From Clostridium brassicae (lineage in GTDB: Bacteria > Bacillota > Clostridia > Clostridiales > Clostridiaceae), in NCBI RefSeq assembly GCF_026738875.1, contig NZ_JAPQFJ010000003.1, forward strand, positions 124,001-188,000: a stretch of 64,000 bases of DNA. The letters are read 5' to 3'. The position numbers and the translations under genes were made by a program. Position 1 is the first letter of the stretch. Every line of letters begins with the position of its first letter. Shown in pieces: positions 1 to 64,000 of the stretch. The notes below the pieces were generated by a model. The model was not told the DNA's origin and did no database searches. It saw only the letters and a program-made list of their open reading frames with translations.

Positions 1-99
1 CAGAATTTATATTTACACTTCTAAAATAATATTATAGAATTGAGCTATAAAGTGAAAAATAAGATATGAACTAATCATATATAAAGAAGGGAAAGTATT

Positions 100-1083
100 A
101 TGAAAATAGGAACAGTAGGAACAGGTGTGATTGTAGAGGAATTTCTAAATGCAGTAAAGGAAGTAGTAAATGTTGAGTGTACAGCTGTTTATTCAAGAAA
201 GGAAGAAACATCCAGAGTATTAGCAGATAAGTATAATGTAAAACAAATATATACGGATTATGATGCCTTAATTAAAGATGAAAATGTAAATTTTGTTTAT
301 ATAGCATTGCCAAACAGTATGCATTATGAATATGCTTTAAAAGCATTGCAAAATAGAAAAAATGTTATTTGTGAGAAACCATTTACCTCAACTGTTGAAG
401 AAGCAAAAGTATTAATAGACTTAGCCAAAGAAAAGAATTTGTTTTTATTTGAGGCAATTACAACATTGCATTTGCCAAACTACACTAAGATTAAAGAACA
501 TATTGAAGCTTTAGGTGAAATAAAATTAGTTCAATGTAATTTTTCTCAGTATTCAAGCAGATATGATAGATTTTTAGCAGGAGTAGTGGCGAATGTATTC
601 AACCCTGCATTTTCTGGGGGAGCATTGGTAGATATTAATATTTATAATTTGCACTTTGTAACTGGATTGTTTGGAAAAGCGAAGGAAGTAAAATACCTTG
701 CTAATATTGCTGAAAATGGAATTGATACATCAGGGATTGCTATTTTAAGATATGATGATTTTATATGCGAGTGTGTAGGGGCTAAAGATTCATATAGTCC
801 AAGCTTTGCTATTATTCAAGGAACAAAGGGATACATAAAATTAAATGGGCCTACTAATCAATGTCTTTCAGTTGAAATTGGAGTTGGTGATAAGGTTGAA
901 ACTTATAACGAACAGAAATATTCAAATAGAATGATTTATGAGGTAATAGATTTTATAACTATGTATCATAATAATGATTTGAAAAAGTGTCATGAATTAT
1001 TAGACCATTCTTTAAGCATTGTAGAGACAGCAGTAATGGGAAGAAAAGATGCTGGAATTGTATTTGCAGCAGATAATGAGTAA
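100..1083 (+). CDS. Gfo/Idh/MocA-family NAD(P)-dependent oxidoreductase
   Basis: This 327-residue protein begins with a Rossmann dinucleotide-binding loop (GTVGTG, residues 4-9). It continues with the family's typical segment CEKPFTST near residue 91, whose Lys is the usual catalytic residue. The C-terminal half fits the alpha/beta substrate domain of the Gfo/Idh/MocA family, which reduces or oxidises sugar or inositol-like substrates. The ATG follows a GAAGGGAAAG ribosome site. No sugar-metabolism neighbours lie in the window, so the substrate cannot be inferred. The gene stands alone. Confidence 0.85.
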   Translation: MKIGTVGTGVIVEEFLNAVKEVVNVECTAVYSRKEETSRVLADKYNVKQIYTDYDALIKDENVNFVYIALPNSMHYEYALKALQNRKNVICEKPFTSTVEEAKVLIDLAKEKNLFLFEAITTLHLPNYTKIKEHIEALGEIKLVQCNFSQYSSRYDRFLAGVVANVFNPAFSGGALVDINIYNLHFVTGLFGKAKEVKYLANIAENGIDTSGIAILRYDDFICECVGAKDSYSPSFAIIQGTKGYIKLNGPTNQCLSVEIGVGDKVETYNEQKYSNRMIYEVIDFITMYHNNDLKKCHELLDHSLSIVETAVMGRKDAGIVFAADNE

Positions 1084-1290
1084 TTTAATGTATAAGAGAT
1101 GGTAAAAAACTCTAAAATAAAATTGATAAATAGGTTGGGAATATTTTTAAATTACGATATAAAAAGCTAATATTAAAAGAAATATTTAATATATAATAGC
1201 AAAATATTATGTACTAAACAAAGACAAGATTTATAATATAAAATATAGCAGTAAAATCACATATTTATAACTTAAATTAGATATAAAAAA

Positions 1291-1332
1291 GCACTATAAA
1301 TTATTAGATTTTAATAATTTATGGTGCTTTTT
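1291..1332. terminator. Strong bidirectional terminator hairpin
   Basis: Two 16-base arms (1291-1306 and 1312-1327) pair completely with one G-U, around a 5-base loop. A T run follows and an A run precedes, so it can terminate transcription in both directions. It separates the oxidoreductase from the integrase remnant. Confidence 0.85.
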
Positions 1333-1376
1333 AAAATTTGGAAGTACAGATGGAACTTTTATCTAAAGTAGATCTA

Positions 1377-1590
1377 TTATTTATATATAACATCATTTAA
1401 TTTTTCAGCATCAGCTATATTCATATCTATTAAAACATGAGAATATAGGCCAGTTGCAATATTAATAGTACTGTGACCAAGCCTTGAAGAAGGAATTTTT
1501 ACAGGTGTTCCAGCTAAAAGTATAAGAGTTGCATTTCGATGTCTTAAATTATGAAATCTAATGTTTAAATATTTGCCAGTGATATGGAGC
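1377..1590 (-). pseudogene. C-terminal remnant of a tyrosine recombinase (phage-type integrase)
   Basis: The minus strand reads about 70 codons ending in a stop at 1377. They contain the catalytic box FHNLRH (Arg), the segment SRLGHS and the nucleophile region GLYSHV, in the correct order and spacing for the end of a tyrosine recombinase. Nothing upstream continues the catalytic domain and there is no start codon, so only the 3' end remains. It is a scar of an older integrated element next to the arsenic operon. Confidence 0.85.
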
Positions 1591-1594
1591 CTCT

Positions 1595-1667
1595 GTATGT
1601 ATAGTTAATAGCCCTTGAAAGCTATGGGAGATAGAAGGGATTTAACGAAAAAAGGCACTACACATAC
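1595..1667. other. Imperfect inverted repeat of unknown role beside the integrase scar
   Basis: An 11-base arm (1595-1605) pairs with 1657-1667 with one mismatch. Inside it, CCCTT and AAGGG can form a second stem. The structure has no T run, so it does not look like a terminator. It could be a folded RNA or DNA end structure of the lost element. From here to about 2190 I see only AT-rich sequence with no gene; the one notable piece is a short direct repeat of GAGGACAT around 1980-1997. Confidence 0.4.
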
Positions 1668-2191
1668 TTCTTCATGTAAATAGTTTACTTTGTTAAATAT
1701 TAGTGAGTAATGGGTCAAAGGATGAGAAAAATATCCAAAGTATAAATATTGACTTTAGGAATTTTAGAAATTGTAAATAAAAGAAATAAGGAATAAAACA
1801 TCTTAAGAATTTAGGTGTTTAGAAATTTTAGAATGTGAAAATATATGAATATAAAAAATTAAATAATAAAGTAGGATAAGAATTTTGGAATGTTAGAGAT
1901 TAATATTTTTATTTTAGAAACTGTTTTATAAATTATAGTTTAGTATATTTTTATTTGTTTTAATTAGGTTTATTTTTGGAGGACATTTGAGGACATATAC
2001 ATGAAAATATGTTAACATTTTATATTTGTCATGTGAAAGAAATTGAAATATTTTATATAAATAGTAACATTAAAATAAAAATGGGAATACTATAAAATAT
2101 AAATTAACATAGAAAGTTATAAATATAAAAGAATATCGTGTATCTATAAATTGAGTGTATATTGATTTTATACAGAGAAAAGATTATATTA

Positions 2192-2213
2192 TATATAGAT
2201 GAGTATCTATATA
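2192..2213. promoter_or_regulatory. Probable ArsR operator
   Basis: Two perfect 9-base arms (TATATAGAT and ATCTATATA) flank GAGT, immediately upstream of the arsR ribosome site AAGGGGTG. ArsR repressors bind such dyads over their own promoters and release when arsenite or antimonite binds. The position and symmetry support autoregulation of the ars operon. Confidence 0.7.
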
Positions 2214-2225
2214 AGGGGTGATTAA

Positions 2226-2555
2226 ATGAAATTGAATTATGAGGAAAATGCTAAAATAATTAAAGCACTATCAGATGGAAGTAGGTTAAAAATAATTGAT
2301 ATATTGTCTTGTGGAGAAAAATGTGCATGTGATATATTAGAGTATTTTGATTTTACACAGCCAACACTTTCGCACCACATGAAGGTGTTAATAGACTGTG
2401 GGATTGTAGAATGTAGAAAAGAAGGACTATGGAGTTATTATTCACTTAACAGCTCTAATTGTAACAAACTTGTTTTATTTCTTATGAATCTTGTAACAGA
2501 TACAGATGAATGCATATGCAAAAATAATCCTAACTCTAAATGTGAATGTAAATAA
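2226..2555 (+). CDS. arsR: ArsR-family arsenite-responsive repressor
   Basis: This 109-residue winged-helix protein carries the metal-binding pair of the ArsR family in CGEKCAC (residues 29-35), then the recognition helix segment QPTLSHHMKVL near residue 46. It has an extra C-terminal Cys-rich tail (CICKNNPNSKCECK) that may also bind metalloid. It is the first gene of arsR-arsD-arsA and sits directly behind a palindromic operator, so it is expected to repress the operon until arsenite binds. Confidence 0.93.
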   Translation: MKLNYEENAKIIKALSDGSRLKIIDILSCGEKCACDILEYFDFTQPTLSHHMKVLIDCGIVECRKEGLWSYYSLNSSNCNKLVLFLMNLVTDTDECICKNNPNSKCECK

Positions 2556-2579
2556 ATATAAAATAAGGAGTGAATAAAT

Positions 2580-2951
2580 ATGAAAAAAATGATTATTTTT
2601 GATCCAGCTATGTGTTGTTCAACAGGTGTTTGTGGACCATCCATAAATCCTGAATTATTAAGAGTTGCTACCATAATAAACAACTTGAAGAATAAGGGGA
2701 TATTAGTTGAAAGATATAATCTAAACAATAATCCAGAAAAATTTGTTCATAACAAGAAAATAAATAAACTGTTAAATAAAGAGGGAGTAGATATACTTCC
2801 GATTACAATAGTTGATGGTGTTGTTGTAAAAACAAAGGACTATCCAACTAACAAAGAATTTTGCAAACTATTGGGTATACCAGAAGATTATCTAAAAGCA
2901 ACTATAAAAAAACCATCTACAGGGTGTGGATGTAAAGGTGGATGTTGTTAA
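2580..2951 (+). CDS. arsD: ArsD arsenite metallochaperone
   Basis: This 123-residue protein has the ArsD vicinal cysteines: CCSTGVCGP near residue 12 and the C-terminal tail CGCKGGCC. ArsD hands trivalent arsenic or antimony to the ArsA ATPase and raises its affinity. The gene lies between arsR and arsA with short spacers and its own AAGGAGTG ribosome site, so all three are likely cotranscribed. Confidence 0.93.
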   Translation: MKKMIIFDPAMCCSTGVCGPSINPELLRVATIINNLKNKGILVERYNLNNNPEKFVHNKKINKLLNKEGVDILPITIVDGVVVKTKDYPTNKEFCKLLGIPEDYLKATIKKPSTGCGCKGGCC

Positions 2952-2971
2952 AGTAGAAAAGAGGGATATTG

Positions 2972-4717
2972 ATGTTAAAAAAATTTAATCTTAAAGATAT
3001 AAATTTAACAAAATATTTGTTTTTTACAGGAAAAGGTGGAGTTGGTAAAACTTCTACAGCTTGTGCTGTAGCAGTAACTTTAGCAGATAAGGGTAAAAAG
3101 ATTATGCTTATTAGTACAGATCCGGCTTCAAACCTTCAAGATGTTTTCAATACAGAATTAAATAATAAAGGAGTTACTATAGAGGAAGCCCCTAATCTAG
3201 TAGTGGCGAATTTTGATCCAGAGGAAGCAGCTGCTGAATATAGGGAAAGTGTAATAGTTCCTTACCGTGGAAAATTGCCAGAGGCAGTTTTGAGAAATAT
3301 GGAGGAACAGCTTTCAGGTTCATGTACTGTGGAAATTGCTGCATTTAATGAATTTTCAAACTTTATAACTGATGAAAAGGCAGCAGAGGAATATGATCAT
3401 ATTATATTTGATACAGCACCAACAGGGCATACACTACGAATGTTACAGCTACCTTCAGCATGGAGTAATTTTATTAGTGAAAATACACATGGGGCATCAT
3501 GTTTAGGACAGCTTTCAGGCCTTGAAAGTAAAAAAGAAATTTATAAAAAAGCAGTTAGTACTTTGGCAGATAAAGAGAAAACTACACTTATACTTGTGTC
3601 TCGGCCTGAACCATCACCTCTAAAAGAAGCTGAAAGGGCAGCTAAGGAGCTTCAGGATATAGGAGTAAACAATCAAGTTTTAGTTATTAATGGTGTGCTT
3701 CAAGAACATGATGACTATCTTTCAAATGCTATTTATAACAAACAGCAAGAAGCATTAAAAGACATACCAGAATTACTTAAACTTATTAAAATTTTTGAAA
3801 TTCCACTAAGATCTTATAATGTAACAGGGTTAGAAAATGTAAGAGAGTTCTTAAAAGGTAACAATGTTAAATATAGTAGAGCAACATTAAATACTAATGA
3901 TATGCCTAGACTAAAGAGTGTAGTAGAAGATTTATACAATAATGATAAAAAAGTAATATTTACAATGGGAAAAGGAGGAGTAGGCAAAACTACAATAGCT
4001 GCTGCAATTGCTATAGGATTAGCTAAAAAAGGTAAAAAGGTACACTTAACAACTACTGATCCAGCAGCCCATTTAAAGTTTGTATTAGATGAAGGCTATG
4101 GGATTACATTAAGTCATATTGATGAAAAAAAGGAACTAGAAAAATATAAAGAAGAAGTACTAAGTAAAGCAAGGGAAACTATGAGCGAAGATGATATTGC
4201 TTATGTTGAAGAAGATTTAAGATCACCTTGTACTCAGGAGATTGCCGTATTCAGAGCTTTTTCAGAGATAGTTGAAAGGTCAGAAAATGAAGTTGTAGTT
4301 ATTGATACAGCACCAACAGGGCATACATTGTTATTGCTAGATTCTACCCAAAGTTATCATAAAGAAATTCAGCGTTCACAAGGAGATATCCCAGAATCAG
4401 TTAAAAAGCTTTTGCCTAAGCTTAGAAATGAAGAAGAAACAGAAGTTATTATTGTAACATTAGCTGAAACTACTCCAGTTTATGAAGCTCTCAGATTACA
4501 AAAAGATTTAAATAGAGCTGGCATCTACAGCAAGTGGTGGGTTATTAATTCAAGTTTCTATGCAGCAAATACAACAAACGATATTTTAAAAGTAAAAGCA
4601 AGTAATGAAGTTCAGTGGATTAATAAGGTGAATGAAATATCCAAAGGTGATTTTGTAGTTATAGAGTGGATGAGCGAAGAAGTTAAGGGAGAAAAACTTA
4701 ACGACCTGATAAGCTAG
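2972..4717 (+). CDS. arsA: ArsA arsenite-transporting ATPase (two-domain)
   Basis: This 581-residue protein has two homologous halves, each with a P-loop (GKGGVGKTS near residue 21 and GKGGVGKTT near 333) and a DTAPTGHT signature. Each half also carries a metalloid-site cysteine (GSCTVEIAAF and SPCTQEIAVF). That is the complete duplicated ArsA layout. It energises arsenite efflux from the cytoplasmic side. I chose the ATG at 2972 rather than the adjacent TTG at 2969 because of GAGGG spacing. Its usual partner is ArsB, but here the neighbouring carrier is Acr3. Confidence 0.93.
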   Translation: MLKKFNLKDINLTKYLFFTGKGGVGKTSTACAVAVTLADKGKKIMLISTDPASNLQDVFNTELNNKGVTIEEAPNLVVANFDPEEAAAEYRESVIVPYRGKLPEAVLRNMEEQLSGSCTVEIAAFNEFSNFITDEKAAEEYDHIIFDTAPTGHTLRMLQLPSAWSNFISENTHGASCLGQLSGLESKKEIYKKAVSTLADKEKTTLILVSRPEPSPLKEAERAAKELQDIGVNNQVLVINGVLQEHDDYLSNAIYNKQQEALKDIPELLKLIKIFEIPLRSYNVTGLENVREFLKGNNVKYSRATLNTNDMPRLKSVVEDLYNNDKKVIFTMGKGGVGKTTIAAAIAIGLAKKGKKVHLTTTDPAAHLKFVLDEGYGITLSHIDEKKELEKYKEEVLSKARETMSEDDIAYVEEDLRSPCTQEIAVFRAFSEIVERSENEVVVIDTAPTGHTLLLLDSTQSYHKEIQRSQGDIPESVKKLLPKLRNEEETEVIIVTLAETTPVYEALRLQKDLNRAGIYSKWWVINSSFYAANTTNDILKVKASNEVQWINKVNEISKGDFVVIEWMSEEVKGEKLNDLIS

Positions 4718-4721
4718 GTAT

Positions 4722-4768
4722 AATTCCACTACAAAGTGATAATAGAAATTTTGTAGTGGAATTTTTAG
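4722..4768 (+). terminator. Terminator between arsA and acr3
   Basis: Arms 4722-4735 and 4750-4763 pair perfectly over 14 bases and are followed by a T run. The hairpin would stop most arsR-arsD-arsA transcription before the efflux gene, so acr3 probably needs read-through or a promoter of its own. Confidence 0.8.
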
Positions 4769-4817
4769 TAAATTAACATCTATTATGATTGGTGTAATAA
4801 GTATGGGGGGATTAACT

Positions 4818-5873
4818 ATGTCTTTAGAAAATAAAAAAGAAAAGAAAGGTCTTGGAGTATTTGAAAGATACCTTACTATATGGGTAGCACTTTGTATTGT
4901 AGTAGGGATAATGATAGGTCAATTTATACCTATTATACCTGAAACTTTAAATAAATTTGAATACTACAATGTATCTATACCAGTTGCTATTTTAATTTGG
5001 CTTATGATTTATCCAATGATGTTAAAAATCGACTTTAACAGTATAGTAGGTGTAACTAAAAAACCTAAAGGATTAATAGTTACATGTACTACTAACTGGC
5101 TTATTAAACCATTTACAATGTATCTTATAGCAGCATTTTTCTTAAAAGTTGTATTTAAATCATTTATTCCAGCAAATCTTGCAACAGAGTATTTAGCAGG
5201 AGCAGTATTATTAGGAGCAGCACCATGTACGGCCATGGTGTTTGTATGGAGCTACCTTACTAAAGGAGATCCAGCATATACATTAGTTCAAGTAGCTGTA
5301 AATGACTTAATTATACTAATAGCTTTTACACCTATTGTAGCATTTTTATTAGGGGTAAGTGAGGTTACAGTTCCTTATGGCACATTAATCTTATCAACTA
5401 TATTATTTGTAGTTATACCGCTTACAGCAGGGTATTTAACAAGAAAATCTGTTATAAAAAATAAAGGGACAGAGTATTTTAATGATGTGTTTTTAAAGAA
5501 ATTTGATAATGTAACTATTGTGGGATTACTTTTAACTTTGGTTATTATATTTTCATTTCAAGGAGAGATTATATTAAATAATCCACTTCATATTCTATTG
5601 ATTGCAATACCTCTTACAATTCAAACATTTTTAATATTTAGTATTGCTTATGGATGGGGAAAGCTATGGAAATTACCTCATAGTATTGCTGCACCAGCAG
5701 GAATGATAGGAGCAAGTAATTTCTTTGAATTAGCGGTTGCAGTTGCAATATCCTTATTTGGATTAAAGTCAGGAGCAGCCCTTGCTACAGTAGTAGGTGT
5801 TTTAACAGAAGTACCTATAATGCTTACTCTTGTTAGAATTGCAAATAATACAAGAGGATGGTTTAAAGAGTAA
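4818..5873 (+). CDS. acr3: Acr3-type arsenite efflux permease
   Basis: This 351-residue membrane protein has about ten hydrophobic segments and the Acr3 signature with the conserved cysteine in GAAPCTAMVFVWS, plus a later segment IGASNFFELAVAVA. Acr3 exports As(III) using the proton gradient or ArsA. The ATG at 4818 follows a GGGGGG ribosome site; an upstream ATG at 4785 has none. It lies between two terminators, downstream of arsA. Confidence 0.93.
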   Translation: MSLENKKEKKGLGVFERYLTIWVALCIVVGIMIGQFIPIIPETLNKFEYYNVSIPVAILIWLMIYPMMLKIDFNSIVGVTKKPKGLIVTCTTNWLIKPFTMYLIAAFFLKVVFKSFIPANLATEYLAGAVLLGAAPCTAMVFVWSYLTKGDPAYTLVQVAVNDLIILIAFTPIVAFLLGVSEVTVPYGTLILSTILFVVIPLTAGYLTRKSVIKNKGTEYFNDVFLKKFDNVTIVGLLLTLVIIFSFQGEIILNNPLHILLIAIPLTIQTFLIFSIAYGWGKLWKLPHSIAAPAGMIGASNFFELAVAVAISLFGLKSGAALATVVGVLTEVPIMLTLVRIANNTRGWFKE

Positions 5874-5897
5874 TATTTTAAATAGTGTATACACATT

Positions 5898-5940
5898 CCC
5901 AAACTAATTTATTTAAATTTATAAATTAGTTTGGGTTTAT
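5898..5940 (+). terminator. Terminator after acr3
   Basis: Arms 5898-5912 and 5921-5935 pair over 15 bases, with T-rich sequence after the hairpin. Confidence 0.8.
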
Positions 5941-5997
5941 AAATTTAGATGATAGAGGATATTCTAGTAGGAGGACATATTAAGTGATATTTCTTTT

Positions 5998-6255
5998 GTG
6001 GTGAAAATTTCAAAAATTAAAGTAACTATTATTATAGATAAAAAGGGTAACAAAAAAGTATATAAAGTGAAGGGACAATTAATCTTTGCTTTAGCAACAA
6101 ACTTCTTAGAAAAGTTTGATTTTGATGATAAGTTGGATTGTATAGAAATTTATTTATCTAAAGCGCATGTTTGGGGTGAGTCAGGAATTGGAGCAATAGA
6201 TAAAGTGTGCTTAAATATCAAAAAATGGTGTAAAAATAAATATAGTTTTAATTGA
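5998..6255 (+). pseudogene. Orphan STAS-like fragment, probable SulP transporter remnant
   Basis: The 85-residue product, from GTG at 5998 or 6001, resembles the C-terminal STAS domain of SulP anion transporters: VKGQLIFALATNFLEKFDF is followed by IEIYLSKAHVW and a conserved helix. No membrane domain precedes it. An AGGAGG site at 5971 is followed by a GTG frame that stops after six codons. I read it as the decayed end of a SulP gene, although expression as a small STAS protein is possible. Confidence 0.6.
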
Positions 6256-6317
6256 TATAGGATAGTAGGTTAAGATAGATAAGAATATTTTATATACAAC
6301 ATGTTTAGAAATAAAAA

Positions 6318-6357
6318 AATATGCTCTGACTACAAATGTGTATCAGAACATGTTTTT
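6318..6357 (+). terminator. Imperfect terminator-like hairpin
   Basis: ATATGCTCTGACTAC can pair imperfectly with GTATCAGAACATG, and a T run follows. It is the only plausible stop for the STAS fragment. Confidence 0.4.
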
Positions 6358-6386
6358 CTATCTTATGCATTGCTTATAAGACGAAA

Positions 6387-6419
6387 AAAGGACTTTGGAT
6401 ATTCTATCCAAAGTCCTTT
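6387..6419 (-). terminator. Terminator downstream of tRNA-Leu
   Basis: AAAGGACTTTGGAT and its complement form a 14-base stem. Read on the minus strand it ends in a T run, directly downstream of the tRNA. Confidence 0.8.
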
Positions 6420-6434
6420 ACCCATTGATACATG

Positions 6435-6521
6435 TGGTGCCGAAGGCGGGACTTGAACCCGCACGCTGTTGCCAGCGACGGATTTTGAGTCCGTTGCGTC
6501 TGCCAATTCCACCACTTCGGC
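6435..6521 (-). tRNA. tRNA-Leu (anticodon CAA)
   Basis: Read on the minus strand, the sequence has a 7-base acceptor stem starting GCCGAAG, a D arm with GGCAGACGC and an anticodon loop with CAA. A long variable arm typical of class II tRNAs, GGTTCAAGTCC in the T arm and an encoded CCA complete it. All helices close. Confidence 0.95.
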
Positions 6522-6674
6522 ATGGAACGATTATTATAATATCACAGAATAAGGTATTAGTCAATAACTAAAAATTATTGAATTACAGAAAAATTAAAAA
6601 CATTTTATGGTAATTATTTACAAATGGCAATAAATGGTTTACAATGTACTAAAGAAATGCAAGGGGGGAGAAAT

Positions 6675-7844
6675 TTGTATAAGTGTATATTGAAAAAAAT
6701 AATGTTTATTTTGATAACAATATTAATGGTTAGTACAATAACTACTTTTGCAGAGGAGATTAAAGAAAGTAAATCAATAGATGGTATAAAAGCTACTGTG
6801 TTAGAAATTTTAGGTATTAATGAAAAAGAAATAAGGGGAGAAAATGATTCTATAAAAGAACAACAAGCTAAGGTTATAATAAATTCAGGTAGTCATAAAG
6901 GAGAAAGTCTTGTAATAGTAAATAGTATTGATACTGCTAATGTGGCTCAGGACTATTTATTAAATAAGGGAGATGAAATATTACTTTCAATAGAAGAAAA
7001 TGAAGGTAAAATTGTAAAAGGGTATATGTATGAGTATGATAGGCATAAATATTTATTGTATTTGGTAGTTATATTTGTAGTTTTAATGATTTTAATTGGA
7101 GGTAGTAAGGGAATAAAGTCTACTTTTACATTGTGTTTTACAGTATTTATTATTTTGAAGATATTCCCAATGTTACTCCTTAAAGGATATAATCCGATAA
7201 AGACAGCTATATGCATATCTATAGTTATAACTGTAGTGACTCTGGTTATTGTTAATGGAAGTAGTAGAAAAACAATAACTGCTATTATTGGTACAAGTTG
7301 TGGAGTAGCAGTGTCAGGAATTATTGCAATTGCAGTTGGAGATTTAGCTAAGATTACAGGATATGTTACTGAAGAAGGCCAAATGCTTATGTATATTCCT
7401 CAAAATATTAAATTTGATTATAAGGGATTATTGTTTGCTGCTATTTTAATGGGAGCATTGGGGGCAATAATGGATGTTAGTATGTCAATTACATCGGCTA
7501 TGAATGAAATAAACGAAGCTAATCCTGATATGAGTGCTGGAGCGCTTATGAGAGCGGGAATGAGTGTTGGAAAGGACATAATGGGAACCATGTCTAATAC
7601 ATTAATTTTAGCTTATGTAGGAGCTTCTCTCCAATCCTTAATATTATTGTTTGCATATAAGATTTCTTTCATAGATATAATTAATCAACCAACTATAGCA
7701 ACAGAAATTTTAAGAGCTTTGTCAGGTAGCATAGGACTAATAAGTTCTATTCCAATTACAGTTATATGTTTTGGGTTGCTTAGAAAAAGAGTTCCATCAA
7801 AAAGCTATGGAAGACTTATTAGAAACATTCAAAATATAGATTAA
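6675..7844 (+). CDS. YibE/F-family multipass membrane protein
   Basis: From the TTG at 6675, behind AAGGGGGGAG, the product is 389 residues with an N-terminal signal or anchor segment. An extracytoplasmic region of about 100 residues follows, then seven or so membrane spans typical of the YibE/F family (GAIMDVSMSITSAMNEI is characteristic). The biochemical function of the family is unknown. An upstream ATG at 6624 lacks a ribosome site. The gene stands alone. Confidence 0.85.
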   Translation: MYKCILKKIMFILITILMVSTITTFAEEIKESKSIDGIKATVLEILGINEKEIRGENDSIKEQQAKVIINSGSHKGESLVIVNSIDTANVAQDYLLNKGDEILLSIEENEGKIVKGYMYEYDRHKYLLYLVVIFVVLMILIGGSKGIKSTFTLCFTVFIILKIFPMLLLKGYNPIKTAICISIVITVVTLVIVNGSSRKTITAIIGTSCGVAVSGIIAIAVGDLAKITGYVTEEGQMLMYIPQNIKFDYKGLLFAAILMGALGAIMDVSMSITSAMNEINEANPDMSAGALMRAGMSVGKDIMGTMSNTLILAYVGASLQSLILLFAYKISFIDIINQPTIATEILRALSGSIGLISSIPITVICFGLLRKRVPSKSYGRLIRNIQNID

Positions 7845-7911
7845 TTTACAAATGTACTATCTTAAAATGGTTCTACTCTCATTAATATATTATATTTTAT
7901 TAATAGGCTTG

Positions 7912-8040
7912 TTTGAAATTAAAATTATATTTTAGATATTTCAAGCATAGCCTATTTTTGTTTAAACTATGCTTGAAATATGATATATTTTAATAAATTG
8001 TTGATTTCGTATAAATTATAATGAACTCAACAATTTAAAA
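7912..8040. terminator. Overlapping hairpins in the gap after the YibE/F gene
   Basis: The 305-base gap 7845-8149 holds no gene but three inverted repeats. AATAGGCTTG pairs with AGCCTATT, with a T run following: a terminator at about 7912-7960. The same 3' arm (TTTCAAGCATAG) can instead pair with CTATGCTTGAAA downstream. AAATTGTTGA (about 7994) pairs with TCAACAATTT (about 8030). The first two helices exclude each other. Confidence 0.6.
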
Positions 8041-8149
8041 CGTATCATTTAGGAATACTAAAAGAAGCTTGGTTATATTGTTTTAAAACAAGTACCTTAA
8101 AACAAATATTAATTTATATTAAATTTATATTGTGTGGATTAAAAAATAT

Positions 8150-8944
8150 TTAGTCTCCGTCAAATAGATCTCCTAAAAATCCTAAAGCGCTACCTTCACC
8201 AACTCTTTTACCTGCTGTTTGTGGAGCTGATGAAAAAATTCTATCGGCAAGTCTACTAAATGGAAGTGATTGAATCCATACTGATCCTGGTCCAGTCACT
8301 GTAGCAAAGAATAAGCCTTCTCCACCAAAAAAAGCAGATTTTATTCCTCCAACAAATTCAATGTCATAACGGACATCTTTAGTCATAGCAACAAGGCAGC
8401 CAGTATCTATTTTTAATGTTTCTCCAGGAGACAAATCTTTTTTTACAATAGTTCCTCCAGCATGAATAAAAGCCATTCCATCTCCTTCTAATTTTTGAAG
8501 GATAAAACCTTCTCCACCAAAGAAGCCAACACCAAGTTTTTTTCTGAAGTCTATTCCAATAGAAACTCCTTTTGCAGCGCATAGAAATGCATCTTTTTGG
8601 CATATTAATTTTCCGTTAAGTTGACTTAAATCCATAGGAATTATTTTTCCTGGATAAGGGGAAGCAAAACTAACATGTTGTTTACCATATCCTTCGTTGG
8701 TGAAAACAGTCATAAACAAACTTTCACCAGTAAGGACTCTTTTCCCTGCTCCAAAAAGCTTATTCATAAGACCAGTACCTTGATTTTTAGATCCATCTCC
8801 AAAAATTGTATTCATATTAATATCAGAAGACATCATCATCATAGCACCAGCTTCAGCTATAACACTTTCTTTAGGATCTAATTCAATTTCTACAAATTGC
8901 ATATCATCGCCATATAATTTATAGTCTATTTCATGATTATTCAT
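8150..8944 (-). CDS. AIM24/TIGR00266-family protein
   Basis: This 264-residue, glycine-rich, all-beta protein matches the AIM24 family: [12 protein letters not shown] near residue 32, several [12 protein letters not shown]-type repeats and a C-terminal glycine-rich tail. Members are widespread in Firmicutes, and no biochemical role is established. It is read from the minus strand behind AGGAGG and converges with the YibE/F gene. Confidence 0.85.
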
Positions 8945-9310
8945 TACATTACCTCCTAACCTTTATTTATAAAGTTAAATTCCATAATTAATTAACACAA
9001 CCTTATAGGATAATTAGGTTATTTATCATATAAGATTCTTGGTTTTAGATAGTAAAAAATGAGATAAAATATAATACATCAGTTATTATTATATGTTTAA
9101 ATTGTTTATTATAATTATTTTCCCATAAGGTTTATTATAAAAAAATTATATTTATATAGAGTATATTAAAGGTTCTGAAAATCTAAAATTTAAATCAGAA
9201 AGTCTAATTATTTAATTGTTTTGGTTGATATAAAGCAATAAAATGAGTAAACTAAATAGTAAAGGTTACTAAAAACTATTTTAAATTGTAACTTAATTAC
9301 GGAGGTATTT
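8945..9310. other. Gene-free divergent gap upstream of polA
   Basis: These 366 AT-rich bases separate the divergent AIM24 and polA genes and presumably carry both promoters. I see no repeat, hairpin or open reading frame worth naming. The polA ribosome site ACGGAGG lies at its right end. Confidence 0.6.
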
Positions 9311-11965
9311 ATGAATAAAAAAAGATTATTGATATTGGATGGGCACAGTCTTATGTATAGAGCTTTTTTTGCACTTCCTCAATTTACAAATTCAGAAGGA
9401 TTTCATACAAATGCAATATATGGATTTGTAAAAATGCTTTTGAAAATGAAGGAAGAGCTTAAGCCAGATTACATAGTTACAACTTTTGATAAGAAAGCAC
9501 CTACTTTTAGACATAAAGAATATGAAGATTATAAAGCCGGAAGAGATAAAATGCCTTCAGAACTTAGAGAACAATTTCCTGTAGTCAAAGAATTATTAGA
9601 AAAATTAGCAATAAATATCTTTGAAATAGATGGGTTTGAAGCTGATGATCTGATAGGAACTTTATCTGTTTTTGCGGAAAATGAGGATATAGAAGTTTAT
9701 ATAGTAACTGGGGATAAAGATGCGCTTCAACTTGCTAGTGATAATGTAAAAGTTGTTATTAACAAAAAAGGAATGAGTGAAAAAGAAATTTATGATAAAA
9801 ATAGAATGATAGAAGAGTTTGGAGTAACTCCTAAACAATTTATAGACGTAAAAGGTCTTATGGGAGATAAATCTGATAATATTCCTGGAGTTCCTGGAAT
9901 AGGTAATAAAACAGCTTATAAACTTATTAAAGAATACGGAAGTATAGAAAATTTACTTCAAAATATAGATAAGGTAAGTGGAAAAAAATTAAAAGAGAAT
10001 TTAACACAGTATAGTGAACAGGCTGTTTTTAGTAAAAAACTTGCCACAATAATGACAGAGGTACCTATAGAGATTGATCTTGATGAAATAAAATCTAAAG
10101 AATCTTATGATATTCATGCTGTAAAAGAAATTTTTCAGAAACTTGAATTTAAATCGTTATTACAAAATATGAATGATACAGAAGATGACAAAGAAAATAA
10201 CGGTGAACTTAGTAATGAACAATCTAAAGAATTAGAAGAAATTGATATAGAGTATGAACAAATATCTAATCTAGAAGAATTTAATCGTTTTATAGAAAAT
10301 ATAAAAGAAGAAATATATATAAAGTTTGAGTTTTTAAATGAAAATGTATTGTCTAAAGCTGAATTTAATAGAATATACATTAGATTGATTGATAAAATTT
10401 ATGTTGTAAATTTAAAAGGATTTTATGACGAAGATGAAAAGTCCACTATAGAACTTTTAAGAAAACTATTTGAAAATGAACATATAGATAAGATATGTCA
10501 TGATGCAAAGTTAGCTTATGTAATTTTAAATAAGTATAATATTAAATTTAAATCTATTAAGTTCGATACAAAGATAGCAGCATATTTAATAGAACCGTCA
10601 AGTAAGGATTACATTTTAAAAGATATGGTAGAAATCTTTATAAAGAAATCTTTTGAGGGTGATGAAGAAGACATAAAAATAAAAGAAACTTTCTATATAA
10701 AAGATATATATAAACAATTAGAAGGTAAAATAAAAAATTTAAATATGGAGAAACTTTATTACGATGTAGAATTGCCGCTTGTCGAAGTATTGGCTGCTAT
10801 GGAGTATGAAGGGTTTAAAATAGATAGAGATAAGCTTGTTGAGATTGGAGAAAGATTTAAGATAGAGATAGATTCTCTTGAAAAAGAGATATACAATCTT
10901 GCGGATGAAGAATTTAATATAAAATCTCCAAAACAATTAGGTAAAATTTTATTTGAAAAGCTCGATCTACCCGTTATTAAAAAGACGAAAACAGGATATT
11001 CTACTAATGCAGAAGTACTTGATAAGTTAGAAGATAAGCACCCTATAATTTCTAAAATAATTGAATACAGACAGATTACTAAGCTTAATTCTACTTATGT
11101 AGAGGGTTTAAAAAATGTAATTGATGTGGATGGAAAAATACATTCTAGTTTTAATCAAACAGTAACTACTACTGGAAGATTATCTAGTACTGAACCAAAT
11201 CTTCAAAATATACCTATAAAATATGAAATGGGAAGAGAAATAAGAAAGGTATTTGTGCCTAATAATGAAGAATGCCTAATACTTTCAGCAGATTATTCTC
11301 AAATAGAACTTAGAGTTCTCGCTCATACTGCAGGAGATGAAAATTTAATAGATGCTTTTGTACACCATAGTGATATACACACAAAGACTGCTTCAGAAGT
11401 ATTCAAAGTTCCAATTGAAGAAGTTACATCTTTAATGAGAAGCAATGCCAAGGCTGTAAATTTTGGTATAGTTTATGGTATAGGAGCTTTTAGTTTGGCG
11501 GAGGATATAAAAGTTTCAAGAAAAGAAGCAAAAGCATATATAGATGCTTATTTTGAGAGATATCCAAAAGTTAAAGAGTATATTAGCAATATAATAAGCA
11601 AAGCGGAAAAAGAGGGCTTTGTATCCACCATAATGAATAGAAGAAGATCAATACCTGAAGTTCAATCAAAAAATAAGATTATAAGAGCTTTTGGAGAAAG
11701 ACTTGCAATGAATACTCCTATACAAGGAAGTGCAGCTGATATTATAAAACTTGCTATGGTTAATGTTTATAAGGAATTAAAAAATAGAAAATTAAAATCA
11801 ACTCTTATACTTCAAGTACATGACGAATTAATTCTAAATGTATATAAAGATGAAATGGAAGAAATTAAAAAAATTATTAAAGAAAAAATGGAGAAGGTTG
11901 TTAAACTGTTAGTTCCATTAGAAGTAGATATGAATATAGGAAATACATGGTATGAAGCTAAATAA
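9311..11965 (+). CDS. polA: DNA polymerase I
   Basis: This 884-residue protein has the full family A layout. The N-terminal 5' nuclease domain shows GFEADDLIGT and GVPGIGNKTA. A middle domain is followed by the polymerase with motif A (SADYSQIELR), motif B (RSNAKAVNFGIVYG) and motif C (QVHDEL). The middle 3'-5' exonuclease domain lacks the DxE motif (IKFEF stands where FDTE is expected), so proofreading is probably lost, as in many Firmicutes. It fills gaps in repair and replaces RNA primers. Confidence 0.95.
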   Translation: MNKKRLLILDGHSLMYRAFFALPQFTNSEGFHTNAIYGFVKMLLKMKEELKPDYIVTTFDKKAPTFRHKEYEDYKAGRDKMPSELREQFPVVKELLEKLAINIFEIDGFEADDLIGTLSVFAENEDIEVYIVTGDKDALQLASDNVKVVINKKGMSEKEIYDKNRMIEEFGVTPKQFIDVKGLMGDKSDNIPGVPGIGNKTAYKLIKEYGSIENLLQNIDKVSGKKLKENLTQYSEQAVFSKKLATIMTEVPIEIDLDEIKSKESYDIHAVKEIFQKLEFKSLLQNMNDTEDDKENNGELSNEQSKELEEIDIEYEQISNLEEFNRFIENIKEEIYIKFEFLNENVLSKAEFNRIYIRLIDKIYVVNLKGFYDEDEKSTIELLRKLFENEHIDKICHDAKLAYVILNKYNIKFKSIKFDTKIAAYLIEPSSKDYILKDMVEIFIKKSFEGDEEDIKIKETFYIKDIYKQLEGKIKNLNMEKLYYDVELPLVEVLAAMEYEGFKIDRDKLVEIGERFKIEIDSLEKEIYNLADEEFNIKSPKQLGKILFEKLDLPVIKKTKTGYSTNAEVLDKLEDKHPIISKIIEYRQITKLNSTYVEGLKNVIDVDGKIHSSFNQTVTTTGRLSSTEPNLQNIPIKYEMGREIRKVFVPNNEECLILSADYSQIELRVLAHTAGDENLIDAFVHHSDIHTKTASEVFKVPIEEVTSLMRSNAKAVNFGIVYGIGAFSLAEDIKVSRKEAKAYIDAYFERYPKVKEYISNIISKAEKEGFVSTIMNRRRSIPEVQSKNKIIRAFGERLAMNTPIQGSAADIIKLAMVNVYKELKNRKLKSTLILQVHDELILNVYKDEMEEIKKIIKEKMEKVVKLLVPLEVDMNIGNTWYEAK

Positions 11966-11975
11966 CAGGTGTTAG

Positions 11976-12008
11976 TTTTAAGGTGCTAGAACCTAGCACC
12001 TTAAAAAG
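11976..12008 (+). terminator. Hairpin between polA and coaE
   Basis: A perfect 14-base stem (11976-11989 with 11993-12006) has a three-base loop. It lies between the polA stop and the coaE ribosome site. The trailing A-rich rather than T-rich sequence suggests attenuation or RNA processing more than a clean stop. Confidence 0.55.
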
Positions 12009-12022
12009 AAAGGGGGAAGGAT

Positions 12023-12649
12023 ATGATTAAGGTTGGTCTAACCGGAGGAATAGGTAGTGGAAAAAGTACTGTATCAAATATGATTATAGAAAAAAATATA
12101 CCTGTTGTAGATGCTGATTTGATTTCAAGAGAAGTTTTGAGTTTGTATCCAGAAACTCTCCATGAAATAAAAGCTATTTTTGGGGAAGAGTTCATAGATA
12201 ATGAAGGAAACTTAAAAAGAAGGGAGCTTGGAAATTACATATTCAAAAGTGATGAACTTAGAAAAAAACTTGAAAATATTTTAATTCCTTATATAAAAAA
12301 AGAAATATTTAATAGAATAGAAAAATATAATAGTGTGAAAGAAAAGTTATGCATAGTAGATGCACCAACATTAATAGAGCATTCTATACATAGAGAAATG
12401 GATTATAATATTTTAGTTTGGGTAGATAGAGATATCCAAATAAAGAGGGTAATAGAAAGAGATAAATTAGATGAAGCACAGATAAATAATAGAATTAATT
12501 CCCAGATGAGGCTTGAAGATAAGAGAAAAGAGGTTAATTATATAATAGATAATAGTCGAGATTTAAATTATACAAAGGGACAATTAGAAGACATACTAAG
12601 AGAGATTACTTTAAATGGAGGCAAAAATGAAGGCAGGAAAAAAGATTAA
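12023..12649 (+). CDS. coaE: Dephospho-CoA kinase
   Basis: This 208-residue P-loop kinase begins with GLTGGIGSGKST. It has DADLISREV near residue 31, the CoaE lid region (RRELGNYIF) and the C-terminal DNSRDL segment. It phosphorylates the ribose 3'-hydroxyl of dephospho-CoA, the last step of coenzyme A synthesis. The gene follows polA, as in many Firmicutes, and its end overlaps the next gene by 23 bases. Confidence 0.95.
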   Translation: MIKVGLTGGIGSGKSTVSNMIIEKNIPVVDADLISREVLSLYPETLHEIKAIFGEEFIDNEGNLKRRELGNYIFKSDELRKKLENILIPYIKKEIFNRIEKYNSVKEKLCIVDAPTLIEHSIHREMDYNILVWVDRDIQIKRVIERDKLDEAQINNRINSQMRLEDKRKEVNYIIDNSRDLNYTKGQLEDILREITLNGGKNEGRKKD

Positions 12650-13202
12650 AGTTATAATTATTTTAGCTGTACTAATTATTATAATGGCTAATATAAAACC
12701 TATTGGAAGGGTTGTTTATCCTATAAAATATGATGATTACATTGAAAAATATTCTACTATGTACAATATAGAGTCTTATATGGTAGCAGCTATAATAAAG
12801 GTAGAAAGTAATTATGATAAAAGTGCTCTTTCAAAGAAAAATGCTATTGGGCTTATGCAGCTTACACCTTCTACAGCAAAAGAAATTGCTAAAAAGATGA
12901 ATATTGAAAATTTCACTCCAGATATGATATTAGACCCTGAATTAAATATAAGAATGGGATGCTGGTATATAGATGATTTGAAAAAAGAATTTGGTAATAA
13001 TATGGATTTAGTATTAGCTGCTTATAATGGAGGAAGAGGTAATGTTAAAAAATGGTTAAGAAGTGAGGAAACTTCTAAAGACGGACAAAACCTTCATTAT
13101 ATACCTTTTAAAGAAACTGATAAATATGTAAAAAAGGTTAAAGTGAATTACAATATTTATAAATATTTATATAGTGATAAAAAACATAATTTACTTAATT
13201 GA
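12627..13202 (+). CDS. Membrane-anchored lytic transglycosylase (SLT domain)
   Basis: The 191-residue protein has an N-terminal membrane anchor followed by a soluble lytic transglycosylase domain. The domain has catalytic Glu in IKVESNYDK, then KNAIGLMQLTPSTA and LAAYNGGRGNV. It cleaves the glycan strand of peptidoglycan to 1,6-anhydro products. ATG 12627 is chosen because GGAGG lies just before it; an earlier ATG at 12615 has no site. The overlap with coaE suggests coupled translation. Confidence 0.92.
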   Translation: MKAGKKIKVIIILAVLIIIMANIKPIGRVVYPIKYDDYIEKYSTMYNIESYMVAAIIKVESNYDKSALSKKNAIGLMQLTPSTAKEIAKKMNIENFTPDMILDPELNIRMGCWYIDDLKKEFGNNMDLVLAAYNGGRGNVKKWLRSEETSKDGQNLHYIPFKETDKYVKKVKVNYNIYKYLYSDKKHNLLN

Positions 13203-13236
13203 TATATGCTTTTGAAATAAAATTTAATATGTGGTA

Positions 13237-13266
13237 TTGACAGTTAGTGAGATGGTGGTGTAATAT
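13237..13266 (+). promoter_or_regulatory. Promoter of tRNA-Leu
   Basis: TTGACA at 13237-13242 and TAATAT at 13261-13266 are separated by 18 bases, 35 bases before the tRNA. This is a good vegetative-sigma promoter. Confidence 0.75.
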
Positions 13267-13300
13267 TATTTTGTAAGAAACAATAATATTATACTTTTAT

Positions 13301-13385
13301 GCAGGAGTGGCGGAATCGGCAGACGCGCACGTTTAAGGGGCGTGTACCGCAAGGTGTACGGGTTCAAGTCCCGTTTCCTGCACCA
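13301..13385 (+). tRNA. tRNA-Leu, anticodon loop reads AAG
   Basis: The acceptor stem GCAGGAG, D arm, 5-base anticodon stem CACGT/GCGTG (one G-U at the loop end), long variable arm, T arm GGTTCAAGTCC and encoded CCA are all present. By my count the 7-base loop is TTAAGGG, giving anticodon AAG for CUU codons and needing deamination of A34 to inosine. If the stem were shifted by one base the anticodon would read TAA, so I am surer of the amino acid than of the anticodon. Confidence 0.9.
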
Positions 13386-13513
13386 TTTATTAAAGGTTTG
13401 TTTAAAGATAATTGTATATGTTTAGGAAGTAGCCACACGTTTATTCATGCTAATATATCGGTGGTTAGTTTTTTATATTCAAGTTAAAATTAAAATGAAC
13501 TTTAGGAGGAGCA

Positions 13514-13948
13514 ATGAGTAAGTATTTAATAATAAATGCAAAAATTTTACCAGAAGTATTTTACAAAGTTGTTCAAGCTAAAGAGTTATTAAAAATTGGT
13601 CAGGCTAAGGATATTACTGATGCTGTTAAAGCAGTAGGGATAAGTAGGAGTTCATATTATAAATATAAAGATTATGTTTTTTCTGTTTCAGAGGGGACTC
13701 ATGTTCAAAAAGCTACTATAGGATTTTTGTTATTTCATAAAGCTGGAGCTTTGTCTAAAATACTGGACAAAATAGCTAAAGTAAACGGAAACATATTAAC
13801 TATAAGTCAAGATATCCCTATAAATAATGCAGCTAATGTATCAATAACATTTGATATTTCAAATATGAGTATAGATTTAGACACTTTGATTGAGGAAATA
13901 GGTGAAATGAAGAATGTAGCAAAAATTGATCTTATTGCTATGGAATAA
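13514..13948 (+). CDS. UPF0735-type ACT domain protein
   Basis: This 144-residue protein has an N-terminal helix-turn-helix-like segment (DAVKAVGISRSSYYKYKDYV) followed by an ACT domain (residues 75-140), which in other proteins binds amino acids. It matches the UPF0735/PheB-like family, often near threonine or phenylalanine genes, but no such genes are here. It is probably an amino-acid-sensing regulator; the ligand is unknown. Confidence 0.8.
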   Translation: MSKYLIINAKILPEVFYKVVQAKELLKIGQAKDITDAVKAVGISRSSYYKYKDYVFSVSEGTHVQKATIGFLLFHKAGALSKILDKIAKVNGNILTISQDIPINNAANVSITFDISNMSIDLDTLIEEIGEMKNVAKIDLIAME

Positions 13949-14062
13949 TAGTATGGATATACATCGGGTAACCTATACCCCCTTGAATTATGTGGTAATA
14001 AAAGTGAAAAGTAAGTTTAATATAATAATATAATGTGCAGTGCATTTTAATAATTAATAAGG

Positions 14063-14107
14063 AACTTGGTCTCTAAAGTTTTATGCTTTAGAGACCAAGT
14101 TTTTTTA
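14063..14107 (+). terminator. Terminator
   Basis: A perfect 16-base stem (14063-14078 with 14086-14101) with a 7-base loop is followed by a T run. It ends the ACT-protein transcript. Confidence 0.9.
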
Positions 14108-14157
14108 GAGGAAATCTTTATGTTGTGTAGAAATTAATACTTCGAGAGGTGTTTAAT

Positions 14158-14670
14158 ATGTTCCATATTGAATTCAAATTTCAAGATATTGAGATATTAA
14201 GTATAGAAAAGCAAGATTTGGGTAATATATATGAATGGTACGTGAATGAAGAATTATCCAAAAGCCAATATGGTAATGATAATATTTGCAAAAAGGATTT
14301 TTATGAGAGGTTTTTAGAATACTATTTTAGTGAATGTGAGTTTTTTTTAAAGGTAAATAGAAGAGGAAATCTAATAGGTATTCTAAAAGGAAGAATTGAA
14401 TTTAAGAATCCAAACAAAGTGTGGATAACTTACATTATAATTGACCACTCTCTTAGGGGGGATGGTTTAGGAACAGAAATACTAAATAGAGTTATAAGTT
14501 ATTTTGTTTCAGAATATGGCATATGTAAGTTCTATGTTAAAGTAAGGGAGAAGGAAGAGAAATGTGTTGAGTTTTTAAAGAAAAACAGATTTCGTATTAT
14601 AAGATTTACTATAGAAAAAAATATGAGTATGGATAATAATTCATTTATGATTTTTTCTAAAACAGTATAA
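14158..14670 (+). CDS. GNAT-family N-acetyltransferase
   Basis: The 170-residue protein has the GNAT core: a beta strand WITYIIIDHSLRG leads into the acetyl-CoA loop RGDGLGTE (residues 102-109) and a helix. The C-terminal segment VKVREKEEKCVEFLKKNRF matches GNAT motif B. It transfers an acetyl group from acetyl-CoA to an unknown amine. ATG 14158 follows GAGAGGTG; a GTG at 14149 overlaps that site and is less likely. Confidence 0.8.
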   Translation: MFHIEFKFQDIEILSIEKQDLGNIYEWYVNEELSKSQYGNDNICKKDFYERFLEYYFSECEFFLKVNRRGNLIGILKGRIEFKNPNKVWITYIIIDHSLRGDGLGTEILNRVISYFVSEYGICKFYVKVREKEEKCVEFLKKNRFRIIRFTIEKNMSMDNNSFMIFSKTV

Positions 14671-14791
14671 ATTCCTATATAATAGTAAATGAATATTTTG
14701 AAACTTTAATTTATACTTTGAATTGTTAAAATACACGCTTTTTTTAATTCACGTATGAAAAATTATTTACCAAGTGATTGGGAGGAAAAAA

Positions 14792-15361
14792 ATGAATAAT
14801 TATTTCCGTAAACTTGTTTTATTAATAGCATTTTGTTTTGTAATTAATGTAAATACTCAGGTTGTTTTAGCAGATATAGGGCATGAAAATACTTCGGATA
14901 TTAATGTATGTTCTACTAAAATGGAGATTAATAGGATTTTAAAAGTTCCAGAAAAACAAGCTGATAGAGAGAGATTATCTAGAGGAAGTAATGGTGTTAG
15001 AGATAGATTAGTAGAATATTCTTATAAGTTTATAGGTAAACCTTATGTTTGGGCTGCAGCAGGACCAACTTCATTCGATTGTTCAGGATTTACATTATAT
15101 GTTTATAATAGGTTTGGATACTCATTGCCCCATTACACAGGATATCAAGTTGAGCTGGGAGAGAGCGTATCAAAACAAAACTTAAAAATAGGAGATTTGA
15201 TATTCTTTAATACTACTGGATTAAATAGCCATGTAGGCATTTATATAGGAAGTGGGAAATTTATTCACGCATCTTCAGGTAAAGGGAGTATTACTATAAG
15301 TGAATTAGATAAGCCATATTATAGACAGAGATACTCTACAGCACGAAGAATTATAGAATAA
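14792..15361 (+). CDS. Secreted NlpC/P60 peptidoglycan endopeptidase
   Basis: The 189-residue protein has a signal peptide (residues 1-28), a short linker and an NlpC/P60 domain from about 72. Catalytic Cys is in FDCSGF, catalytic His in SHVGIYIG, and a third polar residue in FIHASSG. The family cuts D-gamma-glutamyl-diamino-acid links in wall peptides. The start follows GGGAGG. No binding repeats precede the catalytic domain, so it is a minimal form. Confidence 0.9.
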   Translation: MNNYFRKLVLLIAFCFVINVNTQVVLADIGHENTSDINVCSTKMEINRILKVPEKQADRERLSRGSNGVRDRLVEYSYKFIGKPYVWAAAGPTSFDCSGFTLYVYNRFGYSLPHYTGYQVELGESVSKQNLKIGDLIFFNTTGLNSHVGIYIGSGKFIHASSGKGSITISELDKPYYRQRYSTARRIIE

Positions 15362-15389
15362 ATAAGATTATTGGTTTCATGAGGAGTTT

Positions 15390-15520
15390 TTGCTACATCT
15401 GAAAGTTTATTAAAAGAATTCTTAGGAGGGCTACTCCTTAGAAGCCGTTATACAGGATTGTGTCATTCTTACTCCCACTTAAAGAAGATGAAATTATTAG
15501 AATGATAAGATTCTGGATAA
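15390..15520 (+). other. Hairpin-rich untranslated segment
   Basis: The 291-base gap after the NlpC gene has no coding frame. It has an AGGAG/CTCCT hairpin near 15423-15438, then TCATTCT (15461-15467) pairing with AGAATGA across about 35 bases. This could be a structured 3' end or small RNA; I cannot assign a family. Confidence 0.3.
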
Positions 15521-15538
15521 AAATGTACATATTAACAA

Positions 15539-15590
15539 ATATACTAAAAATTTTGGCTAATTTAGCTGGGGTTTTTAGTATATATTTTTA
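15539..15590 (+). terminator. Terminator before the SPOR gene
   Basis: ATATACTAAAAA (15539-15550) pairs with TTTTTAGTATAT (15572-15583), with an inner GCTA/TAGC stem. It ends in T-rich sequence. Confidence 0.65.
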
Positions 15591-15652
15591 TGTTGTGAAA
15601 TAGAATTGAAGTGTACAGAAATTTATAGTGATTTGGGTAGGGGGGATAGTTA

Positions 15653-16381
15653 GTGAAGTATACAAGGTATGATATGAAAAGAAAAAATAATAATCTTGTA
15701 TTTTTTATAGTTATAATAGCTGGTATTTTGATTTTTGCGTTTATTGCAGGTACTATTATCTCAAATTTTTTTATAAAAGATAAAAATAATAGTATTAAAC
15801 CATCTGAAAATTCACCTAAGAAAAATACTGAAATTATAAAAAAAGAAACTAATAAAAATGAAAAGAATCAAGAAAATGTTGAGAATATTACAGAGTATTC
15901 AGCTATTCAGTGTGGCGTGTTTTCTAATAAGGACAATGCAGAAACTTTAAAACAAGAATTGAATCAATTTGGAAAAACTTTTTTGGTTAATGAAGGGGAC
16001 AAGGTTAAAGTTATATTTGGAATATATTCTCAAAAAGAGGAAGAGAAAGTTTTAAAACTTTTAGATAGTAAGAAAAAAGAATATTCTAAAATTAAGTTTA
16101 ATATTCAGCCTAAAGATGAATGTGATATTCAGATCTGTAAATTAATAGATGCCAACTTACAGATAATACACAAACTTGATGATAGCAAAGTAAAGGCAGT
16201 CCATACTAACCAAATAAAGGAATGGTCATCTAAGCTAGAAGAGACAAATAAAGAAGGAGAAAATTATAAAGCTTTGATTGAATTGAAAAATAATATTAAT
16301 AATTTACCTAAAGAAATGTCTAAAGAACATATAGAACAGCAGAATGCATTTTTGTATAAAGTATTAAATGGAATTAAATAA
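15653..16381 (+). CDS. Membrane-anchored SPOR-domain protein
   Basis: The 242-residue product has one membrane span (about residues 16-38), a charged linker, then a SPOR domain (about 83-140: AIQCGVFSNKDNAETLKQEL). A helical C-terminal tail follows. SPOR domains bind denuded glycan strands, usually at the division septum or in spore-cortex enzymes. The start is GTG behind GGGGGGA. There is no catalytic domain, so a structural or targeting role is more likely. Confidence 0.82.
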   Translation: MKYTRYDMKRKNNNLVFFIVIIAGILIFAFIAGTIISNFFIKDKNNSIKPSENSPKKNTEIIKKETNKNEKNQENVENITEYSAIQCGVFSNKDNAETLKQELNQFGKTFLVNEGDKVKVIFGIYSQKEEEKVLKLLDSKKKEYSKIKFNIQPKDECDIQICKLIDANLQIIHKLDDSKVKAVHTNQIKEWSSKLEETNKEGENYKALIELKNNINNLPKEMSKEHIEQQNAFLYKVLNGIK

Positions 16382-16419
16382 TAAAAATATAAAATAATTT
16401 AGAAATAATTTGTTATTAG

Positions 16420-16457
16420 GCTGTTGATAAATTGAATAAATTTTCAACAGCTTTTTT
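16420..16457 (+). terminator. Terminator after the SPOR gene
   Basis: GCTGTTGA (16420-16427) pairs with TCAACAGC (16444-16451), followed by six T residues. Confidence 0.85.
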
Positions 16458-16625
16458 AGGTGTTTTGAAAAGTGCAATCTAAAGATTGTTTAATACTATA
16501 TTGTAGCTTTCATACAATAATATATTAATATAAATTTAATAAATTTTTATACTGGTATGTACTTGTTTAAGTAGATATTAAATGTTAAACTATATAGGAT
16601 AAAAAGGTTAAGTGAGGTATGTAAG

Positions 16626-16874
16626 GTGAGAAGTAAAGGGATGGTATTATTTGTAATACTACTAGGTGCCATTGCTGGTAACTTTATCGGAGATATTCTA
16701 GGTAATAGCGTTAAAACATTAAGTTTTTTAAAAATAGCATATCCTATAGGAACTTCTAGCCCACTTGTATTGAACTTGAAAGTAATTAAGTTAACTTTAG
16801 GTATTGATTTCAACATGAATTTAATGAGTATTGTTGGGATTATTTTAGCTATGGTCTTATATAGAAAATACTAG
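16626..16874 (+). CDS. DUF4321 small membrane protein
   Basis: The 82-residue protein has two hydrophobic segments at its ends and a middle [18 protein letters not shown] stretch, typical of the clostridial DUF4321 family found ahead of maf-radC-mreB. The function is unknown. It starts at GTG 16626 and heads the cell-shape gene cluster, 10 bases before maf. Confidence 0.75.
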
Positions 16875-16884
16875 GAGTGATAAA

Positions 16885-17460
16885 GTGCGTATAGTTTTGG
16901 CTTCGGCCTCTATAAGAAGACAAGAACTTTTAAGGAAATTATTACATAATTTTGACATTGTTGTTAGTGATTTTGATGAAAGTGAAGTGGAATTTAAAGG
17001 GGATTGTTCAGAGTATGTTATGGAACTTGCAAAAAATAAAGCTTTAGCAGTTTCTAATATAATAAATACTGATGCAATTATAATTGGAAGTGATACAGTA
17101 GTGGCATATGAGGATCGTATGCTAGGTAAACCTAAAAATGAATTAGAAGCATTTTGTATGCTAAATCTTTTAAATGGAAAGGTACATAAAGTATATTCGG
17201 GAATTGCGATATATGACTCTACTTCTGGAGAATTAAATACTGATTATGTATGTACAAAAGTTAAGTTTTCTGACTTAACTGAGGAAGATATAAAAAAGTA
17301 TATAGCTACAGGAGAACCAATGGACAAAGCAGGTGCATATGGCATTCAAGGATATGCTGGAGTTTTTGTTGAAAGAATTGAAGGTTGCTATTATAATGTA
17401 GTAGGATTACCTTTAAATAAATTAAAGTTTATGCTAAGGGACATGGGGGTAAATTTGTAA
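16885..17460 (+). CDS. maf: Maf-type nucleoside triphosphate pyrophosphatase
   Basis: The 191-residue protein has the Maf signature: [12 protein letters not shown] at the N-terminus, SDTVV near residue 72, GKPKNE near 82 and a KAGAYGIQG loop near 151. Maf proteins hydrolyse non-canonical or pyrimidine NTPs and influence septum formation. It starts at GTG and sits between DUF4321 and radC in a tight operon. Confidence 0.93.
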
Positions 17461-17474
17461 AGGAGTAGGGATAT

Positions 17475-18161
17475 ATGAATATACCTATTAAAATTAACGA
17501 TTTACCTAAAAATGAAAGACCTAGAGAAAGGCTTTTAAGATATGGTGCTGAAGTACTATCTAATAGTGAACTTCTGGCTACTATATTGATAAATGGTACT
17601 TTAAAGGAGAATGCTATAAATTTAAGTAGTCGTATTTTAAGAGAAAGCAAGGGTTTAAATGGAATCTTAAACATGAGTGGTAAAGAGTTTATGAAAATAA
17701 AGGGAGTTGGTGAAGCGAAAGCGGCACAAATTCTAGCTATTGTAGAACTTGTGAAGAGATTCAATACGTTTAAGTCCGGCGAAAACTATAAAATAAAACA
17801 GCCTTCTGATGCTGCTAATATGGTTATGTATGACATGTGTTCTTTAAAAAAAGAACATTTAAGAGTTATTATGTTAAATACCAAAAATATTGTTATAGCA
17901 GTAAAGGACATATCTGTGGGAAGTATAAATTCTTCCATTGTACATCCTAGAGAAGTTTTTAGTGAGGCAATAAAAAGAAGTAGCGCTTCCATCATTATAT
18001 GTCATAATCATCCCTCAGGAGATCCAACTCCTAGCAGTGAGGATATTAAGGTGACTCAGAGACTAAATGAATGTAGTAAACTATTAGGAATTGGTCTTTT
18101 AGATCATTTAATAATAGGAAATGGAGTTTATATAAGTTTAAAAGAAAAATATGTAATATAG
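17475..18161 (+). CDS. radC: RadC-family JAB-domain protein
   Basis: The 228-residue protein has an N-terminal UPF0758 helix-hairpin-helix region (KIKGVGEAKAAQILA). The C-terminal JAB metalloprotease-like domain has HNHPSGDPTPSSED (near residue 177), the zinc-site HxHPS-D motif. Despite its name, a direct repair role is not established. It lies next to mreB, a common Firmicute arrangement. Confidence 0.93.
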   Translation: MNIPIKINDLPKNERPRERLLRYGAEVLSNSELLATILINGTLKENAINLSSRILRESKGLNGILNMSGKEFMKIKGVGEAKAAQILAIVELVKRFNTFKSGENYKIKQPSDAANMVMYDMCSLKKEHLRVIMLNTKNIVIAVKDISVGSINSSIVHPREVFSEAIKRSSASIIICHNHPSGDPTPSSEDIKVTQRLNECSKLLGIGLLDHLIIGNGVYISLKEKYVI

Positions 18162-19373
<1,212 letters not shown>

Positions 19374-19377
19374 AACT

Positions 19378-20229
19378 ATGAAATTTTTTAAAAATAAGCT
19401 GACAGTAACTGTTGTTGTACTGTCAGTTAGCTTTTTACTTTTAATCGGATATACATCCACAAGAAATAAAAAATCTACTGCAGAAAATGGTATAGGTGTT
19501 GCTTTGAATTCTGTTCAAGGTGTTATATATAATATTAATACTAAAATTAAAAATAATGTAAGCTTTCTTTTAAATTTTTCAAAAGTTAAGAATGAAAATG
19601 AAATACTTACCAGTGAAAACAATAAACTTAAAGATAAAGAGATAAAATATGATGCTCTTGAAAAAGAAAATGAAAGATTGAAGAGTATGCTAAAATTTAA
19701 ATCTACAAAATCTCAATATAATTATGTAGGCTGTGATATTGTAGGAAAAAGTGGTAATAACTGGTTGGATGGTTTTGTTATAAATAGAGGAACTGATGAT
19801 GGCATAAAAACAAGAATGGTAGTTGTAACTGGAGAAGGTTTGGTTGGACAGGTTACTTCTGTAGGTAAAAATGTGTCTATAGTTCAATCGTTGGTAAATG
19901 AAAATATTGCTGTTGCAGGTTTAGTTAATAGTACTAGAGAAAATGATGGAGTAGTAAAAGGATATAGAGATAATAATGATAAGTTGCTTGCAAAATTATA
20001 TTATCTTCCTTTAACTTCTAAAATAAAAAAAGGAGATACTATTTTAACATCAGGATTAGGTGAATTATATCCTAAGGGTATAAAAATAGGAACGGTTATA
20101 GAAATAGAAGAAGATAAGGGTAAATTAGTTAAGAATGCTATTATTCAGCCAAGTGTAGATTTTAATAAATTGGAGGAAGTACTTGTAGTGGTTCCAACAA
20201 ATGAAAGAGAAGTTAAATATGAGTTTTAA
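19378..20229 (+). CDS. mreC: Rod-shape protein MreC
   Basis: The 283-residue protein has one N-terminal membrane span, a coiled coil (residues 70-105) and the beta-rich extracellular MreC domain with GNNWLDGFVINRG and GLGELYPKGIKIG. It links MreB to the wall-synthesis enzymes. It begins four bases after the mreB stop, with a weak ribosome site, suggesting coupled translation. Confidence 0.93.
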   Translation: MKFFKNKLTVTVVVLSVSFLLLIGYTSTRNKKSTAENGIGVALNSVQGVIYNINTKIKNNVSFLLNFSKVKNENEILTSENNKLKDKEIKYDALEKENERLKSMLKFKSTKSQYNYVGCDIVGKSGNNWLDGFVINRGTDDGIKTRMVVVTGEGLVGQVTSVGKNVSIVQSLVNENIAVAGLVNSTRENDGVVKGYRDNNDKLLAKLYYLPLTSKIKKGDTILTSGLGELYPKGIKIGTVIEIEEDKGKLVKNAIIQPSVDFNKLEEVLVVVPTNEREVKYEF

Positions 20230-20238
20230 GGTGATCAT

Positions 20239-20730
20239 ATGAAAAAAACAGTTACATTAGTGTTGTTAAGTATTTTATTCTGCATACTGGATAATTCGCT
20301 TATGCCTTTTTTGCAAATTAAAGGATATTATCCAAGTCTTCTATTTGTTTTTATAATTTGTTATTCTATTATAAGTGACACTTGGAGTGGTTTGATTTTA
20401 GGTATATTTTGTGGATTTCTACAAGATATATATTTTTGTAATAGTTTAGGAATTAACATGTTAGTAAATATGCTGATGTGTCTTTTAGCCAATAGAGTAG
20501 GGAAAAATATATTTAAAGATAAGTTTATAGTTCCAGTATTAAGTAATTTTTTTATAAGCATATTAAAGGGATTTTTGATATTTGTGATACTTTATATTTT
20601 AAAGCAGCACATACCTATAGAATTTGTATTATACACAAGTGTGTATAATGGTATAGTTGCACTTTTTATGTATAAAAAGGTTTATAAACTTTGTCAAAAA
20701 GATTTTATGATAAAAAATTGGAGATTTTAA
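20239..20730 (+). CDS. mreD: Rod-shape protein MreD
   Basis: The 163-residue protein is almost wholly hydrophobic with about five membrane spans. It carries the MreD-like segment GLILGIFCGFLQDIYF. It stabilises MreC and the elongasome in the membrane. The position directly after mreC settles the call. Confidence 0.88.
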   Translation: MKKTVTLVLLSILFCILDNSLMPFLQIKGYYPSLLFVFIICYSIISDTWSGLILGIFCGFLQDIYFCNSLGINMLVNMLMCLLANRVGKNIFKDKFIVPVLSNFFISILKGFLIFVILYILKQHIPIEFVLYTSVYNGIVALFMYKKVYKLCQKDFMIKNWRF

Positions 20731-20744
20731 AGTGGTGATTTCTA

Positions 20745-23700
20745 TTGAGTAAATTTAGTATTTTAGAAAGAAAAAATAAAAATTATGATGGACATAAAAA
20801 ATTTAATAGGTATACTGCGTTAATAGTTTGTATGTTTTTTGTTTTTTCATTAATAGCTTCTAGATTAGCTTATCTTCAAATAGTTAAAGCAGATGAGTAT
20901 AGAGAGGAAACAAGTAAAAAAGCTATAAGGAGTATTCCAATTGAGCCACCAAGAGGTAATATTATTGACTCTAAAGGAAGGGTATTAGCGGAAAGTAAAC
21001 AGGGATATACTCTTGTTTTTACTGAAACAACTGAAAGTAAAAAAGAATTTTTTAATACTATGATTAAAGTATTCGATATCTTAGATAAAGAAGAAGAAAA
21101 GGGCCAAGGAGACAACTTTGAACTTAAGATTAATCCATTTAGATTTGAGTTTGATAGTGAAAACCCTAAAACAAGAAGATGGATGGAATTAAGATTTAAA
21201 AAAGATAGGGGAATGGATACTAAGGCCAAAAAAAAGCTTTTTGGTAATAAAAAGGATGAAGAATTAACGGATGCAGATAAAAAGAAAATAGACGAAGAAT
21301 TGATGAAAGAAACACCAGAAGAAACATATAAATATTTATTAGAAACTTATGAAATAAGTGCAGAAGAAGATAAGTTGACATATACAGAACTTTTTAAGAA
21401 GTTAAAGAATAATAATTCAAAGGAAGAAGAGTCACTAGATTATTATTTAAAAATGTATAAAGTAAAAGGTAAAGATGAGGAAGCATTATTTAAAGATTTA
21501 TATAAGAAAATGCCTAAAGATATTTTTGATAGTTTAGTTAAAAAATATAATGTTACTGTAAAAAAATATCCTTTAGAATTACAAAGAAGATTTATGCTAG
21601 TTAAGGATGCAATAAAAATGCAAAGCTTTCAGGGATTTAAACCTGTAGAAATTGCAACAAATTTAAAAAGAACAACTGCTTTTAAATTTATGCAGAAATA
21701 TCAAGAACTCCCTGGAATAGAGGTTACTGTTAATCCTATAAGGGTTTATCCTAATGATAATTTAGGATCAGCTTTTATTGGATATCTATCAAAGATAAAC
21801 TCAGAGCAAAAGGAAAAGTATGAGGAAAAAGGCTATGATGTAAATACGGATTATATAGGTGCTGCAGGGATAGAAGGTGCTTTTGAAAGTTCACTAAAAG
21901 GATCTAAAGGAACAAAAATAGTACAAATAAATAAATATGGAAGAATCATAAAAGAACTTGGAAGAAAAGAGCCTTATCCAGGAAAAACAGTACAACTTAC
22001 TATTGATAATGAGCTTCAAAATACTGCTGAACAATCTCTTAATACAGTTATGAAGGAGCTGCAGAAACAAGGAAGAGAGCAAGATGTTGATACTACAAAT
22101 GCTACAAGAGGAGCAGCAGTAGTTATAGACACAAAAACTGGTAAAATTTTAGCTTTAGCAAGTAATCCAACGTATAACCCCAATTTATTTGCAGTACCAG
22201 GAAGGTTAACTCCAGAACTACAAGCTCAATATTTTAACCCTGATTTAAAGGCTTTTGGAAAAGACTATGTTCAAAACCTAATGAATAGAAGTTGGGCAGC
22301 AAAAGAAGCCTATGCCAATAAGTCTGTGGATCAAGTTATAGATAGGTTGTTTCCTTTAGATAAAAGTATAAAGAATAACTCTACCATTAGACAGGATGTA
22401 TATGATATATATCCAAAGCCATTGTATAATTATGCGACAAAGAGCCTTGTGCCTCCAGGATCCACATTTAAACCACTTGTTGGTTTAGCTGCCTTAGAAG
22501 AAGGGGTATATAGATTAGGAGACACAATGCATGATGATTATATGTTTACTGAAAATGGATACAAAGGTAAAGACTGGAATACATATAGCTTTGGAGACGT
22601 TGATTTAGTTAGAGCTATAGAGAAGTCTATAAATAACTTTTTCTTTAAATTGGGACATAAATTATTTAAAGCAGGTAAATATAATGGAGGATTTGATGCT
22701 ATAGCCAATTATGCATGGAAATTTGGACTTGGTGCTCCTCAAGGGGCTAAGGCTGCTACAGGGATAGAAATACCTGAAAGATTTGGTCAAGTATATAATC
22801 TTGAATCAGGTAAGACAATCTTCTCAGCTTTATATATGAATAATTTATTGGGGCTTTTAAAGGCAGGAACGGATGCTAGAACGCCTAATTATAAACCTCA
22901 TTATATAGGAGTGGACATTACAGAAGGAACAAATGATAGTGAGGATGTAAAGAAGTTAAAAGAAAAGTTGAGGAATAAAATTGTTGAAGAAATGAAAAAG
23001 AAGACCAAAGAAGGAAATAATGAAATAAAGAATATGTTTTTACAGTTATCAAATAAAGATGCTAATTTGAAGAAAAAATACGAAGCAGGCTACAATGAAT
23101 ATGTAAAAACTTATTCTGGAGATGCTAGCAAGAAAATGGCTTATGAAAAATATGTTTTAGAACAAGTTAATAAAGCATGGATGGCATCAATTTATACTAT
23201 AGCAGATGCTTATTCAAACATATACAATCAGAACAACGTATATGATGCATCAATAGGTCAAGGAACAAACCAATTTACTCCACTTCAATTAGCAAGTTAT
23301 ATAGCTACACTTGTTAATGGAGGAACTAGATATAAAGCTCATTTAGTTGATAAAATATTGGATCAAGATGGTAAGGTTGTAAAAGAGTTTAAACCAGAAG
23401 TTTTAGAGAAAAACAATTTTAATCCTGATTATATTAAGGCAATTAAAGAAGGAATGAAGGATGTTACAGCAGGAGATGGTACAGCCAAAGCGGCTTTTAA
23501 TGACTTCCCGATACCCAATGGAGGTAAAACAGGTTCTGCCACTTTCTCAAAAATTCAAGATGAGTTTGGAAGAACTTCCTATGGTGTGTTTACAGGATTT
23601 GCACCTTATGATAATCCTGAAATATCAGTTTGTGTTATAATATTTGATGGTGGACACGGTGGAAGTGCGGCTTATGTTGCAAGAGCAATTTACGAGAAAT

Positions 23701-23837
23701 ATTTTGAAGAGAGAATAAAGAAGGAAAAACCAGGATATTCACCAATGTATAATTTTAAGCTTCCAAATAATTCTCAGGGCGATCAAGAAAAAACAGAATC
23801 ATCAGTTGACATGCCTGATATGAACCTTAATAATTAA
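20745..23837 (+). CDS. mrdA: Penicillin-binding protein 2 (elongasome transpeptidase), enlarged
   Basis: The 1030-residue class B PBP starts at TTG behind GTGGTGA and has one N-terminal membrane span. The pedestal domain begins with IEPPRGNIID. In the transpeptidase, active-site Ser573 is in PPGSTFK, S628-I-N630 forms the second motif and K928-T-G the third. It cross-links peptidoglycan during elongation, with RodA as glycosyltransferase. A lysine- and glutamate-rich stretch (about residues 125-270) and another (about 720-800) make it far longer than the usual 600-700 residues. Confidence 0.93.
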   Translation: MSKFSILERKNKNYDGHKKFNRYTALIVCMFFVFSLIASRLAYLQIVKADEYREETSKKAIRSIPIEPPRGNIIDSKGRVLAESKQGYTLVFTETTESKKEFFNTMIKVFDILDKEEEKGQGDNFELKINPFRFEFDSENPKTRRWMELRFKKDRGMDTKAKKKLFGNKKDEELTDADKKKIDEELMKETPEETYKYLLETYEISAEEDKLTYTELFKKLKNNNSKEEESLDYYLKMYKVKGKDEEALFKDLYKKMPKDIFDSLVKKYNVTVKKYPLELQRRFMLVKDAIKMQSFQGFKPVEIATNLKRTTAFKFMQKYQELPGIEVTVNPIRVYPNDNLGSAFIGYLSKINSEQKEKYEEKGYDVNTDYIGAAGIEGAFESSLKGSKGTKIVQINKYGRIIKELGRKEPYPGKTVQLTIDNELQNTAEQSLNTVMKELQKQGREQDVDTTNATRGAAVVIDTKTGKILALASNPTYNPNLFAVPGRLTPELQAQYFNPDLKAFGKDYVQNLMNRSWAAKEAYANKSVDQVIDRLFPLDKSIKNNSTIRQDVYDIYPKPLYNYATKSLVPPGSTFKPLVGLAALEEGVYRLGDTMHDDYMFTENGYKGKDWNTYSFGDVDLVRAIEKSINNFFFKLGHKLFKAGKYNGGFDAIANYAWKFGLGAPQGAKAATGIEIPERFGQVYNLESGKTIFSALYMNNLLGLLKAGTDARTPNYKPHYIGVDITEGTNDSEDVKKLKEKLRNKIVEEMKKKTKEGNNEIKNMFLQLSNKDANLKKKYEAGYNEYVKTYSGDASKKMAYEKYVLEQVNKAWMASIYTIADAYSNIYNQNNVYDASIGQGTNQFTPLQLASYIATLVNGGTRYKAHLVDKILDQDGKVVKEFKPEVLEKNNFNPDYIKAIKEGMKDVTAGDGTAKAAFNDFPIPNGGKTGSATFSKIQDEFGRTSYGVFTGFAPYDNPEISVCVIIFDGGHGGSAAYVARAIYEKYFEERIKKEKPGYSPMYNFKLPNNSQGDQEKTESSVDMPDMNLNN

Positions 23838-23861
23838 TGGTCTGTCTCAAAGTGAATTTTA

Positions 23862-23916
23862 AACACAATATATTGAAGTTTTAATTTAAAAATCAATCAA
23901 TATATTGTGTTGTTTT
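23862..23916 (+). terminator. Terminator after mrdA
   Basis: A perfect 15-base stem (23862-23876 with 23897-23911) is followed by GTTTTC. It separates the mre-pbp2 genes from the min operon. Confidence 0.8.
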
Positions 23917-24016
23917 CTATTTTAAGATAGCCATTTTAAAAAATATTTTTATTTACTAGAAGGAATTAAGGTAAAAATGTTGAAATATTGATATTGGAGG
24001 CTTTGGGAGGTTTTAT

Positions 24017-24649
24017 ATGGTGAAAGATGGTATAATTATTAAAGGTAATAAAGATGGTTTAAATGCTGTAATTGATATGAATAAATTTAGAGACTTTGAA
24101 GAAATGGTTGAAGAATTTATTGATAAATTAAGTGTAGGAAAAAAGTTTTATAGAGGAGCAACCTTAAAAATTACAACTCAACTAACAGAGTTAAGTGAAA
24201 GAGACGTAATAAAATTAAAGAGTATATTATTTGACGAGTTTATGATAAAGGAGTGTATTTTTGAAGATGAAAAAGAAACAAAAGTAAAATCATTTTCAGG
24301 AGTGTATGAAGGAAGGACAAAATTTTATCGTAAAACGCTAAGAAGTGGTCAAATAATAAGATATTCAGGTAATATTGTAATAATAGGAGATGTTAATCCT
24401 GGATCAGAGGTTTATGCGGGAGGCAATATAATAGTACTTGGAAATCTAAGAGGAAATGTACATGCTGGAAATACAGGAAATACTAGGGCAATTATAGCAG
24501 CGTTTAGATTACAACCAGAAATACTTCAAATAGCAAATATAGTGACAAGATCTCCTGAAGACGATGAAAAAACATATTATGCTGAAGTTGCCAGAATAAA
24601 AGACGATACAATAATAGTAGAGCCTTATTTACCTAATAAATTTTTGTAG
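24017..24649 (+). CDS. minC: Septum-site inhibitor MinC
   Basis: The 210-residue protein has the N-terminal FtsZ-inhibiting domain and the C-terminal beta-helix with [20 protein letters not shown] and [10 protein letters not shown], the MinD-binding repeats of MinC. It blocks Z-ring assembly near the poles. It heads minC-minD-minE. Confidence 0.93.
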
Positions 24650-24664
24650 TGGAGGAAAATGTAT

Positions 24665-25465
24665 ATGAGTGAAGCCATTGTAATAACATCAGGTAAAGGT
24701 GGAGTAGGTAAAACAACAACCACTGCTAATCTTGGAACAGCATTAGCTGCACTTGGTAAAAAAGTAGTAGTTGTAGATGGAGACACAGGACTTAGAAATT
24801 TAGATGTTCTTATGGGACTTGAAAACAGAATTGTATTCACTCTTTTAGATGTAGTTGAAGAGAGATGCAGATTAAAGCAAGCACTTATTAAAGACAAAAG
24901 ATTTCCTAATTTATTTTTATTACCTACAGCACAAACTAGGGATAAAAATGAAGTGACTACTGGACATATGTTGAAGCTAATAAAAGAATTAAAAGAGGAA
25001 TTTGATTACATACTTATTGATTGTCCTGCTGGAATAGAACAAGGCTTTGAAAATGCTATAATAGGAGCAGATAGAGCTATTGTAATAGTGAATCCAGAGG
25101 TTACTTCAGTAAGAGATGCAGACAGAGTCATAGGAAAGCTTGATGCAAAAGGTTTGGACAATCATCATTTAATTGTAAATAGGTTAGATTATGAGATGGT
25201 AAAAAGAGGAGATATGTTAGATGTAAGTGATATTCTTGATAGCTTAGCAATAAAATTGATAGGAGTTGTGCCTTCTGACGAAGAAATAACTGTTGCTACT
25301 AACAAAGGGGAACCTGTTGTATTAAATAATAGAGCAATGGCAGGGCAAGCTTTTAATAATATTGCTAAAAGAGTATTAGGAGAAGATATCCCCTTTACAC
25401 AACAAAGTAGTAGTTCACAAACAGGATTTCTAGCATCTATAAAGAAAATATTCAAGTTTAAATAG
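24665..25465 (+). CDS. minD: Septum-site ATPase MinD
   Basis: The 266-residue ParA-type ATPase has a deviant Walker A (GKGGVGKTTT), VVVDGDTGLRNLDVLMG and a C-terminal amphipathic helix (LASIKKIFKFK) for membrane binding. It recruits MinC and oscillates with MinE. ATG 24665 has better spacing to GGAGG than the ATG six bases earlier. Confidence 0.95.
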   Translation: MSEAIVITSGKGGVGKTTTTANLGTALAALGKKVVVVDGDTGLRNLDVLMGLENRIVFTLLDVVEERCRLKQALIKDKRFPNLFLLPTAQTRDKNEVTTGHMLKLIKELKEEFDYILIDCPAGIEQGFENAIIGADRAIVIVNPEVTSVRDADRVIGKLDAKGLDNHHLIVNRLDYEMVKRGDMLDVSDILDSLAIKLIGVVPSDEEITVATNKGEPVVLNNRAMAGQAFNNIAKRVLGEDIPFTQQSSSSQTGFLASIKKIFKFK

Positions 25466-25475
25466 GGGGTATTAC

Positions 25476-25742
25476 ATGGACTTTTTAAGATTTTTTTCAG
25501 GTAAACCTTCTTCGAAAGAAGTGGCGAAAGATAGATTAAAATTGATATTGATTCATGATAGAGCGAGTATCTCACCAGAACTTTTGGATATGATGAAGAG
25601 TGATATTTTAGCAGTTATATCTAAATATGTAGAAATAGACAATGGAACTATAGATGTACGTTTAACTAAAGAGGAAGAAATTGAGGGGGGCTCTCCAGCT
25701 TTGATAGCAAGTATTCCAATAAGAAAAATGAAAGAAAGATAA
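25476..25742 (+). CDS. minE: Division topological factor MinE
   Basis: The 88-residue protein has an N-terminal membrane- and MinD-contact region (DFLRFFSGKPSSKEVAKDRL) and the dimerisation domain (ISPELLDMMKSDILAVISKY). It stimulates MinD ATPase. A complete minCDE set is present, unlike Bacillus, which lacks MinE. Confidence 0.93.
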   Translation: MDFLRFFSGKPSSKEVAKDRLKLILIHDRASISPELLDMMKSDILAVISKYVEIDNGTIDVRLTKEEEIEGGSPALIASIPIRKMKER

Positions 25743-25753
25743 TTGAAAAATTT

Positions 25754-25794
25754 AAAAGCTATGTATAATTTAAAATTTATACATAGCTTTTTTG
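25754..25794 (+). terminator. Terminator between minE and rodA
   Basis: Arms 25754-25768 and 25777-25791 pair over 15 bases, ending in a T run. Confidence 0.85.
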
Positions 25795-25836
25795 CATTTA
25801 TGTGATATAATCTTTATGTATGATGGAGGGATAACA

Positions 25837-26955
25837 GTGCTTGAAAAATTAAAAATTAGCAAAAAATTATTAAGAGAATTGGACTTTGGGATAATAATAA
25901 CTGCGATACTTATAGTTCTTTTTAGTTGCATAAATATATATAGCGCTACTTTTAGAAAATCAGGAATTTATTTTTTTAAGCTTCAATTCATGTGGCTACT
26001 ATTAGGTTTGGTAGTGATATATATTATTTTATTGGTAGATTATAACATAATAATTAACTATGCTCCCATACTATATTGGGGTGGAATTGCACTGCTTTTA
26101 TTAAATAAGTTTCTTCTTGGAGGTACACGTAAAGGTGCTAATTCATGGATAGGTATAGGATCTAGAGCGATTCAGCCTTCTGAATTTGCTAAGCTTGGAA
26201 TGATATTGATGCTTGCAAAGCTTATCAATGAGATGGAGGGCAGTATAAACGAGCCAAAAAATTTTTTTAAGATAGCAGCTTATGCTGTTTTACCTATGAT
26301 TTTAATAGTTACTCAACCAGATATGGGAATGACTATGGTTACATTTTTTATAGCTCTTGGAATTTTCTTTATTGCAGGGCTTAAGTTAAAAGTTATATTT
26401 GGTGGATTAGGAGGAATTGTAGGTCTTATAGCGATTATATGGAATTCCCCTCTTATGAAAGCTTATTGGAAGCTTAGATTAAAATCATTCATAAATCCAT
26501 CAGCTTATGATAAAGGAATGAGTTTTCAAAGAAATCAATCTTTAATGGCTATTGGATCAGGAAAGATAACTGGTGAAGGTTTTACAAATGGACTCCAGAT
26601 AGCTAGTAGCAATGTTCCAGAGGCTCATACAGACTTTATATTTTCGGTAGTAGGTAATGAATGGGGGCTCATAGGTTCATTATTATTATTATTTCTTTAC
26701 GGTATTATGCTATATAAATTCATTGGTATAGCTAAGAACTCAAAAGATGCATTTGGATCTATAGTGACTGTAGGAGTTATTTCAACATTTTTATTTTCTA
26801 TATTACAAAATGTTGGTATGACTATAGGGATTATGCCAATTACAGGAATAACTCTTCCTCTTATGAGTTACGGTGGAAGTTCTATGCTTTCTAGTTTCAT
26901 GTCTATAGGACTAGTTTTAAATATAGGTATGCGAAAGAAAAAAATTAATTTCTAG
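25837..26955 (+). CDS. rodA: SEDS-family peptidoglycan glycosyltransferase RodA
   Basis: From GTG 25837 behind GGAGGG, the 372-residue membrane protein has about ten spans and the SEDS motifs [31 protein letters not shown] and [15 protein letters not shown]. It polymerises lipid II with PBP2 during elongation. The start is set after the terminator hairpin, which excludes an in-frame ATG at 25792. Confidence 0.93.
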
Positions 26956-26966
26956 GGGGAGAAAAT

Positions 26967-27338
26967 ATGAGAATAGCATTAGTTGCACATGACAACAGAA
27001 AAGAAGAATTAATTGATTTAGTAAAAAGGTATAGAGAAGTATTTAAAAATCATGAGCTTTTTGCAACAGGGACTACTGGAAAACTTATAGGTGAAAAAGT
27101 AGAGCTTAATGTTCACAGATTTTTATCTGGGCCTTTAGGAGGAGATCAGCAGATAGGAGCAAGAGTTGCTACAGGGGAAATGGACATGGTTATATTTTTA
27201 AGAGATCCTCTAACAGCGCAACCTCACGAACCAGATGTTTCTGCACTTTTAAGAATTTGTGATGTTCATGGAGTTCCACTTGCTACAAATATCGGAAGTG
27301 CTGAAGTTTTTGTAAAAGCTCTTACTACAAAGAGATAG
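26967..27338 (+). CDS. mgsA: Methylglyoxal synthase
   Basis: The 123-residue protein has the MgsA motifs [31 protein letters not shown] (phosphate loop and catalytic Asp) and [17 protein letters not shown]. It converts dihydroxyacetone phosphate to methylglyoxal, relieving sugar-phosphate stress. It follows rodA by 11 bases. Confidence 0.95.
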
Positions 27339-27415
27339 TATAATCAGTAGTTGTCAATTACTAAAAGAGCTTTTAAACAAGGTATTTAGAGATTAGTGAC
27401 TAAAGATTAGATATT

Positions 27416-27460
27416 AAAATAAGTGCCTAATGATATAAACTATATCATTAGGCTTATTTT
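27416..27460. terminator. Convergent terminator between mgsA and hydA
   Basis: A stem of about 20 bases with a two-base bulge ends in TTATTTT and starts with AAAATAA. It can stop both converging transcripts. Confidence 0.8.
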
Positions 27461-27510
27461 AATTTACTTTATATTTATCAAAGATATATCTATTTTAGGT
27501 TAAAAAATGT

Positions 27511-29244
27511 TTATTTTTTTACATAATAAGTGTGAAGAAGTTCATGAGCTTTTTTACTGTAAGGTTTATCTAAAAATTCTTTGTATAATTTTTGAATTGA
27601 TGGATTTTCATGAGATTTTCTATATTGTTTGTTTTCATCTTCCTTATATAATGCCTCAATTCTCTTCTTTAGTATAGAAGTATCTCCATGAATATATGGC
27701 TGACCTCCGCCACCTATACATCCTCCAGGACAGGCCATTATTTCAATAAGATGATAGTTTGCTTTACCTTCCCTTATTAATTCAAGAAGATTAGAAGCAT
27801 TGCCAAGGCCATTTGTTACAGCTACTTTTACCTCGGTACCATTTATTGTTAAAGAAGCTTCTTTAACCCCTTCATAGCCTCTTACAGATTTAAATTCTAA
27901 AGGAGGCCCGGATTTTTTAGTAATCCATTCATAAGCAGTACGCACAGCAGCCTCCATTACTCCACCAGAAGCACCGAAAATATCAGCAGCTCCTGTAGAT
28001 TCTCCAAGTGGATTATCGAAACTATCATCTTCTAAAGAATTAAAATCAATTCCCGCTTCTTTAATCATTTTAGCGATTTCTCTAGTACTTAGTACAATAT
28101 CTACATCTCTTATACCATCTCTTTGCATTTCATCTCTTGCAGCTTCATACTTTTTAGCTAGACATGGCATAATAGAAACTACAACTATTTTTTCAGGAGG
28201 AACATTAATTTTTTCTGCAAAATAAGTTTTAGCTATAGTTCCAAACATTTGCTGTGGTGATTTACAAGTGGAAGGAATATCTAATAAATCTGAAAAACGA
28301 TGTTCAAGTAAGTTTATCCATGCAGGACAACAACTTGTTAACATAGGTAGTCTTCCATTATGTTCTAGCCTATGTACAAATTCAGCAGCTTCCTCCATTA
28401 TAGTTAAATCAGCACCAAAGTTAGTGTCAAATATATAATCAAAGCCTAATTCTCTAAGAGCAGATACCATTTTACCAGTGACTAAAGTACCAGGTTCTAG
28501 ATCAAACTCTTCTCCTAATGCTGCTCTTATAGCAGGAGCAGTTTCTACTACTACAATTTTGTCTGGATCATTTATTGCATCCCAAGCATTAGGTATGAAA
28601 TTAACTTCTGTTAGAGCTGCAGTAGGACAAACAGCTACACATTGGCCACAGAAAGTGCAATTTGTTTCAGCCATAGGATCATTAAATGAAGGTGCAATAA
28701 CTGTATTAAATCCTCTATTTATAGCAGATAATACATTACATTTTTGCACATCATTACACATAGTTTCACAACGCCTGCACAATATGCATTTATTCATATT
28801 TCTTATAATAGAATAGCTAGAATTATCAGTTTCATAATCAGGTTTTTTACCTTCATATCTTATTTCACGAATTCCTAATTCGGCAGCTAGAGATTGAAGT
28901 TCACAATGCATGTTTTTTTCACATAACAAACATTCTTCTGGATGAGCTGAAAGAAAAAGCTCAACTACGGTTCTTCGCGCTTTTATAGCTCTAATGGAAT
29001 TAGTTTTAACTACCATTCCTTCTACTACTGGAGTAGAGCAAGCTGGAGCAAGATTTTTTTTACCTTCTACTTCAACTACACAAACTCTGCAAGAGCCAGG
29101 ATCATTGATTGTTCTATCATCATGAAGTTTAAAATGACATAAAGTAGGAATGTGTATATTAAGCTTTTCGGCAGCTTTAAGGATAGAAGTTCCTTCATCT
29201 ACTTGAACTTTTCTACCATTTATAGTTAAAGTTACTAAACTCAA
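27511..29244 (-). CDS. hydA: [FeFe]-hydrogenase catalytic subunit (HydA/HndD type)
   Basis: The protein of about 577 residues has an N-terminal [2Fe-2S] ferredoxin domain (CHFKLHDD, CRVC). A His-Cys3 [4Fe-4S] site (HPEECLLCEKNMHC) and two [4Fe-4S] clusters (CILCRRCETMC, CTFCGQCVAVC) follow. The H-cluster domain carries TSCCPAWINL, MPCLAKKYE and ACPGGCIGGGGQP. It makes or oxidises H2. The likely start is TTG 29244, seven bases after AGGTG; a GTG at 29253 overlaps that site. It is the last gene of the hydC-hydB-hydA operon. Confidence 0.95.
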   Translation of the reverse strand: MSLVTLTINGRKVQVDEGTSILKAAEKLNIHIPTLCHFKLHDDRTINDPGSCRVCVVEVEGKKNLAPACSTPVVEGMVVKTNSIRAIKARRTVVELFLSAHPEECLLCEKNMHCELQSLAAELGIREIRYEGKKPDYETDNSSYSIIRNMNKCILCRRCETMCNDVQKCNVLSAINRGFNTVIAPSFNDPMAETNCTFCGQCVAVCPTAALTEVNFIPNAWDAINDPDKIVVVETAPAIRAALGEEFDLEPGTLVTGKMVSALRELGFDYIFDTNFGADLTIMEEAAEFVHRLEHNGRLPMLTSCCPAWINLLEHRFSDLLDIPSTCKSPQQMFGTIAKTYFAEKINVPPEKIVVVSIMPCLAKKYEAARDEMQRDGIRDVDIVLSTREIAKMIKEAGIDFNSLEDDSFDNPLGESTGAADIFGASGGVMEAAVRTAYEWITKKSGPPLEFKSVRGYEGVKEASLTINGTEVKVAVTNGLGNASNLLELIREGKANYHLIEIMACPGGCIGGGGQPYIHGDTSILKKRIEALYKEDENKQYRKSHENPSIQKLYKEFLDKPYSKKAHELLHTYYVKK

Positions 29245-29263
29245 AACTTTCACCTCTTTTGTA

Positions 29264-31159
29264 CTATTTTTTTATTATTGCATCAACAGGACAAACTTCG
29301 TAACAAGTGCCACATTTGATACATCTTTCTTGATCAATAACATGTTTTTTTCTAACTTCTCCTATGATACAAGTTACAGGACATTCTTTTGCACATCTTG
29401 TGCAGCCAACACATTTATCTGTTATTTCAAATCTTAATAGATTTTTACAAGTTCCAGCAGGACAAGTTTTATCCTTTACGTGAGCTTCATATTCATCCAT
29501 AAAGTAGTTCATAGTGCTTAATATAGGATTGGGAGATGTTTGACCAAGACCGCATAAGGAAGTATCCTTTATTATTTCTCCAAGTTCTTTTAAATTTGTT
29601 AAGTCTTGTTCAGTTCCTTTGCCTTCAGTTATCCTATCTAATATTTCATATAAACGAGTATTTCCTATTCTACATGGAGTGCATTTACCACAAGATTCGT
29701 CTAAAGTGAATTCTAAATAGAATTTTGCAATGTCTACCATACAATTATCCTCATCCATTACTATCATTCCACCTGATCCCATCATAGATCCTACAGAATT
29801 CAATGATTCATAATCGATAGGAGTATCTAATAAGGAGTAAGGAATACAACCACCAGAAGGACCACCAGTCTGAACAGCTTTAAATTTACGATTACCTCTT
29901 ATTCCTCCTCCTATATCAAAGATAATTTCTCTTAGAGTAGTTCCCATAGGTACTTCTACAAGACCTACATTATTAATTTTGCCTGCTAAAGCAAAAACTT
30001 TTGTTCCTTTAGAAGTTTCTGTACCAATAGAAGTAAACCACTCTACACCGTTATTTATTATTGGTGGGATATTTGCAAAAGTTTCTACATTATTTACACT
30101 TGTCGGTTTATCCCATAAACCATGTTCTGCTGGGAATGGAGGTTTATTAGAGGGCTCGCCACGGTATCCTTCTATAGAGTGAATTAAAGCAGTTTCTTCT
30201 CCGCAAACGAAGGCACCTGCACCATATTTTAGTTCTATATCAAAATTAAATTTTGATCCTAATATATTATCACCAAGTAGACCATATTCATGAGCTTGTT
30301 TTATAGCTATTTTAAGCCTATTTATTGCTAAAGGATATTCTGCCCTTATATATATAAAGCCTTTAGAAGCGCCTATGGCATAGCCGGAAATTGCCATAGC
30401 TTCAAGTACACTATGAGGATCTCCTTCTAAGATAGAACGATCCATGAAAGCACCTGGATCCCCTTCATCTGCATTACATACTATAAATTTTTGATCATCT
30501 TTATTCTGCTTTGCAAAGTGCCATTTCTTGCCTGTGGGGAATCCACCACCGCCTCTTCCTCTTAATCCTGAATCACTTATTAATTTAATTACTTCATCTT
30601 GATTCATAGAAGACAATACTTTACCTAGTGCTAAATAGCCTTGAGCAGCTATAGCCTCTTTGATATCTTCAGGATTTATCAATCCACAGTTTCTAAGGGC
30701 AATTCTATACTGTTTCTTATAAAAAGACATTTCATCTTGGCGCTTTACTTTATCTTTTAAAGTAGGCTCTTCATATAATAGTTTTTCAACAATTTTTCCT
30801 TCTACTAAATGAGATTCAACAATTTCTTTTACATCTTCTGGTTTAACTTGAACATAAAAAACATTATCAGGTAGTATTTTTACTATAGGACCTTTTTCAC
30901 AGAAACCAAAGCATCCAGTTATATGAACAGTTGTCATATCGGATAACCCATGATTTTTAATTTCATTTTCTAAAGAATCAATAATTTCGTAGCTATTAGA
31001 AGCTTTACATCCTGTTCCTCCACAAACTAGAATCTCTCTTTTGCATTTTTTATTTTCAACTAAAACTTCATCTTCGTGAGATAAATGTCTTAGATTTAAT
31101 AATTGTTTAAATTCTTCATATTTTTCTTGTAGTTCTTCAAAGGATTTAATTTTACTCAA
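29264..31159 (-). CDS. hydB: NuoF-like flavoprotein subunit of NADH-linked hydrogenase (HydB)
   Basis: The 631-residue protein has an N-terminal thioredoxin-like [2Fe-2S] domain (CGGTGC). The NuoF domain has NADH- and FMN-binding segments (GRGGGGFPTGKKW, GAGAYICGE-like GAGAFVCGEETAL) and a CGKCTPCRIG cluster. The C-terminus holds two [4Fe-4S] ferredoxin motifs (CVGCTRCAKECP, CIKCGTCYEVCP). This layout is that of HydB in trimeric, often electron-bifurcating hydrogenases. The start is TTG behind GGAGG. Confidence 0.93.
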   Translation of the reverse strand: MSKIKSFEELQEKYEEFKQLLNLRHLSHEDEVLVENKKCKREILVCGGTGCKASNSYEIIDSLENEIKNHGLSDMTTVHITGCFGFCEKGPIVKILPDNVFYVQVKPEDVKEIVESHLVEGKIVEKLLYEEPTLKDKVKRQDEMSFYKKQYRIALRNCGLINPEDIKEAIAAQGYLALGKVLSSMNQDEVIKLISDSGLRGRGGGGFPTGKKWHFAKQNKDDQKFIVCNADEGDPGAFMDRSILEGDPHSVLEAMAISGYAIGASKGFIYIRAEYPLAINRLKIAIKQAHEYGLLGDNILGSKFNFDIELKYGAGAFVCGEETALIHSIEGYRGEPSNKPPFPAEHGLWDKPTSVNNVETFANIPPIINNGVEWFTSIGTETSKGTKVFALAGKINNVGLVEVPMGTTLREIIFDIGGGIRGNRKFKAVQTGGPSGGCIPYSLLDTPIDYESLNSVGSMMGSGGMIVMDEDNCMVDIAKFYLEFTLDESCGKCTPCRIGNTRLYEILDRITEGKGTEQDLTNLKELGEIIKDTSLCGLGQTSPNPILSTMNYFMDEYEAHVKDKTCPAGTCKNLLRFEITDKCVGCTRCAKECPVTCIIGEVRKKHVIDQERCIKCGTCYEVCPVDAIIKK

Positions 31160-31162
31160 GTT

Positions 31163-31651
31163 TTAAACCTCCTTTTCTGAATAAGATTCAATTACTTTTT
31201 TTACATCTTCTTTTTTAAAATGTCCATAAACTTTATCATTTACTGTAACTACAGGAGCAAGGCCGCAAGCACCAACACATCTTAAAACTTCAATAGTAAA
31301 GTTACCATCTTCAGTAGTTTCACCAGCCTTTATATCTAACTCTTTTTCAAATTCTTCTAAAATTAAATTTGCACCTTTCACGAAACATGCTGTTCCCATA
31401 CATATATTTATTACATATTTTCCTCTAGGTTTTGTTGTAAAATAAGAGTAGAAAGTTACTACTCCGTATACTTTAGTGACAGGTACATTTAATCTATAAG
31501 CTATATAACTTTGTACATCATCTGGAAGGTATCCAAAAATATGTTGAGCTTCATGAAGAGCTTCTATTAGAGAACTTTGATCATTAGGGATTTTATCTAT
31601 GAATTGCTCTAATTTTTTAAACTTATCTTCCTTTATTTTGTTTGAGCACAC
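31163..31651 (-). CDS. hydC: NuoE-like [2Fe-2S] subunit of NADH-linked hydrogenase (HydC)
   Basis: The 162-residue protein has the NuoE fold with the four cluster cysteines in CMGTACFVKGA and LRCVGACGLAP. It passes electrons between NADH-linked HydB and HydA. The start is GTG behind AAAAGGAGG, and it heads the three-gene operon with only three bases before hydB. Confidence 0.93.
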   Translation of the reverse strand: MCSNKIKEDKFKKLEQFIDKIPNDQSSLIEALHEAQHIFGYLPDDVQSYIAYRLNVPVTKVYGVVTFYSYFTTKPRGKYVINICMGTACFVKGANLILEEFEKELDIKAGETTEDGNFTIEVLRCVGACGLAPVVTVNDKVYGHFKKEDVKKVIESYSEKEV

Positions 31652-31796
31652 AATATATACCTCCTTTTAATAGATTTATTAAAACTATTTTTAGCAATAA
31701 AGCAAGATATTATTATGATTTTAAATTTATAGTTTTCTTTTTTTATTTTTAGAAAAAGAAATGAAAGAATTATAAGTAAAAAATAATATAAATAAA

Positions 31797-31835
31797 AAAG
31801 ACTATAGTCATATTACGACTATAGTCTTTGCTTTT
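31797..31835. terminator. Terminator downstream of pssA
   Basis: AAAGACTATAGTC (31797-31809) and its complement (31817-31829) form a perfect 13-base stem with flanking A and T runs. It stops pssA transcription and shields the hyd promoter. Confidence 0.8.
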
Positions 31836-31839
31836 AAAT

Positions 31840-32370
31840 TTATAGTTTTTTAAATTTTTTCTTACATACCATAAGATAAGAAGTAATTAATAAAAGTAAA
31901 ACAGGTATTTGATTATGGCTTGGACTATTTGCTGCATTATTTAAAGTTAATAAAGTATATAAAGATAAAAGCATACCACCAAGAGTTATAGGAATTCCTG
32001 AAAATGAACCATCAAAATCAGTAATATTAAATCTAGCTAATCTATAAGCTCCTGCAATAGGGAAAATTAAAGCTAATAAATATCCTGAAAGTCCAAGGTT
32101 ACTAAAGTTATTAACATTAAATACTAATATAGAAGGTGCAACTCCAAAGGATATAAGATCAGCTAAAGAATCTAGTTCTTTACCAAGATCACTAGAGACG
32201 TTAAAGTGTCGTGCTAATCTTCCATCATATCTATCCATAATAGCTGAAATTATTATAAAATAGCATGCTAGTCTATAATTCTCTTGAAAACTCATAATCA
32301 ATGATAAAATTCCAAAAGATAAATTACCTAAAGTAAATATATTTGGTATAGCATTTTTTACTTTTAACAT
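31840..32370 (-). CDS. pssA: CDP-diacylglycerol-serine O-phosphatidyltransferase
   Basis: The 176-residue membrane enzyme has the CDP-alcohol phosphatidyltransferase motif as DRYDGRLARHF-N-ELDSLADLISFG (DG-AR-G-D-D pattern), followed by SFGVAPS, typical of the Bacillus-type serine enzyme. It makes phosphatidylserine, the precursor of phosphatidylethanolamine. Confidence 0.88.
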   Translation of the reverse strand: MLKVKNAIPNIFTLGNLSFGILSLIMSFQENYRLACYFIIISAIMDRYDGRLARHFNVSSDLGKELDSLADLISFGVAPSILVFNVNNFSNLGLSGYLLALIFPIAGAYRLARFNITDFDGSFSGIPITLGGMLLSLYTLLTLNNAANSPSHNQIPVLLLLITSYLMVCKKKFKKL

Positions 32371-32478
32371 AGTGTATCACTCCAAAATTTAATGACTTTA
32401 TTATATGGTATCAAATATATCTTATATAGTCCTTATGGAAATCTTAAATACTTCTTAAATTTTAGTTAAATATTGAAT

Positions 32479-32515
32479 AAATAAGAATATTTATAAACTA
32501 AAAATATTCTTATTT
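32479..32515 (-). terminator. Terminator at the end of the kinase gene
   Basis: Fourteen-base arms 32479-32492 and 32502-32515 pair perfectly and overlap the kinase stop codon. AT-rich sequence follows on the minus strand. Confidence 0.6.
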
Positions 32516-33921
32516 AAAACAATAGTGAATTTACAGCCCTTATCTTTATCTGTATCAAGATGAATAATTCCCCCATGCTTTTCTATTATTGTTTTTGTTA
32601 TAGCAAGTCCTAAACCAGTGCCTCCACTCTTAGAATTTCTTGATGAATCTACTCTTACAAAAGGTTCAAATATGTCTTTAACAAGTTCTTTTGGTATACC
32701 TATCCCATTATCTTCAAAGATTATATTAAGTTTATATTGCATGTTTTCTATCTTTATTTTTAATGTTGTTCCTGAAGGATTATATTTTATACTATTTAGT
32801 ATAAGGTTACTTATAGCTCTATCTAAGTTTTTATGATCAAATGATATTATAATTCCTTCTTCAGGTATATCAAAATCATAATGTATATTTTTCCCTTCCA
32901 TTTGAGGTATATAAGCAGCTATTAATTCTCTTAAAAACTCACATATATCACCTTCTTTGGGTGATATGCTAAAGTCAGTACTTTCTAGCTTAGAATATTC
33001 GAATAAATCTTTGATTAAATCATTAGCCCTTATACTATTATTTTCAATGACTGATAAATATTTAATTTTTTCTTTTTCATCAATACTAGGATTTTTAATT
33101 AATAAATCAGAGTACCCAATGACACTGGCAAGTGGATTTTTTAAATCGTGAGATATATCCATGATTAGTTTTCTTCTGTTTTTTTCTGATTTCTCTTTCA
33201 AATTAGTTTCCTCTTCGATTTTAGCCGCCATTAAGTTAAAAGCTTCACTTAATTCTCCAAATTCATTTTCAGATTTTAGAGAAATTCTAGTTGAGTAATC
33301 TCCATCTGTAATTCTTTTTACACCATTTAATATTATTTTAAGAGGAGTTACGAAGTTTTTCGAAGTTAATCTAGAGTAAAGTAGTATTCCAAGGACAAGA
33401 GTTATCATATAAAAAAACAATATTGATTTTAATATAATGTTTGGCTTCAATTTAGAATCTTTAGTATATAGAGATTGTAGGTTTTTGCTAGGAATACCTA
33501 CTACCAATAAGAATTCCTTATTTTTATTATAAGCAAAGCTATATATATAGTCATCTTCATATTCAAAAGCATCTTGGTGAGATAGAATCATTTCATGGTA
33601 ATCTTTTCTAGTATACTTTTTTTTATTGTCAGGAGTATTTCCCTGTTTATATATAACATTTAAGTTTTTATCGATTATTTCAATAAACCCATTAACATCT
33701 AATATTTTTGAAACATCTATAGTTTTATAGTCATCTTTCATAAGATGAGTAGCTACTATTCTTGCTTGATCTATATTTTTTATTGAAATACTAGTAACAT
33801 ACATAATAATTATTAGACATACTACAAGTATAAAAGTCATTAAAAAATAAAGGAAAACATAATTTCTTAATAACAGGTTTGCAATTTTTCTTTTTCTTCT
33901 CTTATTTTTTTTTCTTATCAT
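32491..33921 (-). CDS. Sensor histidine kinase
   Basis: The 476-residue protein has a membrane span near residues 20-48, an extracellular sensor of about 120 residues, a second span near 165-185 and a HAMP domain. HisKA follows with the phosphorylated His in MDISHDLKNPL, and then an HATPase with DNGIGIP and GGTGLGLAI. Its start overlaps the regulator gene by four bases, so the two form one system. The signal is unknown. Confidence 0.93.
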   Translation of the reverse strand: MIRKKNKRRKRKIANLLLRNYVFLYFLMTFILVVCLIIIMYVTSISIKNIDQARIVATHLMKDDYKTIDVSKILDVNGFIEIIDKNLNVIYKQGNTPDNKKKYTRKDYHEMILSHQDAFEYEDDYIYSFAYNKNKEFLLVVGIPSKNLQSLYTKDSKLKPNIILKSILFFYMITLVLGILLYSRLTSKNFVTPLKIILNGVKRITDGDYSTRISLKSENEFGELSEAFNLMAAKIEEETNLKEKSEKNRRKLIMDISHDLKNPLASVIGYSDLLIKNPSIDEKEKIKYLSVIENNSIRANDLIKDLFEYSKLESTDFSISPKEGDICEFLRELIAAYIPQMEGKNIHYDFDIPEEGIIISFDHKNLDRAISNLILNSIKYNPSGTTLKIKIENMQYKLNIIFEDNGIGIPKELVKDIFEPFVRVDSSRNSKSGGTGLGLAITKTIIEKHGGIIHLDTDKDKGCKFTIVLNKNIFSL

Positions 33922-34604
33922 TTCGTATTCTCCAGTTTATATCCTATGCCGCGTACTGTTTTAAGGTGTCTTGGAGATTTTGGAACATCTTCTATTTTGT
34001 CTCTTAAATGACTTATATGAACCATTATAGTATTATCGTCGCCATAGTAGGGGTCTTGCCAAACAGCTTCATACAATTGTTTTTTTGTATATACCTTTCC
34101 TGGATTCTCCATCAGTAATTCCAAAATTTTATATTCTTTTGGATTTAAATCCACTACTTTATCATTTTTATATAAGGTGAAACTTTCTTTGTCAAGTTTT
34201 AAATCGCCTAGAGTAAGGGTAGAATTTATATGACCATTAGTATATTTATAATATCGTCTGAGTTGAGCAGCAACCCTTGCTATTACTTCAATGGGACTAA
34301 AAGGCTTTACTATATAATCATCCGCACCTAAGCCTAGTCCCAAAATTTTATCAGTATCTTCTACTCTAGCTGTAAGAAAAATAACTGGAATTTCGCTTGA
34401 AGATCTTATCTTCTTCAATACTTTAAAGCCATCTATGTAAGGCATCATAACATCAAGCAAAGCTAAATCTATATGTTCATTTTCAAAAATTTTCAAAGCT
34501 TCGATACCATTCTCAGCTTGGTATATAGTATAACCTTCTTTGCTTAAATGAAGTTCTAAAAGTTCCCTTATATCTTGTTCATCTTCTGCAATTAAAATAT
34601 TCAT
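33918..34604 (-). CDS. OmpR-family response regulator
   Basis: The 228-residue protein has a receiver domain (acidic pair EDE, phospho-Asp in LLDVMMPYIDG, KPF switch lysine). A winged-helix DNA-binding domain follows, with DPYYGDDNTIMVHISHLRDK and VRGIGYKLE. ATG 34604 follows AGGCAGGTGA; a GTG at 34613 lies inside that site. It is cotranscribed with the kinase. Confidence 0.93.
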   Translation of the reverse strand: MNILIAEDEQDIRELLELHLSKEGYTIYQAENGIEALKIFENEHIDLALLDVMMPYIDGFKVLKKIRSSSEIPVIFLTARVEDTDKILGLGLGADDYIVKPFSPIEVIARVAAQLRRYYKYTNGHINSTLTLGDLKLDKESFTLYKNDKVVDLNPKEYKILELLMENPGKVYTKKQLYEAVWQDPYYGDDNTIMVHISHLRDKIEDVPKSPRHLKTVRGIGYKLENTK

Positions 34605-34797
34605 TAAAATCACCTGCCTAAATAAATTTGTATAAGTTTAATGGTTACTTTTATGATATAGTAAAAATATTATTAAGTAAAGTTGAATTCAATTAAGCTA
34701 ATGTATTATAGCTAGATTAATATTATATATCGAATTAATTATTTAACAACATGGTTAGATATTGGATAAGGTGAATTTGAAAGGAAGGCTTATGGAT

Positions 34798-35367
34798 ATG
34801 GAGAAGAACTATTTAACAAATGCATTAAACTTAGGTAAGGAACTATGTATTAAAAAAGTTATGAAAGGAGATATTGTAGTAGACGCCACTATGGGTAATG
34901 GAAATGATACAGTTTTTTTAGCCAAACTTGTAGGAGAGAATGGCAAAGTTTATGCTTTTGATATTCAAAAAGACGCTTTAGAAAATACTAAAGAAAAGAT
35001 TATAAAACAAAATTTGGATAAGCAAGTTCAACTTATTAAAGATGGACACGAAAATATAGACAGATATGTAAAAGAAGAAGTTCAACTTGTTATGTTTAAT
35101 CTAGGATATCTTCCTGGTAAAGATAAAAAAGTTACAACTAAAGCAAATACAACTTTGGTAGCAATAGAAAAATCACTTAATATTTTAAGAAAAAATGGAG
35201 TTGTTATTTTAATAATATATCATGGGCATGAAGAAGGAAAAAAAGAAAAAATCTTAATAGAGGATTATATTAAAAATTTAGGTCAAAAAGATTTTAATGT
35301 AATTGAATTATCTTTTGTTAATCAGATAAACAATCCGCCTATTTTAATTGCTATTGAGAAAAGATAA
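34798..35367 (+). CDS. mnmM: MnmM/YtqB-family tRNA methyltransferase
   Basis: The roughly 189-residue class I SAM methyltransferase has DATMGNGNDTVFLAK as the SAM-binding loop and FNLGYLPGKDK as motif IV. It matches PF06962, whose Bacillus and Staphylococcus members methylate the wobble uridine side chain of tRNA. The ATG at 34798 has good spacing to AAGGAAGG; 34792 is the alternative. Confidence 0.8.
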   Translation: MEKNYLTNALNLGKELCIKKVMKGDIVVDATMGNGNDTVFLAKLVGENGKVYAFDIQKDALENTKEKIIKQNLDKQVQLIKDGHENIDRYVKEEVQLVMFNLGYLPGKDKKVTTKANTTLVAIEKSLNILRKNGVVILIIYHGHEEGKKEKILIEDYIKNLGQKDFNVIELSFVNQINNPPILIAIEKR

Positions 35368-35491
35368 CTGTATACTATTAAAATGTAAAATGAAAATATT
35401 TTATAGTTAAGTTATATTAAGAAAAATATTCAATGATAGTTTGAAAGCTTAAAGATACCTTTAAATCAAAAAATCACAAGGAGGATACATA

Positions 35492-36589
35492 TTGTTTAAT
35501 AAAAGGAAAGATTACATAAACTTAGTGATTGCGATAGTTACAGCATTTATCTTTATAAAGATAGTAGATAATTATGAATCCATTTTAGGTGGAATAGGGG
35601 GAATTATATCCATATTAACTCCATTTATATATGCTTTTTTAATAGCTTATATTTTAAATCCACTTATGTCTTTTTTAGAGAGAAAATTTAAGCTGAAAAG
35701 AGCAGTGAGTATGCTAATTACTTATTCTTTAATAATTAGCATTATATTCTTTTTAGTAATGGGACTAGTACCAAAAGCAGTATCGAATTTGGCTGATTTA
35801 ATAGAAAGCTTGCCACAGCTTACTTATAAAACACAAAATTGGGTAAATGATTTAACGGCAAATGTAGATATTTTAAATAAAGTAAAAGTAAAATTTTTAA
35901 ATGAGTTTGCCTCACTCATTCCTAAAATGACCAATATTGTTAGTATTACTTTAAATACAATTTTTATGAAAACAATATCTATTACTGTTTCTTTGGTTAA
36001 TATATTATTTGGGTTAATAATATCTATTTATGTACTTTATGATAAAGAATTGTTTATAAAAAATATAAGAAAATTTATATATGTAGTTCTAAAGAAAAGA
36101 AAAGGTGACATGATTATAGATTTTTTTGGACATGTACATGAGATGATTGGAACTTGTATAGGAACAAAAGCAATAGATTCATTTATCATAGCAATTATTT
36201 GCTTTATTGGAATAACAATTTTAAAGTCTCCTTATACCATAATAATAACCATAGTTGTTGGGGTTACAAATATGATACCTTATTTTGGACCATTTGTAGG
36301 TATGATAACAGCATTTATAATAAATTTATTTTTTAATCCTATTGTGGCTGTAAAAATTTTAATATTTTTATTTTTGCTTCAACAATTTGATGCATGGTAT
36401 TTAGATCCTAAATTAATAGGAAATAAGGTTGGATTAAGTCCATTTTTAATGATTTTAGCTATAACATTAGGTGGAAGTTTATTTGGTGTTTTAGGTATGT
36501 TTTTGGCAGCACCTAGTATGGCGGTTATAAAAATATATGTTGATAAATTTATGATGAAATATGGTGATAGAATAGATCAGTTAGACTAG
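35492..36589 (+). CDS. AI-2E-family (YtvI/PerM-like) membrane transporter
   Basis: The 365-residue protein has about seven membrane spans and the AI-2E family motifs GVTNMIPYFGPFVG and LDPKLIGNKVGLSPF. Members export small molecules or ions, and the substrate cannot be told from sequence. It starts at TTG 35492 behind AGGAGG. Confidence 0.85.
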   Translation: MFNKRKDYINLVIAIVTAFIFIKIVDNYESILGGIGGIISILTPFIYAFLIAYILNPLMSFLERKFKLKRAVSMLITYSLIISIIFFLVMGLVPKAVSNLADLIESLPQLTYKTQNWVNDLTANVDILNKVKVKFLNEFASLIPKMTNIVSITLNTIFMKTISITVSLVNILFGLIISIYVLYDKELFIKNIRKFIYVVLKKRKGDMIIDFFGHVHEMIGTCIGTKAIDSFIIAIICFIGITILKSPYTIIITIVVGVTNMIPYFGPFVGMITAFIINLFFNPIVAVKILIFLFLLQQFDAWYLDPKLIGNKVGLSPFLMILAITLGGSLFGVLGMFLAAPSMAVIKIYVDKFMMKYGDRIDQLD

Positions 36590-36722
36590 ACTATTGTATA
36601 GTATGTTAGAAGTAAAGAGTAATTACAAAGTATTAAGTGTTAAAGAGATGTGTTTTTATAAAATTATCGATTAGAGACAGGTATTAACTGTTAATAATTT
36701 AGTAGTGTAAGAAGGTGAGAGT

Positions 36723-37241
36723 GTGGAAAATAGAGGGTATATCCATATTTATACAGGGAATGGAAAAGGTAAAACAACAGCTGCACTTGGATTAGCTTTA
36801 AGAGCTGTATGCTCTGGAAAAAAAGTTTTTTTTGGACAATTTTTAAAAGGAATGAAATATAGTGAGCTTGATGCTACAAAATATTTACCTAATTTTATAA
36901 TGAAACAATATGGTGCAGAAAAATTTATATGTAGCAGTCCGTCACAGAAGGATGTAGAAATAGCGAGAAAAGGTATTTTAGAGATTAAGGAAGTCTTAGC
37001 TAAAGGGGAGTATGATATAGTTGTATTGGATGAACTCAATATTGCATTGTATTATAACCTGTTTAGTGTAGAAGAAATTATAGATATTTTAGAGAAAAGA
37101 AAAGATAATATAGAAGTTGTTATTACAGGAAGATATGCACCTCAAAAACTAATAAATAAGGCAGATCTGGTGACAGAAATGAGAGAGATAAAACATTATT
37201 ATAAAAAAGGTGTTGAAGCAAGAATAGGTATAGAAAAGTAG
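36723..37241 (+). CDS. cobO: Cob(I)yrinic acid a,c-diamide adenosyltransferase
   Basis: The 172-residue protein has the P-loop GNGKGKTTAALGLALRA and the DELNIALYY signature of CobO/BtuR corrinoid adenosyltransferases, which form the Co-adenosyl bond of coenzyme B12. It starts at GTG 36723. No other cobalamin gene is in the window, suggesting salvage or synthesis elsewhere. Confidence 0.93.
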   Translation: MENRGYIHIYTGNGKGKTTAALGLALRAVCSGKKVFFGQFLKGMKYSELDATKYLPNFIMKQYGAEKFICSSPSQKDVEIARKGILEIKEVLAKGEYDIVVLDELNIALYYNLFSVEEIIDILEKRKDNIEVVITGRYAPQKLINKADLVTEMREIKHYYKKGVEARIGIEK

Positions 37242-37265
37242 AGCTTAATCCATAAGCTCTACACC
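37238..37265. terminator. Convergent hairpin over both stop codons
   Basis: GTAGAGCTTA and TAAGCTCTAC pair around five bases and include the stop codons of cobO and the L,D-transpeptidase. T-rich sequence follows on both strands. Confidence 0.75.
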
Positions 37266-37973
37266 TAGTTTTTTGTAGAAATTATATCCTATTGTATCAC
37301 TAATTGGAAGATTATTATCTTTTTCAAATTTATGAACTACATTTTTTAGATATTCTCCATAAATGCCATCAGGAGCCGCTTTATAATAACCTTTATCTCT
37401 AAGGATTTTTTGGATTTGATATACATCAGAGCCTATCATTCCAGGTTTTATAGGTCTAAGATAGGAACCAAAATTTCCATAATTACCACCCCAGATAATT
37501 ACTTTTGTACCAATAGGGGTTATTTTATATAAATCTTCTACATCTTTATTTCGCATCCTAATACATCCATGAGAAGAAGCCCACCCTATAGAGTTAGGGT
37601 GGGTTGTACCATGTATACCGTATTTTCCCCAAGGAACATTAAGACCCATCCATCTTCCTCCAAAGCCATCTCCCCAAGTTCCTCTATTAGTTATAACCCA
37701 AGTTCCTATAGGGGAGGGAGTAGATGGTTTCCCACTAGCAATAGTATAAGATTTAATTATATTTCCATTTTGAAATACATTTAAAGTATTTTCACAAATG
37801 TCTATTAGTATTACTATAGTTTTTTTAGAATTGTAATTTTTAATTTTAAAAAAACCTGTATTAATACTATTTTTTTTATAGGCTGTAAATATTAATATAA
37901 ATTCCATTATAAGTATGAATACTAATATAAATAGAAGTTTTAAGAAATTAGATTTAATAAATTTTTTACCCAC
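37245..37973 (-). CDS. L,D-transpeptidase (YkuD) with peptidoglycan-binding domain
   Basis: The 242-residue protein has an N-terminal membrane anchor and a YkuD domain with HGTTHPNSIGWASSHGCIRM (catalytic His and Cys). A C-terminal peptidoglycan-binding domain (VYQIQKILRDKGYYKAAPDG) completes it. It forms 3-3 cross-links in the wall or acts in spore formation. It converges on cobO with three bases between the stops. Confidence 0.9.
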   Translation of the reverse strand: MGKKFIKSNFLKLLFILVFILIMEFILIFTAYKKNSINTGFFKIKNYNSKKTIVILIDICENTLNVFQNGNIIKSYTIASGKPSTPSPIGTWVITNRGTWGDGFGGRWMGLNVPWGKYGIHGTTHPNSIGWASSHGCIRMRNKDVEDLYKITPIGTKVIIWGGNYGNFGSYLRPIKPGMIGSDVYQIQKILRDKGYYKAAPDGIYGEYLKNVVHKFEKDNNLPISDTIGYNFYKKLGVELMD

Positions 37974-38147
37974 ACAAATACTCCCGGAATATTGATATAT
38001 ATATTATATTATGCACTTTAGATTGATAATAGGATAAATGTTTATAAATCTATTAATTCTTAAGTAAAAGGTTAAAATTAAATAATGACATAAATTCCAT
38101 AATAAGGTATAATAGAACTAAATTATTTTTATGGGGAGAGAGTCTTT

Positions 38148-38567
38148 ATGAGTTTTTATGATAAATCATCAATAGTTTTAATGGTGCAAAATCCTTATAC
38201 AGTTTTTTGCTATTATAATATTTCTGATGTAGATATAAGAAGTATTGAAGATATATATGGCAAAAATTCATGGGAAACTTCAAAACCTATTTTAAAGGTA
38301 TATGAAATTTGTGATAATACAGAAAAAGAAATTAGCACTATTTATTTAGATCCTTTTGCTGATAATTGGTATATAAATTTAAACAAAGATGACATAAGTG
38401 TAAAAGTTGAGATTGGAAGGATTTTAGAGAGTAAGGATGAGATTACTTTAGCAGTTTCTAATGTTGTAAAAACTCCAAGAGGAAAGGAGTCAGAAAATAC
38501 TCAAGTTCTTTATCTTGATACAAGTTTATGGAAAACTTCAACTAAGATTTATAATTATTTTCTTTAA
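38148..38567 (+). CDS. DUF4912 domain protein
   Basis: The 139-residue protein has the DUF4912 signature (LMVQNPYTVFCYYNIS, DNWYINL). Its function is not established. It lies directly before the GH57 gene, a recurring clostridial pairing, so a role with glucan or polysaccharide metabolism is a reasonable inference. Confidence 0.8.
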   Translation: MSFYDKSSIVLMVQNPYTVFCYYNISDVDIRSIEDIYGKNSWETSKPILKVYEICDNTEKEISTIYLDPFADNWYINLNKDDISVKVEIGRILESKDEITLAVSNVVKTPRGKESENTQVLYLDTSLWKTSTKIYNYFL

Positions 38568-38604
38568 GAACAATTATATATTGCAATAAAAAGGGGGAAG
38601 AAAA

Positions 38605-40182
38605 ATGGAAAAGGGATATGTTTCATTAATTCTTCATAGTCATCTACCGTATGTAAGGCATCCTGAGGTGGAAGATGCACTTGAGGAAAGGTGGTTTTTT
38701 GAAGCAATAAATGAATGTTATATACCTCTTATAAATGTTTATGATAATCTGCTCAGAGATAAAATAGATTTTAAAATTACAATGTCGATAACGCCACCGC
38801 TTATGGCTATGCTTGAAGATGATTACTTAAATAAAAGATATCTTACTTACATAAAATCATGCATAGAACTTTCAGAAAAAGAATTAATGAGAACAAAAAG
38901 AGAAAAAGAGTTAAATAAAGTTGCTGTTTTTTATAATAAAAGATTTAAAAAGACTTTAAGTACATATAAAAAATACAGCTGTAGATTAATGAATGCATTT
39001 AAGAAATTTGATAAGAGTGGTCATCTTGAAATTATAACTTGTTCTGCAACGCATGCACTGCTTCCTTTGTTAACAGTAAACCCGGAAGCTGTACGAGCTC
39101 AAATATCTGAAGGAGTTGAATCTTATACAGAATGTATGGGTCATAAACCCGAAGGAATATGGCTTCCAGAGTGTGCTTATTGTAGTGAACTTGATGATAT
39201 ACTAAAAGAGAATGGATTAAAATATTTTATTTTAGAAGACAAAGGAATTTTGAATGCTTCTCCTAAGCCTTTATATGGAACTTATGCACCGATATGCACT
39301 TCTAATGGAATATGTGCTTTGGGAAGGGATATGGACTCTTCAAAGCAGGTTTGGAGTAGCTATATGGGGTACCCTGGAGATGTAAACTACAGGGAATTTT
39401 ATAGGGATTTAGGATATGACGCTCCTATGGAATATATAGCTCCTTATATAAATAGATCAGGCATAAGAGTTGACACAGGTGTTAAATATTATAGAATAAC
39501 AGGTAATACAGAGCATAAAGAATATTATAATAGAGAAGAGGCTTTAAATAAGGCAAAGGAGCATGGAGAACATTTTTCTAAAGGAAGAAATGATTCAATA
39601 AATTTAATTAGTAAAGACATGGAGGTTCCTCCTATAATAGTATGTCCTTATGATACTGAATTATTTGGTCATTGGTGGTTTGAAGGACCAGATTTTATAG
39701 AAGAATTTATGAGACAAGCAAGTAAACAAGCTAATGATTTTAAATTAATCACTCCATCAGAGTATATAAATAAGAATTCAATTATTCAGTGCTGTACTCC
39801 AGCCGCGTCTAGTTGGGGAGAAAATAGTGATTATTCTGTATGGTTAAATCAATCAAATCATTGGATATATAGAAGATTACATGAATGTGAACGGCTAATG
39901 ATAAAGCTTGCAAATCAATATAAAAAACCACGTATTATTAAAAGAAGAGCTTTAAATCAAGCCGCAAGGGAGCTCATGTTAGCGGAATCTTCTGATTGGC
40001 CTTTTATAATTAAAAATAATACTACTGTAGAGTATGCAATAAGAAGAGTTAATACTCATGTAGAAAGATTTAGAAAGCTTTACTCAGACATAACTAAAAA
40101 TAAGATAGATAATGAGTGGCTTTCAAGAATAGAGAAATTAGACAATATATTTCCTTCTATAGACTATAAAATCTATAAATGA
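38605..40182 (+). CDS. Glycoside hydrolase family 57 (1,4-alpha-glucan branching enzyme type)
   Basis: The 525-residue protein has the GH57 layout: HSHLPYVRHPE at the N-terminus, nucleophile Glu in GIWLPECAY and the acid Asp in CPYDTELFGHWWFEGP. A helical domain (DUF1957) follows. Branching enzymes of this family transfer alpha-glucan chains to make 1,6 links, but some members are amylases. No other glycogen gene is in the window. Confidence 0.85.
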   Translation: MEKGYVSLILHSHLPYVRHPEVEDALEERWFFEAINECYIPLINVYDNLLRDKIDFKITMSITPPLMAMLEDDYLNKRYLTYIKSCIELSEKELMRTKREKELNKVAVFYNKRFKKTLSTYKKYSCRLMNAFKKFDKSGHLEIITCSATHALLPLLTVNPEAVRAQISEGVESYTECMGHKPEGIWLPECAYCSELDDILKENGLKYFILEDKGILNASPKPLYGTYAPICTSNGICALGRDMDSSKQVWSSYMGYPGDVNYREFYRDLGYDAPMEYIAPYINRSGIRVDTGVKYYRITGNTEHKEYYNREEALNKAKEHGEHFSKGRNDSINLISKDMEVPPIIVCPYDTELFGHWWFEGPDFIEEFMRQASKQANDFKLITPSEYINKNSIIQCCTPAASSWGENSDYSVWLNQSNHWIYRRLHECERLMIKLANQYKKPRIIKRRALNQAARELMLAESSDWPFIIKNNTTVEYAIRRVNTHVERFRKLYSDITKNKIDNEWLSRIEKLDNIFPSIDYKIYK

Positions 40183-40198
40183 TTATTTAAAAATTCAT

Positions 40199-40238
40199 AA
40201 AAAGTCTCTGGAAACTTTAAATTTGCAGAGACTTTTTA
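40199..40238 (+). terminator. Terminator after the GH57 gene
   Basis: AAAAAGTCTCTG (40199-40210) and CAGAGACTTTTT (40226-40237) pair over 12 bases. Confidence 0.85.
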
Positions 40239-40355
40239 ATATGTTAATGACTTTTTATTTTTTATGTTATAATTTATAATACTTTATAGAGGAGTATGTT
40301 TATATTATGGGGAATTGTTAGGATATACTAGAGTTCAAATTGAAAAGGAGAGTTT

Positions 40356-41609
40356 ATGAATAAAAATATTTTTGATTTAAAGAAGCATAGGTTGGCTAAT
40401 GGCTTAACTGTTGTGACAATAAAGAAAGATACTGAATTGGCTGCTTTAAATGTGGGTATAGAAATAGGTTCTATGTATGAAAAAGTTAGTGAAAAAGGTA
40501 TTTCTCATTTTGTAGAACATATGCTGTTTAAAGGAACAAAAAATAGAACAAATGAAAAGTTAAATGAAGAGTTAGAGCAAAGAGCAGGAGAATATAATGC
40601 TTATACAGATTATGATTGTACTGTTTATAGTATGACTGTTTTAAAAGAGGAATTAGAATCTTCAATAGAGTTAGTAAGTGATATGATTCAAAATGCAATT
40701 TTCCCAAAAGAAGAAATCGAAAAAGAAAGAGGCGTGATTTTAGCAGAAATAAGGACAAGCAAAGATGATGTAGAAGACTATAGTTATAAAAAGGTTATGG
40801 AGTGTGCATTTAAAAAGAGTTCAATTAGAATTGAAACTATAGGGACTAAGAATACTGTGAAGAGATTCAAAAGGGAAGATTTAATGAATTTTTATAATAC
40901 TTATTATGTACCTAATAATGCTTGTATAACTTTAGTTTCGGCTTATTCTCATGAGGAAGCATATAAATTAATAGAAAAGTATTTTAAAGATTGGAAGAAT
41001 AAAGAGTTTAAAAGAGAAAAAGTGATAGTAGAAAATAATATACCTATTAAAAAGGTTTCATATAAGCAGGATATAGAACAAAGTACTATACTATATTTAT
41101 ACACTTTTCATAATTTAAATAAAGAGGAGGAATTAGCTCTTAGAATTCTTAATTATAAGTTTGGAGAAAGTGCTAATTCAGTACTTTTTAGAAGATTAAG
41201 AGAAGAAAAGGGTTTAGCATATGATATTTATTCTGAAATGGATTTAGATAAGCATGTTAAGATCCTTACTATATATACAGGAGTTAATGATGAAGATGTT
41301 AGTGAAGCAATAGATACCATAAATAAATCCATAGAAGATATAAAAGATGAAAAAATAGTCATAGATGAAAAAAGTGTAATGCTCATGAAAAAGGTATTAA
41401 AAACAGCAGTGGCAAGTACATTAGAGGATTCTACTCAGATAAGTGACTATATACTGCATCAAATTATAGATAAAAAAGATATATATGAATTCATTGATGA
41501 CATGAAGGATATGGAGAAATTGGAGAGTAAGCATATATATGAAGTTGCAAGAAAAGTGTTTAACAATCCGACTATACACGTTTTACTATCTGAAAAGAGT
41601 GATGAATAA
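40356..41609 (+). CDS. M16-family zinc metallopeptidase
   Basis: The 417-residue protein has the inverted zinc motif HFVEHMLFKGT (HxxEH) and the downstream Glu in the RGVILAEIRT region, typical of one-chain bacterial M16B peptidases. The C-terminal half is the paired non-catalytic domain. Its stop overlaps the recX start by one base, so translation is probably coupled. The substrate is unknown. Confidence 0.92.
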   Translation: MNKNIFDLKKHRLANGLTVVTIKKDTELAALNVGIEIGSMYEKVSEKGISHFVEHMLFKGTKNRTNEKLNEELEQRAGEYNAYTDYDCTVYSMTVLKEELESSIELVSDMIQNAIFPKEEIEKERGVILAEIRTSKDDVEDYSYKKVMECAFKKSSIRIETIGTKNTVKRFKREDLMNFYNTYYVPNNACITLVSAYSHEEAYKLIEKYFKDWKNKEFKREKVIVENNIPIKKVSYKQDIEQSTILYLYTFHNLNKEEELALRILNYKFGESANSVLFRRLREEKGLAYDIYSEMDLDKHVKILTIYTGVNDEDVSEAIDTINKSIEDIKDEKIVIDEKSVMLMKKVLKTAVASTLEDSTQISDYILHQIIDKKDIYEFIDDMKDMEKLESKHIYEVARKVFNNPTIHVLLSEKSDE

Positions 41610-42454
41610 TGAAAAAAGTTATAACTAAAATAGAAATGCAAAAAAAAGATAAAAACAGAGTAAATGTATTTTTAAATGAAGAATTCGCTTTTGCATGTAG
41701 TACAGAGTTGATTTATTATCACAGCCTTGAGAAAGGTAGAGAAATAGATATAGATGTATTAAAGGATATAATAGAAGAAGATAATTATATAAAAGCTAAA
41801 AATTCTGCTTTAAGACTAATAGAAAAAAGTTATAAAACAGAAAGTGAAGTTTTTGCAAAACTTACTAAGTTGGAGTATAATAGTAAAACTTCTTCTAGAG
41901 TTATGGAATTTTTAAAGGAATATGGTTTTGTAGATGATATAAGATACACAGAGATGTTTATAAGAGAAAAAATTAAGTCTTGTGGAAAAAACAAAATAGA
42001 ATATATGCTCATAAAAAAAGGCATTCCCGAGGAAATAATAAAGGAAGTTTTAGATAAAGTAACATATGATTCTCAATTAGAAATTGCTGAAAAATTAGGA
42101 GAAAAGAAGTATTATGTTATTATAAAAAGTGAAGAGGATGATAAAAAAATTTATAATAAAATATCAAATTACCTTTTATCTAGAGGGTATGATTATAGTA
42201 TAATAAATAGTGTTTTAAGAAAGATTATTCAGCTTCACGAAGTAACTAAATTACAGAAAAAAGAAATGATGCCAAAAGATAATATAGATGATATAGAGGA
42301 ATTAAAGAATATTGCAATGAAAAGATATAATATAATAATAAAATCTGAGAAAGATAGTGTTAAAATCTATAGAAAATTAGGGCAGTATCTACTTAGAAGA
42401 GGATATAAATGGGAAGAAATAAAAAGAGTACTTAATGAACTTATGGAAGACTAA
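41609..42454 (+). CDS. recX: RecX regulatory protein, extended
   Basis: The 281-residue protein has three-helix RecX repeats (ALRLIEKSYKTESEV, VMEFLKEYGFVDDIRYTEMF). RecX restrains RecA filaments. It is much longer than the usual 150-210 residues because of two similar C-terminal units, each reading YYVIIKSEEDDKKIY- or YNIIIKSEKDSVKIY-like and ending in a LLxRGY segment. This indicates an internal duplication. Confidence 0.85.
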   Translation: MKKVITKIEMQKKDKNRVNVFLNEEFAFACSTELIYYHSLEKGREIDIDVLKDIIEEDNYIKAKNSALRLIEKSYKTESEVFAKLTKLEYNSKTSSRVMEFLKEYGFVDDIRYTEMFIREKIKSCGKNKIEYMLIKKGIPEEIIKEVLDKVTYDSQLEIAEKLGEKKYYVIIKSEEDDKKIYNKISNYLLSRGYDYSIINSVLRKIIQLHEVTKLQKKEMMPKDNIDDIEELKNIAMKRYNIIIKSEKDSVKIYRKLGQYLLRRGYKWEEIKRVLNELMED

Positions 42455-42480
42455 AGGTTTATGATAAAGGAGGTGATTGT

Positions 42481-43635
42481 ATGAATAAAAATCCAGTAGA
42501 TGCAGCTTTAATACTAGTATTTTTATATCCATTATTAAAAGGATTCCTATTTAAATTTTCTTCTAAAAATATGAAGAGTGATATAGAAGAGATTGGAGGA
42601 TATATTTCTTTTATAATAGGGGTGATTTTGGGGACTTATCTTACTAAAAAAATATTTATGATTCATCAAGATGGAGTATACGCTAAAATATATAACAATA
42701 TTCCAGAGCAGATTATTTCTGCACTAGAAAGCAAACCGCTTTTGATTTATGTTTTAGTTATGCCTATTATAATATTTTTAATTTATAAGGTTGTTCAAAT
42801 AATAATCGATCTTATAAACAGTATAACTTTATATCCATTATTGGATAGTATAGAAGACCTATTAAAAGGAAAAAGTGGATTTGTTAAAAGAATTATAGGT
42901 TTATTATTTCAACTTCCCAAGGGAGTGTGTTATGTAATTCTTTTAGCCTTAGTTTTGAATGTACTTGTTATAATAGGTGTTAATGACACATATAACAAGA
43001 AGCTTAATGAGTCAAAATTGTATGGTAATATATGCAAAAATATTATAAATCCCATAACAAATTCTAAGCTTGCCAAAAAAATTCCTAATGTAATAAATGA
43101 CTCTTTTAAAATAGTTATAAAGAATTCAGAAGATCAACCTGGAAATGAGTCTGGAAAAACTATAGTTTATTATAATGGTATAACTTTGTCTGAAGGTATA
43201 AAATCAAATGAAGAAATAGATAGTTTTAGTAGAGAACTTGTTAAAAATAAGAAAACATCAAAGGAAAAGGCAAAAATTATATATAATTGGATAGGTCAAA
43301 ATATAGAGTATGATTATGATAAGGTGGACAAGATATTAGATAATGATTTTACTATAAAATCAGGAGCTATAAATACTTTTAATACAAAAAAAGGGATTTG
43401 TTTCGACTATTCGTGTCTTTATTCAGCTATGTGCAAGGCGAATAACATAAAAGTAAGGATTGTAACAGGGGAAGGATTTAATGGATCCAATTGGGTAAGT
43501 CATGCTTGGAATGAAGTGTATATAAGTGAAGAAAATAAATGGATAAACGTGGATACAACTTTCTATAAGGGTGGAAATTATTTTGATAGTTCTATTTTTA
43601 AGCTTGACCATAAAGACAGAAAAATAGCTGGATAA
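42481..43635 (+). CDS. Membrane protein with transglutaminase-like domain
   Basis: The 384-residue protein has four membrane spans resembling a CvpA-like region in the first 170 residues. A transglutaminase-like domain follows, with Cys in KKGICFDYS, His in SHAWNEVY and Asp in INVDTTF. The triad suggests a cysteine protease or amidase acting outside the cell. No target is evident. Confidence 0.82.
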   Translation: MNKNPVDAALILVFLYPLLKGFLFKFSSKNMKSDIEEIGGYISFIIGVILGTYLTKKIFMIHQDGVYAKIYNNIPEQIISALESKPLLIYVLVMPIIIFLIYKVVQIIIDLINSITLYPLLDSIEDLLKGKSGFVKRIIGLLFQLPKGVCYVILLALVLNVLVIIGVNDTYNKKLNESKLYGNICKNIINPITNSKLAKKIPNVINDSFKIVIKNSEDQPGNESGKTIVYYNGITLSEGIKSNEEIDSFSRELVKNKKTSKEKAKIIYNWIGQNIEYDYDKVDKILDNDFTIKSGAINTFNTKKGICFDYSCLYSAMCKANNIKVRIVTGEGFNGSNWVSHAWNEVYISEENKWINVDTTFYKGGNYFDSSIFKLDHKDRKIAG

Positions 43636-43674
43636 ATTTAATATTAAAATAAAGATTAAGTTTAGGAGAACAAT

Positions 43675-45039
43675 ATGGTGATAGAGAGATTTGCAAGTAA
43701 AATTTTTGTTTCATTTTTAGAAGCTATACCGATTCTATTAATGTACTTAAAGATTGTTCAAAAAGAATATTATTTAAAGAAACATAAAGGAAGAATGTTA
43801 TTATTTGTAATAATGCATGCCGTTTTTGCTTCATGGGCATTTATTAGTTTTCCTAAAGGTGAGCATACTATTGCAATAATTGGGTCTTTAATAATAGTAT
43901 TATCTATATTGACTTCTACATTGTTAAAACATTCTGTTATAGCTGTATTAATATCAATAATATACATATTGAGTATTGAATTAGTCTGTATCTCTATTTT
44001 TTCTATGTGTGTTGGAGAAAATAGTATATTATTATTAAATAATATTAAAGCAGATATTATTTTTTCTATAGTATTGAATTTTGTAAGATTAGTAGTTTTA
44101 GCAATTATTTATAAAGTCAATATAAGTTTTATAAAATTAAATTCAAGAGATGAAGAGGATACTATAACTTCTTATTGGATCCTTGGTATTGCTATTATGT
44201 TAGTTTATATTTCAAGTATGAACATTATTATTAGTAACAAAGTAAATATTGTGTTATATCAGGTTATTTTAATTTTTATGTTTATGTTTTTTGTTATTAT
44301 AGGAATTGTAGATTATAAAAAGAGAATAGATTTAAATAAAATAAGGAATAAGTTTGAACTAAAAAAAGAGTATGCTAATAACCTTGAAAGTATAATAGAT
44401 ATTATAAGAAGAGAAAAGCATGATTTTGCGAACCATATAAATACAATTTATGCTATGTGTGTACTAAACAAGCCAAATACGCTTGAACATATAAAAGAGT
44501 ATTTGCAAAGAACTACAAATAATTTGGAATCATCATATAAGTTTTTTGATACTGGAAACAATTATATAGATGGGTTAATTGCTATGAAAAGTAACTATGC
44601 TTTAGAAAATGATATCTACTTAGATGTTGAATTTGATGAATCTTTAGAAGTGGTAAGAGTTGAAGATAATGACTTGGTAGGTATTATAAGCAATATTTTG
44701 GATAATGCATTTCAAGCATTTAATCAAGGAAACCATGAGGGAAAAAAGATAGTATCTACATATGGATATGTTGAAGATAATAAGTATTATTTATGCATAG
44801 CCAACAATGGGCCAATGATTCCTAATGAATCAGCAAAAAAAATATTTGAAAAAGGTTTCTCTACTAAAAAGAACCAGAAAAAAGATCATGGTTTTGGTTT
44901 ATATATTGTTAGGAATCTTGTTAGAAAAAATGGAGGTAACATATCTTTAATAAGTTCTTCAAAAGAAACTGAATTTTTAATTGAATTTCAGTTAAAAGAG
45001 GAATACTATAGAAAAACACTTAATGAAAACCTTAAATAA
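43675..45039 (+). CDS. Orphan GHKL-type sensor histidine kinase
   Basis: The 454-residue protein has six or seven membrane spans (residues 5-215), a coiled linker, a phospho-acceptor helix with REKHDFANHIN, and an AgrC/CitA-type ATPase with DNAFQAF and GFGLYIVRNLV. Such kinases often sense peptides. No response regulator lies next to it, so its partner must be elsewhere. Confidence 0.88.
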   Translation: MVIERFASKIFVSFLEAIPILLMYLKIVQKEYYLKKHKGRMLLFVIMHAVFASWAFISFPKGEHTIAIIGSLIIVLSILTSTLLKHSVIAVLISIIYILSIELVCISIFSMCVGENSILLLNNIKADIIFSIVLNFVRLVVLAIIYKVNISFIKLNSRDEEDTITSYWILGIAIMLVYISSMNIIISNKVNIVLYQVILIFMFMFFVIIGIVDYKKRIDLNKIRNKFELKKEYANNLESIIDIIRREKHDFANHINTIYAMCVLNKPNTLEHIKEYLQRTTNNLESSYKFFDTGNNYIDGLIAMKSNYALENDIYLDVEFDESLEVVRVEDNDLVGIISNILDNAFQAFNQGNHEGKKIVSTYGYVEDNKYYLCIANNGPMIPNESAKKIFEKGFSTKKNQKKDHGFGLYIVRNLVRKNGGNISLISSSKETEFLIEFQLKEEYYRKTLNENLK

Positions 45040-45070
45040 AATTGATTTATTCAATTTTATTTAAGGTTTT
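45026..45070. terminator. Convergent terminator over both stop codons
   Basis: Perfect 20-base arms (45026-45045 with 45051-45070) include the last codons of both the GHKL kinase and the TPR gene. A and T runs lie on either side. Confidence 0.88.
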
Positions 45071-45404
45071 TAATTATTAAGTTTATAGCTTTTTCACATT
45101 CGTAATCATTATTATCTAAAGCCCAAGCTGTGTTAAAGTATATTAAGGCTTTTTTAGTGTTTTTTAACATAGCATAACAGTAGCCTAAATTAAAAAAGTA
45201 TCTACTGTCAATTTTATTTTTTAAAGCTTCTTTTAAAAGAGGAATAGCATTAGTATAATCCTGTAATTTAATAAAGCATACAGCAGTATTATATAAAGAT
45301 GCAGTTTCATTTTCTTTAATAGCAATAGCTTTTTTATAGATATCTATAGCTTTTTTATATTCTTTATCATTATATAAATTATTTGCTCTTTCAAAGTAAC
45401 CCAT
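45057..45404 (-). CDS. Tetratricopeptide repeat protein
   Basis: The 115-residue protein contains about three TPR units (ANNLYNDKEYKKAIDIYKKA, AVCFIKLQDYTNAIPLLKEA and a further one). TPRs mediate protein contacts, and no partner is indicated. It is read from its own ribosome site AGGAGGTT-like on the minus strand. Confidence 0.88.
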   Translation of the reverse strand: MGYFERANNLYNDKEYKKAIDIYKKAIAIKENETASLYNTAVCFIKLQDYTNAIPLLKEALKNKIDSRYFFNLGYCYAMLKNTKKALIYFNTAWALDNNDYECEKAINLIIKNLK

Positions 45405-45501
45405 GTATAAACCTCCAAATTACTAAATTATTTAGATTATTGTCTGATTATATTAAAAATATTCAATTTATAATCAAGTAATAACTAAAAAAAATAATTT
45501 A

Positions 45502-45534
45502 CCCCATAATTCATAATTAAAGTGAATTATGGGG
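45502..45534. terminator. Terminator downstream of the ABC permease
   Basis: CCCCATAATTCA and TGAATTATGGGG pair over 12 bases. On the minus strand T-rich sequence follows the hairpin, ending the ABC operon. Confidence 0.8.
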
Positions 45535-45542
45535 CTGAGTTG

Positions 45543-46349
45543 TCAATTATGAGAAGTATGCTTAATTAAGTGTTTTTCCAGATAAGCAACTAAGGCATAC
45601 ATTAGAAAAGCTAAAATAGATAGTATTATAATACTCATCATAACCATATCTAGTTCAGATACTTGACCACCAAATATAATTAAGAAGCCAAGACCCTCTT
45701 TTGCGACTAGAAATTCTCCCATTATAACCCCTACCCATGAAAGACCTACATTTATTTTTAAAGCTGATATTATTGTAGGTATAGAAGCTGGGATTATAAG
45801 ATAACTTAAAATTTGCCTTTTACTAGATCCAAAGGTTGTTAAAAGTTTAATTTTATCTTCATCAACTTCTTTAAAACCATTAAGAATATTTATTATTGTT
45901 ACAACTATAGATATTAAAAGTGCAATTATAATTATAGCTCCTATACCATTACCAACCCAAAAGATTATAATAGGTGCTAAAGCTACTTTTGGCAATGCGT
46001 TTAGAACAACAAGATAGGGATCAAGTACCTTTGAGGCAAAATCAGACCACCACAAAAGTATGGCTATTATAGTTCCTAATATTGTACCTAGTAAAAATCC
46101 TAATATGGTTTCAACACAGGTTATGATGATATGCCTAAATAGGGTTCCTTCACTATATATTTTTAAAAAGCTTTTCCACATTCGTGAGGGAGTACTAGTA
46201 AGAAATGGGTCTATTAGACCTGTATCGCCAGCTACCTCCCAAAAAACAAAGAACGCTACAAGAATAAGTAATCTAGTAATTATAACTTTTTCCTTTTCTT
46301 TTTTTATTTTTTTTATAAAATTTTCATGTTCTAAACTGTTTTTAATCAT
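45543..46349 (-). CDS. ABC transporter permease (SsuC/TauC/ThiX type)
   Basis: The 268-residue protein has about six membrane spans and the permease loop TTFGSSKRQILSYLIIPASIPTI that contacts the ATPase. It matches importers of sulfonates, nitrate, taurine or thiamine precursors; the substrate cannot be told. Its ATG overlaps the stop codon of the upstream ATPase gene, which the prophage has broken. Confidence 0.88.
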   Translation of the reverse strand: MIKNSLEHENFIKKIKKEKEKVIITRLLILVAFFVFWEVAGDTGLIDPFLTSTPSRMWKSFLKIYSEGTLFRHIIITCVETILGFLLGTILGTIIAILLWWSDFASKVLDPYLVVLNALPKVALAPIIIFWVGNGIGAIIIIALLISIVVTIINILNGFKEVDEDKIKLLTTFGSSKRQILSYLIIPASIPTIISALKINVGLSWVGVIMGEFLVAKEGLGFLIIFGGQVSELDMVMMSIIILSILAFLMYALVAYLEKHLIKHTSHN

Positions 46350-46527
46350 TCATATCTAACTCCTCCCAAATTGTATTAAAATATAGTCTAAATTCAGGAG
46401 CTTCTCTACATTTTAATGGGGAGTTATATTCTCCATTAAAGGTTAGTGGTACTTCCTTTTTTATTACCGCTGGACGTTTTGATAAAACCAGTACTCTATT
46501 AGACATAGATATGGCCTCTGCTATGTC
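46342..46527 (-). pseudogene. 3' fragment of an ABC-transporter ATPase gene, split by the prophage
   Basis: These 61 codons read DIAEAISMSNRVLVLSKRP and onward, the segment just after the switch histidine of SsuB/TauB ATPases, ending in EELDMND and a stop. Upstream the frame meets a TAA immediately outside the homology at 46528-46530. The rest of the gene should lie at the far end of the prophage, outside the window. The permease gene overlaps its end. Confidence 0.9.
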
Positions 46528-46543
46528 TTACAAAAAACAACTA
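46525..46543. other. Left prophage attachment junction (attL)
   Basis: Homology to the ABC ATPase stops at about 46527, and phage sequence with the recombinase terminator begins by 46543. The crossover dinucleotide must lie close to here, but the exact pair of bases needs the right junction. Confidence 0.75.
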
Positions 46544-46570
46544 AAAGAGTGGCGTATATTCCACTCTTTT
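46543..46570 (-). terminator. Terminator of the recombinase gene
   Basis: AAAAGAGTGG and CCACTCTTTT pair around eight bases, directly after the recombinase stop and next to attL. Confidence 0.85.
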
Positions 46571-48165
46571 TATATTAGTCTAGGTTTTATAGATAGCGTT
46601 TCTCCATCCCATAAAACGTATTCTATTAAATTCTTTATTAATCGTTTTTGTTGTTCAAATTCAAGATGTTCTATATTCTCTTTAGCGTACTGCATTTCTT
46701 TTCTTAATAGTTCATAGTTAATTTTATTTTCGTTTTCTTCTTCTTTGTTTTCTTGTAGTTGTTCAAGTTCTTTTTCTAAGTTTTGTATTTCTAAGTCTAT
46801 TTTTTCAATCTTATCTATTATGTATTTACTAGCTGTACTGTTTTCTGTATCTATTAACTTTTCTGTTAATTTTTCTATATCATCTTTTTTCTTATGTATA
46901 TCATTTTCTATATTAATTATTTTATCTATTGTATTTTCTTCTAATTCATCTTTATGTTTTGCATATTCATTTTTAGCAGTATATTCGTCTATATTAAAAC
47001 TTTTGATGTATTCTAACACCATTTTCTCAGCTTCTAAGCCATTTACATTTTTAACATTGCAGAGTGTTGTACGACTTTTTTCTTTTGTTTTACATTTGTA
47101 ATAGTGATGAGTAAGTTTTCCATCTACATATTTCCCGACTATTCTAAAAGTTGATCCACAATCTTTACACCTTAATACGGTGCTTAATAATGCTATTCTA
47201 GACGTATTAGTGCGTGGAGATAGTTTGGCATTATCTTTAATCATATCTTGTGTTAAAAGCCATATTTGTGTATTTATTATACCTTTATGAGTTCCTATAC
47301 ACACTATCCATTCTTTTAGTTCTTTTAATTTGTTTTTACTAAACTTCTGGTCAGTCCTGTTAAAGCATAGTAAACCTTTACTTTTGTTTATTCTAAATTC
47401 CTCTAAAGTGTTACAAATATTCATTTTATTATTACTAGCAAACTTATAAAAAACTTCATCCGCTATAACATAAACGGGATTAGTTAATATTTTTTTTAGA
47501 CTAGACATATCAAATATTTTATTTTTTCTGCTTTTGATTTTTTCTTTAATAGTCCAGCCTTGTAACTTTGACAAACTGCCTAATTTAATATATTGTTCAA
47601 ATAGTTGTTTTACTATTTTTAACTCTTTTTCATTTTCGATTAATCTTATATTTTCCTTTGAACCTTTTGTGTTGTAACCATATGGAGTTTGTCCGCCTAG
47701 CCACCGACCCATCTTAGCAAGTTCTAGCATATTATCTTTAACTCTTTCTGCTATAGTCTCACGCTCAAGCTGGGCAAACACAGAAGCTATATACATCATT
47801 GCACGTCCCATAGGCGTACTTGTGTCGAATTGTTCTCTTATACTAATAAAATCTACATTATATGCTTGTAAAAGTTCGATTATGTCTGAAAAGTCTGCAA
47901 TATTTCTACTGATTCTGTCTAATCTATAGCATATTAGCACATCAAATTTATTTTTCTTAATATTTTTAATTAATTTTTGAAATTGAGGTCTTTTTATGTT
48001 GCCACCTGTGAACCCTTCATCTTCAAATACACATATATCATAATTTTTATTATTATAAATCTTTTGAATATGATCTTTACATATTTGTATTTGATTTTCT
48101 ATAGATTCACTCCCCTCGCGTAGTCGTGACTTTCTGCTGTAAATCGCTATTCTTATCTTGTCCAC
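46570..48165 (-). CDS. Large serine recombinase (phage integrase)
   Basis: The 531-residue protein has the N-terminal resolvase domain with catalytic Ser in YSRKSR (near residue 10) and RLDRISRN. The recombinase domain is followed by a zinc ribbon (CKDCGSTFRIVGK and a later CNVKN) and a long C-terminal coiled coil (residues 430-500). Such enzymes integrate phage by attP x attB recombination and need a directionality factor to excise. It starts at GTG behind GGAGGAAGG, and its stop lies about 40 bases from attL. Confidence 0.95.
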   Translation of the reverse strand: MDKIRIAIYSRKSRLREGSESIENQIQICKDHIQKIYNNKNYDICVFEDEGFTGGNIKRPQFQKLIKNIKKNKFDVLICYRLDRISRNIADFSDIIELLQAYNVDFISIREQFDTSTPMGRAMMYIASVFAQLERETIAERVKDNMLELAKMGRWLGGQTPYGYNTKGSKENIRLIENEKELKIVKQLFEQYIKLGSLSKLQGWTIKEKIKSRKNKIFDMSSLKKILTNPVYVIADEVFYKFASNNKMNICNTLEEFRINKSKGLLCFNRTDQKFSKNKLKELKEWIVCIGTHKGIINTQIWLLTQDMIKDNAKLSPRTNTSRIALLSTVLRCKDCGSTFRIVGKYVDGKLTHHYYKCKTKEKSRTTLCNVKNVNGLEAEKMVLEYIKSFNIDEYTAKNEYAKHKDELEENTIDKIINIENDIHKKKDDIEKLTEKLIDTENSTASKYIIDKIEKIDLEIQNLEKELEQLQENKEEENENKINYELLRKEMQYAKENIEHLEFEQQKRLIKNLIEYVLWDGETLSIKPRLI

Positions 48166-48256
48166 TTTTAATTCCTTCCTCCATTTTTTCTATTTCTTCA
48201 ATGTTAAAGTAAACAATCTTTCCGTTAATTTTTACTAGCAGAACACCATTTTCCAT
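48107..48256 (-). CDS. 49-residue protein overlapping the recombinase gene
   Basis: The frame starts at ATG 48256 behind GGAGGG and ends 59 bases inside the recombinase gene in another frame. The product begins MENGVLLVKINGKIVYF, a small beta-hairpin-like start, and ends in a polar tail. The recombinase ribosome site lies inside this gene, so translation is coupled. I do not recognise the family; a recombinase cofactor is possible. Confidence 0.7.
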   Translation of the reverse strand: MENGVLLVKINGKIVYFNIEEIEKMEEGIKSGQDKNSDLQQKVTTTRGE

Positions 48257-48271
48257 TAAAATCCCTCCATG

Positions 48272-48649
48272 TTAATCATCGTTTTTGTTTAGTAATTTTT
48301 CCATTTTTTCTAGTGTCTTAATTTTATCGCACATTTGTTCGTATGTCAATCCATTTGGAAAAACATGCTTGTCAAGAAATATCTCATACAACATCCCGTT
48401 TTCTCTAAAAGAATTTACTATTACATCGTCAGCATTTTCAAGCTGTTGTTCCCCCAATAGCCAACTAATAGGCACTTTTAAAGCTTTTGCTATTTGAGCA
48501 GTTCTTTCCATGCTTGGTAAGCTTTTTCCTGTCTCAATATCACTAAGAAAAGTAGCTGACACGCCACATTCTGCACCTAATTCTCTTAATGTTAGCCTTA
48601 AGTTTTTTCTTCTTGATTTAATTCTTTCTCCTATACCTTGTATACTCAT
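48272..48649 (-). CDS. XRE-family phage repressor (CI-like)
   Basis: The 125-residue protein has an N-terminal helix-turn-helix (LRELGAECGVSATFLSDIETG) and a C-terminal helical dimerisation part. There is no LexA/CI-type peptidase domain. It faces away from the early operon, across a control region with paired dyad motifs, so it is the likely lysogeny repressor. The ribosome site is TTAGGAG. Confidence 0.88.
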   Translation of the reverse strand: MSIQGIGERIKSRRKNLRLTLRELGAECGVSATFLSDIETGKSLPSMERTAQIAKALKVPISWLLGEQQLENADDVIVNSFRENGMLYEIFLDKHVFPNGLTYEQMCDKIKTLEKMEKLLNKNDD

Positions 48650-48893
48650 TATTTTCTACAACTCCTAACATTTTTTTATATCCAATTAATTATTTAAATT
48701 AATCATTAATTTATGTAGTTAGTATTTTAGACATCACTTGAAAAAAATATTCATTACTAACTTACAAATTCGATTATAGCATAACTATTTTATAAACCAT
48801 ACCCGTAAAAACAAGCAAAATATCTTAATTAAATGGATTATGGTTGTATTTTGTTCAAATGGTCTTTTTTGTGCATTATTAGTTAATTATACG

Positions 48894-48914
48894 CTTATAC
48901 GGTAATTGATAAAA
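48894..48914 (+). promoter_or_regulatory. Dispersed prophage motif, copy 1
   Basis: The core TTATACGGTAATT matches the motif at most positions. It abuts the -35 box of the rightward early promoter. Confidence 0.6.
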
Positions 48915-48934
48915 TTTAACCTATACCGTACAAT
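48906..48934 (+). promoter_or_regulatory. Rightward early promoter
   Basis: TTGATA (48906-48911) and TACAAT (48929-48934) have 17-base spacing. Motif copies 1 and 2 cover its two ends, so a protein bound there would shut it off. Confidence 0.65.
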
Positions 48935-48937
48935 ATA
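48917..48937 (-). promoter_or_regulatory. Dispersed prophage motif, copy 2 (inverted)
   Basis: On the minus strand the core reads TTGTACGGTATAGGTTAAA. It covers the -10 box of the early promoter and points to the repressor gene. Confidence 0.7.
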
Positions 48938-49058
48938 ATTACAAACTAAGTTAATAACTTCCAACAATTCTTAAAAATAAATCATTTCAATTTTTACATT
49001 ATACAAAAGACAACCTACTGCATATCATAGTAGTATTAGGATATAAGGAGGGGTTAGC

Positions 49059-49208
49059 ATGAAAGTAAAAGTAATAACTTCTACAGATAATAAGAATCTC
49101 AATATCGAATTTACAAAAATATTGTTCGATATAGCTTTACAAAATGTAAAAGAAAGGAGATTTCATAATGGAAAAGACAATGAATGTTTACAAAGGAATT
49201 TTAAGTAA
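49059..49208 (+). CDS. Small early phage protein (49 residues)
   Basis: ATG 49059 follows AAGGAGGGG. The product begins MKVKVITSTDNKNLNIEF and ends after overlapping the next gene by 41 bases. I do not recognise it. As the first gene of the early operon it could be a regulator or host-takeover peptide. Confidence 0.7.
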   Translation: MKVKVITSTDNKNLNIEFTKILFDIALQNVKERRFHNGKDNECLQRNFK

Positions 49209-49383
49209 TAAAGGTAAGGTGTTTTATGGTGACGATGAAGCTTTTGATTATGCAATGTCAGAGTGTGCTATACAATTAAATTCATGTTTTCAAGAAGATA
49301 TACCAGCGTGTAAGGATTTTAAAGAAATGTTTTTAGAATGGTTTTATTCCGACAATTGGGTGGTCGATAAATATGAATGTTAA
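49168..49383 (+). CDS. Small early phage protein (71 residues)
   Basis: This acidic 71-residue product contains two cysteines and an aromatic-rich C-terminus (LEWFYSDNWVVDKYEC). Its ATG follows AAAGGAG and it overlaps genes on both sides, typical of compact phage early operons. No family is recognised. Confidence 0.7.
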   Translation: MEKTMNVYKGILSNKGKVFYGDDEAFDYAMSECAIQLNSCFQEDIPACKDFKEMFLEWFYSDNWVVDKYEC

Positions 49384-49573
49384 AAACATCACTAAATACA
49401 AACTAAAATTTTACATTAATCAACTAGAAGATTTTAATAATATACTTGAAAAAAGAGGTAAAAGTTTCAACGCTGATGAAAGAGAATATTTCGCACATAA
49501 GATAGTAAGTATAAATAAAAATATAGAGTATTATACAGAAATATTGAATATTATGGAGGTTGGAAATGAGTAA
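49373..49573 (+). CDS. Small early phage protein (66 residues)
   Basis: This mostly helical, lysine- and asparagine-rich 66-residue product starts with overlap into the previous gene and itself overlaps the annealing-protein gene. No family is recognised. Confidence 0.65.
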   Translation: MNVKNITKYKLKFYINQLEDFNNILEKRGKSFNADEREYFAHKIVSINKNIEYYTEILNIMEVGNE

Positions 49574-50201
49574 TATGGATTTATATAACAAAGTAAGAGA
49601 AGTACCGCAAAATGCTCAAAAGTCAATACCAGCTGGAAGACTTAAAGGTATGACAGATATTAACCCAATGTGGCGTATACAAACGTTAACAGAACAATTT
49701 GGAATGTGTGGTATTGGTTGGTCTTATGAAATAACTAATCAGTGGATTGAGGAAGGTGCAAATTGTGAAAGAATAGCATTTACTAATATTAATTTATATG
49801 TAAAAGTAGGAGAAAATTGGTCAAAAGCTATACCTGGCACTGGCGGAAGTAGTTTTATTAGTAAGGAAAGAAGTGGACTATACACATCAGATGAATGTTT
49901 TAAAATGTCGCTTACAGATGCAATAAGCGTTGCATGTAAATCGTTAGGAGTTGGAGCAGATATATACTGGCAAGCTGGTAAAAGTAAATATACTAATCCT
50001 AATACAGAGCAATCAAGTCCCCAATCACAAACAATTAGTGAAGCACAACAAAAAAGAATATTTGCAATAGCTAAAAACAACACAAAATTGGTTAAAGATG
50101 TTTTATCATCAAAAGGATATACTAGCACATCTCACATATTAAAGGGGAAAGTATATAACGATATATGCGCAGAAATCGAAAGTAAGGTTAAGGAGGTATA
50201 A
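49560..50201 (+). CDS. Rad52-like single-strand annealing protein (phage recombinase)
   Basis: The 213-residue protein has the Rad52-superfamily pattern: a first strand after MWRIQTLTEQFGMCGIGWSYE (compare the FG-GWS start of Rad52 cores), a beta hairpin, then the helix LTDAISVACKSLGVGADIYW. The C-terminal part is a polar linker and a small helical domain. Such proteins pair single strands during phage replication. Start 49560 or the ATG at 49566 (MSNMDLY) are both possible. Confidence 0.72.
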   Translation: MEMSNMDLYNKVREVPQNAQKSIPAGRLKGMTDINPMWRIQTLTEQFGMCGIGWSYEITNQWIEEGANCERIAFTNINLYVKVGENWSKAIPGTGGSSFISKERSGLYTSDECFKMSLTDAISVACKSLGVGADIYWQAGKSKYTNPNTEQSSPQSQTISEAQQKRIFAIAKNNTKLVKDVLSSKGYTSTSHILKGKVYNDICAEIESKVKEV

Positions 50202-50202
50202 C

Positions 50203-50418
50203 ATGAGTATATGGGATATTAAAACAAAGATATTATTAATGACTAATAAAATTGCATTAGAGCAAGACTTTTACAAGAGAATGGATCTTATGGACCAAGT
50301 TATAACTCTTAATGACATATTAACAGAAAAGATTGCTAAACAACAAGAGAATATAAAGGCTTCTAAAAGATTAGTATTAGCTGGCAAAATCAAAAACGGG
50401 CAAGCTATTTTTTATTAA
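50203..50418 (+). CDS. Small helical phage protein (71 residues)
   Basis: The 71-residue product is nearly all helix and begins one base after the annealing-protein stop behind AAGGAGG. It may be a partner or accessory of the annealing protein, but that is only inferred from position. Confidence 0.65.
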   Translation: MSIWDIKTKILLMTNKIALEQDFYKRMDLMDQVITLNDILTEKIAKQQENIKASKRLVLAGKIKNGQAIFY

Positions 50419-50422
50419 CCGT

Positions 50423-50442
50423 CTGTACGGTATAACTTAAAA
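50423..50442 (+). promoter_or_regulatory. Dispersed prophage motif, copy 3
   Basis: CTGTACGGTATAACTTAAAA lies just before the ribosome site AAGGAGG of the next gene. Confidence 0.75.
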
Positions 50443-50454
50443 GGAGGAATAATA

Positions 50455-50769
50455 ATGTTAATTAAAACTTTACAAGGCAACAGATTAGAGGTTGATTTAG
50501 ATGAGGTTTATATCAAACCTTGTTACACAAATAATACTGTGTCAGAATATAACCTTTGCAGTAATCAAAATAATAATGAGGTTGTAATTGCTAAGTACAA
50601 AGACAGAGTTATAGCAAAGCATATGTTACACATAATGCATTTATACAGCAAATTAGACACTGAATTGGCTGTAATTAGAGAAGTAGACTTAGCACAAGAC
50701 TTATGGCTACAAGCAGAACATAGATTAAGATTGGCAAAAGAACGCTATCTTAGAAAGGAGTTTAAGTAA
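50455..50769 (+). CDS. Hypothetical phage protein (104 residues)
   Basis: The 104-residue product has an N-terminal beta region (LIKTLQGNRLEVDLDEVYIK) and a helical C-terminus. The ribosome site is strong, behind a copy of the dispersed motif. Its stop overlaps the sigma factor start (TAATG). I do not recognise a family. Confidence 0.65.
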   Translation: MLIKTLQGNRLEVDLDEVYIKPCYTNNTVSEYNLCSNQNNNEVVIAKYKDRVIAKHMLHIMHLYSKLDTELAVIREVDLAQDLWLQAEHRLRLAKERYLRKEFK

Positions 50770-51317
50770 TGCTAGATCAATACACAGGTATACTAAAAAG
50801 TTTAGCTTATAGATATAAAAAACTAGGAAAGTTTCATGGTTATACTTTGGATGATTTAATGCAAGAAGCTTACCTAGAAGCTATAAGGGCAATAAATAAC
50901 TTTGAAGATAGAGGTTGTAGCTTGTCTACTTATATATATACTAGAGTTCAAGGAAAGTTGTTAAGGCTTTTTAGGGATAACAAATATATGTTAGGAACTA
51001 GAGAGCAAAGAAGAACTGGTTCCGTTGAACCTCTTGTAAGCTTAGAATGTCCAATTGGAGAAAACACTTATATATTAGATGTGTTAGGAGATAATGGCAT
51101 AGATATAGAAAAAATCGAGTTAAAACAATCAATCTCGCATTTACCAGACAATTTGAAAGAAGTAATATCTCTAAAATATTATGGAGGATATACTCAAAAT
51201 GAAATAGCTGAAATGCTTAATACTAATCAAGTCAATATTAGTAGGAAAGAAAAAAAGGCAATTAACTTGATAAGAGAAGAAATGGGGGTAACTGTAAATG
51301 AAACAAGAACAGCTTAA
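50769..51317 (+). CDS. Phage-encoded sigma-70-family sigma factor
   Basis: The 182-residue protein has region 2 (DDLMQEAYLEAIRAINNFE then TYIYTRVQGKLLRLFRD) and region 4 (LPDNLKEVISLKYYGGYTQNE and an HTH). There is no region 3. It would redirect RNA polymerase during a phase of the phage cycle. Its ATG overlaps the upstream gene and its end overlaps the SpoIIID-like gene by 20 bases. Confidence 0.88.
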   Translation: MLDQYTGILKSLAYRYKKLGKFHGYTLDDLMQEAYLEAIRAINNFEDRGCSLSTYIYTRVQGKLLRLFRDNKYMLGTREQRRTGSVEPLVSLECPIGENTYILDVLGDNGIDIEKIELKQSISHLPDNLKEVISLKYYGGYTQNEIAEMLNTNQVNISRKEKKAINLIREEMGVTVNETRTA

Positions 51318-51561
51318 CAAATTTATAGAAAATAGAGTTTTAGAAGTAGCTAATTATATTATAGAAACGAAAGCTACTACAAGAAACGCAGCTAAGGTAT
51401 TTGGTATATCGAAGTCTACTGTACACAAATATATTACACATATATTGCCAGACGTTAATTACAGCATCTTTAAAAAAACTAATGAAGTGCTTATGTATAA
51501 CAAGTCACAAAGAAGTATTAGAGGTGGCGAAACTACAAGGCTAAAGTATCTAAAATCATAA
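51298..51561 (+). CDS. SpoIIID-like sporulation transcriptional regulator, phage-encoded
   Basis: The 87-residue protein aligns over its whole length with SpoIIID: an N-terminal helix (KFIENRVLEVANYIIETKA), the HTH FGISKSTVHKYI, then LPDVN and the C-terminal DNA-binding tail RSIRGGETTRLKY. Chromosomal SpoIIID controls mother-cell genes in sporulation. Finding it in a phage early operon, overlapping the sigma gene, suggests it reads or alters sporulation promoters; that role is inferred. Confidence 0.88.
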   Translation: MKQEQLNKFIENRVLEVANYIIETKATTRNAAKVFGISKSTVHKYITHILPDVNYSIFKKTNEVLMYNKSQRSIRGGETTRLKYLKS

Positions 51562-51564
51562 TAT

Positions 51565-51585
51565 CTTGTACGGTATATATTAAAA
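51565..51585 (+). promoter_or_regulatory. Dispersed prophage motif, copy 4
   Basis: CTTGTACGGTATATATTAAA lies in the gap between the SpoIIID-like gene and the second XRE gene. Confidence 0.75.
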
Positions 51586-51600
51586 CTAAACAAATAAATA

Positions 51601-51630
51601 TTCGATATTGGTTTACAAATATGTTATAAT
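51601..51630 (+). promoter_or_regulatory. Promoter of the second XRE gene
   Basis: TTCGAT is followed after 18 bases by the perfect -10 TATAAT (51625-51630), which has an extended TG at -14. An internal start here lets the second XRE gene be read apart from the early transcript. Confidence 0.6.
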
Positions 51631-51649
51631 AATAAGAGGAGGTGATAAT

Positions 51650-51847
51650 TTGCTTAATCTAAAAATAGCTAGAATAAGTTCTAAATTAACACAAGCGGAA
51701 TTAGGAGAAAAAATAGGTTTAACAAAAGTTGATATTAGTAGGTATGAAACTGGTAAAGTAAAACCTGGACTAGTAACTCTTTGCAAACTAGCAGATACAT
51801 TAAATGTTACAGTAGATTATCTAATAGGAAGAGAAAATAAAGAGTAA
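51650..51847 (+). CDS. Second XRE-family regulator (Cro-like)
   Basis: From TTG 51650, with AGGAGGTGAT just before, the 65-residue product is a single HTH domain (TQAELGEKIGLTKVDISRYETG) ending in DYLIGRENKE. Its small size and forward orientation fit a Cro-like or replication-timing regulator. An ATG at 51608 lies upstream of the -10 box and is unlikely. Confidence 0.85.
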   Translation: MLNLKIARISSKLTQAELGEKIGLTKVDISRYETGKVKPGLVTLCKLADTLNVTVDYLIGRENKE

Positions 51848-51885
51848 TATTAATTTTAAATATTTTATCAAAGGAGAGATCGGAG

Positions 51886-52695
51886 GTGAGATATATAATT
51901 GCACCTTTAGACTTAACAACAGAAGAATTTGAAATCTATAAATTACTATACAAGTCAATGGATTTTGAAACATATCAAGTTAAATATACTTTAAATCAAT
52001 TGGTTAGTGACAGCAACTCAATGCTTAATCTAAGTAAAGCAAAAGTAAATAGGATCATCAAAAAATTTATTTCAGAACAATTAATAATTGAAATTTATAA
52101 AGGCAATAGGGGTAAGCCAACTATTTATGAAATTACTAAAATAGATAATTTAATGAAACTTAAACAGAACGTAAGTGAAACGCAAATGAAACTTAAACGA
52201 AACGAAAGTGAAACGAATAAACCGCATAAAATCAATAGTTTGAACGCTATTGAAAAACGCAAACGAAACGTAAGTGAAACACAAATGAAACTTAAACGAA
52301 ACGTAAACAGTACACCTATCAATGATAAGGAAAAAGATAAAGATATAAATAAATATATATTTGATTATTGGAATAGTAAAAACGGAGTTGTTAAAAGTCA
52401 AGATAGTACATTTACTAAAGAAAAAGATAAAATATCTACAGCTATTAAAAAGTATGGTAAAGATATTATATTAAAAGCAATAGATAGATTAGATAAAGCA
52501 GTAACTAATCCTAATTACTATTACAATTTTAAATGGAATATATTTAAGTTTTTAAAGCAATCAAATGGAATTAGTAACTGGCTAGATGAAGGGCAACTGT
52601 GGAATGATTACAAAGTTAAAATATTAAACAATAAACAAGATGAAATTAAAGAAAAAAGAACGTCGTCTGGCGGCGCTTATAAAATACTTGAATAG
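51886..52695 (+). CDS. Phage replication initiator with internal repeats
   Basis: The 269-residue protein has an N-terminal winged helix (residues 10-85) and a linker with four 11-residue repeats (MKLKQNVSETQ-type). A C-terminal domain (IFDYWNSKNGVVKS to NGISNWLDEG) resembles DnaD/phage replication proteins. The repeats come from tandem 33-base DNA repeats, a lambda-O-like origin inside the gene. It directly precedes the helicase. Confidence 0.75.
   Translation: MRYIIAPLDLTTEEFEIYKLLYKSMDFETYQVKYTLNQLVSDSNSMLNLSKAKVNRIIKKFISEQLIIEIYKGNRGKPTIYEITKIDNLMKLKQNVSETQMKLKRNESETNKPHKINSLNAIEKRKRNVSETQMKLKRNVNSTPINDKEKDKDINKYIFDYWNSKNGVVKSQDSTFTKEKDKISTAIKKYGKDIILKAIDRLDKAVTNPNYYYNFKWNIFKFLKQSNGISNWLDEGQLWNDYKVKILNNKQDEIKEKRTSSGGAYKILE
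52153..52310 (+). repeat. Iteron-like 33-base repeats, probable replication origin
   Basis: ATGAAACTTAAAC-type units start at 52153 and 52186 (33 bases apart), with related units at about 52252 and 52285. The shared core is CGAAACGTAAGTGAAAC. An AT-rich spacer of about 35 bases separates the two pairs. The layout is like origins embedded in phage initiator genes. Confidence 0.7.
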
Positions 52696-52706
52696 GAGGT
52701 TAAATA

Positions 52707-53999
52707 ATGGATGTATTACCTTTCAATTTAGATGCAGAAGCTTCAATATTGGGATCAATTCTTATAGACAATAAGAGTATAAATAGTACACTAGATAAAA
52801 TTAATAGTGATGACTTTTATTCTAGTTCTAACAAATACATTTATGAGAGCATGTTAAAACTATATAAAAAAAAGATAGCAATAGATGAAATAACGCTATC
52901 CCAAAATATTGGAAAAGAAAATTTAAAAAGTATAGGTGGTATAACTTATATTTTAAAGTTAAAGCAAAGCACACCTAATGCAAAGCATATTAAAAACTAT
53001 ATATCTATTGTAAAAGATAGTAGCAACAAAAGAAAGTTAATTTTAGCAATGCAAGAAGCTTTACAGAACATACATGAGAAAGACACACAGGAAGTTATAA
53101 AAGATTTATCTAAAAGTTTTGTTGATGATAATACAAGCGAGAATCAAGTGTATAACATGGAGCAAATAATCGAAAGTTCGTTGAATTATATTGAGAACGC
53201 ATATAAAAACGGTGGTAAAATAGTTGGAATGTCTACTGGATTTGATATATATGATAAATATTCTAACGGAATAAAGAAACAAGAAATAAGTATAATAGCT
53301 GCAAGACCATCTATGGGTAAAACTGCCTTTTCTCTTAATGCTATACATCATTTATCACAGGAAAAGAAAGTGATGATGTTTCAGCTAGAAATGGGAGTAA
53401 ATGACATAGGTACTAGAATGTTGGCGGCGGCTGGATTTATTAATGCTTTAGATTTACAACAAGGTAAGTTGCAAGACAAAGATTGGAATAAGATTTCAAG
53501 AATAAGTGCGGAACTATCTAAAAGTAATTTTATTTTAGATACAACGGGTGGATTAAGCTGGAATCAAATAGAAGCAAGAATAAGAAAAGAAAAATTTCAA
53601 AATGGATTGGATGTTGTTTTCATAGATCATATAGGACTTATAAAAGTGCCAAACAAAAATAGGAATATAGAAATTGGAGAAATAACAACAAGTGCAAAAG
53701 CATTAGCAAAAGAGTTAGATATAGCTATAGTATTCTTATGTCAGCTTAATAGAGGTTGCGAACAACGAGCAGATAAAAGACCAATATTATCAGATTTAAG
53801 AGATAGCGGCAATATAGAACAGGATTCAGACCTAATAACATTTATATACAGGGATGAATATTACAATGCTGAAACAGAAGATCAAAATATTATGGAATTG
53901 ATAATTGCCAAAAATAGGAATGGAATGGTAGGTACTGTTAAAGTAGCTTACCTAAAAGAATGCCAATTGATAGCTAATATTGATAATATACATTCTTAA
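52707..53999 (+). CDS. DnaB-like replicative helicase
   Basis: The 430-residue protein has the N-terminal DnaB primase-binding domain (LDAEASILGSILIDN) and the RecA-type helicase. Walker A is AARPSMGKTAF, Walker B is VVFIDHIGL, and CQLNRGCEQRADKRPILSDLRDSG is the H3/H4 region. It unwinds phage DNA after loading by the initiator encoded upstream. Confidence 0.95.
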   Translation: MDVLPFNLDAEASILGSILIDNKSINSTLDKINSDDFYSSSNKYIYESMLKLYKKKIAIDEITLSQNIGKENLKSIGGITYILKLKQSTPNAKHIKNYISIVKDSSNKRKLILAMQEALQNIHEKDTQEVIKDLSKSFVDDNTSENQVYNMEQIIESSLNYIENAYKNGGKIVGMSTGFDIYDKYSNGIKKQEISIIAARPSMGKTAFSLNAIHHLSQEKKVMMFQLEMGVNDIGTRMLAAAGFINALDLQQGKLQDKDWNKISRISAELSKSNFILDTTGGLSWNQIEARIRKEKFQNGLDVVFIDHIGLIKVPNKNRNIEIGEITTSAKALAKELDIAIVFLCQLNRGCEQRADKRPILSDLRDSGNIEQDSDLITFIYRDEYYNAETEDQNIMELIIAKNRNGMVGTVKVAYLKECQLIANIDNIHS

Positions 54000-54005
54000 T
54001 GTAAC

Positions 54006-54026
54006 CTTGTACGGTATAGATTAAAA
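54006..54026 (+). promoter_or_regulatory. Dispersed prophage motif, copy 5
   Basis: CTTGTACGGTATAGATTAAA is followed within three bases by the ribosome site of the triple-HTH gene. Confidence 0.75.
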
Positions 54027-54039
54027 AGGAGGTTGTAGC

Positions 54040-54507
54040 GTGAACGGTAAAACTTCAAAATTAAAGAGTTGCTTCATAAATTGGGAAGAGTATTTCAGAT
54101 TAAAATCTTTAGGCTATTTAGACAAACAAATAGCTAGGTTTAATAATATTAGTCCTTCTACTCTATGTAGTATAAAAAAGAAAAATGGTATTAATACAAG
54201 TAATAAAAAGATAAAACCTACAGTGGATTGGCATTTATATAAAAAATTAAGAATGAAAGGTAAAACAGATAGAGAAATTTCAAAAATATTTAATATGCAT
54301 CCAAGCAACTTTTGTATTTTAAAAAAAGAAAATGGAATAGATGTTGAAAGGAATATAGGTATAACATGGAAAGAATACAAGGAATTAAAAAATAAAAACA
54401 TTCCAGATGAAAACATATCAGCACAATACAATATAAGTATATACTACTTAAATAAATTAAAGAGAGAGAATGGAGAAGATATTAAAAAGCAATCTAATAT
54501 AAGTTAA
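54040..54507 (+). CDS. Triple helix-turn-helix repeat protein
   Basis: The 155-residue protein, from GTG behind AAGGAGG, contains three similar units of about 48 residues. Each has an aromatic start (WEEYFRLKSLGYLDKQIA, WHLYKKLRMKGKTDREIS, WKEYKELKNKNIPDENIS) and ends in a KKENGI-type segment. The pattern matches a resolvase-like HTH repeated three times. It probably binds a long DNA target; the partner is unknown. Confidence 0.7.
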   Translation: MNGKTSKLKSCFINWEEYFRLKSLGYLDKQIARFNNISPSTLCSIKKKNGINTSNKKIKPTVDWHLYKKLRMKGKTDREISKIFNMHPSNFCILKKENGIDVERNIGITWKEYKELKNKNIPDENISAQYNISIYYLNKLKRENGEDIKKQSNIS

Positions 54508-54537
54508 GAAGAATAGAAAAATAATTAGGGGGTAGTT

Positions 54538-54726
54538 ATGGATATTGAAGAAAGGTTAGAATATATTACCAAAATTTACACCAGAGAAGAATTATTAAAA
54601 GAATTGTCTAACTATAAAATAGTACCAATACATGAAAGAGACTTAAATGAATTAACGAATCAAGAATTAGAATTCCAATTAAAATTATATGAATCTATGT
54701 TCGATGAAGAATTATGGGAGGTATAA
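54538..54726 (+). CDS. Small phage protein (62 residues)
   Basis: This acidic, helical 62-residue product (MDIEERLEYITKIYTREE) sits behind GGGGGTAG and overlaps the ribosome site of the dUTPase gene. No family is recognised. Confidence 0.6.
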   Translation: MDIEERLEYITKIYTREELLKELSNYKIVPIHERDLNELTNQELEFQLKLYESMFDEELWEV

Positions 54727-54728
54727 AG

Positions 54729-55229
54729 ATGATATTAAGTGAAATGTTTGAAAATCAAGAAAAATTAGACAAATATATAATGAGTAATGTTGAAGAAGAA
54801 ATTACTTTAGAAGAGTTGTATTCTAATAGAATATTAGCTGCTATGGTTGAACTTGCAGAGGTTTCAAATGCAAGTAGGTGTTTTAAGTATTGGAGTAAGA
54901 AAGAATCAGAACCAAAAGAAAGGGTATTGGATGAACTTGCTGATGTAATGCATTTTATATTAAGTATTGGAAATATGATTGCAAAAGATATAATTGAAGA
55001 ATATAATTTTAATCCTGTATGCAGTTATTCAGATACTGTAAATCAATTAATTAATTTAAATAGAATTTGTGCGTGGTTACAAGCTATAAAAGACTTGGAT
55101 TTGTATGTTAATGTAATGGAAAATTTTCTAGGGCTTGTAATATTAATGGGGTTTGAATTCAAGGATTTAGAAATAGCTTATTATAAAAAGCAGGAAGTTA
55201 ATTATCAAAGACAAAGAGAGAATTATTAG
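54729..55229 (+). CDS. Dimeric all-alpha dUTPase
   Basis: The 166-residue protein has the all-alpha NTP pyrophosphatase metal motif ELAEVSNASRCFKYW followed by LDELADVMHF (E-x2-E and E-x2-D). This is the Firmicute-phage dimeric dUTPase form. It converts dUTP to dUMP, protecting phage DNA and feeding the phage ThyX encoded downstream. ATG 54729 follows GGGAGG; an ATG at 54714 precedes that site. Confidence 0.85.
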   Translation: MILSEMFENQEKLDKYIMSNVEEEITLEELYSNRILAAMVELAEVSNASRCFKYWSKKESEPKERVLDELADVMHFILSIGNMIAKDIIEEYNFNPVCSYSDTVNQLINLNRICAWLQAIKDLDLYVNVMENFLGLVILMGFEFKDLEIAYYKKQEVNYQRQRENY

Positions 55230-55239
55230 AGGTGATATT

Positions 55240-55431
55240 TTGCATGAAATAACTATATATTTTCTGGATGGATCAAATTTAAAATTTGGTGAATGCAATG
55301 AAAAATGTGTTGAAAGTTTAGTTAAATGGCTTGACAGTGATATTAGAGAAACATTCAAAATAGATATACCAAATTTAGATATAACGAAGTGTATCAGAAA
55401 AGAATTAATAACATTTGTGGATATAAAATAA
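55240..55431 (+). CDS. Small phage protein (63 residues)
   Basis: This 63-residue product starts at TTG behind GAGGTGAT and has an N-terminal beta segment (EITIYFLDGSNLKFG). No family is recognised. Confidence 0.6.
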   Translation: MHEITIYFLDGSNLKFGECNEKCVESLVKWLDSDIRETFKIDIPNLDITKCIRKELITFVDIK

Positions 55432-55444
55432 TGGAGGTGATTTT

Positions 55445-55825
55445 ATGATTAAAAATAACAAGGAATACACATTAATAGAGGTATTACAGAATATCAAAGA
55501 GGGAGAAAAATATATAAATACCAAGGGCATATATGCTCTTAAATATATAACTATGAAAAATGGAAACTTAATATTTGGTCATAATTCATGCTATGATGAA
55601 AAATTATTTGTATGTACTGATAATGCATTTACGAAAGAAGAAAAATATAAAGAAGTCAATTTAGAAAATATGTTTAAATATTATAATGAAGGTTATAGGA
55701 TTAAATGTACAAAAGATAGAATAAGTTTCTTTTTCGATAACAAAATAAATAAAATATATAGTACATTAGAAGAAAATTTTATAGACTTAGCTATAAATGG
55801 TAAATGGTATGTTATAGAAGAATAA
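55445..55825 (+). CDS. Hypothetical phage protein (126 residues)
   Basis: The 126-residue mixed alpha/beta product begins IKNNKEYTLIEVLQNIKEGE behind GGAGGTGA. Its start resembles the next small gene, suggesting a shared fold or duplication. No function is known. Confidence 0.6.
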   Translation: MIKNNKEYTLIEVLQNIKEGEKYINTKGIYALKYITMKNGNLIFGHNSCYDEKLFVCTDNAFTKEEKYKEVNLENMFKYYNEGYRIKCTKDRISFFFDNKINKIYSTLEENFIDLAINGKWYVIEE

Positions 55826-55834
55826 CTATGTATG

Positions 55835-55855
55835 CTTGTACGATATAGATTAAAA
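55835..55855 (+). promoter_or_regulatory. Dispersed prophage motif, copy 6
   Basis: CTTGTACGATATAGATTAAA differs from most copies by A for G at the centre. It stands in the gap before the next small gene. Confidence 0.7.
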
Positions 55856-55908
55856 TAACCAATGCGCCTGGTACTAAAAATCAATACTGGGCGTGTAAGG
55901 AGGTCTTT

Positions 55909-56088
55909 ATGAAAGAATATAATTTAAGCATAACAGAAGCTTTATATAATCTAATAAATTCTAAAGTTAAATATATAGAAAAACAGGATGGAAATAAGTA
56001 TAAATTATTGGATGGTGTGCTTGTAAGCACGCATGGATATATACCAGCGATTATTGACATTACTGATAGGTGGAGGTTGATTAGGTGA
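55909..56088 (+). CDS. Small phage protein (59 residues)
   Basis: The 59-residue product (MKEYNLSITEALYNLI) starts at ATG behind AAGGAGG and overlaps the nuclease gene by four bases (GTGA). Its beginning resembles the 126-residue protein upstream. No family is recognised. Confidence 0.7.
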   Translation: MKEYNLSITEALYNLINSKVKYIEKQDGNKYKLLDGVLVSTHGYIPAIIDITDRWRLIR

Positions 56089-56417
56089 GTATAAATAGCA
56101 AGCAAAAAGGAAAGCGTGGAGAATTAGAGTTTTGCAGTAAGATGAAAGAATACGGATATAACGTTCGTAGGTCTGTTCAATATAATGGTTCAACTACAGA
56201 AGGTCAAGCAGATGTAATTGGATTAGATAAAATTCATTGTGAAATTAAGCGAGTAGAAAAGCTTAATATATATAATGCTATATCACAAGCTAAAGCGGAT
56301 CACAAGGAAGGAGAGTTGCCAACGGTATTCCACAGGAAAAATAATTGTGAATGGCTGGTAACTATGACTTTAGAAGATTGGATTAAACTATATAAAAGTT
56401 ATGAGGGGGATAAATAA
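56085..56417 (+). CDS. PDDEXK-fold nuclease, Holliday-junction-resolvase-like
   Basis: The 110-residue protein has a conserved Glu in GKRGELEF, then ADVIGLDKIHCEIKRVE (Asp and E-x-K), the PDDEXK catalytic layout with a basic NVRRSVQ patch. Phage proteins of this type resolve recombination junctions. It starts at GTG, coupled to the previous gene, and is followed directly by thyX. Confidence 0.8.
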   Translation: MSINSKQKGKRGELEFCSKMKEYGYNVRRSVQYNGSTTEGQADVIGLDKIHCEIKRVEKLNIYNAISQAKADHKEGELPTVFHRKNNCEWLVTMTLEDWIKLYKSYEGDK

Positions 56418-57968
56418 ATGGAAGTTAAAATATTAACATATACACAAGAACCAGTAGAAACTATATATAGGGCATATAAACAATGTTATGCGCCTGGAAC
56501 TGCTACGGAAATTAAAATACCTTCATATGAAGAAATGGCAGAATTTATTGAAAAATGGGGAGAAAAAGGGCATTTATCGCCTTGGGAACATGTTAGTTTT
56601 ACATTTAGTGTAGAAGGAGTTAGCAGAGCATTAACACATCAACTTGTAAGACATAGAATCGCTTCATATAATCAGCAAAGTCAAAGATATCAATCGTGTT
56701 TTGGTAAATCATTAATGCCTATGCCACTACCAGAGGGTAAAAAAAGAAATGGACATTGCAAATTTACAATAAGCCAAGAAAAGTTTATAGCTAAACAATA
56801 TGAAAAGGGGTTAAGTTCAAGTAAAATAGCTGATTTATATAAAATGAACAGAGGAACTGTGCTTGATATAGTTAAAATTTATTCAAAAACAAGAACACAA
56901 AAAGAAAGTAAATTCATCAAAGAAAATTTTTTTGAAAAAATTGATAGCCATTTAAAAGCAAAAACACTTGGATTTGTATATAGTGATGGAAACATTAGTG
57001 TTAAGAAAAATGGTGATTTAATATTATCAATTGAACAGTTAGAAGATGAATATATGATGTTATATAATATTGTAAATACAATTAAAGAAGATGGAAAAGT
57101 GATCAAAAGTGGTCATGAGAATACAATAAGAATTTCAATACAAAACAATAAAATTTGTAATGATTTAATTAAATATGGAATTGTACCACGAAAAGCAAAA
57201 ATCATAAATATGGATAAGGTTTTAAAAAATATAGATAATCAATTTTTAAAATCTTTCATATTAGGAGTTTTTGAGGGAGATGGTCATTTAAGCACCAGTA
57301 AAAATGGAACAAACCTAAATATAACAGGTACTTATGAAACTTGCAAAACTATTCAAGATATCATTTGTGACGAATTATCAGTAAAAAGAAATAAAATTTC
57401 AAAATCAACTAAAGGTGAAAAAACATATATACTTAGTTTTACAACAAAAGAACAAGTTATAGCTATACTCAAATGGATATATAGCGAAGCAAAAGCTGAA
57501 TATTGTCATGTTAAAAAACTAAAAAAAGTTTTAGAATTAGTTCCGGAGCTGAAAGAAAAATTTGATAAACAATTTATTAAATATATTGAAAAGGAATTTA
57601 ATTGCAATACCCCACAATCAATAGTTGATAATAAATTAGCGCTAGGTGTATATGTAAGAAGTTTATCAAATATAAAAGAAACATATTCAAAGTTACAATT
57701 TTTATTAGCAAAATCGGGACATTGGGGGCAAAGAGCAAATGAAGATGCTAGAAGTATAATACCAAATGCTTTTTTATCTAATATAGTTGTTACTATGAAT
57801 TTAAGAGCGTTTAGACACTTCTACGAAGAAAGAAGTTGTTTTCACGCACAGGCAGAAATAAGGGAACTAGCAAACAGAATGATGGATTTAGTTAAAGAAA
57901 TAGTACCTTTTGCAGATTACAAAGCTAAGAAGTGCGGAATAATTTGCTCTGAGTGTACTAGTAAATGA
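56418..57968 (+). CDS. thyX: Flavin-dependent thymidylate synthase with in-frame LAGLIDADG insertion
   Basis: Residues 1-91 are the first half of ThyX, ending in [14 protein letters not shown] (the dUMP/FAD motif). From about residue 390 the second half resumes ([15 protein letters not shown], then [18 protein letters not shown]). Without the insert ThyX would be about 218 residues, a normal length. The insert of about 298 residues carries an HTH (123-150) and two LAGLIDADG motifs (183-191 GFVYSDG, 281-289 VFEGDG). No intein N- or C-terminal splicing block is visible, and there is no room for an intron core. Confidence 0.9.
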
Positions 57969-58141
57969 TTAAAAACGGTAATAAAGTAATATGTCCTTAT
58001 AATCTATTAGGCACTGTAGAGGGATTTTTAAGTAAAGATACAGTATATGTAAATGTGGAAATAACGCGATACAAAGGAAAGAAGAAACTTACAAAAATCC
58101 AAAAACATATTTATGATATAGATGATTTAATAGAGTGCTGA
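57965..58141 (+). CDS. Small phage protein (58 residues)
   Basis: The ATG overlaps the thyX stop (ATGA). The 58-residue product has a beta-rich fold ([25 protein letters not shown]), and its last codons lie in a terminator stem. No family is recognised. Confidence 0.7.
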
Positions 58142-58156
58142 AAAGCGCTCTTTTTG
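58132..58156 (+). terminator. Terminator of the early operon
   Basis: AGAGTGCT (58132-58139) and AGCGCTCT (58144-58151) pair with one G-U and are followed by a T run. The arm includes the stop codon of the previous gene. Confidence 0.8.
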
Positions 58157-58162
58157 TTTATT

Positions 58163-58171
58163 TGATATAAT
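58163..58171 (+). promoter_or_regulatory. Extended -10 promoter of the leader RNA
   Basis: TGATATAAT is an extended -10 box. No good -35 is seen because a terminator lies just upstream. Transcription would begin at about 58178. Confidence 0.55.
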
Positions 58172-58177
58172 TAATTA

Positions 58178-58290
58178 AGAGGATAGTTCTGTCTAGCTAA
58201 CAGGATAAAACAGGTTTACTCCGAGCCTGTTCCTCGTTTAATAATCGGAGAAGAATATCGGAGTCACAATTTTGTGGCTCTTTTTTATTT
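58178..58290 (+). promoter_or_regulatory. Leader RNA with competing helices and a terminator
   Basis: ACAGG (58210-58214) pairs with CCTGT (58226-58230), burying CTCCGA (58219-58224). CTCCGA can instead pair with TCGGAG at 58245-58250 or with TCGGAG at 58258-58263. The second copy overlaps the 5' arm of the terminator, so pairing there would open the terminator. ACAGG also occurs at 58200-58204. The layout is that of an attenuator or riboswitch. Confidence 0.6.
58261..58286 (+). terminator. Terminator inside the leader
   Basis: GAGTCACAA and TTGTGGCTC pair over nine bases and six T residues follow. It lies before the ribosome site of the spike cassette. Confidence 0.85.
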
Positions 58291-58308
58291 ATATGGAGGT
58301 GTAAAATT

Positions 58309-58608
58309 ATGGCAAATGCAAGTATAAACAAAGTTGATGTAAATAATCCTAGAGTTATAAATCTTGTTGCTAATGCAGAATTAACAGTTAAATTTAGCAA
58401 AAATATTCAATCAGTTAGCATAGTTAATTTAAGTAATAATGCTATATTCTGTAGAAATGATGGAGAACTAGCTACTACTGAAAATGTTAACTGCATTAAG
58501 TTAGATGCAAGTTTTAAAGGATTTGATTTATATTCAAGTACATTTTTTAATGAAATATCTTTTATTAGTTCAGTAAATTCACAAATTCAATTATTAAACA
58601 TAAGGTAG
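58309..58608 (+). CDS. Small phage structural-type protein (99 residues)
   Basis: The 99-residue product is beta-rich (RVINLVANAELTVKF, SVSIVNLSNNAIFC) and behind GGAGGTG. It precedes the beta-helix gene by eight bases, so it may be a trimeric head-fibre or base part for the spike. This is an inference from position and composition. Confidence 0.55.
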   Translation: MANASINKVDVNNPRVINLVANAELTVKFSKNIQSVSIVNLSNNAIFCRNDGELATTENVNCIKLDASFKGFDLYSSTFFNEISFISSVNSQIQLLNIR

Positions 58609-58616
58609 GTGATAGT

Positions 58617-59948
58617 ATGGCATTATATTTTTCTAATACTCCTAATTTAACAAATGTGAAAGAAAATGAATTAATGTATAAAGATACAAATGGAGATTTA
58701 AAAGGTACAGGAGTATTCGTACAAGATAATATGATTGTGTCCACTAAAGACTTAGAAATTCCACCTAATACTTTGCATTTAGGTGACAATATCGAACTTC
58801 ATGAGAATGGTGGATTTATAGAAAATACTACTAATACACTAAATAAACGATATTTGTTGTTAGATTATGAGAATAGTAATGCAGGCACATCTAAGCCTAT
58901 TTATTATCCAAGAGAGGAACTCGAAACCAATGTAGTTATACAGAGCGATAACGGTACAATAATGAATAATGTAAGTGAAATAGATATTACACCAACACAA
59001 GATGAAGAAATAAGCAGAGTGTATTTTGACTTAGTTGGACCAGTTACAAACTTTAAAATTAAACTAGAGGTTAATGGAAAAGATGTAGCATATTATCCAA
59101 GTAAAAATGCATGGAATGACAATACTGTAGCAGGATATAATCGCAATAATGGTGTAGCAAGTATAGACCTGGACCCTCACTTTTCATTTTTAACAGCTTA
59201 TAATATAAAAATCCACATTAAGGCCGATAACGATATAACCCTAAACGGGAATGGCACAATACCTTACCTTGCAGTAGATAGACAAAAAATAAGTAAATTA
59301 GAAGTTGTAACAGAGGAACAGCAATTACTTTCTAATACTCACTATGTCAATCAAGGTAAAAACGATATACAAGATGCTATAAATTCATCATCATACAGAG
59401 ATATAATATATGTTGCGCAAGGTTTATATGATGGATTAGACGTAAATATAAACAATAAAAATGAATTAGCAATAGTATGTCCTTTAGTAGCTGGCGCACC
59501 TTCTACACAAATAAACAACAGGGCATTAAATATAACTAATTCTTTAAGGATAAAAATGGGCAACTTAAGAGTAGAGAAACTAACTACTATTAGCGGAGGA
59601 ACTGGCCGACATTATTTTAATAACATGAATTTTCTAGGGGGACTAACAATTGGCAATGAAAGTAATTTTATAATATTGCAAGAGTGTGAGTTCGCTGGAA
59701 CTGTTACAATAAATGCAGATTTTGCAGGGATTTTATACTGTATTAACTGTAATTTTGCAGGAACAAATATAATTAATAATTCAACTCCGCAACAAGTTAT
59801 AATTACACAATGCACTAATTTGCCGCTAACTCTTAGTAATGTATACCTAGGTGGCCTAAATTCTTTTACTAACATGGCAAGCAGATTAGATGTATCGTCA
59901 ATATATATAAACGGTGTTAATATAAATGATATATTTCAAGTTAAATAA
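58617..59948 (+). CDS. Beta-helix phage spike/fibre-like protein
   Basis: The 443-residue protein has an N-terminal adapter (about 1-110) and a beta-sandwich-like domain (115-220). A parallel beta-helix with pectate-lyase-like rungs follows from about 235 (YVNQGKNDIQDAINS, YRDIIYVAQGLYDG, then repeated N-rich turns). Such proteins bind or cut surface sugars. No catalytic residue set stands out. It lies far from the tail genes, between replication and packaging. Confidence 0.7.
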   Translation: MALYFSNTPNLTNVKENELMYKDTNGDLKGTGVFVQDNMIVSTKDLEIPPNTLHLGDNIELHENGGFIENTTNTLNKRYLLLDYENSNAGTSKPIYYPREELETNVVIQSDNGTIMNNVSEIDITPTQDEEISRVYFDLVGPVTNFKIKLEVNGKDVAYYPSKNAWNDNTVAGYNRNNGVASIDLDPHFSFLTAYNIKIHIKADNDITLNGNGTIPYLAVDRQKISKLEVVTEEQQLLSNTHYVNQGKNDIQDAINSSSYRDIIYVAQGLYDGLDVNINNKNELAIVCPLVAGAPSTQINNRALNITNSLRIKMGNLRVEKLTTISGGTGRHYFNNMNFLGGLTIGNESNFIILQECEFAGTVTINADFAGILYCINCNFAGTNIINNSTPQQVIITQCTNLPLTLSNVYLGGLNSFTNMASRLDVSSIYINGVNINDIFQVK

Positions 59949-59951
59949 TAG

Positions 59952-59976
59952 GCTAGGGGTTTTCCTCTAGCGTTTT
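59952..59976 (+). terminator. Terminator after the spike gene
   Basis: GCTAGGGG (59952-59959) pairs with CCTCTAGC (59964-59971) with one G-U, followed by a T run. Confidence 0.8.
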
Positions 59977-60010
59977 TATTTGATAAAGTAAAATAAATTA
60001 AAAAACACTA

Positions 60011-60039
60011 TTGACTTACTTTTAAAAGTACGTTATAAT
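60011..60039 (+). promoter_or_regulatory. Promoter of the 150-residue/AbrB pair
   Basis: TTGACT (60011-60016) and TATAAT (60034-60039) are spaced by 17 bases. This near-consensus promoter would be active in the lysogen unless blocked. Confidence 0.8.
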
Positions 60040-60070
60040 GTAATTAAAGATAGACAAGGAGGTAAGATAA

Positions 60071-60523
60071 ATGAAATTCAATAAAGAGATTATAAAGAAA
60101 GCACATGAAATGACAAAGGAAATTAAAAATCAATATGCAGACGTAGACTATAAAACTCAATTTGGATTATGTTTATCTTATCTTCTAAAAAATGAGGAGG
60201 ATATGAAAATGGTAGAATTGAAAGGAACTGAAAAACAAATAAAATGGGCAGAAAAAATAAGAGAAACAATGATAAAGCACATAGATTTTTACAAATCTAA
60301 TTTCAATAGTGCTGGAGCTCTTAAAAAAAATTATTTCTTTGATTTCAAAGAAGAAATAATGAGTTTTATGGGAAAGGAAAAAATTAATACAACAGAAGCA
60401 ACAGAATCGTTAAACAACATAATAGATACTGCATGGGACAATCTTACGAAAGAAACATCTTCTAAATTTTTTATAGAACATAGAGAAGAGACAACTGTAG
60501 AATTAATAAAAAAATTTTTATAG
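60071..60523 (+). CDS. Hypothetical phage protein (150 residues)
   Basis: This all-helical 150-residue product has MKFNKEIIKKAHEMTKEIK at the N-terminus and the segment LKGTEKQIKWAEKIRETM, seen in several phage and plasmid proteins of unknown function. It has its own promoter and is followed by an AbrB-like gene after eight bases. The two could be expressed in the lysogen. Confidence 0.65.
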   Translation: MKFNKEIIKKAHEMTKEIKNQYADVDYKTQFGLCLSYLLKNEEDMKMVELKGTEKQIKWAEKIRETMIKHIDFYKSNFNSAGALKKNYFFDFKEEIMSFMGKEKINTTEATESLNNIIDTAWDNLTKETSSKFFIEHREETTVELIKKFL

Positions 60524-60531
60524 GAGGAAGT

Positions 60532-60705
60532 ATGGCTAAAATAACCTTTAACAAAAGTGGGAGCGGTAGCATAACTGGCAGATTAAATATACCTATGGCG
60601 TTATTAAAATCTATAGGAATTACAGAAGAAGAGAGGGAAGTAGAATTATATATTAGAGATAATAAATTAATTGTAGAAAAGATAATAAAAAAAGAACCAA
60701 TATAA
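60532..60705 (+). CDS. AbrB/MazE-like swapped-hairpin DNA-binding protein
   Basis: The 57-residue protein fits the AbrB/MazE fold: KSGSGSITGRLNIPMALLKS, then EVELYIRDNKLIVEKI. Such proteins are small transcription factors or antitoxins. It starts behind TAGGAGGAAG, eight bases after the 150-residue gene. A toxin-antitoxin role is possible but nothing in the first gene shows a toxin motif. Confidence 0.72.
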   Translation: MAKITFNKSGSGSITGRLNIPMALLKSIGITEEEREVELYIRDNKLIVEKIIKKEPI

Positions 60706-60719
60706 AATCAGTTCTTTTT
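60689..60719 (+). terminator. Terminator of the AbrB pair
   Basis: AAAAAGAAC and GTTCTTTTT pair over nine bases across the end of the AbrB-like gene. Confidence 0.6.
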
Positions 60720-60800
60720 AACAACACATCTCATGTTACGGTTCAATTGAATTTTATCAAAATAATAAAAAACATATATTTAAATACATCATGTGTTGTT
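60720..60800. repeat. Inverted repeat with a long loop
   Basis: AACAACACAT (60720-60729) and ATGTGTTGTT (60791-60800) are perfect 10-base arms around 61 bases. It lies between the AbrB pair and terS. It could be a protein-binding or recombination site; I see no gene inside. Confidence 0.45.
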
Positions 60801-60844
60801 TGATAATAAATACAATATAACATAAAATTGTATAATTGTAAAGT

Positions 60845-60880
60845 ACAAGACTAGGTTTCTGCGCTTAGTCTTGTTTTTTG
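60845..60880 (+). terminator. Terminator before terS
   Basis: ACAAGACTA (60845-60853) pairs with TAGTCTTGT (60866-60874), followed by T residues. Confidence 0.75.
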
Positions 60881-60887
60881 TTATAAT
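60879..60887 (+). promoter_or_regulatory. Extended -10 box before terS
   Basis: TGTTATAAT lies just after a terminator and about 25 bases before the terS start. No clear -35 is seen, so it may need an activator or the phage sigma factor. It is the likely late promoter. Confidence 0.5.
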
Positions 60888-60912
60888 ATAAGTAAGTATT
60901 GGAGGTGATGTA

Positions 60913-61308
60913 ATGCCAAAACCAAAATTTAATGTTAATGATATAATAGAAAAATTAAACATTTTTATAGATGAAAATGAAGAACCATTAATACAAGAAT
61001 TTTGCTTGCAATATGGCATAAGTAGATCAAGATTTTATGATTATGCAGCAGAAAATAAGCAATTGTCGGACACTATTCAAAAAGCAATTGATAAACAAGA
61101 AATATTTTTAATAAAAAATACTGAACGAGGTAAGCTTAATCCGACTTTTGTCATTTTTAGATTAAAGCAAAAATGTTTTGGATGGAAAGATAAACAAGAA
61201 ATAGATCAGACAGTTAATGCGGAAGTTGTAACACTTACTCAAGATCAAAAAGAAAAGAAACTAAAAGAATTAAAAGAAAGGTTGAACGATATATATGACA
61301 AAGATTAG
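60913..61308 (+). CDS. terS: Terminase small subunit
   Basis: The 131-residue protein has an N-terminal HTH (EFCLQYGISRSRFYDYA) and a helical oligomerisation region (TIQKAIDKQEIFLIKN). FRLKQKCFGWKDKQEI is typical of small terminases. It recognises the packaging site and guides the large subunit. The start overlaps no gene and its end overlaps terL by 14 bases. Confidence 0.85.
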   Translation: MPKPKFNVNDIIEKLNIFIDENEEPLIQEFCLQYGISRSRFYDYAAENKQLSDTIQKAIDKQEIFLIKNTERGKLNPTFVIFRLKQKCFGWKDKQEIDQTVNAEVVTLTQDQKEKKLKELKERLNDIYDKD

Positions 61309-62821
61309 TTTAACCGATAAAGAACTAATAGAATATGAAAAAATGGTGGAGGAACTTGAAAAACAGAAATGTGAAAAGAACCTTCACTTTTTTTTAAAGA
61401 AAGCATGGCATTGCATAGAGCCAGCTGTAGATTTTACAGACAATTGGCACATAGGGGCTATTTGTGAATATCTTCAAGCGGTTACAGATGGACAAATAAA
61501 AAGATTACTTATAAATATGCCGCCAAGAAATTTAAAGTCTGTTACAGCTACGGTAATGTATCCATGTTGGACGTGGATTAATAACCCATATAAAAGATTT
61601 ATTTCTATTTCGTACGCTGATGAATTAAGTAAAAGACATAACATGGACAGAAGAACAATAATAGAAAGTAACTGGTATCAAAATAACTGGTCGAATAATT
61701 TTACGCTTAAAGATGATTTAAATACACAAAGAAGATTTGCAAATAATAAAGAAGGGTTTATGTTTTCAACCTCTATAAATGGTAAGTTAACTGGTGATGG
61801 TGGAGATATAATAATATTAGATGATCCACATAACCCCAAACAAGCTGAATCCGACGCTGAAAGGCAACAGGCTTTATCTTTTTTCACGCAGACATTACCC
61901 TCTCGTCTAAATGATAAGAAAAACGGAGCAATTATAGTTATAATGCAGAGACTACATGAGGAAGATATAAGCGGTTATATACTTAATAAAGACTTAGGAT
62001 ATACACATTTGTGTTTGCCAGCAGAAGCAGAAGAAAAAATGATTATACAATTACCTATAAGTAAAAAAGAAATAGTAAGAGAAAAAGGCGACATATTAAA
62101 CCCCAAAAGAGAAGATAAAGAAGAGTTAGAACAACTAAAAAAAGATATGGGTAGCTATGCTTACAGTGGTCAATATCAGCAAGACCCAGTTCCAGCAGGG
62201 GGAGGAATGTTTAAAAAATGGTGGTGGAAATATTGGAAGCCTAAAGGAATGGAGTTACCACCAGTAAGAGTTAAAAACGAGAAAGGCGAGTACATTTTAA
62301 TAAATGCAGTAGATTTGCCAGAAAAATTTGACGAACAGGCTCAAAGTTGGGATATGTCTTTTAAAAATAATAAAGATAATGACTATGTAGCTGGTGGTGT
62401 TTGGAATAAAAAAGGTGCAAATAGATATATGATAGATTTAGTAAAAGAAAGGATGGAATTTACTGAAAGCTTAGAAGCTATTAGAAAACTCACAATTCAA
62501 TATCCAAATGCAAGAAGAAAGCTTGTGGAAGATAAGGCAAATGGTCCTGCAGTTATATCTATGCTTAAAAATGAAATAAGTGGACTAATACCAATTAATC
62601 CTGGTGCAGATAGTAAAGAAGCTAGGGCGTTCGCTGTTACTCCTGTAATAGAAAGTGGTAATGTGTATTTACCACATCCAATGATTGCTCCATGGGTAGA
62701 TGAATTTATAAACAATTGTGCTAAGTTCCCTAAAGTTTCACATGATGACGATATAGACCAAATGACACAGATACTTAACTATTGGGCAGCAGAAACAAAG
62801 ATAAGAATAGCAATTTGTTAA
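61295..62821 (+). CDS. terL: Terminase large subunit
   Basis: The 508-residue protein has the packaging ATPase: NMPPRNLKSVTATV (residues 74-87) as Walker A, IIILDDPHNPKQAESD as Walker B, and a coupling MQRLHEEDISGY motif. The nuclease domain begins near residue 350 (SWDMSFKNNKDNDYVAGGVW) and later has DDDIDQMTQIL. It translocates and cuts phage DNA. It places the phage in the tailed class, with head genes expected further right. Confidence 0.93.
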   Translation: MTKISLTDKELIEYEKMVEELEKQKCEKNLHFFLKKAWHCIEPAVDFTDNWHIGAICEYLQAVTDGQIKRLLINMPPRNLKSVTATVMYPCWTWINNPYKRFISISYADELSKRHNMDRRTIIESNWYQNNWSNNFTLKDDLNTQRRFANNKEGFMFSTSINGKLTGDGGDIIILDDPHNPKQAESDAERQQALSFFTQTLPSRLNDKKNGAIIVIMQRLHEEDISGYILNKDLGYTHLCLPAEAEEKMIIQLPISKKEIVREKGDILNPKREDKEELEQLKKDMGSYAYSGQYQQDPVPAGGGMFKKWWWKYWKPKGMELPPVRVKNEKGEYILINAVDLPEKFDEQAQSWDMSFKNNKDNDYVAGGVWNKKGANRYMIDLVKERMEFTESLEAIRKLTIQYPNARRKLVEDKANGPAVISMLKNEISGLIPINPGADSKEARAFAVTPVIESGNVYLPHPMIAPWVDEFINNCAKFPKVSHDDDIDQMTQILNYWAAETKIRIAIC

Positions 62822-62822
62822 C

Positions 62823-62846
62823 TTCGCTAAACGTGTATTTAGCGAA
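62823..62846. repeat. Perfect hairpin after terL
   Basis: TTCGCTAAA and TTTAGCGAA form a nine-base stem with a six-base loop one base after the terL stop. No T run follows, so it may be an RNA processing or stability structure. The stretch 62822-63232 (411 bases) holds no gene; it carries this hairpin, motif copies 7-8, a promoter and an sRNA candidate. Confidence 0.6.
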
Positions 62847-62975
62847 TACATATATATAAGGCTCATATATCGATTTTAAGGCGTGCAAATATAAATGCAT
62901 ATAATTATACCTAAAATTATTTTAACCGCTTTAAATAAGCTTTAAAATGTAATAAATTCAAAACAAACATGTACT

Positions 62976-62996
62976 CTTGTACGATATAAATTATTT
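62976..62996 (+). promoter_or_regulatory. Dispersed prophage motif, copy 7
   Basis: CTTGTACGATATAAATTATT matches the motif core with A for G at the centre, 33 bases before a consensus promoter. Confidence 0.7.
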
Positions 62997-63010
62997 TTAC
63001 GATATAAGTT
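62995..63010 (+). promoter_or_regulatory. Dispersed prophage motif, copy 8 (partial)
   Basis: TTTTTACGATATAAGTT matches the motif core and runs into the -35 box of the downstream promoter. Confidence 0.5.
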
Positions 63011-63037
63011 GACAAATAAGTTACGTAGTATTATAAT
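63009..63037 (+). promoter_or_regulatory. Consensus promoter in the post-terL gap
   Basis: TTGACA (63009-63014), 17 bases, TATAAT (63032-63037). This is a perfect vegetative promoter overlapped by motif copy 8. Confidence 0.85.
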
Positions 63038-63043
63038 AAATAT

Positions 63044-63190
63044 ATAAAATAAATGATAAAAGTGCCTAATATTTATTTTATGAAGTAAGACCTAATTCAT
63101 ATTGCGTACGAATGTGGATTAGGCTTTCAGAAAACATATAAGCATAACGATTCTATTGCATAATACACTCTATTAATTTAGAGTGTTTAC
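63044..63190 (+). ncRNA. Candidate phage small RNA
   Basis: Between a perfect promoter and a terminator (ACACTCTA 63165-63172 with TAGAGTGT 63179-63186) lie about 140 bases with no coding frame. They contain a 13-base hairpin (63091-63103 with 63111-63123, two or three G-U pairs). The arrangement is that of a small RNA gene or structured leader of the YopX genes. Confidence 0.5.
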
Positions 63191-63196
63191 TTTTAA
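63165..63196 (+). terminator. Terminator of the candidate small RNA
   Basis: An eight-base perfect stem with a six-base loop is followed by TTACTTTT. Confidence 0.6.
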
Positions 63197-63216
63197 ATTT
63201 GAATATAATTATAATT
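63188..63216 (+). promoter_or_regulatory. Promoter before the YopX genes
   Basis: A weak -35 (TTACTT) lies 17 bases before TATAAT, about 20 bases ahead of the first YopX start. It would let the genes be read separately from the small RNA. Confidence 0.5.
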
Positions 63217-63232
63217 ATAAGGAGGGAAAGCA

Positions 63233-63667
63233 ATGAGAGAAATTAAATTTAGAGGTAAAAGAGTTGATAATGGTGAATGGGTCTATGGATATTATTGCAA
63301 AGAAGATTTAGGAGAAGAAGGAATAAAGCATGTTATAATACCTGTTTATAGTTATAAGTATGTTGATGGAAAAACAGTAGGCCAATATACAGGACTTAAA
63401 GATAAAAACGATAAGAGAATATATGAAGGTAGTATTGTTAAATACACTTTTGATGTGCCTGGATCAGTATATGCAACAAAAAATGGATTAAAAGAAAGAA
63501 TAAGTGAAGTGTTTTGGTCTGATTGGAGAAGTTCGTTTTCTGTATATGCTGATAAAAATAGTAAATTAGCTAATAATGATTTATTTAGATATGTAAGAAA
63601 TGGAAATACCGTTGAAATAATAGGGAACATATATGATAATCCAGAACTTTTAAAGGGAGGTAAATAA
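63233..63667 (+). CDS. YopX-family phage protein
   Basis: The 144-residue protein has the YopX domain: REIKFRGKRVDNGEWVYGYY, VGQYTGLKDKNDKRIYEGSIV and a C-terminal IIGNIYDNPEL. The family is common in Firmicute phages and its role is unknown. Its place after terL, with another YopX gene behind it, is unusual because YopX genes mostly lie in early regions. Confidence 0.9.
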   Translation: MREIKFRGKRVDNGEWVYGYYCKEDLGEEGIKHVIIPVYSYKYVDGKTVGQYTGLKDKNDKRIYEGSIVKYTFDVPGSVYATKNGLKERISEVFWSDWRSSFSVYADKNSKLANNDLFRYVRNGNTVEIIGNIYDNPELLKGGK

Positions 63668-64000
63668 ATGAATAATATTAAATTTAGGTCATATACACCT
63701 AGCGGAATGATTGAAGTTAAAACTGTTGATTTTGAGACAGGATGGGCAACATTTAATGATGTTCTAGGAATTCAAGAATTCAATATAAAAGAGTTTCCAC
63801 TATTACAATTTACAGGACTCCATGATAAAAATGGAAATGAAGTTTACGAAGGAGATATATTATTAAGAGATTTGGGATATGTAAAACAAATGGAGTATAT
63901 ATGTTATGAAAAAGGTATGTTTAAGGGTCATTGGTTTAAAGAATGGAGAAACCCATTTAAAAAGTGGTTTCCGGATGATACAACATTAGATGCTTATAGT
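63668..64000 (+). CDS. Second YopX-family protein, cut by the window end
   Basis: The frame starts at ATG 63668 behind GGGAGGTAAA and runs open for 111 codons to the end of the window. It shows QFTGLHDKNGNEVYEGDI, the core YopX motif. It is a tandem relative of the previous gene, with a different N-terminus. Confidence 0.85.
   Translation, partial: MNNIKFRSYTPSGMIEVKTVDFETGWATFNDVLGIQEFNIKEFPLLQFTGLHDKNGNEVYEGDILLRDLGYVKQMEYICYEKGMFKGHWFKEWRNPFKKWFPDDTTLDAYS

Follow-up and report, generated by a model that had tools for sequence, protein, structure and literature searches.

A homing endonuclease is usually considered to need a splicing partner in order to live inside an important gene. The described system that comes nearest to the locus studied here is the ShiLan domain (Arsenault, Gosselin, Gogarten 2025, PMC11855218), which is reported as an HNH endonuclease lying out of frame in a phage DNA methylase and whose patchy distribution is interpreted as homing. 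LAGLIDADG endonucleases also occur in frame within conserved enzyme motifs as inteins, including ThyX inteins, of which two are tabulated for mycobacteriophages in PMC5050341. Related HTH-LAGLIDADG endonucleases are encoded in group I and group II introns, for example I-MsaII of Staphylococcus phage MSA6. In the open PMC literature we found no published account of an unspliced endonuclease element in ThyX.

The window, i.e. the whole stretch of 64,000 nucleotides of Clostridium brassicae that was analysed, holds a thyX gene with an endonuclease inserted in frame. Like the ShiLan domain as described, the insert sits in a phage gene, leaves the host frame without a stop, shows no detectable intein or intron and, judging from the sequences surveyed, is patchily distributed. 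Unlike that domain, it belongs to the LAGLIDADG type and is not hidden in another frame: it is read in the thyX frame as part of the same polypeptide, and it is found in a prophage-like region, in viral contigs and in archaea. It shares with the LAGLIDADG inteins the in-frame position within a conserved enzyme motif but has neither the Hint splicing domain nor the splice-junction residues. The endonuclease is homologous to those of the I-MsaII type, whose ORFs are separate and lie within introns, whereas no intron core was seen here with Rfam. We consider it probable that the insert is a mobile HTH + LAGLIDADG endonuclease which remains, without being spliced out, as a domain within a functional ThyX. 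The endonuclease appears to persist without a splicing partner at one site in a prophage-like region, viral contigs and archaea, and in the archaea it is part of the sole thymidylate synthase found. This opens the origin of inteins to testing, with the endonuclease coming first and splicing following later or not at all, and it provides a natural example of a domain inserted beside an active-site motif.

Structure of the interrupted gene

The ORF at 56418-57968 (+) is a single open frame of 516 codons without stop or frameshift. ThyX residues 1-91 are followed by about 298 inserted residues and then by ThyX again, and Pfam Thy1 matches the ORF in two stretches (E 3.2e-52). The N-terminal part (56418..56690, +) ends with the ThyX motif, which is conserved, as is the C-terminal region; the insertion site lies directly after the last Tyr of this motif. 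With a profile of 52 ThyX sequences the score gains cease at residues 91-93. On the other side, starting the fragment past residue 382 costs a slight amount of score and past residue 398 more. The insert therefore spans residues 92 to ~390 (56691..57587, +) according to the profile borders, the homologue spacing and an alignment of four inserted ThyX, with a 3' border that is uncertain by ~8 residues. The C-terminal part (residues 391-516 and stop codon, 57588..57968, +) corresponds to the second Thy1 stretch. The open frame, the Thy1 stretches and the profile borders thus bear out the original prediction of a ThyX interrupted after residue 91 and resuming near 390.

That prediction had also expected a spacing of 9-11 residues after SQRY. 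The distance from SxRY to PxxI is 10 residues in 43 of the 49 parsed ThyX homologues and reaches up to 21 (three of the remaining six are artefacts of the search pattern). As the stretch following the motif varies in length, an extra domain could be accommodated there. Residues 92-106 were considered as part of ThyX and dropped: a 4-row ThyX profile gave an N-side match reaching residue 111 (24 of 1000 shuffles as good), which was not repeated with 52 rows, where 445 of 1000 shuffles scored equally well.

The insert consists of an HTH + LAGLIDADG endonuclease and nothing more. The PHROGs family phrog_4645 ('endonuclease') covers residues 104-359 of the window protein with an E-value of 2.1e-34. 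The Pfam matches are weak and below the cut-off (HTH_23 0.037, LAGLIDADG_3 0.042), so the identification rests on PHROGs, the homologues and the fold search. The HTH part comprises residues ~118-157 (56769..56888, +), as indicated by the weak HTH_23 match at 124-157 and modelled helices at 118-129, 134-140 and 145-155. We located the two LAGLIDADG motifs, predicted to lie 98 residues apart with their Asp, at 56967..56999 (+, Asp190) and 57255..57293 (+, Asp288), and both Asp columns are invariant in 17 aligned endonucleases. The insert aligns over its length with HTH + LAGLIDADG endonucleases, and its tblastn relatives include the rec intron endonuclease annotated in Staphylococcus phage MSA6. 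Related separate endonuclease ORFs have mostly 270-330 aa, and 9 of 20 related loci scanned with Rfam have a group I or group II intron match.

The AlphaFold2 model of the window protein (37 sequences) reached a pLDDT of 81.3 and a pTM of 0.63. Residues with a pLDDT below 50 are 83-98, 159-165 and 504-516, and the insert junction (83-98) is accordingly poorly defined. A ThyX fold forming around the insert is plausible from the model. The PDB was searched with an earlier model only (pLDDT 76.2, pTM 0.54), which matched LAGLIDADG structures such as 4unb (I-DmoI) with a TM-score by target of 0.65 among the best 50 matches.

Two side observations concern the wider endonuclease family. At L024, L028, L030 and L036, in genomes of the window's family, related LAGLIDADG endonucleases are found in loci with group II intron matches. 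The endonuclease ORFs of L250 (2845-4884) and L193 (2875-4992) are extended in frame by a long C-terminal segment which by eye resembles a DNA methyltransferase.

Distribution of the insert

We surveyed 159 endonuclease loci, namely the best 80 of at least 431 viral relatives and the best 79 of 165 genomic ones. Among these best matches two have an in-frame thyX insert: L243 from a MAG labelled Thermococcus and L211 on a 340-kb viral contig. A search starting from L211 then yielded L323 on a 169-kb viral contig. The window and these three loci share the position of the insert, which is in frame and immediately behind the ThyX motif (SxRY), and because of this recurrence at the same site in other genomes we regard it as more than chance. 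Between L211 and L323 the identity is 64% for the insert and 43% and 50% for the ThyX parts; for the window and L243 the identities are 45% (N part), 32% (insert) and 37% (C part). Four representative insert endonucleases form one clade. Its SH-aLRT was 81 in a quick tree (73 rows); a careful tree, from which four long-branched rows had been dropped to leave 69, gave 99/98, with a bootstrap that was incompletely settled. No relative carrying the insert turned up when viral contigs were searched with the window insert, with L243 or with the window thyX parts (L020 and L051 lack an interruption), and the inserts of L211 and L323 found only themselves there.

Several other loci were inspected and set aside. 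L241 looks by eye like an ordinary intein, and L189 and L277, with long stretches on both sides, as well as L166 and L319, picked by a second criterion, look by eye like endonucleases with their own extra domains. L323 (3007-4770) has another extra segment in its C-terminal ThyX part. Two ThyX inteins were identified with Pfam at different sites of the gene, one in a 462-kb uncultured phage (L324, 1492-3222) and one in a Methanomassiliicoccales virus (L325, 1399-2880).

For the archaeal copies we took the family of L243 to be Thermococcaceae (94 genomes, 92 matching at E<=0.001). Among the matches listed, at least 7 of the 94 genomes carry the insert in an open ThyX frame (L243 and six others). 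An eighth copy of the insert, L340 of genome G987, is frameshifted between its first and second LAGLIDADG repeat. All 24 other archaeal thyX loci that were read are empty at the insert site; these had been picked for side-by-side thyX matches or, in one case (L345), for a long frame, and L345 holds what by eye is an ordinary intein at another site of the gene. ThyA was found in none of the nine archaeal genomes checked. The eight insert-bearing genomes yielded no second ThyX, the sole matches there being the two halves of the interrupted gene; these counts apply to genomes of unstated completeness, among them the 1.5-Mb MAG G980.

Two of the seven open inserts (L338 and L339) have lost both catalytic Asp and their frames are still open, in L339 despite 8 gaps in the protein alignment. 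We substituted the L334 insert at random up to the observed difference and obtained an open frame in 1 of 2000 replicates for L338 and in 0 of 2000 for L339; at half the difference there were 24 and 3 open frames of 2000, and at a quarter 177 and 47. This null is crude, as L334 is not the true ancestor of L338 and L339. The dead endonucleases in open frames support the part of the original prediction that proposed an endonuclease domain tolerated within the protein.

Signatures of mobility

For the archaeal pair L333/L334 we calculated a dS of 0.19 for the insert, compared to 1.44 for the N-terminal and 0.73 for the C-terminal part of ThyX. Most other archaeal pairs are close to saturation in dS, and some pairs, such as L334/L337 and window/L243, show greater divergence in the insert than in thyX, so that the claim of transfer rests mainly on L333/L334. 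In L334/L337 the N parts are 97% identical and the inserts 72%, as if these inserts had been acquired separately. We also compared the 36 residues between the insert and EDAR: the mean identity is 78% among seven inserted loci and 63% among 21 empty loci, and it drops to 41% when inserted loci are compared with empty ones. The outer ThyX parts show 85-87% in every comparison (two empty loci were unparseable and L345 was omitted). A bounded downstream tract of this kind would be expected from repair that carries over a short flank. The shared tract could also reflect co-adaptation rather than co-conversion. The recurrence at the same site, the single endonuclease clade, the one insert pair with low dS and the bounded flanking tract are in line with the mobile element class that had been proposed from the window. 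Altogether the comparisons suggest a spreading insert and a host enzyme that functions with the insert in place.

The course of events was probably as follows. A complete HTH + LAGLIDADG homing endonuclease would have entered thyX in frame, right after the last Tyr codon of the ThyX motif, and would since have been translated within ThyX and retained there. We infer that the endonuclease domain recognises and cuts the conserved ThyX-motif DNA of uninterrupted thyX, and that repair from the inserted copy transfers the insert together with a short downstream stretch of thyX. The fusion would fold with its extra domain and be active as ThyX, which would make splicing unnecessary. The sequences themselves show the single frame, the shared site, the endonuclease clade, the patchy distribution, the signatures of transfer and of the flanking tract, and the open frames of inserts that lack the catalytic Asp; cleavage, folding and ThyX activity of the fusion are proposed on this basis.

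Genomic setting and activity of the window copy

The surroundings of the interrupted thyX are phage-like and also encode a helicase of the DnaB type (52707), an NTP pyrophosphohydrolase (54714), a resolvase resembling RusA (56085) and a large terminase (61295). An intact thyX is located on another contig of the same assembly, and the activity of the interrupted copy is therefore not enforced. Each of 7 further genomes of the genus has an uninterrupted thyX, and the insert has no match in them. The insertion might then have killed a dispensable prophage thyX, with the endonuclease made from an internal start, for which Met101 and Met103 just upstream of the HTH would be candidates. We regard this as unlikely: the ThyX motif and the C-terminal region of the window protein are conserved, the frame has neither stop nor frameshift, and the archaeal homologues carry the same insert with no other thymidylate synthase found.

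The archaeal genome G987 provides a further case to be weighed, as its interrupted thyX is the sole ThyX found in that genome. If the frameshift is real, the unbroken fusion is not essential in G987. This copy may reflect an error, a loss that happened recently, or an enzyme made of two chains. That either such a two-chain ThyX, divided between the LAGLIDADG repeats and joined through the two halves of the endonuclease, or protein splicing without a Hint domain accounts for the data seems doubtful to us.

The ThyX survey also covered 391 genomes of the class, and 16 genomes among the matches listed were re-examined. Most of the long ThyX ORFs in these 16 genomes hold two Thy1 matches and are thus tandem ThyX; G289 and G316 have one match each. 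ORFs of 453-483 aa with two tandem ThyX matches were seen at L084, L085, L088 and L089.

Search for splicing elements

Excision of the insert after translation, by a protein splicing reaction of an unfamiliar, Hint-free kind, would fit the in-frame site beside an active-site motif, which is intein-like, the frame being kept even with a dead endonuclease, and the inteins at neighbouring ThyX sites (L324, L325 and, by eye, L345). With Pfam we detected no Intein_splicing match at E<=1 in the window, L243, L211 or L323, and the insert has no Hint domain by this test. The same search recovered an RNR intein (L130, 1.5e-16) and the ThyX inteins of L324 (7.9e-15) and L325 (1.1e-13), in agreement with the predicted absence of an intein splicing domain. 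The first residue of the insert is Q in the window and the seven archaeal copies and V in L211 and L323. There is no common Cys, Ser or Thr past the C border and no common Asn at it, so the junction residues of inteins are missing, given an exact 3' border that is uncertain by a few residues. The shortest inserts (L211 and L323), with 283-284 residues, are roughly as long as the related endonucleases encoded by separate ORFs. Inserts of bare endonuclease size leave no space for a Hint domain, and the new type of splicing element that had been put forward as an option is not needed. We consider splicing of this kind improbable.

The absence of an intron had been argued from the scant non-coding room, and the search with Rfam agrees in so far as no group I or group II intron was found in the window, L243, L211 or L323. 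The same search missed the annotated Staphylococcus rec intron (L118) even at E<=1, and its silence on the window is therefore weak evidence. For the group I S-type motif the best match in the insert has 4 mismatches and that in the downstream thyX part 2, compared to 1-2 in eight relatives; the scan for the R-type motif was uninformative. RNA folding of the four border stretches gave nothing beyond shuffles. We conclude that an intron which escaped recognition and through which the ORF reads, be it self-splicing or of the archaeal bulge-helix-bulge type, is very improbable, despite the overlooked rec intron, given the lack of group I/II matches, the little non-coding room, the frame kept in dead endonucleases, which an RNA-spliced, excised intron would not require, and a junction pairing that in a crude cofolding test did not exceed shuffles in the seven archaeal genes and the window gene.

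A small protein encoded at 54040-54507 of the window, upstream of nucleotide metabolism genes, appears by eye to consist of repeated HTH-like units.
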